Source: an uncultured Shimia sp. | GTDB taxonomy: Bacteria; Pseudomonadota; Alphaproteobacteria; Rhodobacterales; Rhodobacteraceae | Reading direction: 5' to 3' | NCBI RefSeq assembly: GCF_913054185.1 | Contig: NZ_CAJXIV010000022.1 | Location: 1-44,983, forward strand | DNA length: 44,983 nucleotides | Shown: positions 1 through 44,983 of the stretch, piece by piece | Position numbering within the stretch: the first letter of the stretch is position 1 | Layout: each line of letters opens with the position of its first letter | Translations under genes and position numbers: made by a program | The notes under the pieces: generated by a model | What the model saw: the letters and a program-made list of their open reading frames with translations, nothing else | Database searches by the model: none | What the model was told of the DNA's origin: nothing

Positions 1-330
1 AGGGCCGGTCGCAACACCCTGCACAAAGGGCGGATTGCGGGCATTCGCTGCAGTCAAGAGTAATTCGCGCCTAAGGGTTGGAAGCGGACATGCAGGTGGT
101 ACTCCCTTCTGGCTTCGCTTTTCACCAACCTAAGCGTTTCTTGTCGATCTTTGGGAGGTGACCGCATTCGGCGAAAGACCATAATCAACCGGTTGCCCGA
201 CAGAGGCGCAAGCCAACCTGAGCTTTCGCAAAGCTTAAGCTGGGAAATTCAAATATTGCCAAAAGTCGACACCGTGTCGTTACCGCAGGTGATGCGCTTT
301 TGGATATCGGGCACCGCCCGAGCCTCTAAG
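1..330. other. Non-coding stretch downstream of ureG
   Basis: No convincing gene was seen here. The only open frame of note (151-366, plus) has no recognisable similarity and no good ribosome binding site. The stretch lies downstream of the urease operon, whose last gene ends at 331. No clear intrinsic terminator with a T-run was found. Confidence 0.5.
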
Positions 331-954
331 CTAAACTTGCGGGATCAGCCCACCAGCACTTGCTAGCAAGGCTACAATCTTGTCCACGCCTTCACGATTG
401 CGCAGCGAGGCAAAAACAATTGGCCGCGTGCCGCGCATCCTTTTGGCATCCCGGTCCATAACCTCCAGCGACGCGCCAACATAAGGGGCAAGATCTGTCT
501 TGTTGATGACCAGAATGTCGGATTTGGTGATGGCTGGCCCACCTTTACGGGGAATTTCTTCGCCAGCGGCAACGTCGATCACATAGAGCGTCACATCCGC
601 TAGCTCCGGACTGAAAGTGGCCGATAGGTTGTCGCCACCGCTTTCAATCAAAACAACTTCGACATCCGGATGCCGATCAACCATCTCGGCTACAGCGGCT
701 AGGTTGATCGACGCATCCTCTCGGATCGCAGTGTGAGGGCACCCGCCGGTCTCAACCCCGATAATGCGATCCTGTGGTAGAATCTGCATGCGCATCAACG
801 CCTCAGCATCTTCCTGCGTGTAAATGTCATTGGTGATGACACCTATTGAGTGGGTGTCCCGCAACGCTTCGCTCAGAGCTGCCGTGAGCGTCGTTTTTCC
901 GGCGCCAACAGGGCCACCAATACCGACACGAAGCGGGCCATTCATCTGGGTCAT
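331..954 (-). CDS. ureG: Urease accessory GTPase UreG
   Basis: UreG is the SIMIBI-class GTPase that powers nickel delivery into apo-urease together with UreD, UreF and UreE in the cytoplasm. The 207-residue length is normal for the family. Visible motifs are the P-loop GPVGAGKTT (residues 14-22), the nickel-binding CPH motif (C72-P73-H74), the ESGGDN switch region near residue 104, and the NKTD guanine-specificity motif in the second half. It is the last gene of the minus-strand urease operon and overlaps the upstream ureF stop by 4 bp, which indicates translational coupling. The start at 954 gives the usual N-terminus directly before the P-loop strand. Identification is secure. Confidence 0.97.
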
Positions 955-1595
955 GTGCGGAATATCCTTGAATATTGGGTTTCGTGTTTCATCGCGGCGA
1001 TGTCCGTCACAAAGCTCGAACTGGCCAAGTCATCCAGCGTGGCAGTCGCAGCGCTTTCCGCGAGCGTACAGCAAAGTGGGGTCAGTGCATGGATCAGTTT
1101 TTGACCTTCCGTCTGGCCAAGGGGTACAAGCCGCATTGCGACCGCCGCGAGATTGGACACGAAGGCCTGCAAAAAGACTTGGTTGGTGAGTTCAAGTGGC
1201 AAGCCTTGCAACCGCGCAGCGCGGCCAACAGCAACCGGATAGGTCAGTCCTTTTAAGTCTACACCCCAGATTTCACCCGTCACATTACAAAACGCCGCGC
1301 CCTGCAAATAGGCTTCCTTTAACCGTTCCGCCGACGCCGAAAAAGCGCGGCTCATCGCGTCGATCTCACCCAGTTCGTCGGTACTCGCTTGGTAGGCCGC
1401 GCCAATAAACAGACTGTCGTTCCATCCAGCGCCATGTTGCACCACATCGGAGATCCAGACGCCGACCTGCTCTGAATTGGCCACGTCTCCGACATCAATG
1501 GCCCACTCCAACCCATGTGAATAGGCGAAAGCGCCCACCGGAAAGGCAGGCGAGAACCATTGTGTCAGGGTGAGGATATCAGTGGCTGTGGCCAT
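951..1595 (-). CDS. ureF: Urease accessory protein UreF
   Basis: UreF forms the UreD-UreF-UreG activation complex on apo-urease and gates GTP hydrolysis by UreG. The product is all-helical, with the characteristic opening block [21 protein letters not shown] near the N-terminus. I place the start at 1595 (MATATD...). This gives about 214 residues, within the family range, and a 17-bp overlap with ureE. An in-frame ATG at 1613 is an alternative with a somewhat better purine-rich upstream sequence. The still longer open frame to 1685 reads through the ureE 3' end and is unlikely to be translated. Gene order ureE-ureF-ureG is the classical one. Confidence 0.94.
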
Positions 1596-2040
1596 GGGTG
1601 CGTCCGTGCCCATAGGCCCCGCCTTCTGGAGTGAAGGGCTCAACCACTTCACGCACCGTGGCGCCAATCTTGCCCAGCATGTCACGGATCACGTGGTCGC
1701 GTTGTATGAGCAGCCTACTTTCCTCAATTTGGCAGGGCGTATGGCGATTTCCGATATGCCAGGCGAGACGCGGCAGGTCGGCTCCCGTGACCTCCAGCAG
1801 GTCTTCATTAGCGGCAACAACCTCAATCAAGCGGCCGTCTTCCAAGGCAAATGCGTCCCCATGGTCAAGTGACGTTGTATGCGCCAAATCAACAAGAAAC
1901 TGTTCGGCACGCACTGTCGATAACATTTTGCGCCGAAGGAAACGGTCATCGTAATTGAGCGTTACACAATCATAAGCACCGGACCAATGGCCGGGTTTGC
2001 GAATTTGGCGGCTGGGGGGAAGCGTGGTCATTGGATGCAC
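1579..2040 (-). CDS. ureE: Urease accessory protein UreE (nickel metallochaperone)
   Basis: UreE is a dimeric nickel chaperone that hands Ni2+ to UreG. The 153-residue protein has the family's N-terminal peptide-binding-like domain (block DRFLRRK near residue 30) and a central metal-binding domain (AWHIGNRHTPCQ). It ends in a short His-rich tail ([10 protein letters not shown]) that resembles other UreE nickel-binding tails but is modest in length. It starts 2 bp after the ureC stop and overlaps ureF, so it sits inside the coupled operon. Confidence 0.95.
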   Translation of the reverse strand: MHPMTTLPPSRQIRKPGHWSGAYDCVTLNYDDRFLRRKMLSTVRAEQFLVDLAHTTSLDHGDAFALEDGRLIEVVAANEDLLEVTGADLPRLAWHIGNRHTPCQIEESRLLIQRDHVIRDMLGKIGATVREVVEPFTPEGGAYGHGRTHGHSH

Positions 2041-2042
2041 CT

Positions 2043-3803
2043 TCAGAACATGAAATAGCGTTGTGCCATGGGGAGAACCACGGCGGGTTGGCAGGTGAGA
2101 AGCTCGCCGTCAGCACGCACCTCGTAGGTTTCAGGATCCACTTCGACCATTGGGGTTGCTGTGTTCAGAAGCAGATCGGATTTGCCAATGTTACGGGTGT
2201 TTTTTACCGCGAGCGTGTCTTTGGCGAGGCCCAATCGTGCGCCAATTCCGGCGTCTTGCGCGGCCTCGCTGACAAAGCAGACGGCGGAGTTTTCAACCGA
2301 GCGCCCATAAGCACCAAACATCGGACGGGAGTAGACAGGTTGCGGCGTTGGGATCGAAGCGTTGGGGTCACCCATCTGCGCCATAACGATGCTACCGCCA
2401 AGTAAAACCATCTCAGGCTTCACACCAAAGAAGGCCGGATCCCACAACACCAAATCCGCGCGCTTGCCAACTTCAATACTGCCAATTTCATGGGCAATAC
2501 CATGCGCAATTGCGGGGTTGATGGTGTATTTGGCGATGTAGCGGCGCACGCGGTAATTGTCGTTGTTTCCCGTTTCCTCAGACAGTCTGCCGCGCTGTTT
2601 TTTCATCTTATCGGCTGTTTGCCAGGTTCGGATCAACACTTCGCCGACGCGGCCCATGGCTTGACTGTCCGAGGCGATAATCGAAAACGCCCCCATGTCA
2701 TGCAGAATGTCCTCAGCAGCGATGGTTTCGCGACGTATCCGGCTTTCCGCAAAGGCCACATCTTCCGGAATCGACTTGTCGAGATGGTGACAAACCATCA
2801 GCATATCGAGATGCTCTTCCAGAGTGTTCACCGTGAAAGGGCGGGTGGGATTGGTTGAGGACGGCAAGACATGCTCTTCGCCACAAATTTTGATGATGTC
2901 CGGTGCATGGCCACCACCTGCACCTTCGGTGTGAAAGGCATGGATTGTGCGGCCTTTTAGGGCTGCCACAGTGTTCTCAACAAAACCGGATTCGTTGAGC
3001 GTGTCTGTGTGGATCATCACCTGAATATCCAGGTCATCGGCAACTGACAGGCAGCAATCGATGGCGGCAGGCGTTGTCCCCCAATCCTCGTGTAACTTAA
3101 GGGCGCAGGCACCACCTAGAATTTGCTCTTCCAAGGCAGCCGGAAGTGACGCATTGCCCTTGCCGGCAAAGGCGAGGTTCATTGGAAAGGCATCCGCAGC
3201 CTGCAACATCCGACCGATATGCCAGGGACCAGGCGTGCAGGTGGTCGCCAAGGTGCCATGTGCAGGACCGGTACCGCCGCCCAGCATTGTGGTCAGGCCG
3301 GAATGCAGCGCGTCCTCGATCTGCTGTGGGCAAATAAAATGGATATGGCTGTCAAATCCACCGGCTGTCAAAATGCGGTTTTCGCCCGCAATGACCTCGG
3401 TGCCCGGGCCAACAATGACATCGACCCCGGGCTGTGTGTCCGGGTTTCCGGCTTTGCCAATGGTCTGGATACGCCCACCTTTCAGGCCAACATCCGCTTT
3501 GTAGATGCCGGAATGGTCAACGATCAGCGCGTTGGTAATAACCGTATCCACGGCCCCTTCGGCGCGTGTGGCCTGGGATTGTCCCATCCCATCGCGGATG
3601 ACTTTGCCGCCACCAAACTTCACTTCTTCTCCGTAGACATCCTCTCGCAAGCCCGTCGCACTGAATTGCGCGGCAGTGGCGCGCTCTACGATCAGATCTT
3701 TTTCAACCTCAATGATGAGGTCCGTGTCCGCCAGCCGCACTTTGTCGCCCACTGTGGGGCCGAACATAGCAGCATAGTCACTCCGGCTTATCTTGCCCGG
3801 CAT
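2043..3803 (-). CDS. ureC: Urease alpha (catalytic) subunit UreC
   Basis: This is the catalytic subunit that hydrolyses urea to ammonia and carbamate at a dinickel centre. Visible active-site residues are the H153-x-H155 pair, the lysine to be carbamylated (K236 in ALKLHEDWG), H265, H291, the mobile-flap Cys-His-His (C338-H340), and D379. The protein is 586 residues, longer than the roughly 567-570 of typical UreC. The extra length maps to an insertion of about 16 residues around positions 37-55, just before the conserved [10 protein letters not shown] block. The start at 3803 overlaps the ureB 3' end by 26 bp and gives the conserved N-terminus [20 protein letters not shown]. Confidence 0.98.
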
Positions 3804-4110
3804 CTTTCAGCGCTCCCATGATGTGTTGATTAAAGCCGTAGATGTGTCGCCGTCCCATAAAGGGCACCAGCATCACCTCCCGGCGTTGTCCTGGTTCGAA
3901 CCGAACGGCAGTGCCAGCTGGAATGTCCAATCGCCGCCCTAAAGCCGCATGCCGATCAAAGTCCAGCGCTGGGTTTGCTTCGGCAAAATGATAGTGACTG
4001 CCCACTTGCACGGGGCGGTCGCCGGTATTGGCCACCAACACCATACGCGCACTGCGCCCCGCGTTGAGTGTAAGCGAACCTTCGGCAGGAAATGTTTCAC
4101 CCGGGATCAT
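3778..4110 (-). CDS. ureB: Urease beta subunit UreB
   Basis: UreB is a small structural subunit of the (UreABC)3 urease. The start at 4110 ([11 protein letters not shown]) is the conserved family start. It also makes an ATGA overlap with the stop of the small upstream reading frame, so the longer open frame to 4182 is rejected. The 110-residue product carries the usual [14 protein letters not shown] and [10 protein letters not shown] blocks. Separate ureA and ureB genes (not fused) are the rule in bacteria. It precedes and overlaps ureC. Confidence 0.96.
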
Positions 4111-4274
4111 GTGCGCCGCCGCAACTGAACAACAGCCATCGTCCCACCCACGATCACTGCAGAGAGAACCACCGCAATCCAAGCGTATTCCCCGTGACTA
4201 TGAGCGTGTGCTCCGGAATGGGCCATGGCCGGAGAGGCCAAGAGCCCAGTCAAAAACGGTACAACATATTTCAT
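4107..4274 (-). CDS. Small His-rich membrane peptide within the urease operon
   Basis: A 55-codon reading frame fills the gap between ureA and ureB. It has a strong ribosome binding site (AGAGGAG, overlapping the ureA stop region) 14 nt after the ureA stop. It ends in an ATGA overlap with the ureB start, so it looks translationally coupled on both sides. The product starts with a short hydrophobic segment ending in ASPAMA, resembling a signal peptide. A His-rich stretch ([10 protein letters not shown], residues 19-28) follows, then one hydrophobic membrane segment (about 31-49) and a basic end (RRR). I do not recognise a named family. The His cluster next to a membrane helix in a nickel-enzyme operon suggests metal handling, but that is inference. 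Confidence 0.75.
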
Positions 4275-4288
4275 CGGCTCAAGCTCCT

Positions 4289-4591
4289 CTAACGAATTGG
4301 ATTGTGAACGGTGACAAGCTTGGTGCCATCCGGGAACGTGGCTTCGACCTGCACTTCATGGATCATCTCCGGGATGCCCTCCATGCATTGGTCGACTGAG
4401 ACAACCTGTGCACCCGCTTCCATCATATCGGCCACAGAACGGCCATCGCGCGCGCCTTCCACAACGCTGTCGGTAATCAAGGCGATGGCTTCCGGGTGGT
4501 TGAGTTTAACACCACGTGCCAAGCGCTTGCGGGCCACTTCGGCAGCCATGGCAATCAACAGTTTGTCTTTTTCTCTTGGGGTCAGGTTCAT
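4289..4591 (-). CDS. ureA: Urease gamma subunit UreA
   Basis: UreA is a 100-residue structural subunit of urease. The conserved start [23 protein letters not shown], the central block [10 protein letters not shown], and the C-terminal VHNPI are all present. The start lies one base after the ureD stop, consistent with tight coupling. The stop codon at 4289-4291 is followed at once by the ribosome binding site of the small membrane peptide gene. Confidence 0.97.
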
Positions 4592-4592
4592 G

Positions 4593-5492
4593 TCAGATCA
4601 TCCAGCATCGAGGAAGGTCGCCACCATGCAGCTCTCGCAGAACTGGCAGCAGGGTTTTTCTGAGGGTGAAATCGTCATCAGCAAGCAGGCGCAGGACCAA
4701 CACATCCTGTTGGAGAAGGCTCACACCGCCAGTTTCCGGAAGCGTCTCTCGCAGCGAGGCCAGGTGCCGTTCCGCATCTTTTGCAACCAAAACCACCAGC
4801 GCCATCGCCCCAGCACCGTTGCCGATAAATGGCTTGTCCAGATGGGCCTGTAGGCTTCCAGCGAAAGACATCGCATCGAGAAAGAGCGGCGTGCCCGCGC
4901 GCCGTACCTCAATCCGGTCACGAAATCGAATATCGGTCAGCACCTCGCCCATTGCCGGGCGGCCAAAAACCAAAGGCTCGACCATGAGCAGAGACGCGTC
5001 CGGATCCAGATCAATGCTCAGGCGACGGTCCAACGCGCTCCCGTTGAACAGAATGGTTTCTTGAGGCAACCAATTGAGCCGTGCCCCCACTTCAACCCGA
5101 AGGCGGTTGCGGATCTGGCCAGTCTGATTGGGTTGCGCCTTGTAAGCCCGCTCGCAAGCTTGGGTCGTCAAGGTGAGTGTGGTGTCCTTTGCCAAATGAC
5201 CCGAGAAAGTGAATTGATCGCCGCCTGTGATCCCGCCCGCAGTGTTCAACAGGACGACATCCATCGCGGCCCCGCTGGATTTAGGGAACAAACATCTGAA
5301 CGACCCGGCTTGGTGAAGATCGTCCAAAACAGAACGATCTCCGACCATTTTTGTGCTCACGCGCAGCGTTCCCTTCGCACGCGGAGGCTGCGTAGTATGG
5401 GGGGGCGATATGTCTGCCAGACGTGTGATCAGCGTATCCTCTTGGCGCGTAGAACTGTTCTTGGTTCTGACGCCTAGAGGGCAAAACACCAT
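4593..5492 (-). CDS. ureD: Urease accessory protein UreD (UreH)
   Basis: UreD is the scaffold protein that binds apo-urease and recruits UreF and UreG for nickel insertion. Conserved blocks include the [12 protein letters not shown] motif near the centre and [11 protein letters not shown] downstream. The start is uncertain. The open frame reaches a TTG at 5567, and the ATG at 5492 is used here (299 residues), but neither has a good ribosome binding site. A CTG at 5432, five bases behind an AAGAGG, would give 279 residues, the usual family length, and an N-terminus just before the conserved [12 protein letters not shown] block. It is the first gene of the operon, divergent from urtA. Confidence 0.9.
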
Positions 5493-5815
5493 CCGAAACG
5501 ACCATTTTGAGGACGTAGGCAAGGCCGATCGCCTATTTTTTGCGCGCTCGCTGTGAATTTCGATCAAAAAACAAGCATACGCGAAGGCCGCTAAGGAATT
5601 GCAGTGTCTCAGGTTTGCTTATTTAGCCGCAATGCAGAATCGATTGGACACCTGCCGGAGACACGATGTCAAAAAACCGGAGGTGTGTGACGACCATACG
5701 AATTGGACCTCGAAGCGGCCGCCACACGAATTGCAACATGACGTTGCGGGGATAGGTAAGAGAAATCGGCACATATGTGCAAGGTCTCTCTCCTGCGCCC
5801 TGCCTGGAGGCTAAT
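5493..5815. promoter_or_regulatory. Divergent ureD / urtA control region
   Basis: This stretch separates the minus-strand urease operon from the plus-strand urea transporter operon and must hold promoters for both. It includes a perfect 12-bp palindrome GCACATATGTGC at 5769-5780, 36 bp ahead of the urtA start, and a good ribosome binding site GGAGG at 5806-5810. I could not identify a convincing sigma-54 or NtrC site. Nitrogen control of both operons is expected from the genes but not shown by sequence. Confidence 0.5.
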
Positions 5816-7096
5816 ATGAATTTTCTCAAATCCACTCTCGCCGGATCTGTCGTCTTTGCGTCACTGGCCGGTATCGCCATGGCTGACGAAGACACCATCA
5901 AAGTTGGAGTCTTGCACTCTCTTTCTGGCACGATGGCAATCTCTGAGACCACTTTGAAAGACACTATGTTGATGCTGATTGATCAGCAGAATGCAAAGGG
6001 CGGTCTGCTCGGTAAGCAGCTGGAAGCTGTGGTGGTCGACCCTGCATCAGATTGGCCACTGTTTGCCGAAAAAGCGCGCGAGTTGCTGACGGTGCATGAC
6101 GTTGACGTGATCTTCGGAAACTGGACATCTGTGTCACGTAAATCGGTACTGCCGGTTATCGAAGAACTGAACGGCCTGCTGTTCTATCCGGTGCAGTATG
6201 AAGGCGAAGAATCGTCTAAGAACGTGTTCTACACCGGTGCCGCGCCAAACCAACAAGCTATCCCGGCTACAGATTACTTCTTGGAAGAGCTGGGCGTTGA
6301 AAAATTTGCGCTGCTGGGAACAGACTATGTGTACCCGCGCACCACAAACAACATCCTCGAAAGCTATCTCAAAGGCAAAGGCGTTTCCGATAACGACTTG
6401 TTTGTGAACTACACGCCGTTTGGCCATTCTGACTGGTCCAAAATCGTGGCTGATGTTGTGGCTCTGGGCGCTGACGGCAAAAAGGTTGGCGTGATTTCAA
6501 CCATCAACGGTGACGCCAACATCGGCTTTTACAAAGAACTGGCTGCGGCGGGTGTGTCTGCCGACGATATTCCAGTTGTCGCTTTCTCAGTGGGCGAAGA
6601 AGAACTGGCAGGCCTCGATACCTCTAACCTCGTGGGTCACCTCGCAGCGTGGAACTACTTCCAGTCCGCAGATGCTGAGGTGAACGCCGAGTTTGTGAAA
6701 ACTTGGAAGGCCACAATGGGGGAAGAGCGGGTCACCAACGATCCAATGGAGGCCCACTTCATCGGCTTCAACATGTGGGTGAATGCGGCCACCGAAGCTG
6801 GGTCTACTGAAGTAGATGCCGTGCGGTCTGCCATGTACGGACAAGAATACCCGAACCTGACAGGCGGGACCGCGGTGATGTTGCCAAACCACCACTTGGC
6901 CAAGCCCGTCCTGATTGGTGAAATCCAAGACGACGGTCAATTTGATATCATCAGCCAGACCAGCGAAGTCCCAGGCGATGCCTGGACTGACTTCCTGCCG
7001 GAATCAGCTGTTCTGATGTCCGACTGGAAGGACTTGGACTGCGGTATGTACAACACCGAGACCAAGACCTGCGTTCAGACTTTGTCGAACTACTAA
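5816..7096 (+). CDS. urtA: Urea ABC transporter substrate-binding protein UrtA
   Basis: UrtA is the periplasmic binding protein that captures urea for the UrtBCDE importer. The start at 5816 follows GGAGG by five bases and gives a clear signal peptide with cleavage near AMADEDTIK (about residue 23). The longer open frame from 5777 is therefore rejected. The 426-residue product has the Leu/Ile/Val-type binding-protein fold signature IKVGVLHSLSGTMAISE and the UrtA blocks NWTSVSRKSVLPV and NGLLFYPVQYEGEESS. It is the first gene of urtABCDE and lies beside the urease operon, which strongly supports urea as the substrate. Confidence 0.96.
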   Translation: MNFLKSTLAGSVVFASLAGIAMADEDTIKVGVLHSLSGTMAISETTLKDTMLMLIDQQNAKGGLLGKQLEAVVVDPASDWPLFAEKARELLTVHDVDVIFGNWTSVSRKSVLPVIEELNGLLFYPVQYEGEESSKNVFYTGAAPNQQAIPATDYFLEELGVEKFALLGTDYVYPRTTNNILESYLKGKGVSDNDLFVNYTPFGHSDWSKIVADVVALGADGKKVGVISTINGDANIGFYKELAAAGVSADDIPVVAFSVGEEELAGLDTSNLVGHLAAWNYFQSADAEVNAEFVKTWKATMGEERVTNDPMEAHFIGFNMWVNAATEAGSTEVDAVRSAMYGQEYPNLTGGTAVMLPNHHLAKPVLIGEIQDDGQFDIISQTSEVPGDAWTDFLPESAVLMSDWKDLDCGMYNTETKTCVQTLSNY

Positions 7097-7161
7097 GACC
7101 AGCACTTGCGAAGAGGGTCGATCTTGACCCTCTTCCAACAAAACACGCGGACAACTCCGAC

Positions 7162-9117
7162 ATGATAAGACCATTCCTTGCGGGTCTCGCAATTCTATTG
7201 TCGTGCCTGACGGCCACTGCGCAGGACGCGAACATCCAGCCCATCTTGCAAGAGTATCAGGCAGAAATTGCCAAAAGCTCGCGCAAGACCATTGGCCCGG
7301 TGATTGATGCAATCGCCACCAGCGGATCACCACAGGCTCAGCTCATGCTTGAGATATGGGCCGCCAAAAATATGTGGATGCGCAAGTCAGACGGTCTTTT
7401 CTTTGTCGGAGAGAAGACCGACGCCAAAAGCTACCAGCTCACAGATTTTGACAGCGGAGATGTTGTTGGAAGCTATCCCAAGAGTGACCTGAAACAACTT
7501 AAGCCAAACAGCGGCGTCCGCGCCATGATTGCGACAGCGTTGGTTCAGTTTCAGTTGATGGACCCGGATGCGGCCAAACGGCAAGATGCACTGACCTCAA
7601 TTCAACGAGACCCCGGTCCCACGCTTCTAGCCCCTTTACGTGCCTCGATTGACAGTGAAACCGATGCATCGCTGAAGGCGCAGAAACAACGGCTCGAGCG
7701 CTTACTCACCATAGGCTATGATCACGACACAAAAGCACGTGTCGATGCCATCAAAGACATGTCTGGCGACCTTGGTGTCGATGTCCGTGCGACTCTCAAC
7801 CCGTTGGTGGCAAGGACTCTCAATGTAGCAATCGGGGGCTCTCCAACCGGTGTAAATGTGGCTGCATTACTGGAACCTGGCACTGATCAGTTGTCCAAGA
7901 CCGACGCCTATGACCTGTTGGTGGCCAAAGGCATGGCTCCGGCGCTGGTTTCGTCTGGCGATATTCGCAAGGCACTGGCCGCCAATATAGAAAGCGGCCG
8001 TGTTGGCGGCATTCCGGTGGCTCAGCTGGACAACGATACAGCGCGAAAAGCTGCCTACGCGGCGCTCGCGGACGCCGGACAAGTGCCCGCATTTATCACG
8101 CAAGCGGACACGGACGCCGCGATTGCAAACCATGTCTTCTTTGAAACTTTTGCAGAACCCTCAGTTGATGTGACAACGGCGGCCACCGATGCGTTGGAGG
8201 CCATCAACCTGAAGGTCGGTATAAACCAGGCCTTAGACTTGACGCTTGACGCGCTATCATTGGCTTCGATCTATTTCCTTGCCGCGATCGGCCTCGCCAT
8301 CACCTTTGGTGTCATGGGCGTGATCAATATGGCGCATGGCGAATTCATCATGATGGGCGCCTATACGGGCTACGTGGTGCAACAGATGATCCCGGATCAC
8401 ACCTTGTCGATCATTGTCGCAATCCCAATGGCCTTCGCCGTGACCTTTGCTGCCGGTGTGGCAATGGAGCGGTTGGTGATCCGATGGCTTTATGACCGCC
8501 CACTGGAAACGCTGCTTGCAACCTTTGGCATCTCAATTGCGTTGCAACAGCTGGCAAAAAACATCTTTGGCACGCAAGCCCGTCCCCTGACTGCACCAGG
8601 GTGGCTCGACGGCGCGCTTGTGGTGAACGATGTGGTGTCGATCAGTTTTATTCGCATCGCCATCTTCATCCTTGCGCTCGTCTTCCTTGGCGTTTTCCTA
8701 TTCATCATGAAGCGCACTAGGCTGGGGCTGGAAACACGCGCTGTGACCCAAAATCCCCGCATGGCCGCTTCAATGGGGATCAACCCCGGCAAAGTGAATA
8801 TGCTGACTTTTGGTCTTGGGTCAGGCATTGCCGGCATCGCAGGTGTCGCTATCGGTCTCTTTGCAAAAGTGACGTCCGAGCTGGGCAGCGATTACATCGT
8901 CCAAAGCTTCATGACCGTGGTGGTCGGCGGGGTGGGCAATATTTGGGGAACGCTTGCGGGCGCCGCGATGATCGGCTTCTTCCAAAAAGGGATCGAGTGG
9001 CTGAACCCGTCAAACACTCTCGCCGCACAGACCTACATGATCGTCTTCATCATCATTTTCATTCAATTCCGGCCAAGGGGCATCATCGCCCTCAAAGGCC
9101 GCGCTGCGGGGGATTGA
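7162..9117 (+). CDS. urtB: Urea ABC transporter permease UrtB, with long periplasmic N-terminal region
   Basis: UrtB is one of the two membrane permeases of the urea importer. The 651-residue protein has a signal peptide (1-21), then a soluble region of about 330 residues with helical character. The LivH-type membrane domain follows from about residue 360, including GVMGVINMAHGEFIMMGAY and the C-terminal VVVGGVGNIWGTLAGA. An N-terminal extension is known in UrtB proteins, but this one is long compared with the roughly 300-residue core permease. The start at 7162 follows the urtA stop by 65 bp. The extension may be exported, with a possible role in docking the binding protein; this is inference. 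Confidence 0.93.
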   Translation: MIRPFLAGLAILLSCLTATAQDANIQPILQEYQAEIAKSSRKTIGPVIDAIATSGSPQAQLMLEIWAAKNMWMRKSDGLFFVGEKTDAKSYQLTDFDSGDVVGSYPKSDLKQLKPNSGVRAMIATALVQFQLMDPDAAKRQDALTSIQRDPGPTLLAPLRASIDSETDASLKAQKQRLERLLTIGYDHDTKARVDAIKDMSGDLGVDVRATLNPLVARTLNVAIGGSPTGVNVAALLEPGTDQLSKTDAYDLLVAKGMAPALVSSGDIRKALAANIESGRVGGIPVAQLDNDTARKAAYAALADAGQVPAFITQADTDAAIANHVFFETFAEPSVDVTTAATDALEAINLKVGINQALDLTLDALSLASIYFLAAIGLAITFGVMGVINMAHGEFIMMGAYTGYVVQQMIPDHTLSIIVAIPMAFAVTFAAGVAMERLVIRWLYDRPLETLLATFGISIALQQLAKNIFGTQARPLTAPGWLDGALVVNDVVSISFIRIAIFILALVFLGVFLFIMKRTRLGLETRAVTQNPRMAASMGINPGKVNMLTFGLGSGIAGIAGVAIGLFAKVTSELGSDYIVQSFMTVVVGGVGNIWGTLAGAAMIGFFQKGIEWLNPSNTLAAQTYMIVFIIIFIQFRPRGIIALKGRAAGD

Positions 9118-9120
9118 TCC

Positions 9121-10350
9121 ATGCAACGGTCTTTCATTGCCAAGAACCCTTCGGTTCTGATCTTTCTTGCCTGCCTGGCCTTGTTCACTCTGATTGTGAC
9201 AGTTCTGTCTGAAGGTTTCGGCGTCGGGGTGATTTCAACTAGCTTTGTCAAAACACTTGGCAAGACTCTGTGCCTGTGTCTGGTTGCAGTGGCCATGGAC
9301 TTGATCTGGGGATTTACCGGTATCCTGTCGCTTGGCCATTTCGCTTTCTTTGGCCTGGGGGGCTACATGATTGGCATGTGGCTGATGTATGAGCGCACCC
9401 GCCTGATCGTGGTTGAGACACTCAGCCAAACAGAAATTCCTGCCACCAGTTCCGAAATTATTGACGGCATTGGAAACCAAATCTTCGGCGTGGTCGGCTC
9501 TAGTGATTTCCCACTGATCTGGGCTTTTTCGGACAGTCTGGTTCTACAGCTCGCAATGGTGGTTCTGGTGCCAGGATTGTTGGCACTGGTGTTTGGATGG
9601 TTCGCCTTCCGAAGCCGCGTCACCGGGGTTTACCTGTCAATCCTGACCCAGGCGATGACGCTGGCTCTGGCTTTGTATCTATTCCAAAACGACAGCGGTC
9701 TGCGTGGTAACAACGGGCTCTCAGGCCTGCAAAATTTGCCGGGTGTGACCGCTTCTCAGGACGAGGTGTCCCTATGGTTCCTCTGGGCCTCAGCTTTGGC
9801 CCTTGGCCTTGGATATCTGCTGGCGGCTTGGGTTGTTTCCGGCAAGCTTGGCTCTGTTATTCTTGGCATCCGAGACAACGAGGCGCGGGTGCGCTTTCTT
9901 GGCTATTCGGTCGAGACCTACAAGCTGGTGGTCTTCACATTTACCGCCTGTATCGCCGCAATCGCTGGAGCGCTCTACTACCCGCAGGCAGGGATCATCA
10001 ATCCCGCTGAAATCGCACCTATTGCGTCGATTTATCTGGCGGTCTGGGTCGCAATTGGTGGGCGTGGTCGGCTTTATGGTGCTGTAATCGGCGCCGCCTT
10101 TGTCAGCCTTCTAAGCACGTGGTTCACCGGAGGCCAAGCACCGGACATTCCGCTGGGGTTTTACACGGTCAAATGGGTCGACTGGTGGCTGGTGCTTTTG
10201 GGCTTGTCTTTTGTCGTAGTCACCCTGTTTGCCCCCAAAGGTATGGGTGGTCTGGTTGATCTGCTGTCGCAACGTAAAAGCCCCAATCGTCATGGCGCAG
10301 ACTTGGGCCCGGACGACGGCGCTTTGCGCGAACAGGAGGCAAGCCAATGA
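9121..10350 (+). CDS. urtC: Urea ABC transporter permease UrtC
   Basis: UrtC is the second membrane permease of the urea importer (LivM type). The 409-residue protein carries several membrane helices. It has the LivM-like blocks DLIWGFTGILSLGHFAFFGLGGY near residue 60 and GKLGSVILGIRDNEARVRFLGY in the cytoplasmic loop. It starts 3 bp after urtB and its stop overlaps the urtD start by 4 bp (ATGA), so the operon is tightly coupled. The polar C-terminal tail is likely cytoplasmic. Confidence 0.95.
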   Translation: MQRSFIAKNPSVLIFLACLALFTLIVTVLSEGFGVGVISTSFVKTLGKTLCLCLVAVAMDLIWGFTGILSLGHFAFFGLGGYMIGMWLMYERTRLIVVETLSQTEIPATSSEIIDGIGNQIFGVVGSSDFPLIWAFSDSLVLQLAMVVLVPGLLALVFGWFAFRSRVTGVYLSILTQAMTLALALYLFQNDSGLRGNNGLSGLQNLPGVTASQDEVSLWFLWASALALGLGYLLAAWVVSGKLGSVILGIRDNEARVRFLGYSVETYKLVVFTFTACIAAIAGALYYPQAGIINPAEIAPIASIYLAVWVAIGGRGRLYGAVIGAAFVSLLSTWFTGGQAPDIPLGFYTVKWVDWWLVLLGLSFVVVTLFAPKGMGGLVDLLSQRKSPNRHGADLGPDDGALREQEASQ

Positions 10351-11087
10351 ATACGCTCCTTGAAGTTTCCGGCGTATCAGTCACCTTTGACGGCTTTCGC
10401 GCCATCAACAATCTATCGTTCCAGATTGGTGACGCTGAGCTGCGTGCGGTTATCGGCCCCAACGGAGCGGGCAAAACCACCTTTATGGATATCGTCACCG
10501 GTAAAACCAGACCGGACGAGGGCCGCGTGACTTGGGGGGACAAATCCCAGTCCCTTCTGAAAATGAATGAGGCAAAAATTGCGCAGGCTGGAATTGGCCG
10601 CAAGTTTCAGAAACCCACGGTGTTCGAAGACCAGACGGTTCAAGAAAACCTGCTGATGGCGCTGAAAAAACCGCGCGGCTGGCTTTCAGTTCTGATGTAT
10701 CGGGCCAACACTGCGGACCTTGAAAAAACAGCAGCCCTGGCGCAGGAAATTGGATTGCTAGAAGAGTTGAGCCGAAAATCCGGCGAATTGAGTCACGGGC
10801 AAAAGCAATGGCTCGAAATTGGCATGTTGCTGGCGCAGGAGCCACGCCTGCTCCTGGTGGATGAACCAGCCGCCGGGATGACACCGCAAGAGCGCGAACA
10901 CACCACTGACCTATTGTTGGAAGCGGCCAAAACCCGCGCTGTGGTGGTGGTGGAACATGACATGGAATTTGTGCGGCGTTTGAATTGCAAGGTGACCGTA
11001 CTGCACGAGGGGTCGGTCTTGGCCGAAGGCAGCCTTGACCATGTCACCTCCAACCAAAACGTCATTGATGTCTATCTGGGGCGCTGA
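10347..11087 (+). CDS. urtD: Urea ABC transporter ATPase UrtD
   Basis: UrtD is one of two ATPases driving urea import. The 246-residue protein has Walker A GPNGAGKTT (37-45), a signature LSHGQ (148-152), Walker B with VDEPAAGM (171-178), and the switch His in VEHDM near residue 200. The LSHGQKQWLEIGM variant of the signature motif is characteristic of LivG/UrtD-type ATPases. It overlaps urtC by 4 bp and is followed 3 bp later by urtE. Confidence 0.96.
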   Translation: MNTLLEVSGVSVTFDGFRAINNLSFQIGDAELRAVIGPNGAGKTTFMDIVTGKTRPDEGRVTWGDKSQSLLKMNEAKIAQAGIGRKFQKPTVFEDQTVQENLLMALKKPRGWLSVLMYRANTADLEKTAALAQEIGLLEELSRKSGELSHGQKQWLEIGMLLAQEPRLLLVDEPAAGMTPQEREHTTDLLLEAAKTRAVVVVEHDMEFVRRLNCKVTVLHEGSVLAEGSLDHVTSNQNVIDVYLGR

Positions 11088-11090
11088 ATC

Positions 11091-11786
11091 ATGTTGAAAC
11101 TTCAAGATCTTACCTTGCACTATGGGCACTCGCAAATTCTCAACGGAATTTCGATGCAGGCCGACCCCGGCGAAGTGACTTGCGTGATGGGCACCAACGG
11201 AGTTGGTAAAACCAGCCTGATTAAAGCCATCTCAGGAACCCACCCGAGATCGGGTGGCAACATTGAACTGGCGGGCGAAGTGTTGGACGTTTTGCCGGCG
11301 CAAAAAATGGCGCATAAGCGGATTGCCTATGTGCCTCAAGGACGGGAAATCTTTCCCCTTCTGACAGTGCGCGAAAACCTGGAAACCGGGTTTGTGTGTT
11401 TGCCACCTGCCGAGCATTTCATACCGGATGAAATTTTTGAGCTCTTCCCTGTTCTTAAAGAAATGCAGAGCCGGCGTGGCGGGGATTTGTCCGGCGGACA
11501 GCAACAGCAGTTGGCGATTGCCAGGGCATTAATCACCAAGCCACGGTTGTTGCTCTTGGACGAGCCCACGGAGGGCATTCAACCCAATATTATTCAGCAG
11601 ATCGGTGAGGTGATCCGGCAATTAAGAGATAAAGGTGACATGGCGATTGTTCTGGTGGAGCAATATTTTGAGTTTGCCTATGAGCTGGCGGATAGGTTCG
11701 TGGTCTTGCGGCGTGGTGAAGTCATGATGGCTGGCACGAAAGACACCATTTCAAAAGAGGACCTGCTGAAAGGCGTTTCTGTGTGA
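11091..11786 (+). CDS. urtE: Urea ABC transporter ATPase UrtE
   Basis: UrtE is the second ATPase of the urea importer. The 231-residue protein has Walker A GTNGVGKTS (34-42), signature LSGGQ (133-137), Walker B LLLDEPTEGIQPN (around 155), and the switch His position replaced by VEQYFEFA, as is usual in LivF/UrtE proteins. It is the last gene of urtABCDE. No clear intrinsic terminator follows, and the next gene, a LacI-type regulator, starts 229 bp downstream. Confidence 0.96.
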   Translation: MLKLQDLTLHYGHSQILNGISMQADPGEVTCVMGTNGVGKTSLIKAISGTHPRSGGNIELAGEVLDVLPAQKMAHKRIAYVPQGREIFPLLTVRENLETGFVCLPPAEHFIPDEIFELFPVLKEMQSRRGGDLSGGQQQQLAIARALITKPRLLLLDEPTEGIQPNIIQQIGEVIRQLRDKGDMAIVLVEQYFEFAYELADRFVVLRRGEVMMAGTKDTISKEDLLKGVSV

Positions 11787-11966
11787 GTGGAAACCTGGGC
11801 GGTAAAAGAGCCGAGCACCCCAACGGAGCGAGGCAAAATACCTCAACCGCAGCAGACCATTTAGCCTACTAAGCGCTACGATTTCGACCTCTGAAATTTG
11901 ATCCATTTTGCACCAACCGCCAAAGGTCATTTCAATCATTTTGCAAAAAATCGTCAAAACCTCTTG

Positions 11967-11982
11967 CCGAAACCGGTTTCGG
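11967..11982. promoter_or_regulatory. Palindromic LacI-family operator upstream of the sugar/solute regulator
   Basis: The sequence CCGAAACCGGTTTCGG is a perfect 16-bp inverted repeat with a central CpG, as is typical for LacI/GalR-family operators. It lies 33 bp ahead of the GTG start of the LacI-type gene at 12016, so autoregulation and control of the downstream ABC operon are likely. No second perfect copy was noticed upstream of 13153. That suggests the regulator and transporter genes form a single transcription unit controlled from here. Confidence 0.7.
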
Positions 11983-12015
11983 AAACTTTGCTAGTCATCC
12001 AAGGGAGAATGACTC

Positions 12016-13131
12016 GTGCAAACCGGAATGCCCAAAACGCCATCAAAACTGCCGTCGCGCACTCGCAGAAGGGTGACAATTGCGGATGTTGCCAACGATC
12101 TAGGTGTGACAAAAAGCACGGTAAGTCGCGCCTTGAACGGCTACACCGATATCGCAGAAGGCACACGGTTGCGTATCAGTCGGGCGGCGGAGCGTCTTGG
12201 GTATCGCCCGCTCAGCCATGCTCAAGCAATCCGTACGGGACGAGTGCGGTCGCTTGGGCTGGTGCTTCAGGTCGACAACGAAGACAGCGCCCGCCCTTTT
12301 CTTGCAGATTTCATCGCAGGGGTCACTCAAGCAGCGAGTGCCGAGAATTGGACCGTCACAATTGCAACCGCCGAAACCGAACGCGGGGTGCAGGAAACGC
12401 TGTCGCGTCTTGTCGAGGAGCACAAAGCGGACGGATTTATTCTTCCGCGCACGCGGTCACGTGACAAGCGCGTTGAGGCGCTGCGTGCCCAAAACATCCC
12501 GTTTGTCATGTTTGGGCGCACAGAAGACCCGACAGGATGTTCTTGGTACGATATCAAAGGCGAGGACGCGATGCGTGCGGCAACGGCACGCCTCGCTAGT
12601 CAAGGGCACAAGCGGATTGCGCACGTACCCGGCGGCAGCGAATACACCTATTCCAAGCTGCGTATCGACGGGTACCGCGATGGCTTGGCTGCCGCCGGCC
12701 TCTCGATTGCCCCTGCCTTGATCACTGCACCTGCGATTACACATGACGCTGGAGAGGCTGCAACGCGGTCCCTTTTGATGATGGCAGAGCCACCCACAGC
12801 GATCACCTTCGCTGTGGATCGCGCCGCACTTGGTGCTTACCGGGTGGCGCAAGACTTGGGACTGCGCATTGGCAGTGACTTTTCGGTGATTGCTTATGAC
12901 GGCATTCCTGAAGGCGCCTACGCGAACCCTGGCCTTACGACGTTTGCGGTCAACAGCCGTCAAGCGGGGGATCGGCTTGCAACACTATTGATTAAACAAA
13001 TTCGGGGCACCGCTCCGGAAGAACTTCGCGAGTTGGCTCCGGCCACGCTCGTTGAGCGGGGGTCAGATGGGCCTCCACGTCTGACACCCGCCGAATTGGC
13101 ACGGTGTTTAAAGGACATACAAAAAACGTGA
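12016..13131 (+). CDS. LacI-family transcriptional regulator
   Basis: This is a DNA-binding repressor or activator of the LacI/GalR family. The helix-turn-helix and hinge lie at about residues 19-66 (VTIADVANDLGVTKSTVSRALNGY, hinge helix region ERLGYRP). A periplasmic-binding-protein-like effector domain follows, of normal length for a total of 371 residues. The GTG start at 12016 is preferred because GGGAG sits eight bases upstream; the ATG at 12028 has no such site. It is followed 21 bp later by the ABC-transporter binding protein gene, so it probably senses the transported glycoside or its breakdown product. Confidence 0.92.
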   Translation: MQTGMPKTPSKLPSRTRRRVTIADVANDLGVTKSTVSRALNGYTDIAEGTRLRISRAAERLGYRPLSHAQAIRTGRVRSLGLVLQVDNEDSARPFLADFIAGVTQAASAENWTVTIATAETERGVQETLSRLVEEHKADGFILPRTRSRDKRVEALRAQNIPFVMFGRTEDPTGCSWYDIKGEDAMRAATARLASQGHKRIAHVPGGSEYTYSKLRIDGYRDGLAAAGLSIAPALITAPAITHDAGEAATRSLLMMAEPPTAITFAVDRAALGAYRVAQDLGLRIGSDFSVIAYDGIPEGAYANPGLTTFAVNSRQAGDRLATLLIKQIRGTAPEELRELAPATLVERGSDGPPRLTPAELARCLKDIQKT

Positions 13132-13152
13132 AGTCCAATGGGAGGAACCAAC

Positions 13153-14505
13153 ATGAAACTTCAGAGAAAAACCAAATTATTGAGCAGCGCTGCACTTGCG
13201 CTGGTGATGGTGTCGGGGGCCGTCAATGCGGACACGATCCGGTTCTGGACAACCGAAGAGCAACCTGAGCGGCTCGCTAAGCAACAGGAAATGGCGGCTG
13301 AGTTTCAGGCCGCGACCGGCACCGAAGTGCAGGTCATTCCGGTAACAGAATCTGATTTGGGCACGCGCGCAACCGCCGCGTTTGCCGCCGGTGATCTGCC
13401 CGATGTGATTTACCACCCGCTGCAATATGCGCTGCCTTGGGCAGAAGCCGGCATTTTGGATACTGAGGCTGCATCAGAAGTTGTCGAAGGACTTGGCCAA
13501 GGCACATTTGCACCCGGTCCACTTGCGATGGCAGCCGTCGAAGGTGGGGTTGCCTCTGTACCGGTGGATGGCTGGACACAAATGATCGTCTACCGTGCTG
13601 ACAAGTTCGAAGAAGCTGGCCTAGAAGCGCCAACATCTTTCGCCAACGTCGTTGCGGCACTCGACAAACTTCACAACCCACCAGAGATGTACGGCTTCGT
13701 TGCAGCCACAAAAGTGGACGAAAACTTCATGTCGCAAGTGCTGGAACATGTGTTCCTCGCCAATGGCGTTTCGCCTGTGAACTATGACGGGGCTGCGGCG
13801 CTCGATCTGGCTGCAACCACCGAGGTGCTCGAATTCTACAAAGCAATCGCCGAAGCCTCTCCTCCCGGCGAACTGTACTGGAAACAATCGCGCGAGCTAT
13901 TCTTTGCGGGCCAAGCTGCGATGATCATCTGGTCACCGTTTATTCTGGATGAGTTGGCCGGTTTGCGCGACAGCGCTCCGCCCACAATCAATGACGACCC
14001 TACTTCGTCTGAGCTGGCGTCAAAGACTGGCATCGTAACCAATTTCTCGGGACCTTCGAACCCAGATGGGGCCGCATGGGGCGATGTGCGTTACTTTGGT
14101 ATCACCAATGACGCTGACACCGAACTGGCTATGGATTTTGTGAAGTTCTCAATGGATGAGGGCTACACCCAAACGCTGTCCATTGCGCCGGAAGGCAAGT
14201 TCCCGGTGCGTCGCGGCACGGCAGACGAACCAGAAAAGTTCTCGGAGGCCTGGTCGAAGTTGCCGGTTGGCGTGGACCGCAAGGCGCCGCTTGGCGACCT
14301 GTATGAACAAGCGATGATCAATGAGATCGTTGGTGGTCTTGATGTTGCCAAGCGTTGGGGCGTTGCCGAAGGTCAGCTGGGACTTGCGTCCAAAATGATC
14401 AACAGCCAGGTCATCAACCGCGTGGTGCGTCAGTACATCGACGGCGAAATTGATGCTGCTGCTGCTGTGACCGCCATGAACGAGCAACTTTCTGCAGTCG
14501 AGTAG
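13153..14505 (+). CDS. CUT1-type ABC transporter substrate-binding protein
   Basis: This is an extracellular solute-binding protein of family 1 (MalE/UgpB-like) for a carbohydrate-like ligand. The start at 13153 follows GGAGG by seven bases and gives a typical signal peptide with likely cleavage after VNA (near residue 26). An upstream in-frame ATG at 13138 precedes the ribosome binding site and is rejected. The mature protein begins DTIRFWTTEEQPERLAKQQEM, typical of the family. It is the first transporter gene after the LacI regulator and is followed by two permeases, a glycosidase and an ATPase. The ligand is unknown. Confidence 0.93.
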   Translation: MKLQRKTKLLSSAALALVMVSGAVNADTIRFWTTEEQPERLAKQQEMAAEFQAATGTEVQVIPVTESDLGTRATAAFAAGDLPDVIYHPLQYALPWAEAGILDTEAASEVVEGLGQGTFAPGPLAMAAVEGGVASVPVDGWTQMIVYRADKFEEAGLEAPTSFANVVAALDKLHNPPEMYGFVAATKVDENFMSQVLEHVFLANGVSPVNYDGAAALDLAATTEVLEFYKAIAEASPPGELYWKQSRELFFAGQAAMIIWSPFILDELAGLRDSAPPTINDDPTSSELASKTGIVTNFSGPSNPDGAAWGDVRYFGITNDADTELAMDFVKFSMDEGYTQTLSIAPEGKFPVRRGTADEPEKFSEAWSKLPVGVDRKAPLGDLYEQAMINEIVGGLDVAKRWGVAEGQLGLASKMINSQVINRVVRQYIDGEIDAAAAVTAMNEQLSAVE

Positions 14506-14520
14506 AAGTTAGCGCGGTAG

Positions 14521-14546
14521 CCCGCTCCGACATTTGTCGGGGCGGG
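14521..14546 (+). other. Stable RNA stem-loop between binding-protein and permease genes
   Basis: CCCGCTCCGAC and GTCGGGGCGGG (11-bp stem with one possible G-U pair) flank an ATTT loop. No U-run follows, so it is unlikely to be a full terminator. Its place between the binding-protein and permease genes fits the common arrangement in which a stem-loop protects the upstream message from decay or causes partial termination, giving more binding protein than permease. Confidence 0.65.
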
Positions 14547-14587
14547 GACATTCATCACTTCAACCTTTGTGTTGACCGGAGACCTTC

Positions 14588-15829
14588 ATGAACATTGCAA
14601 CCCCTCCTAAAGGGCGCGGCCCGCTGGCAAAGCGTGAAGCCCGATTGGCGTGGTCTTTGCTGTTGCCAACGATCACGATGGTGTCGCTGGTGGTGATCTT
14701 GCCGTTGCTTGCGATTTTCTGGATCAGTTTTAAGCCCATAGGGCTCGCTGACCTGCGCCCCCCAGCGCCTGTGCTGCGCGAGAGTTTGCGTGGCTCGGGA
14801 GACGACTTGCGGATCGAGTATCGGTTGCGAAATTCGAGCCGAGACACCGAAATAACTGATGTCACGATACGCGACACCTGGCCTGAAAGCCTGATTGTTG
14901 TCGGAGACTTACCTGCAGGATGTCATTTGGATGGAACCGTATTTGCCTGTGACCTGGGCGCCTTAGAGCCGGGTTTTAATGAACGGCTGCGTGTGCCGGT
15001 TATGTTAGCAGATGGCGCCGACAAGGATGCGGCGGAAGACGCCGCCGAAGGCAGCAGGCCACACGTGCGGGGCAACGCGGAGTCTATCCTGACAAACTTT
15101 GAGTTTACGTTCGACAACTTTGTGAAGGTTTTTGACGGAGACGAATTCTGGTCCGTGATGTGGGTCACGATTTTCTACACCGTGTTTGGCACCGTGGGAG
15201 CTTTGCTTCTGGGGCTGTTTGCCGCTCTGCTTTTGAACAAGAGCTTTCGAGGTCAGGGCATCCTGCGCGGGCTCTACCTGTTTCCATATGTCGCCCCCGT
15301 GATTGCAGTGGCGTTTACTTGGGTTAACCTGTTTGATCCGTTCTCTGGATCGGCAAATGCGCTGCTATTGCAGATGGGTGTGACCAGTGAGGCCATCAAC
15401 TTCTTTGGACAGCGGCCGCTCGCGCTCATCATGGTGACTGTGTTCGAAATCTGGCGCTATTTTCCGCTCAGTTTTCTCTTCATCCTTGCGCGGCTTCAAT
15501 CCATCGACACCGATATGTACGAGGCGGCCGATATGGACGGGGCATCGCCGTTTCAGAAATTTTGGTACCTGAGTTTGCCAATGTTGTTGGGCATTCTGTC
15601 GGTCCTCTTCCTGCTGCGATTCATTTGGACGTTCAACAAGTTTGACGACATCTTCCTATTGACCGGCGGCAACGCAGGAACACGTACATTGACCGTCAAC
15701 GTCTATGAACAAGCGTTTGCGGTCTCAAACATCGGTGCTGGTGCTGCCGTGGCGGTTATCATCTTTGGCTGTTTGTTGGTGTTCAGTGTCTTCTTCTTCA
15801 AGTTTATCAGCCGGGAGGAAGGGCTATGA
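14588..15829 (+). CDS. CUT1 ABC transporter permease (MalF-like) with inserted extracytoplasmic domain
   Basis: This is a membrane permease of the MalF/UgpA type. The first membrane helix is at about residues 21-48. An unusually large extracytoplasmic segment (about 50-165) follows, then the core membrane domain with the EAA loop YEAADMDGASPFQKFWYLSLP (311-331). The inserted segment includes a beta-rich stretch (about 70-140: LRIEYRLRNSSRDTEITDV...) with two cysteines (C112, C121). It resembles the DUF11-type conserved repeat domain seen in bacterial surface proteins, judged by pattern only. Total length is 413 residues against roughly 300 for a plain permease. It overlaps the next permease gene by 4 bp. 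Confidence 0.9.
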   Translation: MNIATPPKGRGPLAKREARLAWSLLLPTITMVSLVVILPLLAIFWISFKPIGLADLRPPAPVLRESLRGSGDDLRIEYRLRNSSRDTEITDVTIRDTWPESLIVVGDLPAGCHLDGTVFACDLGALEPGFNERLRVPVMLADGADKDAAEDAAEGSRPHVRGNAESILTNFEFTFDNFVKVFDGDEFWSVMWVTIFYTVFGTVGALLLGLFAALLLNKSFRGQGILRGLYLFPYVAPVIAVAFTWVNLFDPFSGSANALLLQMGVTSEAINFFGQRPLALIMVTVFEIWRYFPLSFLFILARLQSIDTDMYEAADMDGASPFQKFWYLSLPMLLGILSVLFLLRFIWTFNKFDDIFLLTGGNAGTRTLTVNVYEQAFAVSNIGAGAAVAVIIFGCLLVFSVFFFKFISREEGL

Positions 15830-17034
15830 GCCTCTTACGGTATGGATATGTGAGTGGCCCCGTCATCGGCGCTATCTGGCTCTTTGTCCTCGCTACCACC
15901 ATTTCGGTCACAATGTCTTTCGCCACCGGCGACGCGTTTAGACCCGCGTTGGTGTCATCATTGGTTTTGGGTGCCTTGGCAGGTTGGATCGCAGTGACGC
16001 CGCAAAACAAAACCACAAAAATTGCCATGATCTCAGCTCTGGTTTTTGCAACTTCCCTCACTGGTTTCGGCCCGACCGTGATGCAAAGCACCGCAACTTC
16101 TCAAGGTTTTGTCGCAATCTTGCTTGCACTTGTGATGGGCTGGTCGATTGTCTCGATCATGGCTGCCGTGCCATTTGGAAGCCTGTCACGGCATGAAATG
16201 GAGGAGGCCTGGATCCGGTTCCTGACAGGGTTTGGCTATATTTTCTTCACCGCAATCGTGTTGATCCCATTTTATGTGATGGTGATGACCTCGCTGAAGT
16301 CGCAATCTGATCTGTTGCAAAACCCGCTGGATTTCTCGCTGGATTTCGACAAAGGCGCGGCGCTTTTTCGCAGCTACTATGAGCTGTTCCGAGACTTCAA
16401 TTTCGGCACCTATATGTGGACCAGTTTCTATGTCTCAGTGCTGACCGTTCTGATTACGCTCGCGTTCTCCATTCCAGGGGCTTACGCCGTCGCGCGCTTG
16501 AATTTTCGTGGTCAAAAGGCCTTTTCGCGCTCAATTCTCCTGATCTACATGGTGCCAATGATCGTTTTGGCGTTGCCAATCTACATCGCGTTTTCCGTCA
16601 CAGGTCTGCGCAACACGGTGATCGGCATCATTCTGATCTATCCGGTCACAACGATCCCCGTGGCGCTCTATATGTTGCAAGGTTATTTTCGTGGCCTGCC
16701 GCCGGAGGTGGAAGAAGCGGGTCTTATGGACGGGTTAAATCGCCTTCAAGTCATCTGGAAAATCACACTGCCTTTGGCTCTGCCGGCGCTGGCATCGGTG
16801 AGCCTGTATGTCTTCATGATTGCCTGGAACGAGTTTCTTCTGGCTTTCATGCTGTTGGACGATCCCTCGAAATTCACACTCACGCGTGGCGTCGCCATGC
16901 TTAACAGCTCAGAAATTCCCCGCGAACATCTGATGGCAGGGGCGGTCATTGCGACCGTGCCGGTTATGGTTTTGTTTCTCGGGTTGGAGAAATTCATGAC
17001 CAAAGGTCTTACTGCAGGGAGCGTGAAAGGATGA
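15826..17034 (+). CDS. CUT1 ABC transporter permease (MalG-like) with extra N-terminal membrane helices
   Basis: This is the second permease of the transporter. The C-terminal part from about residue 130 is a standard MalG-like domain, with the EAA loop EVEEAGLMDGLNRLQVIWKI and the closing [13 protein letters not shown]. The N-terminal 130 residues are additional and contain about four predicted membrane helices (near 10-32, 40-58, 63-80 and 92-115). This makes the protein 402 residues against about 280 for the family. The start at 15826 overlaps the previous gene (ATGA), and the stop overlaps the glycosidase gene in the same way. Confidence 0.9.
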   Translation: MSLLRYGYVSGPVIGAIWLFVLATTISVTMSFATGDAFRPALVSSLVLGALAGWIAVTPQNKTTKIAMISALVFATSLTGFGPTVMQSTATSQGFVAILLALVMGWSIVSIMAAVPFGSLSRHEMEEAWIRFLTGFGYIFFTAIVLIPFYVMVMTSLKSQSDLLQNPLDFSLDFDKGAALFRSYYELFRDFNFGTYMWTSFYVSVLTVLITLAFSIPGAYAVARLNFRGQKAFSRSILLIYMVPMIVLALPIYIAFSVTGLRNTVIGIILIYPVTTIPVALYMLQGYFRGLPPEVEEAGLMDGLNRLQVIWKITLPLALPALASVSLYVFMIAWNEFLLAFMLLDDPSKFTLTRGVAMLNSSEIPREHLMAGAVIATVPVMVLFLGLEKFMTKGLTAGSVKG

Positions 17035-18299
17035 ACGCGCAAGCTATGCCAGATATGGATGAACAAGCGCGCGCGATTTTGCGCGGCAACGATCGCGGCG
17101 GATACACCGTGCCGACCGCTGGATTATACCCCTATCAATGGAACTGGGACAGCGCCTTTGCCGCTTGGGGATTTGCCACTTTCGATGTCGAAAGAGGCTG
17201 GGATGAAATTGAGACTTTGTTCTCAGGCCAGTGGGACAATGGCATGGTGCCGCACATCTTGTTTCATCGCCCTGACCCAGGATACTTTCCGGGACCTGAA
17301 GTATGGGGAGGCATAGGGCCCGTGGCCTCATCTGGCATCAGCCAGCCACCTGTTGCCGCAAGCTTCGCACGGCGGATTTACGACCTTGATCCGGATGCCA
17401 GCCTTCCAGTGGTGGCGCGTCTCTTCCCCAAGATGCTGGCGTGGCATCGGTGGTTTATGGAGTGGCGCCTTGATCAAGGGGCAGTCTGTATTACGCATCC
17501 TTGGGAAGCAGGCCGGGACAATACACCGGATTGGGATGGTGCGATGGCTGGCATCGATCCCAAAGATGTCGGGGACTACACCCGTCGAGACACCTCCCAT
17601 GTTGATCCAGAGATGCGCCCCACGAAGTATGACTACGACAGGTATGTCTGGTTGGTGCGACTGGGCCGTCGTTTAAACTGGGATGAGACGGCCTTGCTGG
17701 AGCAAAACCCCTTCCGCGTGGCCGATCCGACAATGACATTCACCCTTTTGCGCGCGCAGCGTGACCTAGCGGCGCTAGGCCGTATTCTGAAAGAAGACGT
17801 CAGCGAAATCGAAGCCGCAATCACAGTTTTGGAGGCAGGGGCCGAGACGCTATGGAACGCCGATCTTGGCAGCTATGACGCGCGCGATGTCCGCTCGGGC
17901 CAATGGTCCAACTGCGTATCCAACGCCTCTTTTCTGTGTTGGTACGCAGGGATCCAGAACCCAGCCATGGAAGCCCAATACGACCGCATCACGTCGGTCT
18001 GCACCTATCCGGTTCCCAGCCACGACCCAAGCTCCGACCGGTTTGATCCCAAACGCTATTGGAGAGGGCCTACGTGGGGCATCATGAACGCGCTCATCGG
18101 GATTGGCTTACAGGACTGCGGCCTTGTTGACAGAGCAGAAAGCCTGCGCACATCCACGGCTGACTTGATCCGCGAACATGGATTTGCCGAATATTTCGAC
18201 CCTCTTACAGGAGACGCCGCAGGTGGAGGCACATTCACCTGGACTGCGGCTGTATGGCTGGGCTGGGCCTCACCGTCACGTCCAAAAGGAGCGTTCTAA
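17031..18299 (+). CDS. GH63-like (mannosyl/glucosylglycerate hydrolase-type) glycosidase
   Basis: This is a cytoplasmic inverting glycosidase with an (alpha/alpha)6-barrel pattern. There is no signal peptide. Recognisable blocks are [16 protein letters not shown] (33-48), a probable general acid D163 in GRDNTPDWD, and a probable general base E387 in [11 protein letters not shown], followed by [11 protein letters not shown]. This layout matches GH63-related bacterial enzymes that hydrolyse mannosylglycerate or glucosylglycerate. The exact substrate cannot be read from sequence. At 422 residues it is similar to those enzymes. It lies inside the ABC operon (ATGA overlap upstream, TAATG overlap with the ATPase), so it very probably cleaves the imported solute. 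Confidence 0.85.
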
Positions 18300-19348
18300 T
18301 GGGATCGATTAAACTTGAAGGCGTCGAAAAATGGTTTGGCGATGTCCAAGTCATCAAAGGCATCGATCTTGACATCGAGGACGGCGAATTTGTCATTTTT
18401 GTCGGCCCGTCCGGTTGCGGAAAATCCACATTGCTGCGGATGATCGGTGGCCTTGAGGAGACCTCACGCGGAGCCATTAGGATCGATGGTCGCGACGTGA
18501 CGGCCGAGCCACCGGCAAAACGCGGCCTAACCATGGTGTTCCAAAGCTATGCGCTCTATCCGCATATGAGCGTGCGCGACAACATGGGGTTCTCGCTCAA
18601 AACCGCTGGTGCACCCAAGTCTGAGATCGACGACAAGGTCAATCACGCAGCCAGTGTTCTGAAGCTGGAGCAATACCTCGACCGACGCCCCAAGGACCTG
18701 TCTGGCGGCCAACGTCAGAGGGTTGCGATCGGGCGTTCAATAGTACGCGACCCCACGGCCTTTTTGTTTGACGAGCCATTGTCGAATTTGGACGCGGCGC
18801 TCCGGGTGGAGATGCGCTACGAAATTGCCAAACTTCATCAATCCCTTGGCTCTACCATGATTTATGTGACACACGATCAGGTCGAAGCGATGACGCTTGC
18901 GGACAAGATCGTGGTCCTGGAGTTCGGTAAAGTCGCGCAGGTCGGGTCGCCGCGCGAACTCTATGAACGTCCGGCCAATCTGTTTGTGGCGCAGTTTATT
19001 GGCTCACCAAAGATGAATGTCATTCCATGCAGCACAGAGGGAACTTCGTATAGCCTCCCTGGCGGACGTGGCGGCGAGTATCACGGGGCAAGCGAAGCCG
19101 CCCAACTTGGCATTCGCCCTGAGCACATGGAAGTTGTGTCTGTTGGAGAAGGCGCGTTGGACAGTGTGATTGATGTCGTCGAATATCTTGGCGCTGACTG
19201 TTTTGTCATCTTGGACTGTGGCCCGTTGGGGAAATTAACAGCCCGCGTTTCTGGCGAAACCACTTTGAAGTCGGGAGACAGGGTTGGCTTGAATTTCCCG
19301 CCCGAACGAATTCATTTCTTCGATAGCGACGGAAAGGCGGTTTGCTGA
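18299..19348 (+). CDS. CUT1 ABC transporter ATPase (MalK/UgpC-like)
   Basis: This is the energising subunit of the solute importer. With the start at 18299, which shares a base with the previous stop (TAATG), the protein has 349 residues. It shows Walker [10 protein letters not shown] (36-44), a signature [13 protein letters not shown] near residue 133, Walker [15 protein letters not shown], and the switch His in [10 protein letters not shown]. The C-terminal TOBE/OB domain of MalK-type ATPases is present ([14 protein letters not shown]...). The longer open frame from 18254 reads through the glycosidase gene and is rejected. It is the last gene of the operon. Confidence 0.94.
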
Positions 19349-19726
19349 ATTTATGGCTCGAGACGCTCCCGCGTTCCCGGGGTGGCAAGTCGGCTAGACA
19401 AGAGAGGCGATCATTCCAGACCGTTCGACTTCAAGCCGGGTTTTGTTCAAAACCAAGCTGTGAACATTGCTGTTTTACCGCCGGCTGAAGGCCGCATACC
19501 ATTCAAAGGCTGCCATGAAATACGGTAACCGTATAGGTGCTGGCAAAAGGACGCAGCGTTTCCACCTAATTGGGCATTTTACAAATTGCCCACTACGCGC
19601 ACATGATTTTGAGCGTTCCAAAAGGCTGCAGTTATGTCGAATGTCCGCTGTGAGAAAGCTGCATCGCAGCATTGTCTCAGTTGGCAAAAGTCCGATTTGG
19701 GCCGTCTGTGAGGACGGCCCAGAGAT
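19349..19726. other. Non-coding junction between the ABC operon and the accessory island
   Basis: No gene was recognised. The stretch holds a DNA palindrome GGTTTTG-TT-CAAAACC (19439-19454) and a strong hairpin near its right end (listed separately). It is probably the left edge of the accessory region that carries the recombinase and the HD-GHKL gene. No tRNA gene was seen that might have served as an integration site. Confidence 0.4.
19698..19721. terminator. Hairpin downstream of the recombinase gene
   Basis: TGGGCCGTC and GACGGCCCA form a perfect 9-bp stem around a 6-nt loop. It lies 6 bp past the recombinase stop on the minus strand, where a terminator is expected. No long U-run follows in either direction, so it may be a weak intrinsic terminator or simply an inverted repeat at the island edge. 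Confidence 0.45.
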
Positions 19727-20359
19727 TTAGATTTCTACCGCCTCGGCAATCGTCAAAGCGTCTTCTAGTTCAACACCGAGGTATCTGACTGTGCTGTCCA
19801 TCTTGGTGTGTCCAAGCAGGAGCTGAACAGCACGCAGATTGCCGGTCTTCCGGTAGATCTGCGCAACCTTCGTCCGCCGCATTGAATGGGTGCCGTATGC
19901 ACTCGGCTCCAGCCCGATTGATTTCACCCAATCTCGCACCAGCCGCGCATATTGCCGTGTCGAAATGTGTAGTCGTTCATGGAAGCGCCCTGGCCATAGG
20001 AATTCGGAGCCGATCATTAGCGGCTCTTCCATCCACCTCAAAATAGACTTCCGCGTTCCCTCGGTAATCTCAAAGCGGACAGGTTTCTGTGTCTTGCTTT
20101 GAATGATCGAGGCCCGCTCTTTGACCTGTCCTGCGGCGAACACATCAGCCACCTTCAATTTGACCAGATCGCACCCCCTAAGTTTGCTGTCGATGGAAAG
20201 ATTGAACAGAGCAAGGTCGCGGTGACTTTCAGCGATTTCCAGGCGCACACGGATTGCCCAGACATGCTTAGGCAAAAGCGGACGTTTCTGCCCGATAATG
20301 CGGCCTTTGTTCCAGGCAGGGCGACATGCACGAATGGCGGGTAAGTTTGGTGTTTGCAT
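19727..20359 (-). CDS. Short tyrosine recombinase/integrase
   Basis: This is a site-specific recombinase of the phage-integrase family. It shows the catalytic set: Arg in SKLRGCDLVKL, Lys in QSKTQKPV, HSMRRTK (His-x-x-Arg), His in LLGHTKMD, and the nucleophile Tyr in STVRYLG. The start at 20359 follows GGAGG by seven bases, giving about 210 residues. The open frame to 20458 is longer but lacks such a site. The protein is nearly only the catalytic domain; the usual N-terminal core-binding domain is short or absent. Such small integrases are frequent on alphaproteobacterial islands. It lies next to the HD-GHKL gene and may have moved it. Confidence 0.88.
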   Translation of the reverse strand: MQTPNLPAIRACRPAWNKGRIIGQKRPLLPKHVWAIRVRLEIAESHRDLALFNLSIDSKLRGCDLVKLKVADVFAAGQVKERASIIQSKTQKPVRFEITEGTRKSILRWMEEPLMIGSEFLWPGRFHERLHISTRQYARLVRDWVKSIGLEPSAYGTHSMRRTKVAQIYRKTGNLRAVQLLLGHTKMDSTVRYLGVELEDALTIAEAVEI

Positions 20360-20446
20360 GGTGGATCCTCCGATCCACCACTCCCTCCCACGGCGACAAC
20401 ACGATGTTGACCCAGCCACCATATCAAAGGATGCCGCACTAGATAC

Positions 20447-20498
20447 GAATGGCCGCAATGCGCAGATTGCGACATTTGCAAAGTCGTGCGAACGACCC
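20447..20498 (+). repeat. Degenerate 52-bp repeat, copy 1
   Basis: Starting GAATGGCCGCAATGCGCAG, this 52-bp stretch matches 23829-23880 at 40 of 52 positions without gaps and in the same orientation. Conserved cores are CCGCAATGCGCAG and TTTGCAAAGT. It lies in the gap between the recombinase and the HD-GHKL gene. Similar dispersed non-coding repeats occur in Rhodobacterales genomes, but the family is not named here. Confidence 0.6.
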
Positions 20499-20599
20499 TA
20501 AGCGGCAGTTCGTATCCAATAGAACCTGCCGCAGTGCAGCTTACCCGAAGCAGACATTGGTCGTTAAGCTCAGAAAATGACACTTGAAACCAAGTGCTT

Positions 20600-23566
20600 C
20601 TACTTGCCTTCAGCCCTTTTCTTTTTACTTTGCATAGCCTTGTAAGCACGGCGCTCAAATATCTCATATTTCTCGCCAAGCTTTTCTCTAAGTTGGGTTA
20701 GCAATTGGTCCACCTTGACCTTCGAGTTTGGTAGGTAAGGAACACCAACAAGCTCAATCCATCGGTCAAAGACGACCACATCACGGTTCTTCTTTGGTGG
20801 CTGTTTATAATTAGATAGTTCATGGAAGCCGATCACCGAAGTATCGCTGCCGTCTTTCTTGAGTGTCTTCCGCCAATTATGGACGGCTTCAGGCTCCGAT
20901 AGGCGGGTCCCACGCTGAATCATCCAGCCGTCCACCACATCCTTTTCAAGTCCATCCAAGAGCTTGGTTGCGGATTGCCCCGGCTTCATCTTCGATTTTA
21001 TCAAGTCGACGAAAGAGGATGGAATAAAGACATTCAATGCAGTTGTCGATTGTGAGATGAACTCGATTGCTTGACCTTGAAGCGTTCTGGTTAGTTTGCC
21101 TTTCATGGTGAATTTTCGTCCTGAAAACTCGTCGTTTGCGTCATGTGCCAGCAAAGATTTGGCAGGCAGACCAACTATTAGCTGATCGAGAGTCGATGCA
21201 TCATCCCGTCCACCATAACGCATCAGTGCATACCTCGGAGTGTAGCAATTCAAAAAGTGCGCGTTATTCAAGATTACACCATCTGAGCAACGGAGCCACA
21301 CGTGCTTCCGGCGGTCGTAGGACGGCCCAAGATTTTGGCCCCGATACCTCGGAAATACAAGCTCTCGGTCTTCTGACATTTGCCAAAGACAGGAAAAAAC
21401 AAACTCGTCCGTGATGTCTGCCAGAATCTCATCGGCAAACGAAAGCTCCTTTGAGGCATAAGAGTTTCGTTGTAAATTCAAGGGAAACGAGCCGGAATTG
21501 TCGCCAATCGAAAGCGACGGGAGATTAAAAATGCTTGAACTGAATGACCGCTCGATATTGTGCGGACCGAAGCGTTCCTCATTACTTCCAGATACACGTA
21601 TTTGGTTTACTGCCAAATCCGGCGCATGGGCTTCATAAGACCAGTTCACTTCGAAATTTTCGGTTTCGAAGTAGTTCCACGGGTCTTCGTATCTGTTGGA
21701 CTTGGACGGCAGGTAGCACTTTTCATCCCACGGAATTTCTTTGCCGTCCTCTGTGTAAACAAGTTTCGGGTATCTACCAAAATATTGGCTGATAGGTTGA
21801 TGTGAACTAACCTCTTTGCTGTACCTACTAGGTAGAAGTTTCCCTACTTGTGTTTGCAAGCGCTCCGGCACTTCGATTTGAATTTTGGTTCCCACTTCGC
21901 AATCGTGCCGAAGGACGTTGATTGCTCCGGTCTCAATACCCGCTGAAAACTTCAAACCTCTTGTCGTCGGTTCTGAATAATGGCGAGTTTCAACGGTAAT
22001 CTTGTCGCCAAGCAAGAATGCTGCAAGTGCTCCTACGCCAAACCTGCCGCTCCTCTGAACTGTCTTTAGTCCGTCAGGTCTTTCGAATTTTTCCTTCCAT
22101 GCGTCAGAGCTTCTAAACGATGCACCCGCCATCAAAAAATAATTCTTGATGATATCTTGCGTCATACCGACGCCACGATCAATGACCACGATTTTCGTTA
22201 CTCTAGTCCACGCCCCACTTTGTTGGTCGTTAGACAGTTCGAAGTCGATTTGCACATCTCCGATGACATCTGCGCGACGCTTGGGTTCATCAATCGAGCC
22301 ATCTAAAACGAGCTGGTCCAGCTCTTTCACTGCGTCGGTGGCGTTCTGCACTAACTCACGCAGGCCAACAGAAATGTCATTTGAGTACAATGGTCCAACG
22401 AGGAGCTTGAGGAGTTCACTGCCCGACGTTTCAAAAGCAATGCGTTCCGGAATGTAATTTATGGTCTTTGCAAAACCTTCCGCGTCGTCGATATTTGATT
22501 TTATCCTACGAATGTGTAGGCCCAGTTTATTTAGGCCACTATGAGAGTGCAGCCCATAAACTTCACCTAGAATAGCCCAAGTGATGTCCAATTCCCTCTG
22601 CAAGTCTTCAACCCAGTACTTTAACCTCAAGAATGTCGCGACGTCTTCTGGTTGAGCCGTGATGTCAATTGCTTCGGGATCGGTCAGATTTGTGATGTCA
22701 GAGACGCACTGATGCACAGACCATTCCCGAGTTGAGATGGGGCTGTTGAATTTCGAGACTTGTGTGCGGGCCGCAGGTGCCCTTTCACTTTGGATTTGAA
22801 GGTAGTCTGCAATCCGCAAGAGCGACATCAAGTAAATTGGGTGGGCTGAGCGCGTTTCAATCTTATTGTTATACTTACTTTCAAGGTAAGAAAATGTCTG
22901 ACGAAGTCCCATGCCGTGGCTACGCGCAACCAAACCTCCGATGTCTGATAGAAACTTCTCGTAGTCGGTGTCTGTTTGGCAGAGTCGCACAACTGAACCA
23001 TCGATTGAAGGCAGGCCTTGCAGTGCAATTTCGTGAGCCAATCTCGGGTGGTGTCGACGAAGGAACTCTCCCACCAGTAGAATGTCAAACTCATCCCACG
23101 GATCATCAAACGAAGGAAATGTCGTTACTGGCTTGTAGTTGGTACCGAATAAGGACTCGAGTTTGTTCGCATCAAACCGGCGTGCCTCAGCCAAGAAAGA
23201 GACCCACAACTCGTTCCATGGCCGGTCGCCGAACCCTTCTATCGGTCTGAGCGGGCCGTCTGCCGATATGAGCGTGCAAAAACCGTCCTTTGTGAGATGC
23301 ATCCCAAGATCATGAAGCATGACGGAGGTTGTAAGAAGTGCGAAGTCGACGTCAGACATCAATTCGCGTGATTTCTCCGTTGCAAGATCGACTGCGGTTT
23401 CAAGAACCGCCTCAAAATGGGTGATGTCGTGATCCGTATATTCTGGAAAGAAGATCATTTTGTTCGAGGTAATATGCTTCGAAATTTTCGACACAGCACC
23501 TTTGACGTAGGCATCCAATTCTTGGTTGTCTTTAATCCGCTCAAGTACGACTTCGGTAATCTTCAT
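20600..23566 (-). CDS. HD-domain / GHKL (Hsp90-like) ATPase fusion protein, candidate defence protein
   Basis: This is a 988-residue soluble protein with no named family that I can assign. The N-terminal part (about 40-260) looks like an HD phosphohydrolase-type domain: H50 in DHDITHFEAV, the H85-D86 pair in MLHDLGMH, further histidines at 172-173 and 178, and D254 in RIADYL. The middle (about 385-570) is a GHKL/Hsp90-like ATPase: N-box LRELVQNATDAV (E404, N408, D411), G1-box VIDRGVGM (D463-M468), and G2-box SGRFGVGALAAF (506-517). The last 400 residues are not recognised. The gene stands alone on the minus strand between a recombinase and an IS110 transposase. Its codon use and base composition appear more AT-rich than the flanking operons, which suggests transfer. 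Confidence 0.85.
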   Translation of the reverse strand: MKITEVVLERIKDNQELDAYVKGAVSKISKHITSNKMIFFPEYTDHDITHFEAVLETAVDLATEKSRELMSDVDFALLTTSVMLHDLGMHLTKDGFCTLISADGPLRPIEGFGDRPWNELWVSFLAEARRFDANKLESLFGTNYKPVTTFPSFDDPWDEFDILLVGEFLRRHHPRLAHEIALQGLPSIDGSVVRLCQTDTDYEKFLSDIGGLVARSHGMGLRQTFSYLESKYNNKIETRSAHPIYLMSLLRIADYLQIQSERAPAARTQVSKFNSPISTREWSVHQCVSDITNLTDPEAIDITAQPEDVATFLRLKYWVEDLQRELDITWAILGEVYGLHSHSGLNKLGLHIRRIKSNIDDAEGFAKTINYIPERIAFETSGSELLKLLVGPLYSNDISVGLRELVQNATDAVKELDQLVLDGSIDEPKRRADVIGDVQIDFELSNDQQSGAWTRVTKIVVIDRGVGMTQDIIKNYFLMAGASFRSSDAWKEKFERPDGLKTVQRSGRFGVGALAAFLLGDKITVETRHYSEPTTRGLKFSAGIETGAINVLRHDCEVGTKIQIEVPERLQTQVGKLLPSRYSKEVSSHQPISQYFGRYPKLVYTEDGKEIPWDEKCYLPSKSNRYEDPWNYFETENFEVNWSYEAHAPDLAVNQIRVSGSNEERFGPHNIERSFSSSIFNLPSLSIGDNSGSFPLNLQRNSYASKELSFADEILADITDEFVFSCLWQMSEDRELVFPRYRGQNLGPSYDRRKHVWLRCSDGVILNNAHFLNCYTPRYALMRYGGRDDASTLDQLIVGLPAKSLLAHDANDEFSGRKFTMKGKLTRTLQGQAIEFISQSTTALNVFIPSSFVDLIKSKMKPGQSATKLLDGLEKDVVDGWMIQRGTRLSEPEAVHNWRKTLKKDGSDTSVIGFHELSNYKQPPKKNRDVVVFDRWIELVGVPYLPNSKVKVDQLLTQLREKLGEKYEIFERRAYKAMQSKKKRAEGK

Positions 23567-24002
23567 TCTGCTCTTCTTAATTACTCACGTTATGGGCGAA
23601 CTATGACAAATTGTTCACAAGAAAACCAGTTCGTTCACGCGATTGGAATTGAAACGTCTGCCGGTCAACTTGTAGCGAACGGCAGCTCTCCGGCATAGAC
23701 GTCTACTGTTTTTTGGCTACAGCAAAAGTCCGCTCTCCGCACGATGTGTGGAACGTCCACGTCAGCTAAGGGCTGCCTGCAGTCATCCGACAGTTTCCTT
23801 CAGCCTAACCCCGCTGGCAGGGTGGATCGAATGACCGCAATGCGCAGGAAGCGGAGTTTGCAAAGTTTCGCGAGCGGCCCAGAGCTGACATTCACATGCC
23901 TCAAAGCGAATGACATGGTGTGTTTGCGGTTGTCGCTCTCCTCGGGCGAACGAGGTCCAGTATACTGGCCTCACAAATCTTAAGCCGTAGAGGAGAACGA
24001 CC
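23567..24002. other. Non-coding region upstream of the IS110 transposase
   Basis: No protein gene is supported. This region holds the promoter side of the HD-GHKL gene, copy 2 of the 52-bp repeat (23829-23880) and, in its right part (about 23910-24002), the left end and promoter of the IS110 element. A good ribosome binding site (GAGGAG) precedes the transposase start. The exact left end of the insertion sequence cannot be placed because IS110 elements lack long terminal inverted repeats. Confidence 0.5.
23829..23880 (+). repeat. Degenerate 52-bp repeat, copy 2
   Basis: This copy begins GAATGACCGCAATGCGCAG and aligns without gaps to 20447-20498 with 12 mismatches. Both copies are on the plus strand, 3.4 kb apart, and bracket the HD-GHKL gene. 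They may be traces of recombination or members of a dispersed intergenic repeat family. Confidence 0.6.
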
Positions 24003-25043
24003 ATGTCATATTATGTAGGACTCGATGTGTCCGTCAAATCCGTTTCGATCTGTGTTGTTGAGGCGGATGGTGCTGTTGTCGCACGCGGTGAAGTCTCGTC
24101 TGATCCGGATCAGATTGCCGCCTTTTTGTTCAGGCATGCGCCCGATGCTGAACGTGTTGTCCACGAGAGCGGCATTCTGTCGATCTGGCTGACCCGCGAA
24201 CTGGAGAAGCGGGGCCTCCCGATAATCTGTATTGATGCACGGCTGGCGCATAAAGCCCTGTCAGGCCGTCTTAACAAGTCTGATCGGGGGGATGCCGAAG
24301 GCTTAGCGCATCTCGCGCGAACTGGGTGGTTCACCCGGGTTCACATCCGCAGTGAGACGTCAGAACGCATTCGTGTCCTGATCGGCACACGTGAACGCTT
24401 GATCAAGATGCGCAAAGATTTAGAAGGACATGTCCGTGGGGTGTTGAAAGTTTTTGGGATCTGCATGTCAGGCGTGCATCGCTCCAAAATGCGGCAAGCC
24501 TTCCGTGATCAACTTACCGAGGCGGGTACTACCGACCCTGCCATCGGTGTGATGGTGGACATGTTTAACCCAATCCATCTGGCGCTTTGCTCTGCAGCCG
24601 ACGCAATGGACGTTGAGCTTAGGGCCATCGCGCGAGGAAGCGATCTTGCTGTGCGCCTCATGACAGTTCCGGGTGTCGGCCCTATCGTCGCTCTTGCCTA
24701 CATCGCAACACTGGATGATGCAGCAAGGTTCAAAAAGTCAAAAGATGTCGGCGCATTCCTGGGCCTCACACCGCGACGCTATCAATCTGGCGAAATGGAT
24801 TGGTCAGGGCGCATTTCAAAATGCGGAGATCGTGATCTGCGACGATTGCTGTACTCGGCGGCCACAACTTTGATCACACAAGTCAAAAAGCCATCACCTT
24901 TGCTGACATGGGCTACGCGCCTGAACGAGCGAAAAGGCTTAAAAAAGGCCGCTGTCGCAGCCGCAAGGAAGATTGCAGTTATCATGCACTGCATCTGGCG
25001 CAATGACGCTGTTTTTGACCCAAGCATGGAGGGCGTAGCTTAA
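24003..25043 (+). CDS. IS110-family transposase (DEDD recombinase)
   Basis: This recombinase combines an N-terminal RuvC-like DEDD domain with a C-terminal Transposase_20 domain that holds a catalytic serine. Visible are D8 (GLDVS), E55 (VVHESG), D94 and D97 (SDRGDAEGL), the helix-hairpin-helix TVPGVGPIVA (221-230), and S262 in RRYQSGE, followed by ISKCGDRDLRRLL. The 346-residue length is complete, and no frameshift or stop is seen, so the element may be active. Members of this family use a structured bridge RNA encoded in a non-coding end of the element to pair target and donor DNA. The start has GAGGAG nearby. Confidence 0.95.
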   Translation: MSYYVGLDVSVKSVSICVVEADGAVVARGEVSSDPDQIAAFLFRHAPDAERVVHESGILSIWLTRELEKRGLPIICIDARLAHKALSGRLNKSDRGDAEGLAHLARTGWFTRVHIRSETSERIRVLIGTRERLIKMRKDLEGHVRGVLKVFGICMSGVHRSKMRQAFRDQLTEAGTTDPAIGVMVDMFNPIHLALCSAADAMDVELRAIARGSDLAVRLMTVPGVGPIVALAYIATLDDAARFKKSKDVGAFLGLTPRRYQSGEMDWSGRISKCGDRDLRRLLYSAATTLITQVKKPSPLLTWATRLNERKGLKKAAVAAARKIAVIMHCIWRNDAVFDPSMEGVA

Positions 25044-25240
25044 TCAGAAATTACGAATACCTGCCCGAGAGACTAAGGGTGGGTTCAGCGTCCTTCGGGA
25101 CGGTGGCGGATCAAGCCAGTCTAAAGCGGTAGAGGTGGAACGCTTCCAACCTCGCGAATGACATTCTGGCCGATCAGCTCCCGGACGCCATCATGAAGCG
25201 GCAATGCCGACTTCGGAGAGAACCACGACCCCGAAAGACA
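25044..25240 (+). ncRNA. Candidate bridge RNA region of the IS110 element
   Basis: About 200 bp of non-coding DNA directly follows the transposase stop. In the IS1111 subgroup of IS110 elements the guide (bridge) RNA is encoded in the downstream flank; in other IS110 elements it is upstream. The segment holds short self-complementary stretches (for example GGTGGGTTCAGCGTCC followed by GGGACGGTGGCGGATC), compatible with a folded RNA. Assignment rests on position and family knowledge only; the borders are guesses. Confidence 0.35.
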
Positions 25241-25322
25241 AGTAACCCAGTTCCTTGACTTCTCCGCAAACAGAGAACCGCTTTTACAACCTGAGTTGCG
25301 AATTGCGGATCCGATGCCTTCC

Positions 25323-25368
25323 CAAGATGTTGCGAGGTGATGCCGTATCAACACTTCGCAACATCTTG
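25323..25368. repeat. 13-bp perfect inverted repeat past the sulfatase-like gene
   Basis: CAAGATGTTGCGA (25323-25335) and TCGCAACATCTTG (25356-25368) are perfectly complementary with 20 bp between them. The repeat lies 8 bp beyond the stop of the minus-strand gene at 25376, so it may end that operon's transcript, although no T-run follows. It could alternatively mark an insertion-sequence border or target site. The stretch 25240-25322 beside it shows nothing recognisable. Confidence 0.6.
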
Positions 25369-25375
25369 TAGAACC

Positions 25376-27259
25376 TTACCCATTCATCTGTTCTGGTTCG
25401 GGTTGAGCTGTGGGAATCTTGTCAAACGATCCCAAGATCGCCGCCATTTCGGATTGATCGCCAGATACCGCTGCCAGCCCTCTTTGCACGGCGTCCGCCA
25501 ATGACATCTGCCGCAGCGCGATTTGTGCCCAGGTCTTACGGTCAAACTCGATGGTCACGTCGACTGTTTCCGGAACGGTTTCGGTGATTTCCACAACACC
25601 ACGGCGGACATGTACAGCCCAGGATTGCCCCAAATCGGTGAAATTGAATTTGGCGACTGCGTTAACATTGGCGCTACCCACTGGATCCACATTGAATTGC
25701 AACAGCTTGAGGTATGTGCCTGGCGGCGTGGACATGACGAGATCAACACCAGGAAGGGTGAAAAATCCGATTTCAGGAGGTTGCGTCCAATCCAGTTTGC
25801 CTTCCAGATGCCGCGCGTGTGTCAGAAAGAAATTGCGCGCCTGAATGCCCGCCTGAGCGGTTTGCCCCATGGCTCGCGAGGCGTCGGCTTTCAGTTGACG
25901 GGCTTCGCCGTTGGTCGGATCTGCGCCAATAACAAAGCTCATGAGTTTAGCCGTGAGATTGTATTTACCTTGATCGAATACCTCTCTCGCCCGTTCAATG
26001 ACGGCATCCACACCACCAAACCCTTGGATCATCTCGTTACCAAGTTCTGCGTCTGTTGGTGGGTGTAGGTCAGCGGTGTCTTCGGCAAACCACCCGACGA
26101 TACCCCGATAAATGCCCCGGATGTTGTACTCATGTTCGACATAGCCAGGATACAGCCACGGGTGTTTGGCAAGATGATCTGGGATCTGAATAGTCTCTAC
26201 CATCTGTTCAGGTGTCATACCCTGATTGATAGCGCGAATGGACTGGTTGTAGATGAATGCGTAGTAATCGCGATGTGCGGTCATCACCTCGTGAGCCTCA
26301 TCGCCGAACAACGGAACGCCGTGGCATCCAACCAGCACAGCAGGCCGGATCGCGCGCATCTTGTCGATGGAAGCGATCATGTCATCTGGCGCACGATAGA
26401 AATCTCCGCGCAGGGTGTACATGGAAAAGGCCATCGGCGTGACGTTTGTGTTGTGCAAGACAAGGTCTTGGTCCGGGAAATGCACGATCAGACTGTCCCG
26501 TGTGTCGCCAACCGCGTGATGGAAAATAACGCGACGACCATCAATCACCACTTCTTCACCATCGGAAACGGGATGCGTCACCGGTAAATGCCCATTGGCC
26601 TGAAGCTCAGGATCGTCAAACGTTGGCTCTGCTGGTCCAACGTAAGCGTCTGGCCCGTCGTGCGGCAAGTAGAAGCCGAGTTGAAGACTGGCTCGGCGGA
26701 ACTGCATGGGGCCAAGTTCACCTGCCGTCAGTAACAAATTCCTGTCGACATCTGGGTGTCCATAAATCGGCAGGTCGGTACCGCGATCTTCGGCATAGGC
26801 TCGCGCCCCTGCGGTATAATGGTGGTGGGAATAGATGATCGCCACAATGGGCAACTCTGTGCGGGTGCGCAGCAATGCGAGGATGTCGCGGCCCATTCCG
26901 ATGTTGCTTCCGGCATCAAAAGCAATGAGCCCGGTCTCGCTCTGCACAAAGGTAAAGTTGCCAAGCATATAGCCGACAATTGACCACACGCCCTCTTGCG
27001 GTTCAAAAATCGTCGCCTCATTGGGTTGGCCGGACAGCCAGTCCACATAGTTGCCATTAGCGATACCGCCGTTGGCAAATTCAACACGGTTGTCGTCGAA
27101 ACTCCCTCGATAGGACATGGGGGGGTGACGTGAGGTATCAGTCGGCGTGAGCTTACTTTTTGCGAATGCATGACCCGCTGTCAATGTGGTGAGACTTGTG
27201 GTGGCCATCATCAAGCCAAGGGTTGGCAAAGATTGCAGGAATTCACGTCTTGAGATCAT
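25376..27259 (-). CDS. Alkylsulfatase-like metallo-beta-lactamase-fold protein, Tat-exported, with altered metal ligands
   Basis: This protein has the architecture of SdsA1/YjcS-type alkylsulfatases: a metallo-beta-lactamase domain (about 80-330), an alkylsulfatase dimerisation domain (about 370-490) and an SCP2-like C-terminal domain (about 505-620). The N-terminus SRREFLQ plus a hydrophobic stretch to AFA is a twin-arginine signal. The usual HxHxDH metal motif reads H145-H-H147-Y-T-A, so the Asp and third His are missing. The later acidic ligand region before MYTLRG reads HNTNVTP, without the usual Glu. Activity on sulfate esters is therefore doubtful. It is the last gene of a four-gene operon and is preceded by an AAGGA ribosome site. 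Confidence 0.85.
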   Translation of the reverse strand: MISRREFLQSLPTLGLMMATTSLTTLTAGHAFAKSKLTPTDTSRHPPMSYRGSFDDNRVEFANGGIANGNYVDWLSGQPNEATIFEPQEGVWSIVGYMLGNFTFVQSETGLIAFDAGSNIGMGRDILALLRTRTELPIVAIIYSHHHYTAGARAYAEDRGTDLPIYGHPDVDRNLLLTAGELGPMQFRRASLQLGFYLPHDGPDAYVGPAEPTFDDPELQANGHLPVTHPVSDGEEVVIDGRRVIFHHAVGDTRDSLIVHFPDQDLVLHNTNVTPMAFSMYTLRGDFYRAPDDMIASIDKMRAIRPAVLVGCHGVPLFGDEAHEVMTAHRDYYAFIYNQSIRAINQGMTPEQMVETIQIPDHLAKHPWLYPGYVEHEYNIRGIYRGIVGWFAEDTADLHPPTDAELGNEMIQGFGGVDAVIERAREVFDQGKYNLTAKLMSFVIGADPTNGEARQLKADASRAMGQTAQAGIQARNFFLTHARHLEGKLDWTQPPEIGFFTLPGVDLVMSTPPGTYLKLLQFNVDPVGSANVNAVAKFNFTDLGQSWAVHVRRGVVEITETVPETVDVTIEFDRKTWAQIALRQMSLADAVQRGLAAVSGDQSEMAAILGSFDKIPTAQPEPEQMNG

Positions 27260-27331
27260 TTCTCTTTTCCTTTTGGGCGACGTCCGACTCTGATCTCGCG
27301 CGCGGCAATGTTCTTTGAATTGTTCAGCCCT

Positions 27332-28453
27332 TTAGCTGTCGAAAATCAAAAATACGTAGGTCATGAAGGCGGCCAGGTGCACTACGCCTTGCAGCGCATT
27401 TGTACGTGTCCCGACAAAGGTTAGGATGCTGATCCCGAGCGTCAAGGACAGAAGCACGATCTCCGCACTGCCCAGCCCCAGCTCAATTGGTCGCCCAACA
27501 ATGCCCGAGGCGATCAACACAGCAGGGACAGTCAAGCCAATGGTTGCGACAGCAGACCCCAAGCAGATGTTGACTGCGCGCTGCAGTTGGTTGCTTTTTG
27601 CAGCATCAAGTGCAGCCAATGCTTCCGGCGTTAGGATCATGGCCGCCACAAGGAAACCTCCAAGTGCAACGGGCGCGCCCAGCTCGCCAATTTTGAAGTC
27701 CACATAGACAGCAAGCATCTTTGACAACAGGACAATGGGCAACATCGCCAACAACAATCCGACAACGTGGTAAGCAATCCCTTTGGGTTCAAGGTCATGC
27801 GCGGACGAGCCACCAACAGTTGGAATCTCCTCGGCAGGCTGTCTAAATATCTCCGGTTTCCCAAGGGTTTGATACGTAAGAAATATCCCGTATAGGACCA
27901 GAGACATCATCACCTGAAAGACCGTTTGAACCGGTGACAAACCTCCCCCTCCTGCAGAAGTGGTGACGCTTGGGAGCACAAGGCTGGTTATGGCAATCGG
28001 AAGCAGCACCACCAAGTACGCGTTCGCGCCTGACAGATTGAAGGTTTGCAACCCGTGCCGCAGGCCACCGATCAAAAGGCTTAGCCCCACAAGGCCGTTC
28101 ATCACAATCATAAGCACAGAAAACATCGTGTCTCTTGCGAGGGTTGGATTGTTATCACCATTGAGCATGACTGCCGTGATCAGGGCAACTTCGATGCCAA
28201 TCACCGACAGGGTCAGGATCAGCGTGCCGAAGGGTTCTCCAAAAATAACAGCGAGGCACTCCGCGTGATGAACAACTCGAAAAACCGTAGTCAGCATTAC
28301 TGCGAAAATTAGCCCGAGCATCACCCAGGATGCACTGGATCCGATAACTTCAGGTTTCAGTGACGTACCGACTGCGGTCATGATCGCAAATGTCACCCAG
28401 ATCAGACCAACCGGCCATTCCGCTTTCAGCGTGTTCCCAGCTGTATTAGCCAT
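27332..28453 (-). CDS. chaA: Ca2+/H+ (Na+/H+) antiporter, ChaA family
   Basis: This is an inner-membrane cation exchanger of the CaCA superfamily. The 373-residue protein shows around ten or eleven membrane helices and the two alpha-repeat motifs: first GEPFGTLILTLSVIGIEVALI (residues about 72-92, in two conserved pieces), and second LTPEALAALDAAKSNQLQRAVNICLGSA near residue 275. It starts 9 bp after the stop of the MFS gene upstream in the operon and lies 72 bp ahead of the sulfatase-like gene. A role in calcium or sodium homeostasis is known for the family; its link to the neighbouring genes is unclear. Confidence 0.9.
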   Translation of the reverse strand: MANTAGNTLKAEWPVGLIWVTFAIMTAVGTSLKPEVIGSSASWVMLGLIFAVMLTTVFRVVHHAECLAVIFGEPFGTLILTLSVIGIEVALITAVMLNGDNNPTLARDTMFSVLMIVMNGLVGLSLLIGGLRHGLQTFNLSGANAYLVVLLPIAITSLVLPSVTTSAGGGGLSPVQTVFQVMMSLVLYGIFLTYQTLGKPEIFRQPAEEIPTVGGSSAHDLEPKGIAYHVVGLLLAMLPIVLLSKMLAVYVDFKIGELGAPVALGGFLVAAMILTPEALAALDAAKSNQLQRAVNICLGSAVATIGLTVPAVLIASGIVGRPIELGLGSAEIVLLSLTLGISILTFVGTRTNALQGVVHLAAFMTYVFLIFDS

Positions 28454-28462
28454 TTTTCTTGC

Positions 28463-29725
28463 TTACCTTTTTTCCGTCGGCGTCAGCTCGACACTTGTTG
28501 TCGGGATATCTTTGTGTTGTGTTTTTTCTGCGTTGGATGCGGAATGATGCCGGATCATTCTCAGCCCGACAAAGGCCGCAAGGGCAGCCATCGTGGCGAC
28601 CAAAAGCCAGAACAGAGCGATGTCCCCGACAATGCCAGACACCGTGCTCGCCAGAAGCGGGCCGGATGCGGCTCCAACCGTGTTCACAAACAACATGGTG
28701 ACAGATGTTGATGCTACGTAAACCGGAGGAGACCGGTCCATCGCATGGGCCGCCAGCAACGAATACATTGTCAGTAGCGCGCCGCCCAGCAGTAGGAACA
28801 CAGCAAGCTGTAGCTGCTGCCAGCCCACACTGGCGCCAAGGATGTAGGCAGTCTCGTCTCCAGACCCAAGGATGGCTATGGCCGCGAGCAGGAGAGAAGC
28901 GATGATGCTGTTGATCAAGATGATTAGCCGGCGATCAAAAAGGTCCGACAATTTGCCCAACGGATACATGAACATGATGCGACCAAAATACAGAACCCCA
29001 ATCGCCAAACCGATGTCGGTGGCTTCAATGCCAAGCACAGCGGCTCGGTACGGCACCACGCTCAATAAAGTTGTCGCAACCATGCCCACGACGAACGAAC
29101 CAACCCAAGCGGTGGGGGAGTCTTTGAACAACTCCTTGATGCGGACATTGGCGACGGCCTTCAGCGGTGGCGGATCGGTACGTGCGGCCGTCAGGAACAC
29201 GATTGCAATGCAGAACAGCATAGAAATCAGAACAAATGCTTCGTTCAGGTCATCCGGAAGGACCTGAATAAGTATCTGACTGGCAACCGACATTGTGCCC
29301 AGGATAATCGCGTAGATCGCGAGAAGCCTGCCTCGGCTTTCTTTGTCAGCGGATTCGCTGATCCATGCGTCGCCGATGGCAAAAAGACCGGCAGTTGCGA
29401 CTCCTGTTAAGAAGCGGACCAATAGAAGGAATGGCACCGCCTCACTCACCGAGAAGGCAAGCGTCGAGGCGATGCAGATTGCCGCACCTGCCGCAAACGC
29501 CCTGACATGTCCAATCGCGCTCAGCCAGCCTGCGATGTAAAAACAGCCTAAGAGAAACCCAAGTGAATAAAATGCGGGTGCAAGTGCTGCTGCCTCTTGT
29601 GAAGCGCCGGTCTCGGCAAAATAGAGAGCAACGAGCGTGCCGGAGGCGGCGGTGACAAGTTGAACTGCAGCCATTGCAACAAAAAGCGATCGCAAGGTCA
29701 GCAGTCTTTCTTTGAACGGGTCCAT
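28463..29725 (-). CDS. MFS transporter (YcaD-like)
   Basis: This is a twelve-helix major facilitator superfamily permease of 420 residues. The segment GDAWISESADKESRGRLLAIY (after helix 4) resembles the conserved loop of YcaD-type transporters, and RIMFMYPLGKLSDLFDRR is the repeat of the cytoplasmic MFS motif after helix 8. The substrate is unknown. Its position between the tannase-like esterase and the antiporter suggests export or import of a product of the operon, which is inference. The C-terminal tail is polar and cytoplasmic. Confidence 0.85.
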   Translation of the reverse strand: MDPFKERLLTLRSLFVAMAAVQLVTAASGTLVALYFAETGASQEAAALAPAFYSLGFLLGCFYIAGWLSAIGHVRAFAAGAAICIASTLAFSVSEAVPFLLLVRFLTGVATAGLFAIGDAWISESADKESRGRLLAIYAIILGTMSVASQILIQVLPDDLNEAFVLISMLFCIAIVFLTAARTDPPPLKAVANVRIKELFKDSPTAWVGSFVVGMVATTLLSVVPYRAAVLGIEATDIGLAIGVLYFGRIMFMYPLGKLSDLFDRRLIILINSIIASLLLAAIAILGSGDETAYILGASVGWQQLQLAVFLLLGGALLTMYSLLAAHAMDRSPPVYVASTSVTMLFVNTVGAASGPLLASTVSGIVGDIALFWLLVATMAALAAFVGLRMIRHHSASNAEKTQHKDIPTTSVELTPTEKR

Positions 29726-29797
29726 CTATTGCTCTTAATTAGGGGGCGTTTTGTTGGGCATCACAGCCGCAGAGGCTGCGCTTGGGCAGCCGTCACG

Positions 29798-31369
29798 TCA
29801 TTCGGGAGTTTGGCATGAGAAGCTATCGGCGGCATTGGGATCGCCACTGCCGTCGTAGGTGACAATGGATGGATGTGCGCAGATGATACGTCCCCCTCCG
29901 GTCGCCTGTCGCGTGAGCGGATCCACGAATGGGGCGTGGAGTTGATCAGGGGCAACGCCCGAGTCGAGCCAATCTTCCAATGCGGCGATGTAGTTGGTGC
30001 CGTCCGGGCCGGGACCATTTGCGCAATGCGTTACCCCCGGCCGAATGAACAAGCGCACATCTTCGTACGCGGTCGCGTCAAAGTTCAAGACATCCTCAAA
30101 GTAATCGATGGTTCCGAAAGCTGACAGTGATCCATCCATCCAGCCATTGTCGAGGATGAGCTTGCCACCTTTGGCCCGGAACCCAGAAAGGTCAGGATTA
30201 TTCGCATCAAGCGTTGTGCTCAGACGCGCAGCGTGAAAAGCAAAATCAGCAAAATCATACCCCTCATAGCTCCATTCGGGATCGCTGTAGAAGAAGTACT
30301 TCATCATCTGCGTTGCGAACCCCCAAGTGGCATTGGGAATGGGAGGCATTTCAAATGCATCACCGTCGCTTTCACCTGGGTGGAAGTCGAGGTCATTGCC
30401 TTCGACAAACCCTCCTGTGGTCCACATCGACCATCCGAGGGGGTTGCCAGGCAGCTCAGCGCCCATCGGCATACCTGGCCAGGATGTACCGCCAAATTCC
30501 ACCTCACGAAAAAGATCTTCGGCCACTCGAACTTGATCTTCTGTTAGACACTGGTTGCTGCCCCCCTCACCGCATTGAAGGCTTGCGACCTCAAAGTCAC
30601 ATTGCCTCGGGTCGTTCAGGATCCCATCCTTCAGCCCGTCTATTGCGTCGCACCTCGCCATGATCGCGTTCCCAATCAGGGCCTGAGCCTCGCCATCAAT
30701 GACAGGAGTGGAGATTTGGGTCGGGTCAGGAAACATGTTCATAGCGTCATAGGTCCAGCGACCGGCCATTTCCTTGGTCCAATAATAGGCTGGCGCCCCG
30801 GCATAGATCCCCTCAAATAATTCTGGAGAACGTTGCGCTACCATCATCGCTTGCCCACCACCGCGGGAACATCCTACGAAGAGATTTCTCTGGATATCGT
30901 CCCCATAGTATTCTGCAATGATTGCTTTGGAGGTGACGGCCGTCCGGTGCACCGCCTGAAACCCGAAATTGACCTGCCGCTCCAGATTATTAAGGGCCCA
31001 GGAAGCTACAATGTTGTTGCCTTTGTGCCCAGTGTCTGTCGTGACGGTCGCCCAGCCGTCGGTAAGGATATTTGCCATCCGCAAAGCTGCGTTGTTGAAA
31101 TCGCCAGAGAAGCCACCCCCACCGCCCATGACGAACTTGCCATTCCAGTCATCCGGCAAAAGGAGCTCAAACCCTGTCTCGGTCCCAAGTTCCCCAACCA
31201 CACGGCAATGAGGGGCGGGAGAGGTCACAGTCTCTGCGGTTAGGATCCGAACATCGGGCACAACTGGGATGTCCGCCGCATTACATTCACCAGCCATCGC
31301 CTCAGAAGTCAGAGCAACACAGACAAGAGACAAGCTCGCCGCGACGTTTATTGGTTTCCTACGACGCAT
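29798..31369 (-). CDS. Secreted tannase/feruloyl esterase-family hydrolase
   Basis: This is an alpha/beta-hydrolase of the tannase family, which includes feruloyl esterases and MHETase. A signal peptide ends near AMAGEC (residue 26). The catalytic set is visible: nucleophile S168 in VGCSRGGGQ, D412 in NGWMDGSLSA, and H448 in GVTHCANGPG. C167 and C449 flank the Ser and His and form the disulfide typical of the family. The lid contains the calcium-binding loop CDAIDGLKDGILNDP (240-254). Length 523 is usual. It is the first gene of the minus-strand operon. The ester substrate cannot be named from sequence. Confidence 0.9.
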   Translation of the reverse strand: MRRRKPINVAASLSLVCVALTSEAMAGECNAADIPVVPDVRILTAETVTSPAPHCRVVGELGTETGFELLLPDDWNGKFVMGGGGGFSGDFNNAALRMANILTDGWATVTTDTGHKGNNIVASWALNNLERQVNFGFQAVHRTAVTSKAIIAEYYGDDIQRNLFVGCSRGGGQAMMVAQRSPELFEGIYAGAPAYYWTKEMAGRWTYDAMNMFPDPTQISTPVIDGEAQALIGNAIMARCDAIDGLKDGILNDPRQCDFEVASLQCGEGGSNQCLTEDQVRVAEDLFREVEFGGTSWPGMPMGAELPGNPLGWSMWTTGGFVEGNDLDFHPGESDGDAFEMPPIPNATWGFATQMMKYFFYSDPEWSYEGYDFADFAFHAARLSTTLDANNPDLSGFRAKGGKLILDNGWMDGSLSAFGTIDYFEDVLNFDATAYEDVRLFIRPGVTHCANGPGPDGTNYIAALEDWLDSGVAPDQLHAPFVDPLTRQATGGGRIICAHPSIVTYDGSGDPNAADSFSCQTPE

Positions 31370-31719
31370 ATTGAGGCTCCTTTAGAGACAATGATTGGCG
31401 TGTTGAGTGGGTTCCGATGGACGAACAAAGTAACGAACTACTACAACCGCCGTGAGATGTTGGCCTTGCAGAAATACATAAAGATCTCAAGGCCATTGAG
31501 AAAGCAAATACATGCGTCTGATTTACGCCTTCAATTTGAGGGCCCTGAAACAGCCGGGCCGAGTGTCGACCCTGACTTTGAACTTGTTGTTGGAATAATG
31601 GAACGGTTTACGGGCCAACAGATGGTACGCACCATTAGAAAACCCACTGCAACTCTCTCGCTTTGACTGGCATGCATTTCTGATAGTCGCACTTTCACAC
31701 CCCCTGAAGTCATGTCACT
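31370..31719. other. Divergent intergenic region, esterase operon / DUF3124 gene
   Basis: This region separates the minus-strand esterase operon from the plus-strand DUF3124 gene and should hold promoters for both. Overlapping small open frames on each strand (31391-31666 plus; 31531-31785 minus) have no recognisable similarity and no good ribosome sites, so I do not call them. No repeat or strong palindrome was noticed. Confidence 0.4.
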
Positions 31720-32241
31720 ATGACCCAAGCAAACGAGCAAATGGACAGGATGATGCCAAGACTTAAAGAGACCAGAGTCTTTCAAAAACTGCTTGCCCTA
31801 ATTGTGCTTGTCTCCGGCTCAGCCGCAGCTCAGGCGGACAATCAAATTGTCCTATCCAAAGGCGGCACAATCTATGTTCCGGCCTTTTCACAAGTCGCCG
31901 TCAGCGATTCTGAGCAGCAGCCCTTGGCAGCAACTTTGGTTGTTCACAACGTCGATACCCGAGAAAAGATCAAGCTGACGGACGTGCGGTACTATAGCAA
32001 GGATGGTACTTTGTTACGCGATTTTGTCGATGAGCCTTTCCCGCTATCCAGCTTTCAATCGAGTGACTACGTGATTGGCATTCGCGAAAACACTGGCGGA
32101 ACCGGCGCTAATTTTGTCGTCAAGTGGGAGGCGCCGTCGATGGTCGTTGAACCAATGGCCAACGCCCTGATGGTCGGCGGAACCGGCACTCAGGGGTTGT
32201 CTTTTCAAACAAGTGGTAAAGTCATCGAGCGCCATCAATAG
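31720..32241 (+). CDS. DUF3124 domain protein, exported
   Basis: This is a small exported protein of unknown function. The family pattern of DUF3124 is clear: TIYVPAFSQV, then a beta-sandwich with LVVHNVDTREKIKLTDVRYYSKDGTLLRDFVDEP, and the closing ENTGGTGANFVVKW and GTGTQGLSFQTSGK. A signal peptide (KLLALIVLVSGSAAAQA) precedes it. The true start may be the ATG at 31750 or 31753 rather than 31720; no choice is decisive. It is followed 103 bp later by an SLC13-type transporter gene. Confidence 0.85.
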   Translation: MTQANEQMDRMMPRLKETRVFQKLLALIVLVSGSAAAQADNQIVLSKGGTIYVPAFSQVAVSDSEQQPLAATLVVHNVDTREKIKLTDVRYYSKDGTLLRDFVDEPFPLSSFQSSDYVIGIRENTGGTGANFVVKWEAPSMVVEPMANALMVGGTGTQGLSFQTSGKVIERHQ

Positions 32242-32344
32242 CCAACATAATTTAGCCGGCAGCAACCAAGCTTCGAAATGTGCCATCCGGCAACCGAGCC
32301 CTACCTTTAGCTATTTGACGTTCTAATTCGGAGAAAACCCAGAC

Positions 32345-33322
32345 ATGATGGGAGACGCAGAATTTGTCTTTGTTCTGATCGCGGTCGCCGGGGCAATGAT
32401 GGCAAGCAATCGGGTGCGATATGATCTGGTTGCTCTCATAGTAGTAATCGCGCTGATTGTGTCTGGTGTGCTGACCTCGGATGAGGCGTTGTCCGGTTTT
32501 GGCAGTCCCGTTGTCATAATGGTTGTTGGGTTGCTCATTGTCGGCGAAATGCTGGAACGCACCGGCATCGCGCACACCATTGGCAACTTGATCTTGGGAT
32601 ATGGAGGGCGCAGTGAAACACGCTTAACCATATTGTTGATACTCGGAGCCGCATTACTCGGCAGCGTGATGAGTTCTACTGCCGTGGTCGCGATCTTCAT
32701 TCCGGTCATTCTGAGGATTGCGGCCGACACCGGATTGCAACAATCCCGGCTTTTGCTCCCGATGTCCTATGCCGCATTGATTAGCGGGATGCTCACGTTG
32801 ATCGCAACGCCACCCAACCTTGTTGTCAGCGATAGCTTGCAAGAAGCCGGTTACGAAGCGCTCAGCTTTTTTAGCTTTTTCCCTATCGGGCTGGTCGTTT
32901 TGATGTCCACCATCATCTACTTCTTGGCCTTTGGTCGCAAGCTTCTAACCGGGTTTGCACACGACGCCAGTGAACAGACAATGGGGCGAGCCAAGAACCG
33001 GCAATCCACACTGCAGTTTCTGGACGACTACGCTCTACTGGACCAATTCCACCTTGTCGAAGTGGTCTCGAAGCCAAGAGCCGACCTTGAGGTGATTTTT
33101 CGTGACAGTGAAGCCAGGGTTCTCGCGCGTAGTCGCCCTTCGAACCAGCACAGTCAATCGGATGCCTTTGTCCCCGGTATGGAGCTTTTACCTGGCGACC
33201 AACTCCTGATTTCTGGGACGCGGGATGAACTGGGCAAAGTCTCAGAACTTTCGTCATTTAAATATCTCGGAGCTGTGACCGAGGCCAACGGAACCCAGTT
33301 CCACAGTGCTGAGCGCAGATGA
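32345..33322 (+). pseudogene. SLC13/DASS-family transporter, truncated by an insertion sequence
   Basis: This is the N-terminal half of a divalent anion/sodium symporter of the SLC13 (CitT/ArsB-like) superfamily with TrkA-C regulatory domains. Present are membrane helices from residue 5, the hairpin block SSTAVVAIFIPVILRI, the helix-loop TLIATPPNLVVSD, and the first TrkA-C-like domain (about 220-310, ending GDQLLISGTRDELGKVSEL). Full-length members have around 590 residues. This frame ends after 325, and its last residues are already inside the IS481-like sequence. The rest of the gene is not found in the window, so it is very probably non-functional. Confidence 0.85.
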
Positions 33323-34079
33323 GGAAGCAATGGTCGTGGCTTTCCGGCGTCATACGCTACTGCCATTGGATGATTGTCTTTATGCGCTTAAGCCAACGAT
33401 CCCACATCTAACGCGCTCTGCCCTGCATCGCTGTTTGCAACGGCATGGCATATATCGACTGCCAGACATGGAGGGCGACAAGCCCAAGCGGCAAAAATTC
33501 AAACGATATCCTATTGGCTATTTCCACATTGATATCGCTGAGCTGCGTACCAATGAGGGCAAGCTGTATCTCTTTGTAGCCATTGATCGAACCAGCAAGT
33601 TTGCCGTCGCGCAACTGGTCGACAAAGCAAACCGCAAGACGGCATGGGAGTTTCTAGAGACCGTATTGGAAGCGGTGCCCTACAAGCTCCACACAATACT
33701 GACGGACAATGGGATCCAGTTCTGTGAACAACCTCGCAACCGGAATACAGCCTATTCTCGACCCATGCGGTTCGACATGATTTGCGCTGCAAATGGCATT
33801 GAGCATCGCCTGAACAAGCCAAACCACCCTTGGACGAACGGGCAGGTCGAGCGCATGAACCGCACGATTAAAGACGCTACCGTCAAACGCTATCACTACG
33901 ATAGCCATGACCAACTCCGCACGCATCTCAGCGACTTTCTCGATGCTTACAACTACGCGCGCCGTCTCAAGACGCTCGGCGGTCTCACACCTTACGAATA
34001 CATCTGCAAAATCTGGACATCCGAGCCAGATCGATTCATCTTAAATCCGATCCACCAGATGCCGGGACTGAACACCTAG
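33288..34079 (+). pseudogene. IS481-type transposase, 5'-truncated
   Basis: This is the catalytic part of a DDE transposase. Counting from the GTG at 33306, the DDE residues are D76 (YFHIDIAEL), D134 (ILTDNGIQF) and E182 (NGQVERMNRT). The reading frame continues upstream of 33306 to about 33288 (residues EPSSTVLSADEEA), matching the family interior rather than a natural start. The N-terminal helix-turn-helix of about 50-60 residues is missing. The fragment abuts the broken SLC13 gene on the left and ends 9 bp before the LysR gene stop on the right, so its terminal repeats are probably also lost. It is presumed inactive. Confidence 0.85.
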
Positions 34080-34088
34080 GGTGCTATT

Positions 34089-34997
34089 CTAGCATCGCAT
34101 TGAAGTCTTTCGTCCACCTGCACCGGAGTTAATTAACATTTCGATAAGCATAAGCGCTGAACCTGGTAGTGCGGATTTATCCCTGAACAACACGGAACGA
34201 TCCCGTGTTGCCCAGGCATCCTCCAAGTCTAGCAAGGTGATGTTCATAGTCTGAGCATGCCGCTTCGCTGCGGATTCCGGAACAACACCGATACCCACCC
34301 CCGCTTCGATAACCCGGCACATGGCTTCGAAACTGCGAACCTGGATGCGTAAAGTCCGGTCATACCCATTTCGCCGATACTGGCGTCGCAGAAAGTCAAG
34401 TAGAGTGCTGCCCTCGTGCAAGCCAATATGCTCATATTCCAGTGTTTCTGAAAGTTTTATGCTCTTGTCTGAGGCTAGAGGATGAGAAGGGGGGGTCGCG
34501 AGCACCAAATGGTCAGTTGAAAACCGAATGGCCTCAAGCCCTTGTTCGTTGATTTCTCCCGAAATAATCCCGAGGTCTGCGCTACCATCGAGGACGGACC
34601 GAACTATGTCATGTGTCAATCGTTCCTGTAGATCGACAGTGACGCCCGGGCGGCTTGAAAGTAAGGTTGCCATGATCTCTGGCAAAAACTCTGTGACCGC
34701 CGTGGTGTTTGCAAAAAGCCGAATATGACCGGCTTCAGAGTTCGTCATTTCCTCTTGAAGAAAATCCATCTGCCTCAGGACCAGACGTGCCTGACGCAAG
34801 AAAAGCTCTCCGGCGGAAGTTAGGCTTATACCTTTGTTTCCCCGAAACAACAGCTGTTGGCCGGTTTCCAGTTCAAGTGCCTTGATACGCGCACTTGCCG
34901 ATGGAGGAGATAGATAAGACTTCTCTGCGCCCCTGGTGAGGTTCCCGCATTCGGCTATGTTCTTGAACAGTTTGAGGTCAATCAATTCGATTTTCAT
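34089..34997 (-). CDS. LysR-family regulator, probable activator of the itaconate/C5-dicarboxylate operon
   Basis: This is a LysR-type transcriptional regulator of 302 residues. It has an N-terminal winged helix (about 4-62: FKNIAECGNLTRGAEKSYLSPPSASARIKALE) and a C-terminal periplasmic-binding-like effector domain. It is transcribed divergently from the hydratase gene, with 103 bp between them, the classic layout for LysR control. The equivalent gene in the Pseudomonas aeruginosa itaconate locus is the LysR activator of that pathway. The last residues (GGRKTSMRC) lie almost against the IS481 fragment, so the natural C-terminus may have been altered. Confidence 0.92.
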   Translation of the reverse strand: MKIELIDLKLFKNIAECGNLTRGAEKSYLSPPSASARIKALELETGQQLLFRGNKGISLTSAGELFLRQARLVLRQMDFLQEEMTNSEAGHIRLFANTTAVTEFLPEIMATLLSSRPGVTVDLQERLTHDIVRSVLDGSADLGIISGEINEQGLEAIRFSTDHLVLATPPSHPLASDKSIKLSETLEYEHIGLHEGSTLLDFLRRQYRRNGYDRTLRIQVRSFEAMCRVIEAGVGIGVVPESAAKRHAQTMNITLLDLEDAWATRDRSVLFRDKSALPGSALMLIEMLINSGAGGRKTSMRC

Positions 34998-35100
34998 TTG
35001 TGTTTGTTTGGCGCGAACGCGGCGTGTTGTAAATACGAATTTTCAGAACGCACTCATTATGTAACAAATATCCATCATCGAAATTGGGAGTGAGACGAAG
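34998..35100. promoter_or_regulatory. Divergent promoter region, LysR regulator / hydratase operon
   Basis: This 103-bp AT-rich gap between divergent genes must carry both promoters and the LysR binding site. An imperfect inverted arrangement GTTGTAAATA ... TTATGTAACAA is present and could be part of the operator. A ribosome binding site, GGGAGTGAGACGAAG, precedes the start at 35101. Confidence 0.5.
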
Positions 35101-35949
35101 ATGGATATCGCGCATTTGGAAAACTGGATTGGGAAGTCGGAAAGCCGACTCGAAACTGTCAGCCCATTTCCTTCAAATGCGCTAGCCGCGACATTGGATC
35201 GCGAGGATCCGGAGTATGTTAACGGTACTTCCTTGCCGCCCCTTTGGCACTGGATGCATTTTCTTCAGCTCTTCAAACTTTCCGAGGCTGGGTATGATGG
35301 TCATGCCGCACTCGGAGGTTTCCTGCCCCCGGTGCCGCTCCCGCGTCGGATGTGGGCAGGAAGCCGACTGAATTTCCATGCACCGCTACGGATTGGGCGA
35401 GAGTTGAGGAAAGTATCGACGATCAAATCTGTGAAAACCAAGTCTGGGCGGTCTGGTCAATTGGTCTTCGTAACCGTCGGTCACCAGATTTTTGACGGCG
35501 ACACGCTTGGAAGCGACGAAGAGCATGACATAGTCTATCGCGAAGAGCCGAGCGTCGATGCGCCCGCGCCGGTGCCGCCTCAAGCTCCAGAAAAATGGGA
35601 GTTTAGTCGCGACATCAATCCTGACCCGGTTCTTCTGTTCCGGTATTCGGCTCTGACCTTCAACGGTCACCGAATTCACTATGACCAGCCGTTTTGCGTG
35701 ACCTCTGAGGGCTACAAGGGCTTGGTTGTGCATGGCCCACTGCTTGCCACAATGTTGCTTGATCTGCTGCGTCGCGAGAAGCCTGATGCTATTGTAAAAA
35801 GCTTTGAATTCCGCGCGTTGTCGACGATCTTCGATAACGAAATTTTCTCGGTGCACGGCGCGGCGGAAGAGGATGGAAAAAACTTCCGTCTCTGGGCCCG
35901 CCGGCAGGATGGCTCGCTTGCCATGAACGCCAAAGCAACAATTGCTTGA
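35101..35949 (+). CDS. ich: FAS1-like/MaoC-type hydratase, probable itaconyl-CoA hydratase
   Basis: This is a cytoplasmic hot-dog-fold hydratase of the MaoC/FAS1-like dehydratase type, 282 residues. It belongs to the group that includes mesaconyl-C4-CoA hydratase and the itaconyl-CoA hydratase Ich of Pseudomonas. The central block FRYSALTFNGHRIHYDQPF holds the hydratase dyad region (N-G-H-R-I-H-Y-D), followed by GLVVHGPLLATMLLDLLRR. In the proposed pathway it hydrates itaconyl-CoA to citramalyl-CoA. It is the first gene of an operon with an acyl-CoA dehydrogenase, a CoA-transferase and a CitE-like lyase. Substrate assignment rests on this context; mesaconyl-CoA is an alternative. Confidence 0.82.
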   Translation: MDIAHLENWIGKSESRLETVSPFPSNALAATLDREDPEYVNGTSLPPLWHWMHFLQLFKLSEAGYDGHAALGGFLPPVPLPRRMWAGSRLNFHAPLRIGRELRKVSTIKSVKTKSGRSGQLVFVTVGHQIFDGDTLGSDEEHDIVYREEPSVDAPAPVPPQAPEKWEFSRDINPDPVLLFRYSALTFNGHRIHYDQPFCVTSEGYKGLVVHGPLLATMLLDLLRREKPDAIVKSFEFRALSTIFDNEIFSVHGAAEEDGKNFRLWARRQDGSLAMNAKATIA

Positions 35950-35957
35950 GGCGTAGC

Positions 35958-37109
35958 ATGGATTTCGAGCACACTGACATCCGCGAAGCCGTTCAAGGGC
36001 TGTGCGCGACCTTCCCAGCTGAATATCACAGGGAAATTGATGAGCAGCGGGGCTATCCAGAAGCATTTGTAAATGCGCTGACAGAGGCCGGCTGGCTCGC
36101 AGCCATGATCCCAGAAGAATATGGCGGATCGGGCCTGGGCCTTACAGAAGCCAGCGTCATTATGGAAGAAATCAACAGGGCAGGGGGCAACTCCGGCGCT
36201 TGTCACGGCCAGATGTACAACATGGGTACCTTGTTGCGTCACGGCTCTGAAGAGCAAAAGCAGCGATATCTGCCCAGGATCGCCAGTGGCGAGTTGCGGC
36301 TTCAATCTATGGGGGTGACGGAACCGACCACCGGGACTGACACCACCAAGATCAAGACCACGGCGGTCAAAAAGGGAAACCGCTACGTCGTCAACGGTCA
36401 AAAGGTTTGGATCAGCCGAGTACAACATTCGGACCTTATGATTCTGCTGGCACGAACTACACCGATTGATCAGGTCAAAAAGAAGTCGCTTGGCATGTCG
36501 ATCTTCATGGTCGATCTGAAAGATGCCATCGGCAATGGGTTGGATGTGAACCCTATCCGGAACATGGTCAACCACGAGACCAGTGAGCTTTTCTTTGATG
36601 ATCTGGAAATCCCTGCGGAGAACCTGATCGGCGAAGAGGGCATGGGGTTTCGCTACATTCTGGACGGACTTAATGCAGAACGCACATTGATCGCTGCTGA
36701 ATGTATCGGTGATGGCCATTGGTTCATCGACAAGGTGAGCGCTTATGTAAAAGAGCGCGAGGTTTTTGGAAGGCCGATTGGTCAGAACCAGGGAGTTCAG
36801 TTCCCGATTGCAGAAGCCAAGATTGAGCTGGAAGCCGCCAACCTTATGCGGTTTCGCGCCTGTCAGCTCTTTGATGCTGGGAAGTCCTTTGGGGCCGAGG
36901 CCAACATGGCCAAATATCTTGCGGCAAAAGCCAGCTGGGAAGCGGCCAATGCCTGCCTGCAATTTCACGGCGGGTTCGGTTTCGCCACTGAATACGACGT
37001 GGAGCGCAAATTCCGCGAAACCCGGCTTTATCAGGTCGCGCCGATCTCCACCAATCTCATCCTTTCCTACATCGCCGAGCATGTTCTCGGCCTGCCGAGG
37101 TCTTTCTAA
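35958..37109 (+). CDS. Acyl-CoA dehydrogenase
   Basis: This is an FAD-dependent acyl-CoA dehydrogenase of about 383 residues with the usual helical N-domain, central beta domain (MGVTEPTTGTDT, WISRVQHSD) and helical C-domain (CLQFHGGFGFATEYDVERKFRETRLYQVAP). The position where many family members carry the catalytic Glu (YEGT) reads YQVAPIST. Either the base lies elsewhere or the enzyme belongs to the subfamily with this signature. The start at 35958 lies 8 bp after the hydratase stop; a TTG at 35946 is an alternative. A similar gene occurs in the Pseudomonas itaconate cluster. Its role is unsettled, possibly oxidation of a related C5 acyl-CoA such as methylsuccinyl-CoA. Confidence 0.88.
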   Translation: MDFEHTDIREAVQGLCATFPAEYHREIDEQRGYPEAFVNALTEAGWLAAMIPEEYGGSGLGLTEASVIMEEINRAGGNSGACHGQMYNMGTLLRHGSEEQKQRYLPRIASGELRLQSMGVTEPTTGTDTTKIKTTAVKKGNRYVVNGQKVWISRVQHSDLMILLARTTPIDQVKKKSLGMSIFMVDLKDAIGNGLDVNPIRNMVNHETSELFFDDLEIPAENLIGEEGMGFRYILDGLNAERTLIAAECIGDGHWFIDKVSAYVKEREVFGRPIGQNQGVQFPIAEAKIELEAANLMRFRACQLFDAGKSFGAEANMAKYLAAKASWEAANACLQFHGGFGFATEYDVERKFRETRLYQVAPISTNLILSYIAEHVLGLPRSF

Positions 37110-38284
37110 TGCTCCCACTTGAAGGAATTACAGTCGTTAGTCTTGAACATGCGATTGCTGCGCCTTTCGCAACCCGCCAGCTTGCTGACATGGGCGCACG
37201 TGTCATTAAGGTTGAGCGCCCTGGCGTTGGGGATTTTGCGCGCAACTACGACACCCGCGTGAATGGGATGGCCTCGCACTTCGTCTGGACGAACCGGTCG
37301 AAAGAAAGCCTGACGCTCGATGTTAAACATGCGGAAGGCAGCGTCATTCTTCAGAAATTGGTCGCGGGAGCTGACGTGGTTGTTCAGAATCTTGCTCCCG
37401 GCGCCGCCGCACGGCTTGGCCTCGGCTACGATGAACTTTCCAAGACCAATCCAGGCGTTATCGTTTGCAACATTTCTGGCTACGGCAAAGGTGGCCCAGA
37501 TGAAAAGCGCAAGGCTTATGATCTGCTTGTGCAATCGGAATCTGGATTTGTCACAACAACCGGCACAACTGAAACCCCAAGCAAAGCCGGGATTTCAATC
37601 GCCGACATTTCTGCGGGCATGTATACCTACACGAATATTCTGGCTGCGATTATCCAGCGCGGAAGGACTGGTAAAGGCTGCGAAATCGACCTGTCTATGC
37701 TCGACGCGATGACGGAATGGATGTCCTATCCCCTGTACTACGCTTATGAGGGGGCCGAACCCCCCGCACGCGCCGGTGCAAGCCATGCCACGATCTTTCC
37801 ATATGGCCCTTTTGCAGTGGGCGACGGGCGCACCGTGATCCTCGGGTTACAAAATGAACGGGAGTGGAAAGCCTTCTGCGAGACAGTGCTTGAAAGCCAT
37901 GACCTGACCACTGATGTGCGGTTTGTATCAAATAGTTTGCGCGCAAAAAACAAATCTGAACTGACAAAGATTATCACAGCCAAATTCTCTGATCTGACGA
38001 CCGAATTAGTTATCGAGCGGCTGGACCACGCGGGCATCGCCAACGCAAACCTGAACGAGATGTCAGACGTCTGGAAACATGTACAGTTCGAAGCGCGCAA
38101 TCGCTGGCGCGAGGTAGACACGCCGGCTGGTCGAATTCCCGCGCTCCTTCCTCCGGGTGGGATCGGATCAGAACCACGCATGGACGCGGTGCCGGATCTC
38201 GGTGAGCACTCTCACGCAATCTTGGCTGAAATTGGCTATTCCGAAGAAGGAATCGGCGAACTGCAAAATGAGAAGGTGATCTGA
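37109..38284 (+). CDS. ict: Class III CoA-transferase (CaiB/BaiF), probable itaconate CoA-transferase
   Basis: This is a cytoplasmic family III CoA-transferase of 391 residues that would activate the imported dicarboxylate to its CoA ester, probably with succinyl-CoA as donor. Family blocks include the N-terminal LPLEGITVVSLEHAIAAPFATRQLADMGARVIKVERP, the nucleophile D166 in GISIADISAGMY, and GCEIDLSMLDAMTEW. It shares one base with the dehydrogenase stop (TAATG) and one with the lyase start (TGATG), so all three are coupled. Itaconate as substrate is inferred from the cluster; related enzymes act on succinate, citramalate or mesaconate. Confidence 0.85.
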   Translation: MLPLEGITVVSLEHAIAAPFATRQLADMGARVIKVERPGVGDFARNYDTRVNGMASHFVWTNRSKESLTLDVKHAEGSVILQKLVAGADVVVQNLAPGAAARLGLGYDELSKTNPGVIVCNISGYGKGGPDEKRKAYDLLVQSESGFVTTTGTTETPSKAGISIADISAGMYTYTNILAAIIQRGRTGKGCEIDLSMLDAMTEWMSYPLYYAYEGAEPPARAGASHATIFPYGPFAVGDGRTVILGLQNEREWKAFCETVLESHDLTTDVRFVSNSLRAKNKSELTKIITAKFSDLTTELVIERLDHAGIANANLNEMSDVWKHVQFEARNRWREVDTPAGRIPALLPPGGIGSEPRMDAVPDLGEHSHAILAEIGYSEEGIGELQNEKVI

Positions 38285-39105
38285 TGACCGATTTGAATTC
38301 GGCACGCAGCCTTCTCTTTGTCCCCGGGGACCGCCCCGAGCGCTTTGTGAAAGCGGCTGCGTCGGGTGCCCACGCTATCATCATTGACCTAGAGGACGCT
38401 GTTTCTCCTGAAGACAAAGCTAACGCTCGTTTCAATATTATTAAATTCCTCAATGACGGGGCGGGTGGAAATGTTCTCGTTCGTATCAATGACGGAGCAA
38501 GTGCCTTTTATGAAGGCGATCTTGATGTAGCTCAGCACCCAAACCTTTCGGGTGTGATCCTCCCAAAGGCCAACACTCGGCATGTTACCGAATTGCTTCA
38601 CAAGATGGAGTGCCCTGTTTGGCCCTTGGTCGAGACTATTCAAGGTGTCTCCGAGGTCCGTGAATTTGCAGTGCTACACAATGTACAGCGCTTGTTGCTC
38701 GGCACAATCGACCTGTCAAATGAGATGGGTTTGGACGTGGCTCACCCCGGTGGTAAGTCCATGTTGGATCAGGCGCGATTTAAGCTGGTTTCCGCTTCGG
38801 GCATGGCCGCCATTTCACCACCGATCGATGGCGTATTTCCTTCGCTGGATGACGAACCCGGTTTGATAGCGGCCGCGGAAAACGCCAGGGCATCTGGAAT
38901 GGGCGGTATGATGTGCATTCACCCTCGCCAGATAGGCGCGGTGCACACTGCGTTTGCTCCAAGCGCTATGGATATCGAATGGGCCCAGGCAGTTATTGAA
39001 GCGTCATCCAACGAGAAAAGCAGCTTTCGGTTTCGTGGTCAGATGATCGACAAGCCAGTCTTGGATAGGGCCAAGGGCATCCTGAACGCAGAGGTTTTGG
39101 GATGA
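38284..39105 (+). CDS. ccl: CitE-like CoA-ester lyase, probable citramalyl-CoA lyase
   Basis: This is a TIM-barrel lyase of the HpcH/HpaI-CitE family, 273 residues, which would split citramalyl-CoA into acetyl-CoA and pyruvate. Visible family features are RSLLFVPGDRPERFVKAAASG at the N-terminus, the metal-ligand block IIIDLEDAVSPEDK, the core LVETIQGVSEV with its catalytic Glu, and GMMCIHPRQIGAVHTAF near the end. It overlaps the AraC-type gene downstream by 4 bp. Malyl-CoA type activity is the main alternative, but the neighbours favour citramalyl-CoA. Confidence 0.87.
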   Translation: MTDLNSARSLLFVPGDRPERFVKAAASGAHAIIIDLEDAVSPEDKANARFNIIKFLNDGAGGNVLVRINDGASAFYEGDLDVAQHPNLSGVILPKANTRHVTELLHKMECPVWPLVETIQGVSEVREFAVLHNVQRLLLGTIDLSNEMGLDVAHPGGKSMLDQARFKLVSASGMAAISPPIDGVFPSLDDEPGLIAAAENARASGMGGMMCIHPRQIGAVHTAFAPSAMDIEWAQAVIEASSNEKSSFRFRGQMIDKPVLDRAKGILNAEVLG

Positions 39106-39902
39106 ACCAGCGGCTTCCGGACATACGGGCTATAACCTATCGTCAATGTGCAGACACTGAGGTGCGCACGTTGCTTCTCCCGGCGTCCATCCTTCTTCAT
39201 ATTGAAGCGGGAAGCAAACAGATCAGCACTCTTGACAATAAAACCCAGTGTGCGTCTTCGGGTGACTTTGTGTTTTTGCAGAGCCACACAGAATTCACCA
39301 TTCGAAACAATACTGGTCCACTGGGCGACTACGTAGCGCAGGGTCTGGTTTTCCACGGGAACGGTCTGTCTGACCAATTGGCTCACAGCCAAAACAAGAG
39401 CGAGGCATTTCGATGCTTCAAACCACCAACGGAAATGGTTGAGGCGTTTGCCCGAATGCGAATGGCCACGCAGCATTCCGAGCTTCCCGATGAGGTAGTT
39501 TTCGCGCGTTTCACAGAGCTGAAGGCCTGGCTGTCGCGGCTTGCAATTCGATTGTCGTATTCAGCCAGACTGACGCTGGTTCATAGACTCAGAGAGATGC
39601 TGGCAGGTGACTTGGCCCACCCTTGGCGTGGAACGGAAGTCGCTGTGAAACTTGGAATGAGTGAAGCCTCTTTGCGTCGAAACCTGGCCCGGGAAGGAAC
39701 AAGTTTTTCGAAAGTCTTGCGCGAGGCAAGACTCCAAAGCGCACTTGAACGCCTTCAGACGTCGGAACAATCGCTGGCCGAAATCGCCTACAATACGGGT
39801 TTTTCTTCGCATTCCCACTTTACGGATGTGTTCCGTAAGCACTTCGAATTTCCCCCCAGTCATCTGAGGGGGCGAGGAGAACCGCAATTGAACGAGATCT
39901 AA
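39102..39902 (+). CDS. AraC-family transcriptional regulator
   Basis: This is a 266-residue AraC/XylS-type regulator. The C-terminal part (about 160-255) has the two helix-turn-helix motifs, with GTEVAVKLGMSEASLRRNLAREGTSF and the signature ERLQTSEQSLAEIAYNTGFSSHSHFTDVFRKHFEFPPSHLR. The N-terminal part is a cupin-like sensor region without clear similarity. It is translationally coupled to the lyase gene (ATGA), so it is made together with the catabolic enzymes and precedes the TRAP genes by 91 bp. It may control the transporter genes. A second regulator next to the LysR gene is unusual for this kind of cluster. Confidence 0.92.
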   Translation: MNQRLPDIRAITYRQCADTEVRTLLLPASILLHIEAGSKQISTLDNKTQCASSGDFVFLQSHTEFTIRNNTGPLGDYVAQGLVFHGNGLSDQLAHSQNKSEAFRCFKPPTEMVEAFARMRMATQHSELPDEVVFARFTELKAWLSRLAIRLSYSARLTLVHRLREMLAGDLAHPWRGTEVAVKLGMSEASLRRNLAREGTSFSKVLREARLQSALERLQTSEQSLAEIAYNTGFSSHSHFTDVFRKHFEFPPSHLRGRGEPQLNEI

Positions 39903-39993
39903 CAGAATTTGATCTGATCAAGAAAGGAGAGAGTCGGATCATTGAAGCAAAAGTATGTACTTACAAGGCCCTACAACAAAATGGGAGGATACC

Positions 39994-40995
39994 ATGATGG
40001 AACTAAAAACACTGGCTTGCGCCGCACTTTTCACAATCACATCTCAGGCAGCACTGGCGGCATGTGACCCCGGCGAAACCGTGATCAAATTCAGCCATGT
40101 CACTAACACAGACAAGCACCCAAAGGGGATAGCTGCATCTCTTTTGGAACAACGTGTCAATGACGAGATGGACGGCAAGGTGTGTATGGAGGTGTTTCCC
40201 AACTCGACACTCTATGACGACAACAAAGTGCTGGAAGCCATGTTGCAGGGTGACATTCAACTCGCAGCGCCTTCGTTGTCGAAATTCGAGAAGTTCACCA
40301 GACAGTTCCGTATCTTCGACCTGCCGTTTATGTTCAAGAGCGTTGATGCGGTCGATGCATTCCAGTCGTCTGATGCCGGTCAAGGCCTGTTGGATTCGAT
40401 GCAGCGCCGTGGCCTTCAAGGCCTGGCCTACTGGCACAATGGCATGAAGCAGATGTCGGCCAATGTTCCGCTTGTAGTGCCGACCGATGCCGATGGGCTC
40501 AAATTCCGCGTACAATCGTCTGATGTTCTGGTGGCGCAAATGGAGGCTATCGGTGGCTCACCTCAGAAGATGTCTTTCTCGGAGGTTTATGGTGCTCTGC
40601 AACAAGGTGTTGTCGACGGGCAAGAAAACACCTGGTCGAATATCTTCGGCAAGAAGTTCTTCGAAGTACAGGACGGTGTGACCGAAACCAATCACGGTAT
40701 TATTGATTACCTCGTCGTGACCTCTGTCGACTGGCTTGAGAGTCTAGAACCTGGCGTTCGCGACCAGTTCCTGACCATTCTGGCAGAGGTCACAGAAACA
40801 CGTAACGGTGAATCTACCGCGGTCAACGAAGCGGCCAAGCAGTCTATCATCGAGGCAGGCGGAACCATCCGTCAGCTGACCAACGAACAACGTCAGCAAT
40901 GGGTCGATGTCATGAAACCAGTTTGGGATCAGTTTGCAGGTGATGTTGGTCAAGAGAACATCGATGCCGCGCAGGCGATCAACGCCGGTCTCTGA
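39994..40995 (+). CDS. dctP: TRAP transporter substrate-binding protein DctP
   Basis: This is the periplasmic binding protein of a tripartite ATP-independent transporter for organic acids. The start at 39994 follows GGGAGG by five bases (the ATG at 39997 is equally possible) and yields a signal peptide ending near ALAACDPGE. The family features are a ligand-binding core with the conserved Arg in GLKFRVQSSDV (about residue 155), the GGSPQKMSFSEVYGALQQGVVDGQENT block, and a length of about 333. An intrinsic terminator follows it, separating it from dctQ and dctM. Cluster context suggests C5- or C4-dicarboxylates such as itaconate. Confidence 0.95.
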   Translation: MMELKTLACAALFTITSQAALAACDPGETVIKFSHVTNTDKHPKGIAASLLEQRVNDEMDGKVCMEVFPNSTLYDDNKVLEAMLQGDIQLAAPSLSKFEKFTRQFRIFDLPFMFKSVDAVDAFQSSDAGQGLLDSMQRRGLQGLAYWHNGMKQMSANVPLVVPTDADGLKFRVQSSDVLVAQMEAIGGSPQKMSFSEVYGALQQGVVDGQENTWSNIFGKKFFEVQDGVTETNHGIIDYLVVTSVDWLESLEPGVRDQFLTILAEVTETRNGESTAVNEAAKQSIIEAGGTIRQLTNEQRQQWVDVMKPVWDQFAGDVGQENIDAAQAINAGL

Positions 40996-41010
40996 ATTTC
41001 TACTTTGCCA

Positions 41011-41042
41011 GAAGGCCCGGCAAGTTCGGGCCTTCTTTTTTT
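41011..41042 (+). terminator. Intrinsic terminator between dctP and dctQ
   Basis: GAAGGCCCG and CGGGCCTTC form a perfect 9-bp GC-rich stem around a 7-nt loop, followed by seven T residues. It lies 15 bp after the dctP stop and 36 bp ahead of dctQ. As the same operon continues, it probably acts as a leaky terminator, giving more binding protein than membrane subunits. Confidence 0.9.
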
Positions 41043-41078
41043 ATTGCTGATCCCACACCAAGACATGGGAGGAAAATC

Positions 41079-41753
41079 ATGTACAAAAATCCGGGAGAAT
41101 CCCTGATCGATAGGTTGGAAGAGAACCTGATATCGATCTTGTTGGGGGTGATGACATTGGTGACATTTGCCAATGTGATAGCGCGCAAAGCGTTTAATTC
41201 GAACATTCTGTGGGGTCTGGAGTTGACGGTGTTCCTGTTTGGCTGGCTTGTGTTGCTAGGTGCATCCTATGCAGTCCAAAAGGGGGCGCACCTCGGCGTA
41301 GATGCCATTATAAGTTTACTTTCTGCGCCCGCACGACGGTTACTCGCAATCATCGCAGCACTCATCTGCGTTGGCTTCTCATTTCTTTTGCTGAAGGGAT
41401 CCTGGGACTATTGGGCAAATTTTGCCAACCTACCCGGCACCGAAGGGCGTTGGTTTCCTCTTGGGTTCGAGAGCAAGTACCTTGGGAAGGGTTGGTATGA
41501 AGTAAATGACATTCCGCATCCGTTCCTTTTGGGATGGATGGAGACTGTTTTTAACGAGGGCGAGCCTTACGAAAAGCTCCCCCGATTGGTGCCGTATGCG
41601 GTTCTGCCGCTTTCCATGGCACTCTTGCTGTTTCGATTTTCACAATCTGTCTACTTCGTCTGGATTGGCAAAAACGATCGGATCGTTGCGAGCCATGAAG
41701 TTGAAGACGAAATCCAGGAAGTCAAAGAGCTGCACGGGGAGACCTACAAATGA
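41079..41753 (+). CDS. dctQ: TRAP transporter small permease DctQ
   Basis: This is the small membrane subunit of the TRAP transporter, with about four membrane helices. The family pattern is clear: ENLISILLGVMTLVTFANVIARKAFNSNILWGLELTVFLFGWLVLLGASYAVQKGAHLGVD. The 224-residue protein is longer than many DctQ (about 160-180) because of an extended loop between helices 3 and 4 (about 115-165: SWDYWANFANLPGTEGRWFPLG...) and a charged C-terminal tail. It has a strong GGGAGG site and overlaps dctM by 4 bp. Confidence 0.93.
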   Translation: MYKNPGESLIDRLEENLISILLGVMTLVTFANVIARKAFNSNILWGLELTVFLFGWLVLLGASYAVQKGAHLGVDAIISLLSAPARRLLAIIAALICVGFSFLLLKGSWDYWANFANLPGTEGRWFPLGFESKYLGKGWYEVNDIPHPFLLGWMETVFNEGEPYEKLPRLVPYAVLPLSMALLLFRFSQSVYFVWIGKNDRIVASHEVEDEIQEVKELHGETYK

Positions 41754-43144
41754 CCGTATTTCTCCTCTTCGTCATGATTATTGGCTTTCTGTTGATCGGT
41801 GTGCCGATTGCAGTTGCCCTGGGTATGTCGTCCGTTCTTTTTCTGTTGTGGTTTTCGGACGCCTCGCTGGCCTCTGTGGCGCAAACTCTTTTCAGCGCTT
41901 TTGAAGGACACTTTACGCTATTGGCCATTCCATTCTTCATCCTTGCCTCCAGCTTTATGTCTACAGGTGGTGTAGCTCAGCGGATCATCCGCTTTTCAAT
42001 TGCCTGTGTTGGCCACTTGCGCGGTGGGCTGGCAATTTCGGGCGTCTTTGCATGCATGATGTTTGCCGCTTTGTCTGGATCATCGCCAGCCACCGTGGTT
42101 GCCATCGGTTCCATCGTGATTGCTGCAATGCGTCAAGCAGGTTACTCAAAAGAATTTGCCGCTGGCGTGATATGTAATGCAGGCACCTTGGGCATCCTTA
42201 TTCCGCCATCCATCGTTATGGTTGTATATGCCGCCGCCGTCGAGGTTTCGGTTGGGCGTATGTTCCTCGCAGGGGTAATTCCTGGAATTTTGGCAGGCCT
42301 GATGTTGATGATCGCCATTTATGTCATGGCGCGTATCAAGGACATGCCGAAAGGCGAATGGCAAGGTTGGCGCGAGATTTGGTATAGTTTCCAAGATGCA
42401 GCGTGGGGCCTGCTACTCATCGTCATTATCATGGTTGGTATCTATGGTATCCCTGGGGTTACAGGGGCGTTCTTCACGCCAACCGAGGCGGCGGCCGTTG
42501 CTTCTGTTTATGCTTTCTTTGTTGCAACTTTCATCTACCGGGATATGGGGCCTCTGGCAGCCAAAAACGAAGGTGAGCCAAGTTCGATACTCAAAAAACC
42601 ACAAGCATTGATTACCGCCTGGGTGCATGTCGACACACGTCGAACGCTTTTTGAGGCGGGTAAGCTGACCATCACTTTGATGTTCGTGATCGCGAATGCT
42701 CTGATCTTGAAACATGTGTTGACGGAGGAGCAGATCCCACAAGCCGTTGCAAACGCGATGCTATCGGCAGGTTTCGGACCCGTCATGTTCCTTGTGGTGG
42801 TCAATGTGATCCTATTGATCGGCGGACAATTCATGGAGCCCTCTGGCCTGCTGGTGATCGTTGCTCCGTTGGTGTTTCCGATTGCTATCGAGCTTGGAAT
42901 TGATCCGATTCACCTGGGCATCATCATGGTGGTCAACATGGAAATCGGTATGATTACGCCGCCGGTCGGGCTGAACCTCTTCGTGACCTCCGGCGTTGCT
43001 GCGATGCCGATGATGGGTGTGGTTCGAGCAGCCCTACCGTTCCTTGCTGTATTGTTCGTCTTCCTGATTATGGTGACCTACATCCCTGCGATATCTACGT
43101 TTCTACCCAACACCTTTATGGGTCCGGAGATCATCACCAAGTAA
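41750..43144 (+). CDS. dctM: TRAP transporter large permease DctM
   Basis: This is the large membrane subunit that carries the sodium-coupled transport pathway, with around twelve membrane helices and two scissor-type hairpins. Recognisable blocks are FAALSGSSPATVVAIGSIVIAAM and NAGTLGILIPPSIVMVVYAAAVEVSVGRMFLAGVIPG in the first half, and EIGMITPPVGLNLFVTSGVA in the second. Length 464 is slightly above the common 425-445. A hydrophilic loop near residues 265-300 (KNEGEPSSILKKPQ) accounts for the difference. It is coupled to dctQ (ATGA) and is the last gene of the operon. Confidence 0.95.
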   Translation: MTVFLLFVMIIGFLLIGVPIAVALGMSSVLFLLWFSDASLASVAQTLFSAFEGHFTLLAIPFFILASSFMSTGGVAQRIIRFSIACVGHLRGGLAISGVFACMMFAALSGSSPATVVAIGSIVIAAMRQAGYSKEFAAGVICNAGTLGILIPPSIVMVVYAAAVEVSVGRMFLAGVIPGILAGLMLMIAIYVMARIKDMPKGEWQGWREIWYSFQDAAWGLLLIVIIMVGIYGIPGVTGAFFTPTEAAAVASVYAFFVATFIYRDMGPLAAKNEGEPSSILKKPQALITAWVHVDTRRTLFEAGKLTITLMFVIANALILKHVLTEEQIPQAVANAMLSAGFGPVMFLVVVNVILLIGGQFMEPSGLLVIVAPLVFPIAIELGIDPIHLGIIMVVNMEIGMITPPVGLNLFVTSGVAAMPMMGVVRAALPFLAVLFVFLIMVTYIPAISTFLPNTFMGPEIITK

Positions 43145-43150
43145 GAGCTA

Positions 43151-43183
43151 TTCTCGGGCAATTGAAATTCTGTGGCCCGAGAA
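43151..43183 (+). terminator. Hairpin downstream of dctM
   Basis: TTCTCGGGC and GCCCGAGAA form a perfect 9-bp stem with a 15-nt loop, starting 6 bp past the dctM stop. No T-run follows, so it may be a weak or factor-assisted terminator, or a message-stabilising structure. The rest of the gap to 43326 should hold the pyruvate carboxylase promoter. Confidence 0.5.
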
Positions 43184-43326
43184 ACTCGAACACTCAAAGA
43201 CATCGGTTCGCAAAAGCCTTGTCCCACATGGTGCCTTTTCGGTTTGTGCCGCTGAAACTGTCACGATGGAATACGCTGGCGAAGTGACTAATCGCTCTTT
43301 GACTTTCAAAGTAGAAAGTGGCTTAC

Positions 43327-44983
43327 ATGACCGACTTTAAGAAAATCCTGATTGCCAACCGTGGCGAAATTGCGATCCGTGTGATGCGGGCGGCCAACGA
43401 GATGGGAAAGAAGACGGTTGCCGTCTATGCCGAAGAAGACAAGCTGGGCCTGCACCGGTTCAAAGCGGACGAGGCCTATAAGATCGGCGAAGGTATGGGG
43501 CCAGTGGCCGCCTATCTGTCGATTGACGAGATCATCCGCGTGGCGCTGGAAAGCGGCGCGGATGCGATCCATCCGGGCTATGGTCTTTTGTCGGAAAACC
43601 CGGATTTCGTGGATGCTTGTGAAGCCAATGGCATCACCTTCATCGGCCCCAAGGCGGCCACCATGCGTGCGCTTGGCGACAAGGCCTCGGCCCGTCGCGT
43701 GGCGATTGAGGCCGGCGTCCCGGTGATTCCGGCCACCGAGGTTCTGGGCGACGACATGGACGCAATCCGCAAGGAAGCTGACGAGGTTGGCTATCCCTTG
43801 ATGCTGAAAGCTTCCTGGGGTGGCGGCGGACGTGGCATGCGTCCGATCCACGGGCCGGATGAGCTGGAAGAGAAGGTTCTGGAAGGCCGCCGCGAAGCGG
43901 AAGCCGCCTTTGGCAATGGCGAAGGCTATCTGGAAAAGATGATCACCCGCGCGCGCCATGTGGAGGTCCAGATCCTCGGTGACAGCCATGGCGAGATCTA
44001 CCATCTGTGGGAGCGCGACTGTTCGGTGCAGCGCCGTAACCAGAAAGTGGTGGAACGCGCCCCGGCCCCCTATCTGAGCGAAGAGCAGCGCGAAGAAATC
44101 TGTGAACTGGGCCACAAGATCTGCGCCCATGTGAATTACGAATGCGCCGGCACGGTTGAGTTCCTGATGGATATGAAAACCGGCAAATTCTACTTCATCG
44201 AAGTGAACCCGCGGGTGCAGGTGGAACACACGGTGACCGAAGAGGTGACCGGCATCGACATCGTGCAGGCGCAGGTGCGGATTGCCGAGGGCAAGACGCT
44301 CGCCGAGGCGACCGGAAAATCCGACCAGTCGGAAATCCGCCTCAATGGTCATGCACTGCAGACCCGGATCACCACGGAAGATCCGCAGAACAACTTCATT
44401 CCCGACTATGGCCGGATCACCGCCTATCGCTCCGCGACCGGTATGGGCATCCGTCTGGATGGCGGCACGGCTTACGCAGGCGGTGTGATCACGCGCTACT
44501 ATGACTCGCTTCTGGTGAAGATCACGGCGCATGCGCAAACCCCTGAAGCGGCGATTGCCCGGATGGACCGCGCCCTGCGCGAATTCCGGATCCGCGGCGT
44601 GTCCACGAACATTGCCTTCGTGGAAAACCTGCTGAAGCACCCGACCTTCCTGTCGAATGAATACACCACCAAGTTCATCGACGAGACGCCGGACCTGTTC
44701 AACTTCAAGAAACGGCGTGACCGCGGCACCAAGGTGCTGACCTATATCGCGGATATCACCGTGAACGGTCACCCGGAAACCGAGGGCCGCGCGGCACCTG
44801 CGGACGGGCTGAAAGCGCCGAAGGCACCGGCCCATGGCACCGATATCCCGACGGGCAGCCTCAACCTGTTGGAAGACAAGGGCGCCAAGGCTGTGGCCGA
44901 CTGGATGCTCGCACAGAAGAAACTGCTTCTGACCGACACCACCATGCGCGACGGGCACCAGTCGCTGCTGGCGACCCGGATGC
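43327..44983 (+). CDS. pyc: Pyruvate carboxylase (partial, 5' half)
   Basis: This biotin enzyme makes oxaloacetate from pyruvate and bicarbonate with ATP. The window covers about 552 of the usual roughly 1,145 residues and ends inside the gene. Visible are the biotin-carboxylase N-terminal domain (KKILIANRGEIAIRVMRAA, HPGYGLLSEN), the ATP-grasp glycine loop KASWGGGGRGMR, the catalytic region FIEVNPRVQVEHTVTE, and the B-subdomain. At the end the carboxyltransferase domain begins (LLLTDTTMRDGHQSLLATRM), which distinguishes it from acetyl- or propionyl-CoA carboxylase. The start at 43327 is the conserved one. The gene looks more GC-rich than the operons before it, as expected for a well-expressed core gene. 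Confidence 0.97.
   Translation, partial: MTDFKKILIANRGEIAIRVMRAANEMGKKTVAVYAEEDKLGLHRFKADEAYKIGEGMGPVAAYLSIDEIIRVALESGADAIHPGYGLLSENPDFVDACEANGITFIGPKAATMRALGDKASARRVAIEAGVPVIPATEVLGDDMDAIRKEADEVGYPLMLKASWGGGGRGMRPIHGPDELEEKVLEGRREAEAAFGNGEGYLEKMITRARHVEVQILGDSHGEIYHLWERDCSVQRRNQKVVERAPAPYLSEEQREEICELGHKICAHVNYECAGTVEFLMDMKTGKFYFIEVNPRVQVEHTVTEEVTGIDIVQAQVRIAEGKTLAEATGKSDQSEIRLNGHALQTRITTEDPQNNFIPDYGRITAYRSATGMGIRLDGGTAYAGGVITRYYDSLLVKITAHAQTPEAAIARMDRALREFRIRGVSTNIAFVENLLKHPTFLSNEYTTKFIDETPDLFNFKKRRDRGTKVLTYIADITVNGHPETEGRAAPADGLKAPKAPAHGTDIPTGSLNLLEDKGAKAVADWMLAQKKLLLTDTTMRDGHQSLLATRM

Follow-up and report, generated by a model that had tools for sequence, protein, structure and literature searches.

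The window, by which we mean the whole 44,983-nucleotide stretch of DNA analysed here, carries on its reverse strand a gene that joins an HD-CE domain to an Hsp90-like ATPase, and which we read, with a probability of about 0.7, as a single-gene immune-type effector where a STAND-like Hsp90 switch gates a nucleotide-degrading HD effector. The domain identities, the intact catalytic residues, the family-wide conservation, the exchange of modules, the mobility and the defence genes near relatives are observed. Mechanistically, the HD-CE domain would be a metal-dependent phosphohydrolase that, once released, degrades a nucleotide pool or a nucleotide signal, while the Hsp90-type N and middle domains would act as an ATP-driven conformational switch that holds the HD domain off at rest. 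The trigger would be a cue from a phage or other invader, met by the variable C-terminal region by itself or jointly with the switch, and the active HD domain would then starve the phage or halt growth of the infected cell.

Domain architecture of the fusion protein

The open reading frame at 20600-23566 (reverse strand) starts with ATG and encodes 988 aa; as a one-gene system it combines Pfam matches to HD-CE and HATPase_c_3, in agreement with the single HD and Hsp90-like ATPase fusion that had been described in an initial annotation made from the sequence alone. The HD-CE domain (PF24391) occupies residues 40-327 (22586..23449, reverse strand) and was matched at 7.3e-39, with 134.5 bits against a cut-off of 27 and coverage of positions 1-262 of the 263-position profile. 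All seven presumed metal-site residues, H46, H50, H85, D86, H173, H217 and D254, are present, including the H85/D86 pair that the initial annotation had named for mutation along with D463. Conservation was scored on a 106-row alignment from which ORFs below 650 aa were left out (for example L061, L068, L113 and L139, and in other sets L031 and L048). Each of the seven residues is kept in 102-105 of the 106 rows, the exceptions being three proteins that lack the region (L070, L085, L131) and one, L071, that has lost all seven; in a separate 35-row alignment they are invariant. The structure model of this domain is confident (pLDDT 92.3), and the fold search returned no PDB match for it at E ≤ 0.001. 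Weak fold matches were seen to dNTPase-type proteins, the best being VC1979 (E 0.57) followed by SAMHD1 (E 0.77), and to the class I phosphodiesterases TbrPDEB2 (prob 0.77), TbrPDEB1 and PDE4D; weak profile matches fell on PDE5 and PDE9, and the top fold ranks also include unrelated helical proteins (FPPS). A SAMHD1/dGTPase-type dNTPase was rejected on account of the two non-significant E values. From its residues, this is an intact HD domain and a putative metal-dependent phosphohydrolase. The initial annotation had named the absence of an HD-type metal site from the predicted structure as evidence against its proposal; this was checked through the conserved residues, which are in place.

The Hsp90-type GHKL ATPase domain extends over approximately residues 374-600 (21767..22447, reverse strand), as delimited by Pfam, NCBIfam, conservation and Foldseek, with the HATPase_c_3 match at residues 402-551 (5e-9). 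The N (E404, N408, D411), G1 (D463, G465, G467) and G2 (G507-G512) boxes are intact, as had been noted before, and the alignment bears this out: E404, N408, D411, D463, G467, G510 and G512 are invariant across all 106 rows and G465 is present in 105, the N-box conservation being partly by construction because the N box was the scan pattern that gathered the relatives. The ATPase part is closest to HtpG, endoplasmin and TRAP1. Against the NCBIfam HtpG equivalog profile the protein scored 65.2 bits, below the cut-off of 371, and over residues 376-569 only, and on this score an assignment as an HtpG paralogue was rejected.

The initial annotation had left the C-terminal 400 residues unrecognised, which no longer holds for all of them: part of this stretch is probably an Hsp90 middle domain with an arginine motif, as suggested by the structural model. 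Foldseek matched the full-length model to Hsp90 N and middle domains at E ~2e-12 over ~385-425 columns in most top matches, with an rmsd of mostly 6-7 Å and with a model of modest quality (pLDDT 69.9, pTM 0.54). The middle-domain-like region covers approximately residues 601-775 (21242..21766, reverse strand) and contains the motif PLNLQR. Its R700 (codon at 21467-21469, reverse strand), at the middle-domain arginine position, does not vary among the 106 aligned relatives, and we take it to be equivalent to the Hsp90 catalytic arginine. The middle segment aligns in register with the HtpG profile and is not significant alone. The remainder, residues 776-988 (20603..21241, reverse strand), is indeed variable and of low confidence; it is poorly conserved across relatives, with pLDDT below 50 at residues 781-849, 861-870 and 872-926, and ends in confidently predicted helices (929-940 and 949-987). 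A C-terminal dimerisation domain like that of Hsp90 was sought here, and the model shows low confidence over most of 781-926 followed by these helices.

Exchange of modules within the family

The best functional evidence for the effector-switch reading, as judged from sequence comparison, is that the N-terminal module is exchanged on the same chassis. L071, which belongs to the clade of the window protein itself, carries an N-terminal TIR domain (PF13676, 1.4e-14) in place of the HD domain, and its genome is the sole one of 32 without a PF24391 match; the TIR exchange amounts to this one protein, since no further TIR version was found in 294 Planctomycetota genomes. With the HD domain likewise lost or altered, L233 has a caspase-like N-terminus (GHG and DSCHS, recognized by eye), and L056 and L054 have N-termini that look REase-like by eye, that of L056 scoring as Pfam iHD-CE (8.4e-27). 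Conversely, all seven HD residues occur, by eye, on proteins of other build, namely two with a P-loop and repeats (L053, L055) and a WD40-like one (L052).

These exchanges bear on what the HD domain would do once active. It might be a specific phosphodiesterase with a single signalling or modified nucleotide as its substrate, serving as a regulator or damper and not as a pool-depleting killer; the residue set and the weak matches lean to class I phosphodiesterases as well as to the dGTPase VC1979 and SAMHD1. However, every fold match is weak and shares the top ranks with unrelated proteins, and since TIR, caspase-like and REase-like modules are all effector types, their substitution for the HD domain points to an effector, so that we regard a specific phosphodiesterase as unlikely. 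As for the immune-effector reading in its widest form, we would give even odds that the Hsp90 N and middle chassis, with its ATPase machinery and arginine kept, serves as a STAND-like immune switch driving exchangeable HD, TIR, caspase-like or REase-like effectors, the window gene being the HD version within a clade that directly displays the TIR exchange. If true, what the ATP cycle of Hsp90 controls here is the release of suicide enzymes rather than protein folding.

Distribution, mobility and local context

The fusion family is wide but patchy. One genome scan gave at least 412 tblastn-supported relatives, 79 of which were taken further. The full protein was found in 1 of 198 genomes of the same family, and HD-CE exceeded its cut-off in 4 of 385 genomes of the class and 16 of 398 of the phylum, its own genome counted; the uniformly core homologues outside islands that the initial annotation had set against its own proposal were thus not observed. 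Relatives are present on viral contigs and plasmids, and on Hymenobacter and Pantoea plasmids recombinases adjoin the gene. The window protein as sole query retrieved no relative from viral contigs; in a plasmid and phage search it gave mostly HtpG and no record covering 80% of its length, the one relative, a distant one, being carried by a Hymenobacter plasmid. Likewise, no match was obtained for L059 against plasmids, for L210 against a phage collection or for two relatives against E. coli.

In the window itself, the gene lies between a recombinase and an insertion sequence, as first described. The tyrosine recombinase ORF (19727..20458, reverse strand; PF00589, 2.1e-15) is multicopy in the genus, and the IS110 element (23915 to ~25276, forward strand; transposase at 24003-25043, NCBIfam) is an insertion, three relatives being without IS110 at that site. 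When terminal repeats of an island were looked for, only a dispersed genus repeat of ~50 bp turned up, with one copy to the left of the gene (20446..20498) and a second, 77% identical and in the same direction, to the right (23828..23880). That the DNA differs from its flanks, as had been claimed, stands in weakened form: the four 1-kb bins of 20001-24000 have a G+C content of 0.467-0.508, against 0.495-0.584 elsewhere in the window, but two distant bins (34001, 0.507; 41001, 0.495) fall within the upper part of the range of the gene bins, and the contrast is therefore real but modest. An NCBIfam scan of ten flanking window proteins gave no defence names.

A lone gene adjoining a recombinase and dispersed repeats, with relatives placed next to plasmid recombinases, would also suit a toxin-like or addiction gene that stabilizes a mobile element and has no role in defence. 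We consider this very unlikely, as the ORF list holds no evident partner antitoxin beside the gene, the architecture is that of a large multidomain switch, one locus (L133) carries diverged paralogues in a row, and defence genes occur near relatives.

Defence genes near relatives

Enrichment near known defence genes, a check proposed with the initial annotation, was evaluated in a case-control comparison of 20 of the 79 genome loci, in which ORFs below 120 aa were ignored and controls were taken from the same contigs. At 1e-12, 203 PADLOC families were matched among 120 neighbours and 7 among 120 control ORFs, with the clade of the window protein contributing no more than two (L063, L066) of the 20 case loci. 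Among the PADLOC matches listed for case neighbours were HamB, the retron III-A RT and PRTase, LmuB, MzaE and MTase_II, and Pfam added AAA_13, AAA_15, AIPR, GmrSD, a Schlafen helicase, a methylase and resolvases, while control ORFs were mainly transporters and regulators; metabolic genes are also found among case neighbours, and mad3, SMC_N and AAA_21 occur in controls as well. When nine neighbours from the clade were scanned singly, one gave a strong defence match (L060, PDC-M36A, 2.4e-22). The least probable reading, in which the protein is an Hsp90 paralogue that serves proteostasis or general stress control, has the HD domain as an accessory and plays no part in immunity, draws on the proximity of the ATPase part to HtpG, endoplasmin and TRAP1, and is opposed by the score far under the equivalog cut-off, the patchy distribution, the module exchange and these defence-rich neighbourhoods. 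The initial proposal of a single-gene defence, with an ATPase that senses and an HD domain that acts, is carried forward as an ATPase that would regulate and an HD domain that would act, consistent with module exchange, defence neighbours and viral and plasmid carriage.

Relation to described systems

The view of an undescribed system has to be given up. HD-CE is a named Pfam family, and Nicastro, Burroughs, Iyer and Aravind reportedly predicted in 2023 that HD-CE effectors coupled to HSP90-like modules are nucleotide-degrading immune effectors. The window protein shares with these both PF24391 and the HSP90-type ATPase partner, and is one more member, from a small clade. In the literature searched, by protein name and by domain, neither a description of this fusion nor experimental work on the family came up. 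With HtpG and Hsp90 chaperones it shares the GHKL N domain, the three boxes and, in a region resembling the middle domain, the arginine motif, but it differs in its additional N-terminal HD enzyme, divergent C-terminus and patchy spread.

The window protein itself gave no convincing PADLOC match. A restriction enzyme was rejected, the weak PADLOC, NCBIfam and PHROGs matches falling on the ATPase part. Tiamat (PADLOC TmtA), which we take to be a large protein with a GHKL ATPase, resembles the window protein in that respect and was also rejected: PADLOC gave no TmtA match at E ≤ 1, and residues 391-494 of the relative L029 match only positions 47-133 of the 1655-position TmtA profile.

A figure legend in PMC13092281 places a HATPase domain among predicted systems, and PMC12265719 describes Clover CloA as an HD phosphohydrolase aimed at nucleotides. 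Clover CloA, other defence dNTPases and SAMHD1 would have this trait in common with the window protein, whose HD domain, in contrast, is of another HD family and matches dNTPases significantly neither in fold nor by profile.

The fusion gene offers a compact single-gene test case for the predicted role of Hsp90-like ATPases in switching immunity. It belongs to a large, modular family, and the HD-to-TIR exchange in one clade could help to tell the sensing half from the killing half; within a hypothetical protein, part of an unrecognised C-terminus has become a probable Hsp90 middle domain, whose arginine is open to testing. STAND-type immune NTPases (Avs, TIR-NLR) probably follow a common logic with the window protein, that of effector, NTPase switch and variable sensor, the switch being a P-loop NTPase in the former and an Hsp90-type ATPase in the latter; the intact HD residues are found on P-loop proteins too, in L053 and L055.

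Domain architecture of the window gene

The open reading frame at 20600-23566 on the minus strand starts with ATG and encodes 988 residues. A Pfam search placed an HD-CE domain (PF24391) at residues 40-327 (7.3e-39) and the Hsp90-like ATPase domain HATPase_c_3 at residues 402-551 (5e-9). The NCBIfam match to HtpG was partial and scored 65 bits where the cut-off is 371, and PADLOC returned weak matches only for this protein (best 0.0078). The gene is located between a tyrosine recombinase ORF (19727-20458, 243 aa) and an IS110 transposase (24003-25043), with a G+C content of 0.467-0.508 in its four bins versus 0.495-0.584 in the remaining bins. The domains, neighbours and G+C contrast described for this fusion in the initial annotation were thus all found. 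The proposal that the system is undescribed was not supported, as HD-CE, iHD-CE and wHTH-HSP90_Na-assoc were already named Pfam families and the class had been predicted. The window gene is rather a real, intact and mobile single-gene representative of a predicted immune class.

We take Nicastro et al. 2023 to be the source of the three Pfam families; that work reportedly proposed that HD-CE is an effector targeting nucleotides and that HSP90-related modules are analogues of STAND proteins. Nicastro et al. 2023 is cited in PMC12839542 and PMC12265719, the latter of which describes a defence dNTPase, Clover. In the available portions of PMC3710099, PMC10732058, PMC13092281, PMC7159879 and PMC8195603 there is no description of an HD-CE/Hsp90 fusion, and no experimental test of the class was found in the literature searched, which leaves out most subscription papers. 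We regard the gene as of moderate interest, in part because its clade displays an effector exchange directly.

Conservation of the active sites

Residue conservation was counted over an alignment of 106 proteins, all from ORFs of 650 aa or more. The HD residues were present in nearly all rows (H46 102, H50 103, H85 102, D86 103, H173 104, H217 104, D254 105), the rows lacking them being L070, L085 and L131, in which the region is missing, and L071; D47 is not conserved (78/106). The ATPase residues E404, N408, D411, D463, G467, G510 and G512 were found in every row and G465 in 105. Conservation of the N box is in part a product of the scan, for which it served as the pattern; the HD residues played no part in selection by the genome scan. 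R700 was likewise invariant (106/106) within PLNLQR, presumably the type of motif that holds the catalytic arginine of the Hsp90 middle domain. In a profile of the C-terminal halves it falls in register with HtpG, in a segment that is not significant alone.

Exchange of N-terminal modules

In L071, a Planctomycetota member of the clade of the window protein, all seven HD residues are gone and the N-terminus is a TIR domain (PF13676, 1.4e-14); its genome is the only one without PF24391 among the 32 behind the fetched loci. The relative L056 scores 8.4e-27 for iHD-CE and contains two PF24410 stretches. In both L056 and L054 the N-terminal region appears, by eye, PD-(D/E)XK nuclease-like; columns H50, H85, D86, H217 and D254 are altered, and H46 and H173 are still histidine. 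In L233, GHG and DSCHS motifs look caspase-like by eye, and HD similarity amounts to no more than a trace (8.4 bits, for the partial L228). The ATPase residues of L233 align, and its R700 column holds a serine with an arginine nearby. In the other direction, the seven HD residues are intact on proteins that by eye combine a P-loop with repeats (L053 and L055) or are WD40-like (L052). The strongest evidence for the HD domain as effector and the Hsp90 part as switch comes from these two-way exchanges. No second TIR case was found in 294 Planctomycetota genomes searched with the C-terminal module of the clade. The 18 matches comprised L071, 15 HtpG-sized ORFs (619-731 aa), L228/L233, and L231, which carries an ordinary HD-CE.

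Predicted structure and mechanism

The full-length model (mean pLDDT 69.9, pTM 0.54) matched the Hsp90 family (Hsp90, TRAP1, HtpG) with values near 2e-12; most of these matches span 385-425 columns with an rmsd of 6-7 Å. The HD part modelled alone reached a pLDDT of 92.3 and gave no PDB match at E ≤ 0.001; weak HD-type matches (TbrPDEB2 with probability 0.77, other class I phosphodiesterases, VC1979 and SAMHD1) were interspersed with unrelated helical proteins. By profile, HD proteins matched this part at the first motif region only (best yedJ, 1.6e-5). The main rival explanation, a phosphodiesterase of a specific signal, is in our estimate improbable. The best-supported reading is an ATP-gated effector: its domain anatomy is seen, and we infer all later steps. 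The Hsp90 module would sense, via or together with the variable C-terminus, and on sensing would release the HD hydrolase.

Distribution of relatives

Among 198 genomes of the same family, the full-length protein was found in the window's own only; the other 12 matches covered the ATPase part, 11 in ORFs of 621-656 aa and one in an ORF of 212 aa. HD-CE scored above cut-off in 4/385 genomes of the class, 16/398 of the phylum (own genome counted) and none of 14 named control genomes. One genome above cut-off, from the same genus (G219), encodes a 446-aa relative (L031). A scan of genome contigs with ten aligned relatives as query gave at least 592 pattern matches, at least 412 with tblastn support, of which the 79 loci kept were looked at. 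Viral contigs yielded 21 loci, and a second scan of these with C-terminal halves five, with L210 as an addition to the close clade.

The relatives belong to Pseudomonadota, Bacillota, Bacteroidota, Actinomycetota, Planctomycetota, Cyanobacteriota, Methanosarcinales and further groups. A quick tree was built from 106 proteins; in it, the clade of the window protein has 12-13 rows from five phyla (SH-aLRT 95 and 99). Phylum labels changed 33 times for 12 groups (minimum 11, shuffled mean 45.8); the phyla are mixed yet non-random, and paralogy may be partly responsible. One locus, L133 (2254-13753, Clostridium uliginosum), holds three diverged tandem HD-CE/Hsp90 genes (809, 874 and 1298 aa), each in a separate part of the tree.

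The PADLOC profile of a defence reverse transcriptase, RT_UG24, matches HD-CE regions through profile positions ~697-908 (best 1.5e-16) in L028 (9878-12787), L073 (9872-12925) and L046 (8923-12054), which suggests that UG24 reverse transcriptases may contain an HD-CE domain.

Neighbourhood of relatives

At 20 of the 79 genome loci, picked for long contigs, we examined the six closest ORFs of 120 aa or more; six ORFs lying about 45 kb or more away on the same contig served as controls. On enrichment near defence genes, a check put forward in the initial annotation, PADLOC at 1e-12 matched 203 families in 120 case ORFs versus 7 in 120 control ORFs, counts of families and not of proteins, as many models match each protein. 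The case matches, among the best 25 of the 203, include HamB, a retron III-A RT and PRTase, LmuB (4 members), MzaE and MTase_II; mad3 was equally common in controls (4 vs 5). By Pfam, the case ORFs included AAA_13, AAA_15, resolvases, a Schlafen helicase, GmrSD, AIPR and a methylase as well as ordinary metabolic genes. The controls were mostly transport and regulatory genes; SMC_N and AAA_21 occurred in two control ORFs each. The result bears on the family more than on the clade of the window protein, since just two of the 20 loci, L063 and L066, are clade members. Nine neighbours of clade members, scanned singly, gave one strong PADLOC match (PDC-M36A near L060).

On plasmids, a relative is followed by a TIR-NLR match (Zymomonas), lies near an AAA ATPase and UvrD-annotated pair (Pantoea) or an Abi family protein (Lachnospira), or sits between recombinases near AbiEii (Hymenobacter). 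Phage-type gene content was noted by eye at L066, L138, L139, L140 and L210. A small membrane-protein-like gene, similar by eye, lies upstream in the clade relatives L066 (9437-9937) and L062 (8562-9104); the window gene has none. Near the closest relative (L059, Leisingera), an integrase-like gene separates it from a 517-aa protein (1355-2908) with a nucleotidyltransferase-like motif (by eye), for which PADLOC gave no strong match.

Genomic setting of the island

Two of ten flanking proteins had no NCBIfam family; the others are transport- or metabolism-like, namely UgpA/MalG-type permeases, a UgpC-type ATPase, UrtC, a ChaA-type antiporter, an MFS transporter, a glucosylglycerate-hydrolase-like protein scoring under its cut-off and a partial metallohydrolase match. 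The right flank was present in three other genomes of the 25 searched in the genus. IS110 is missing at the site in all three and is therefore an insertion, which spans 23915 to ~25276. The HD-CE gene had no DNA-level match within 20 kb at this site in any of the three. G982 and G983 carry the recombinase there in the orientation opposite to the window, and G984 does not carry it there. The left-flank homologue of G983, on a different contig, directly adjoins a 75%-identical recombinase copy, and that of G985 is followed by ~600 bases and an 88%-identical copy. As recombinase copies adjoin homologues of both flanks, the window may join two sites, each with its own copy. The recombinase is multicopy in the genus: the query matched 19/25 genomes, some solely via the repeat at its end, and G983 has four near-full-length copies. 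Two copies of this ~50-bp repeat, in the same direction and 77% identical, surround the window gene (20446-20498 and 23828-23880); the repeat has a TTTGCAAAGT-like core and occurs at many sites across the genus genomes.
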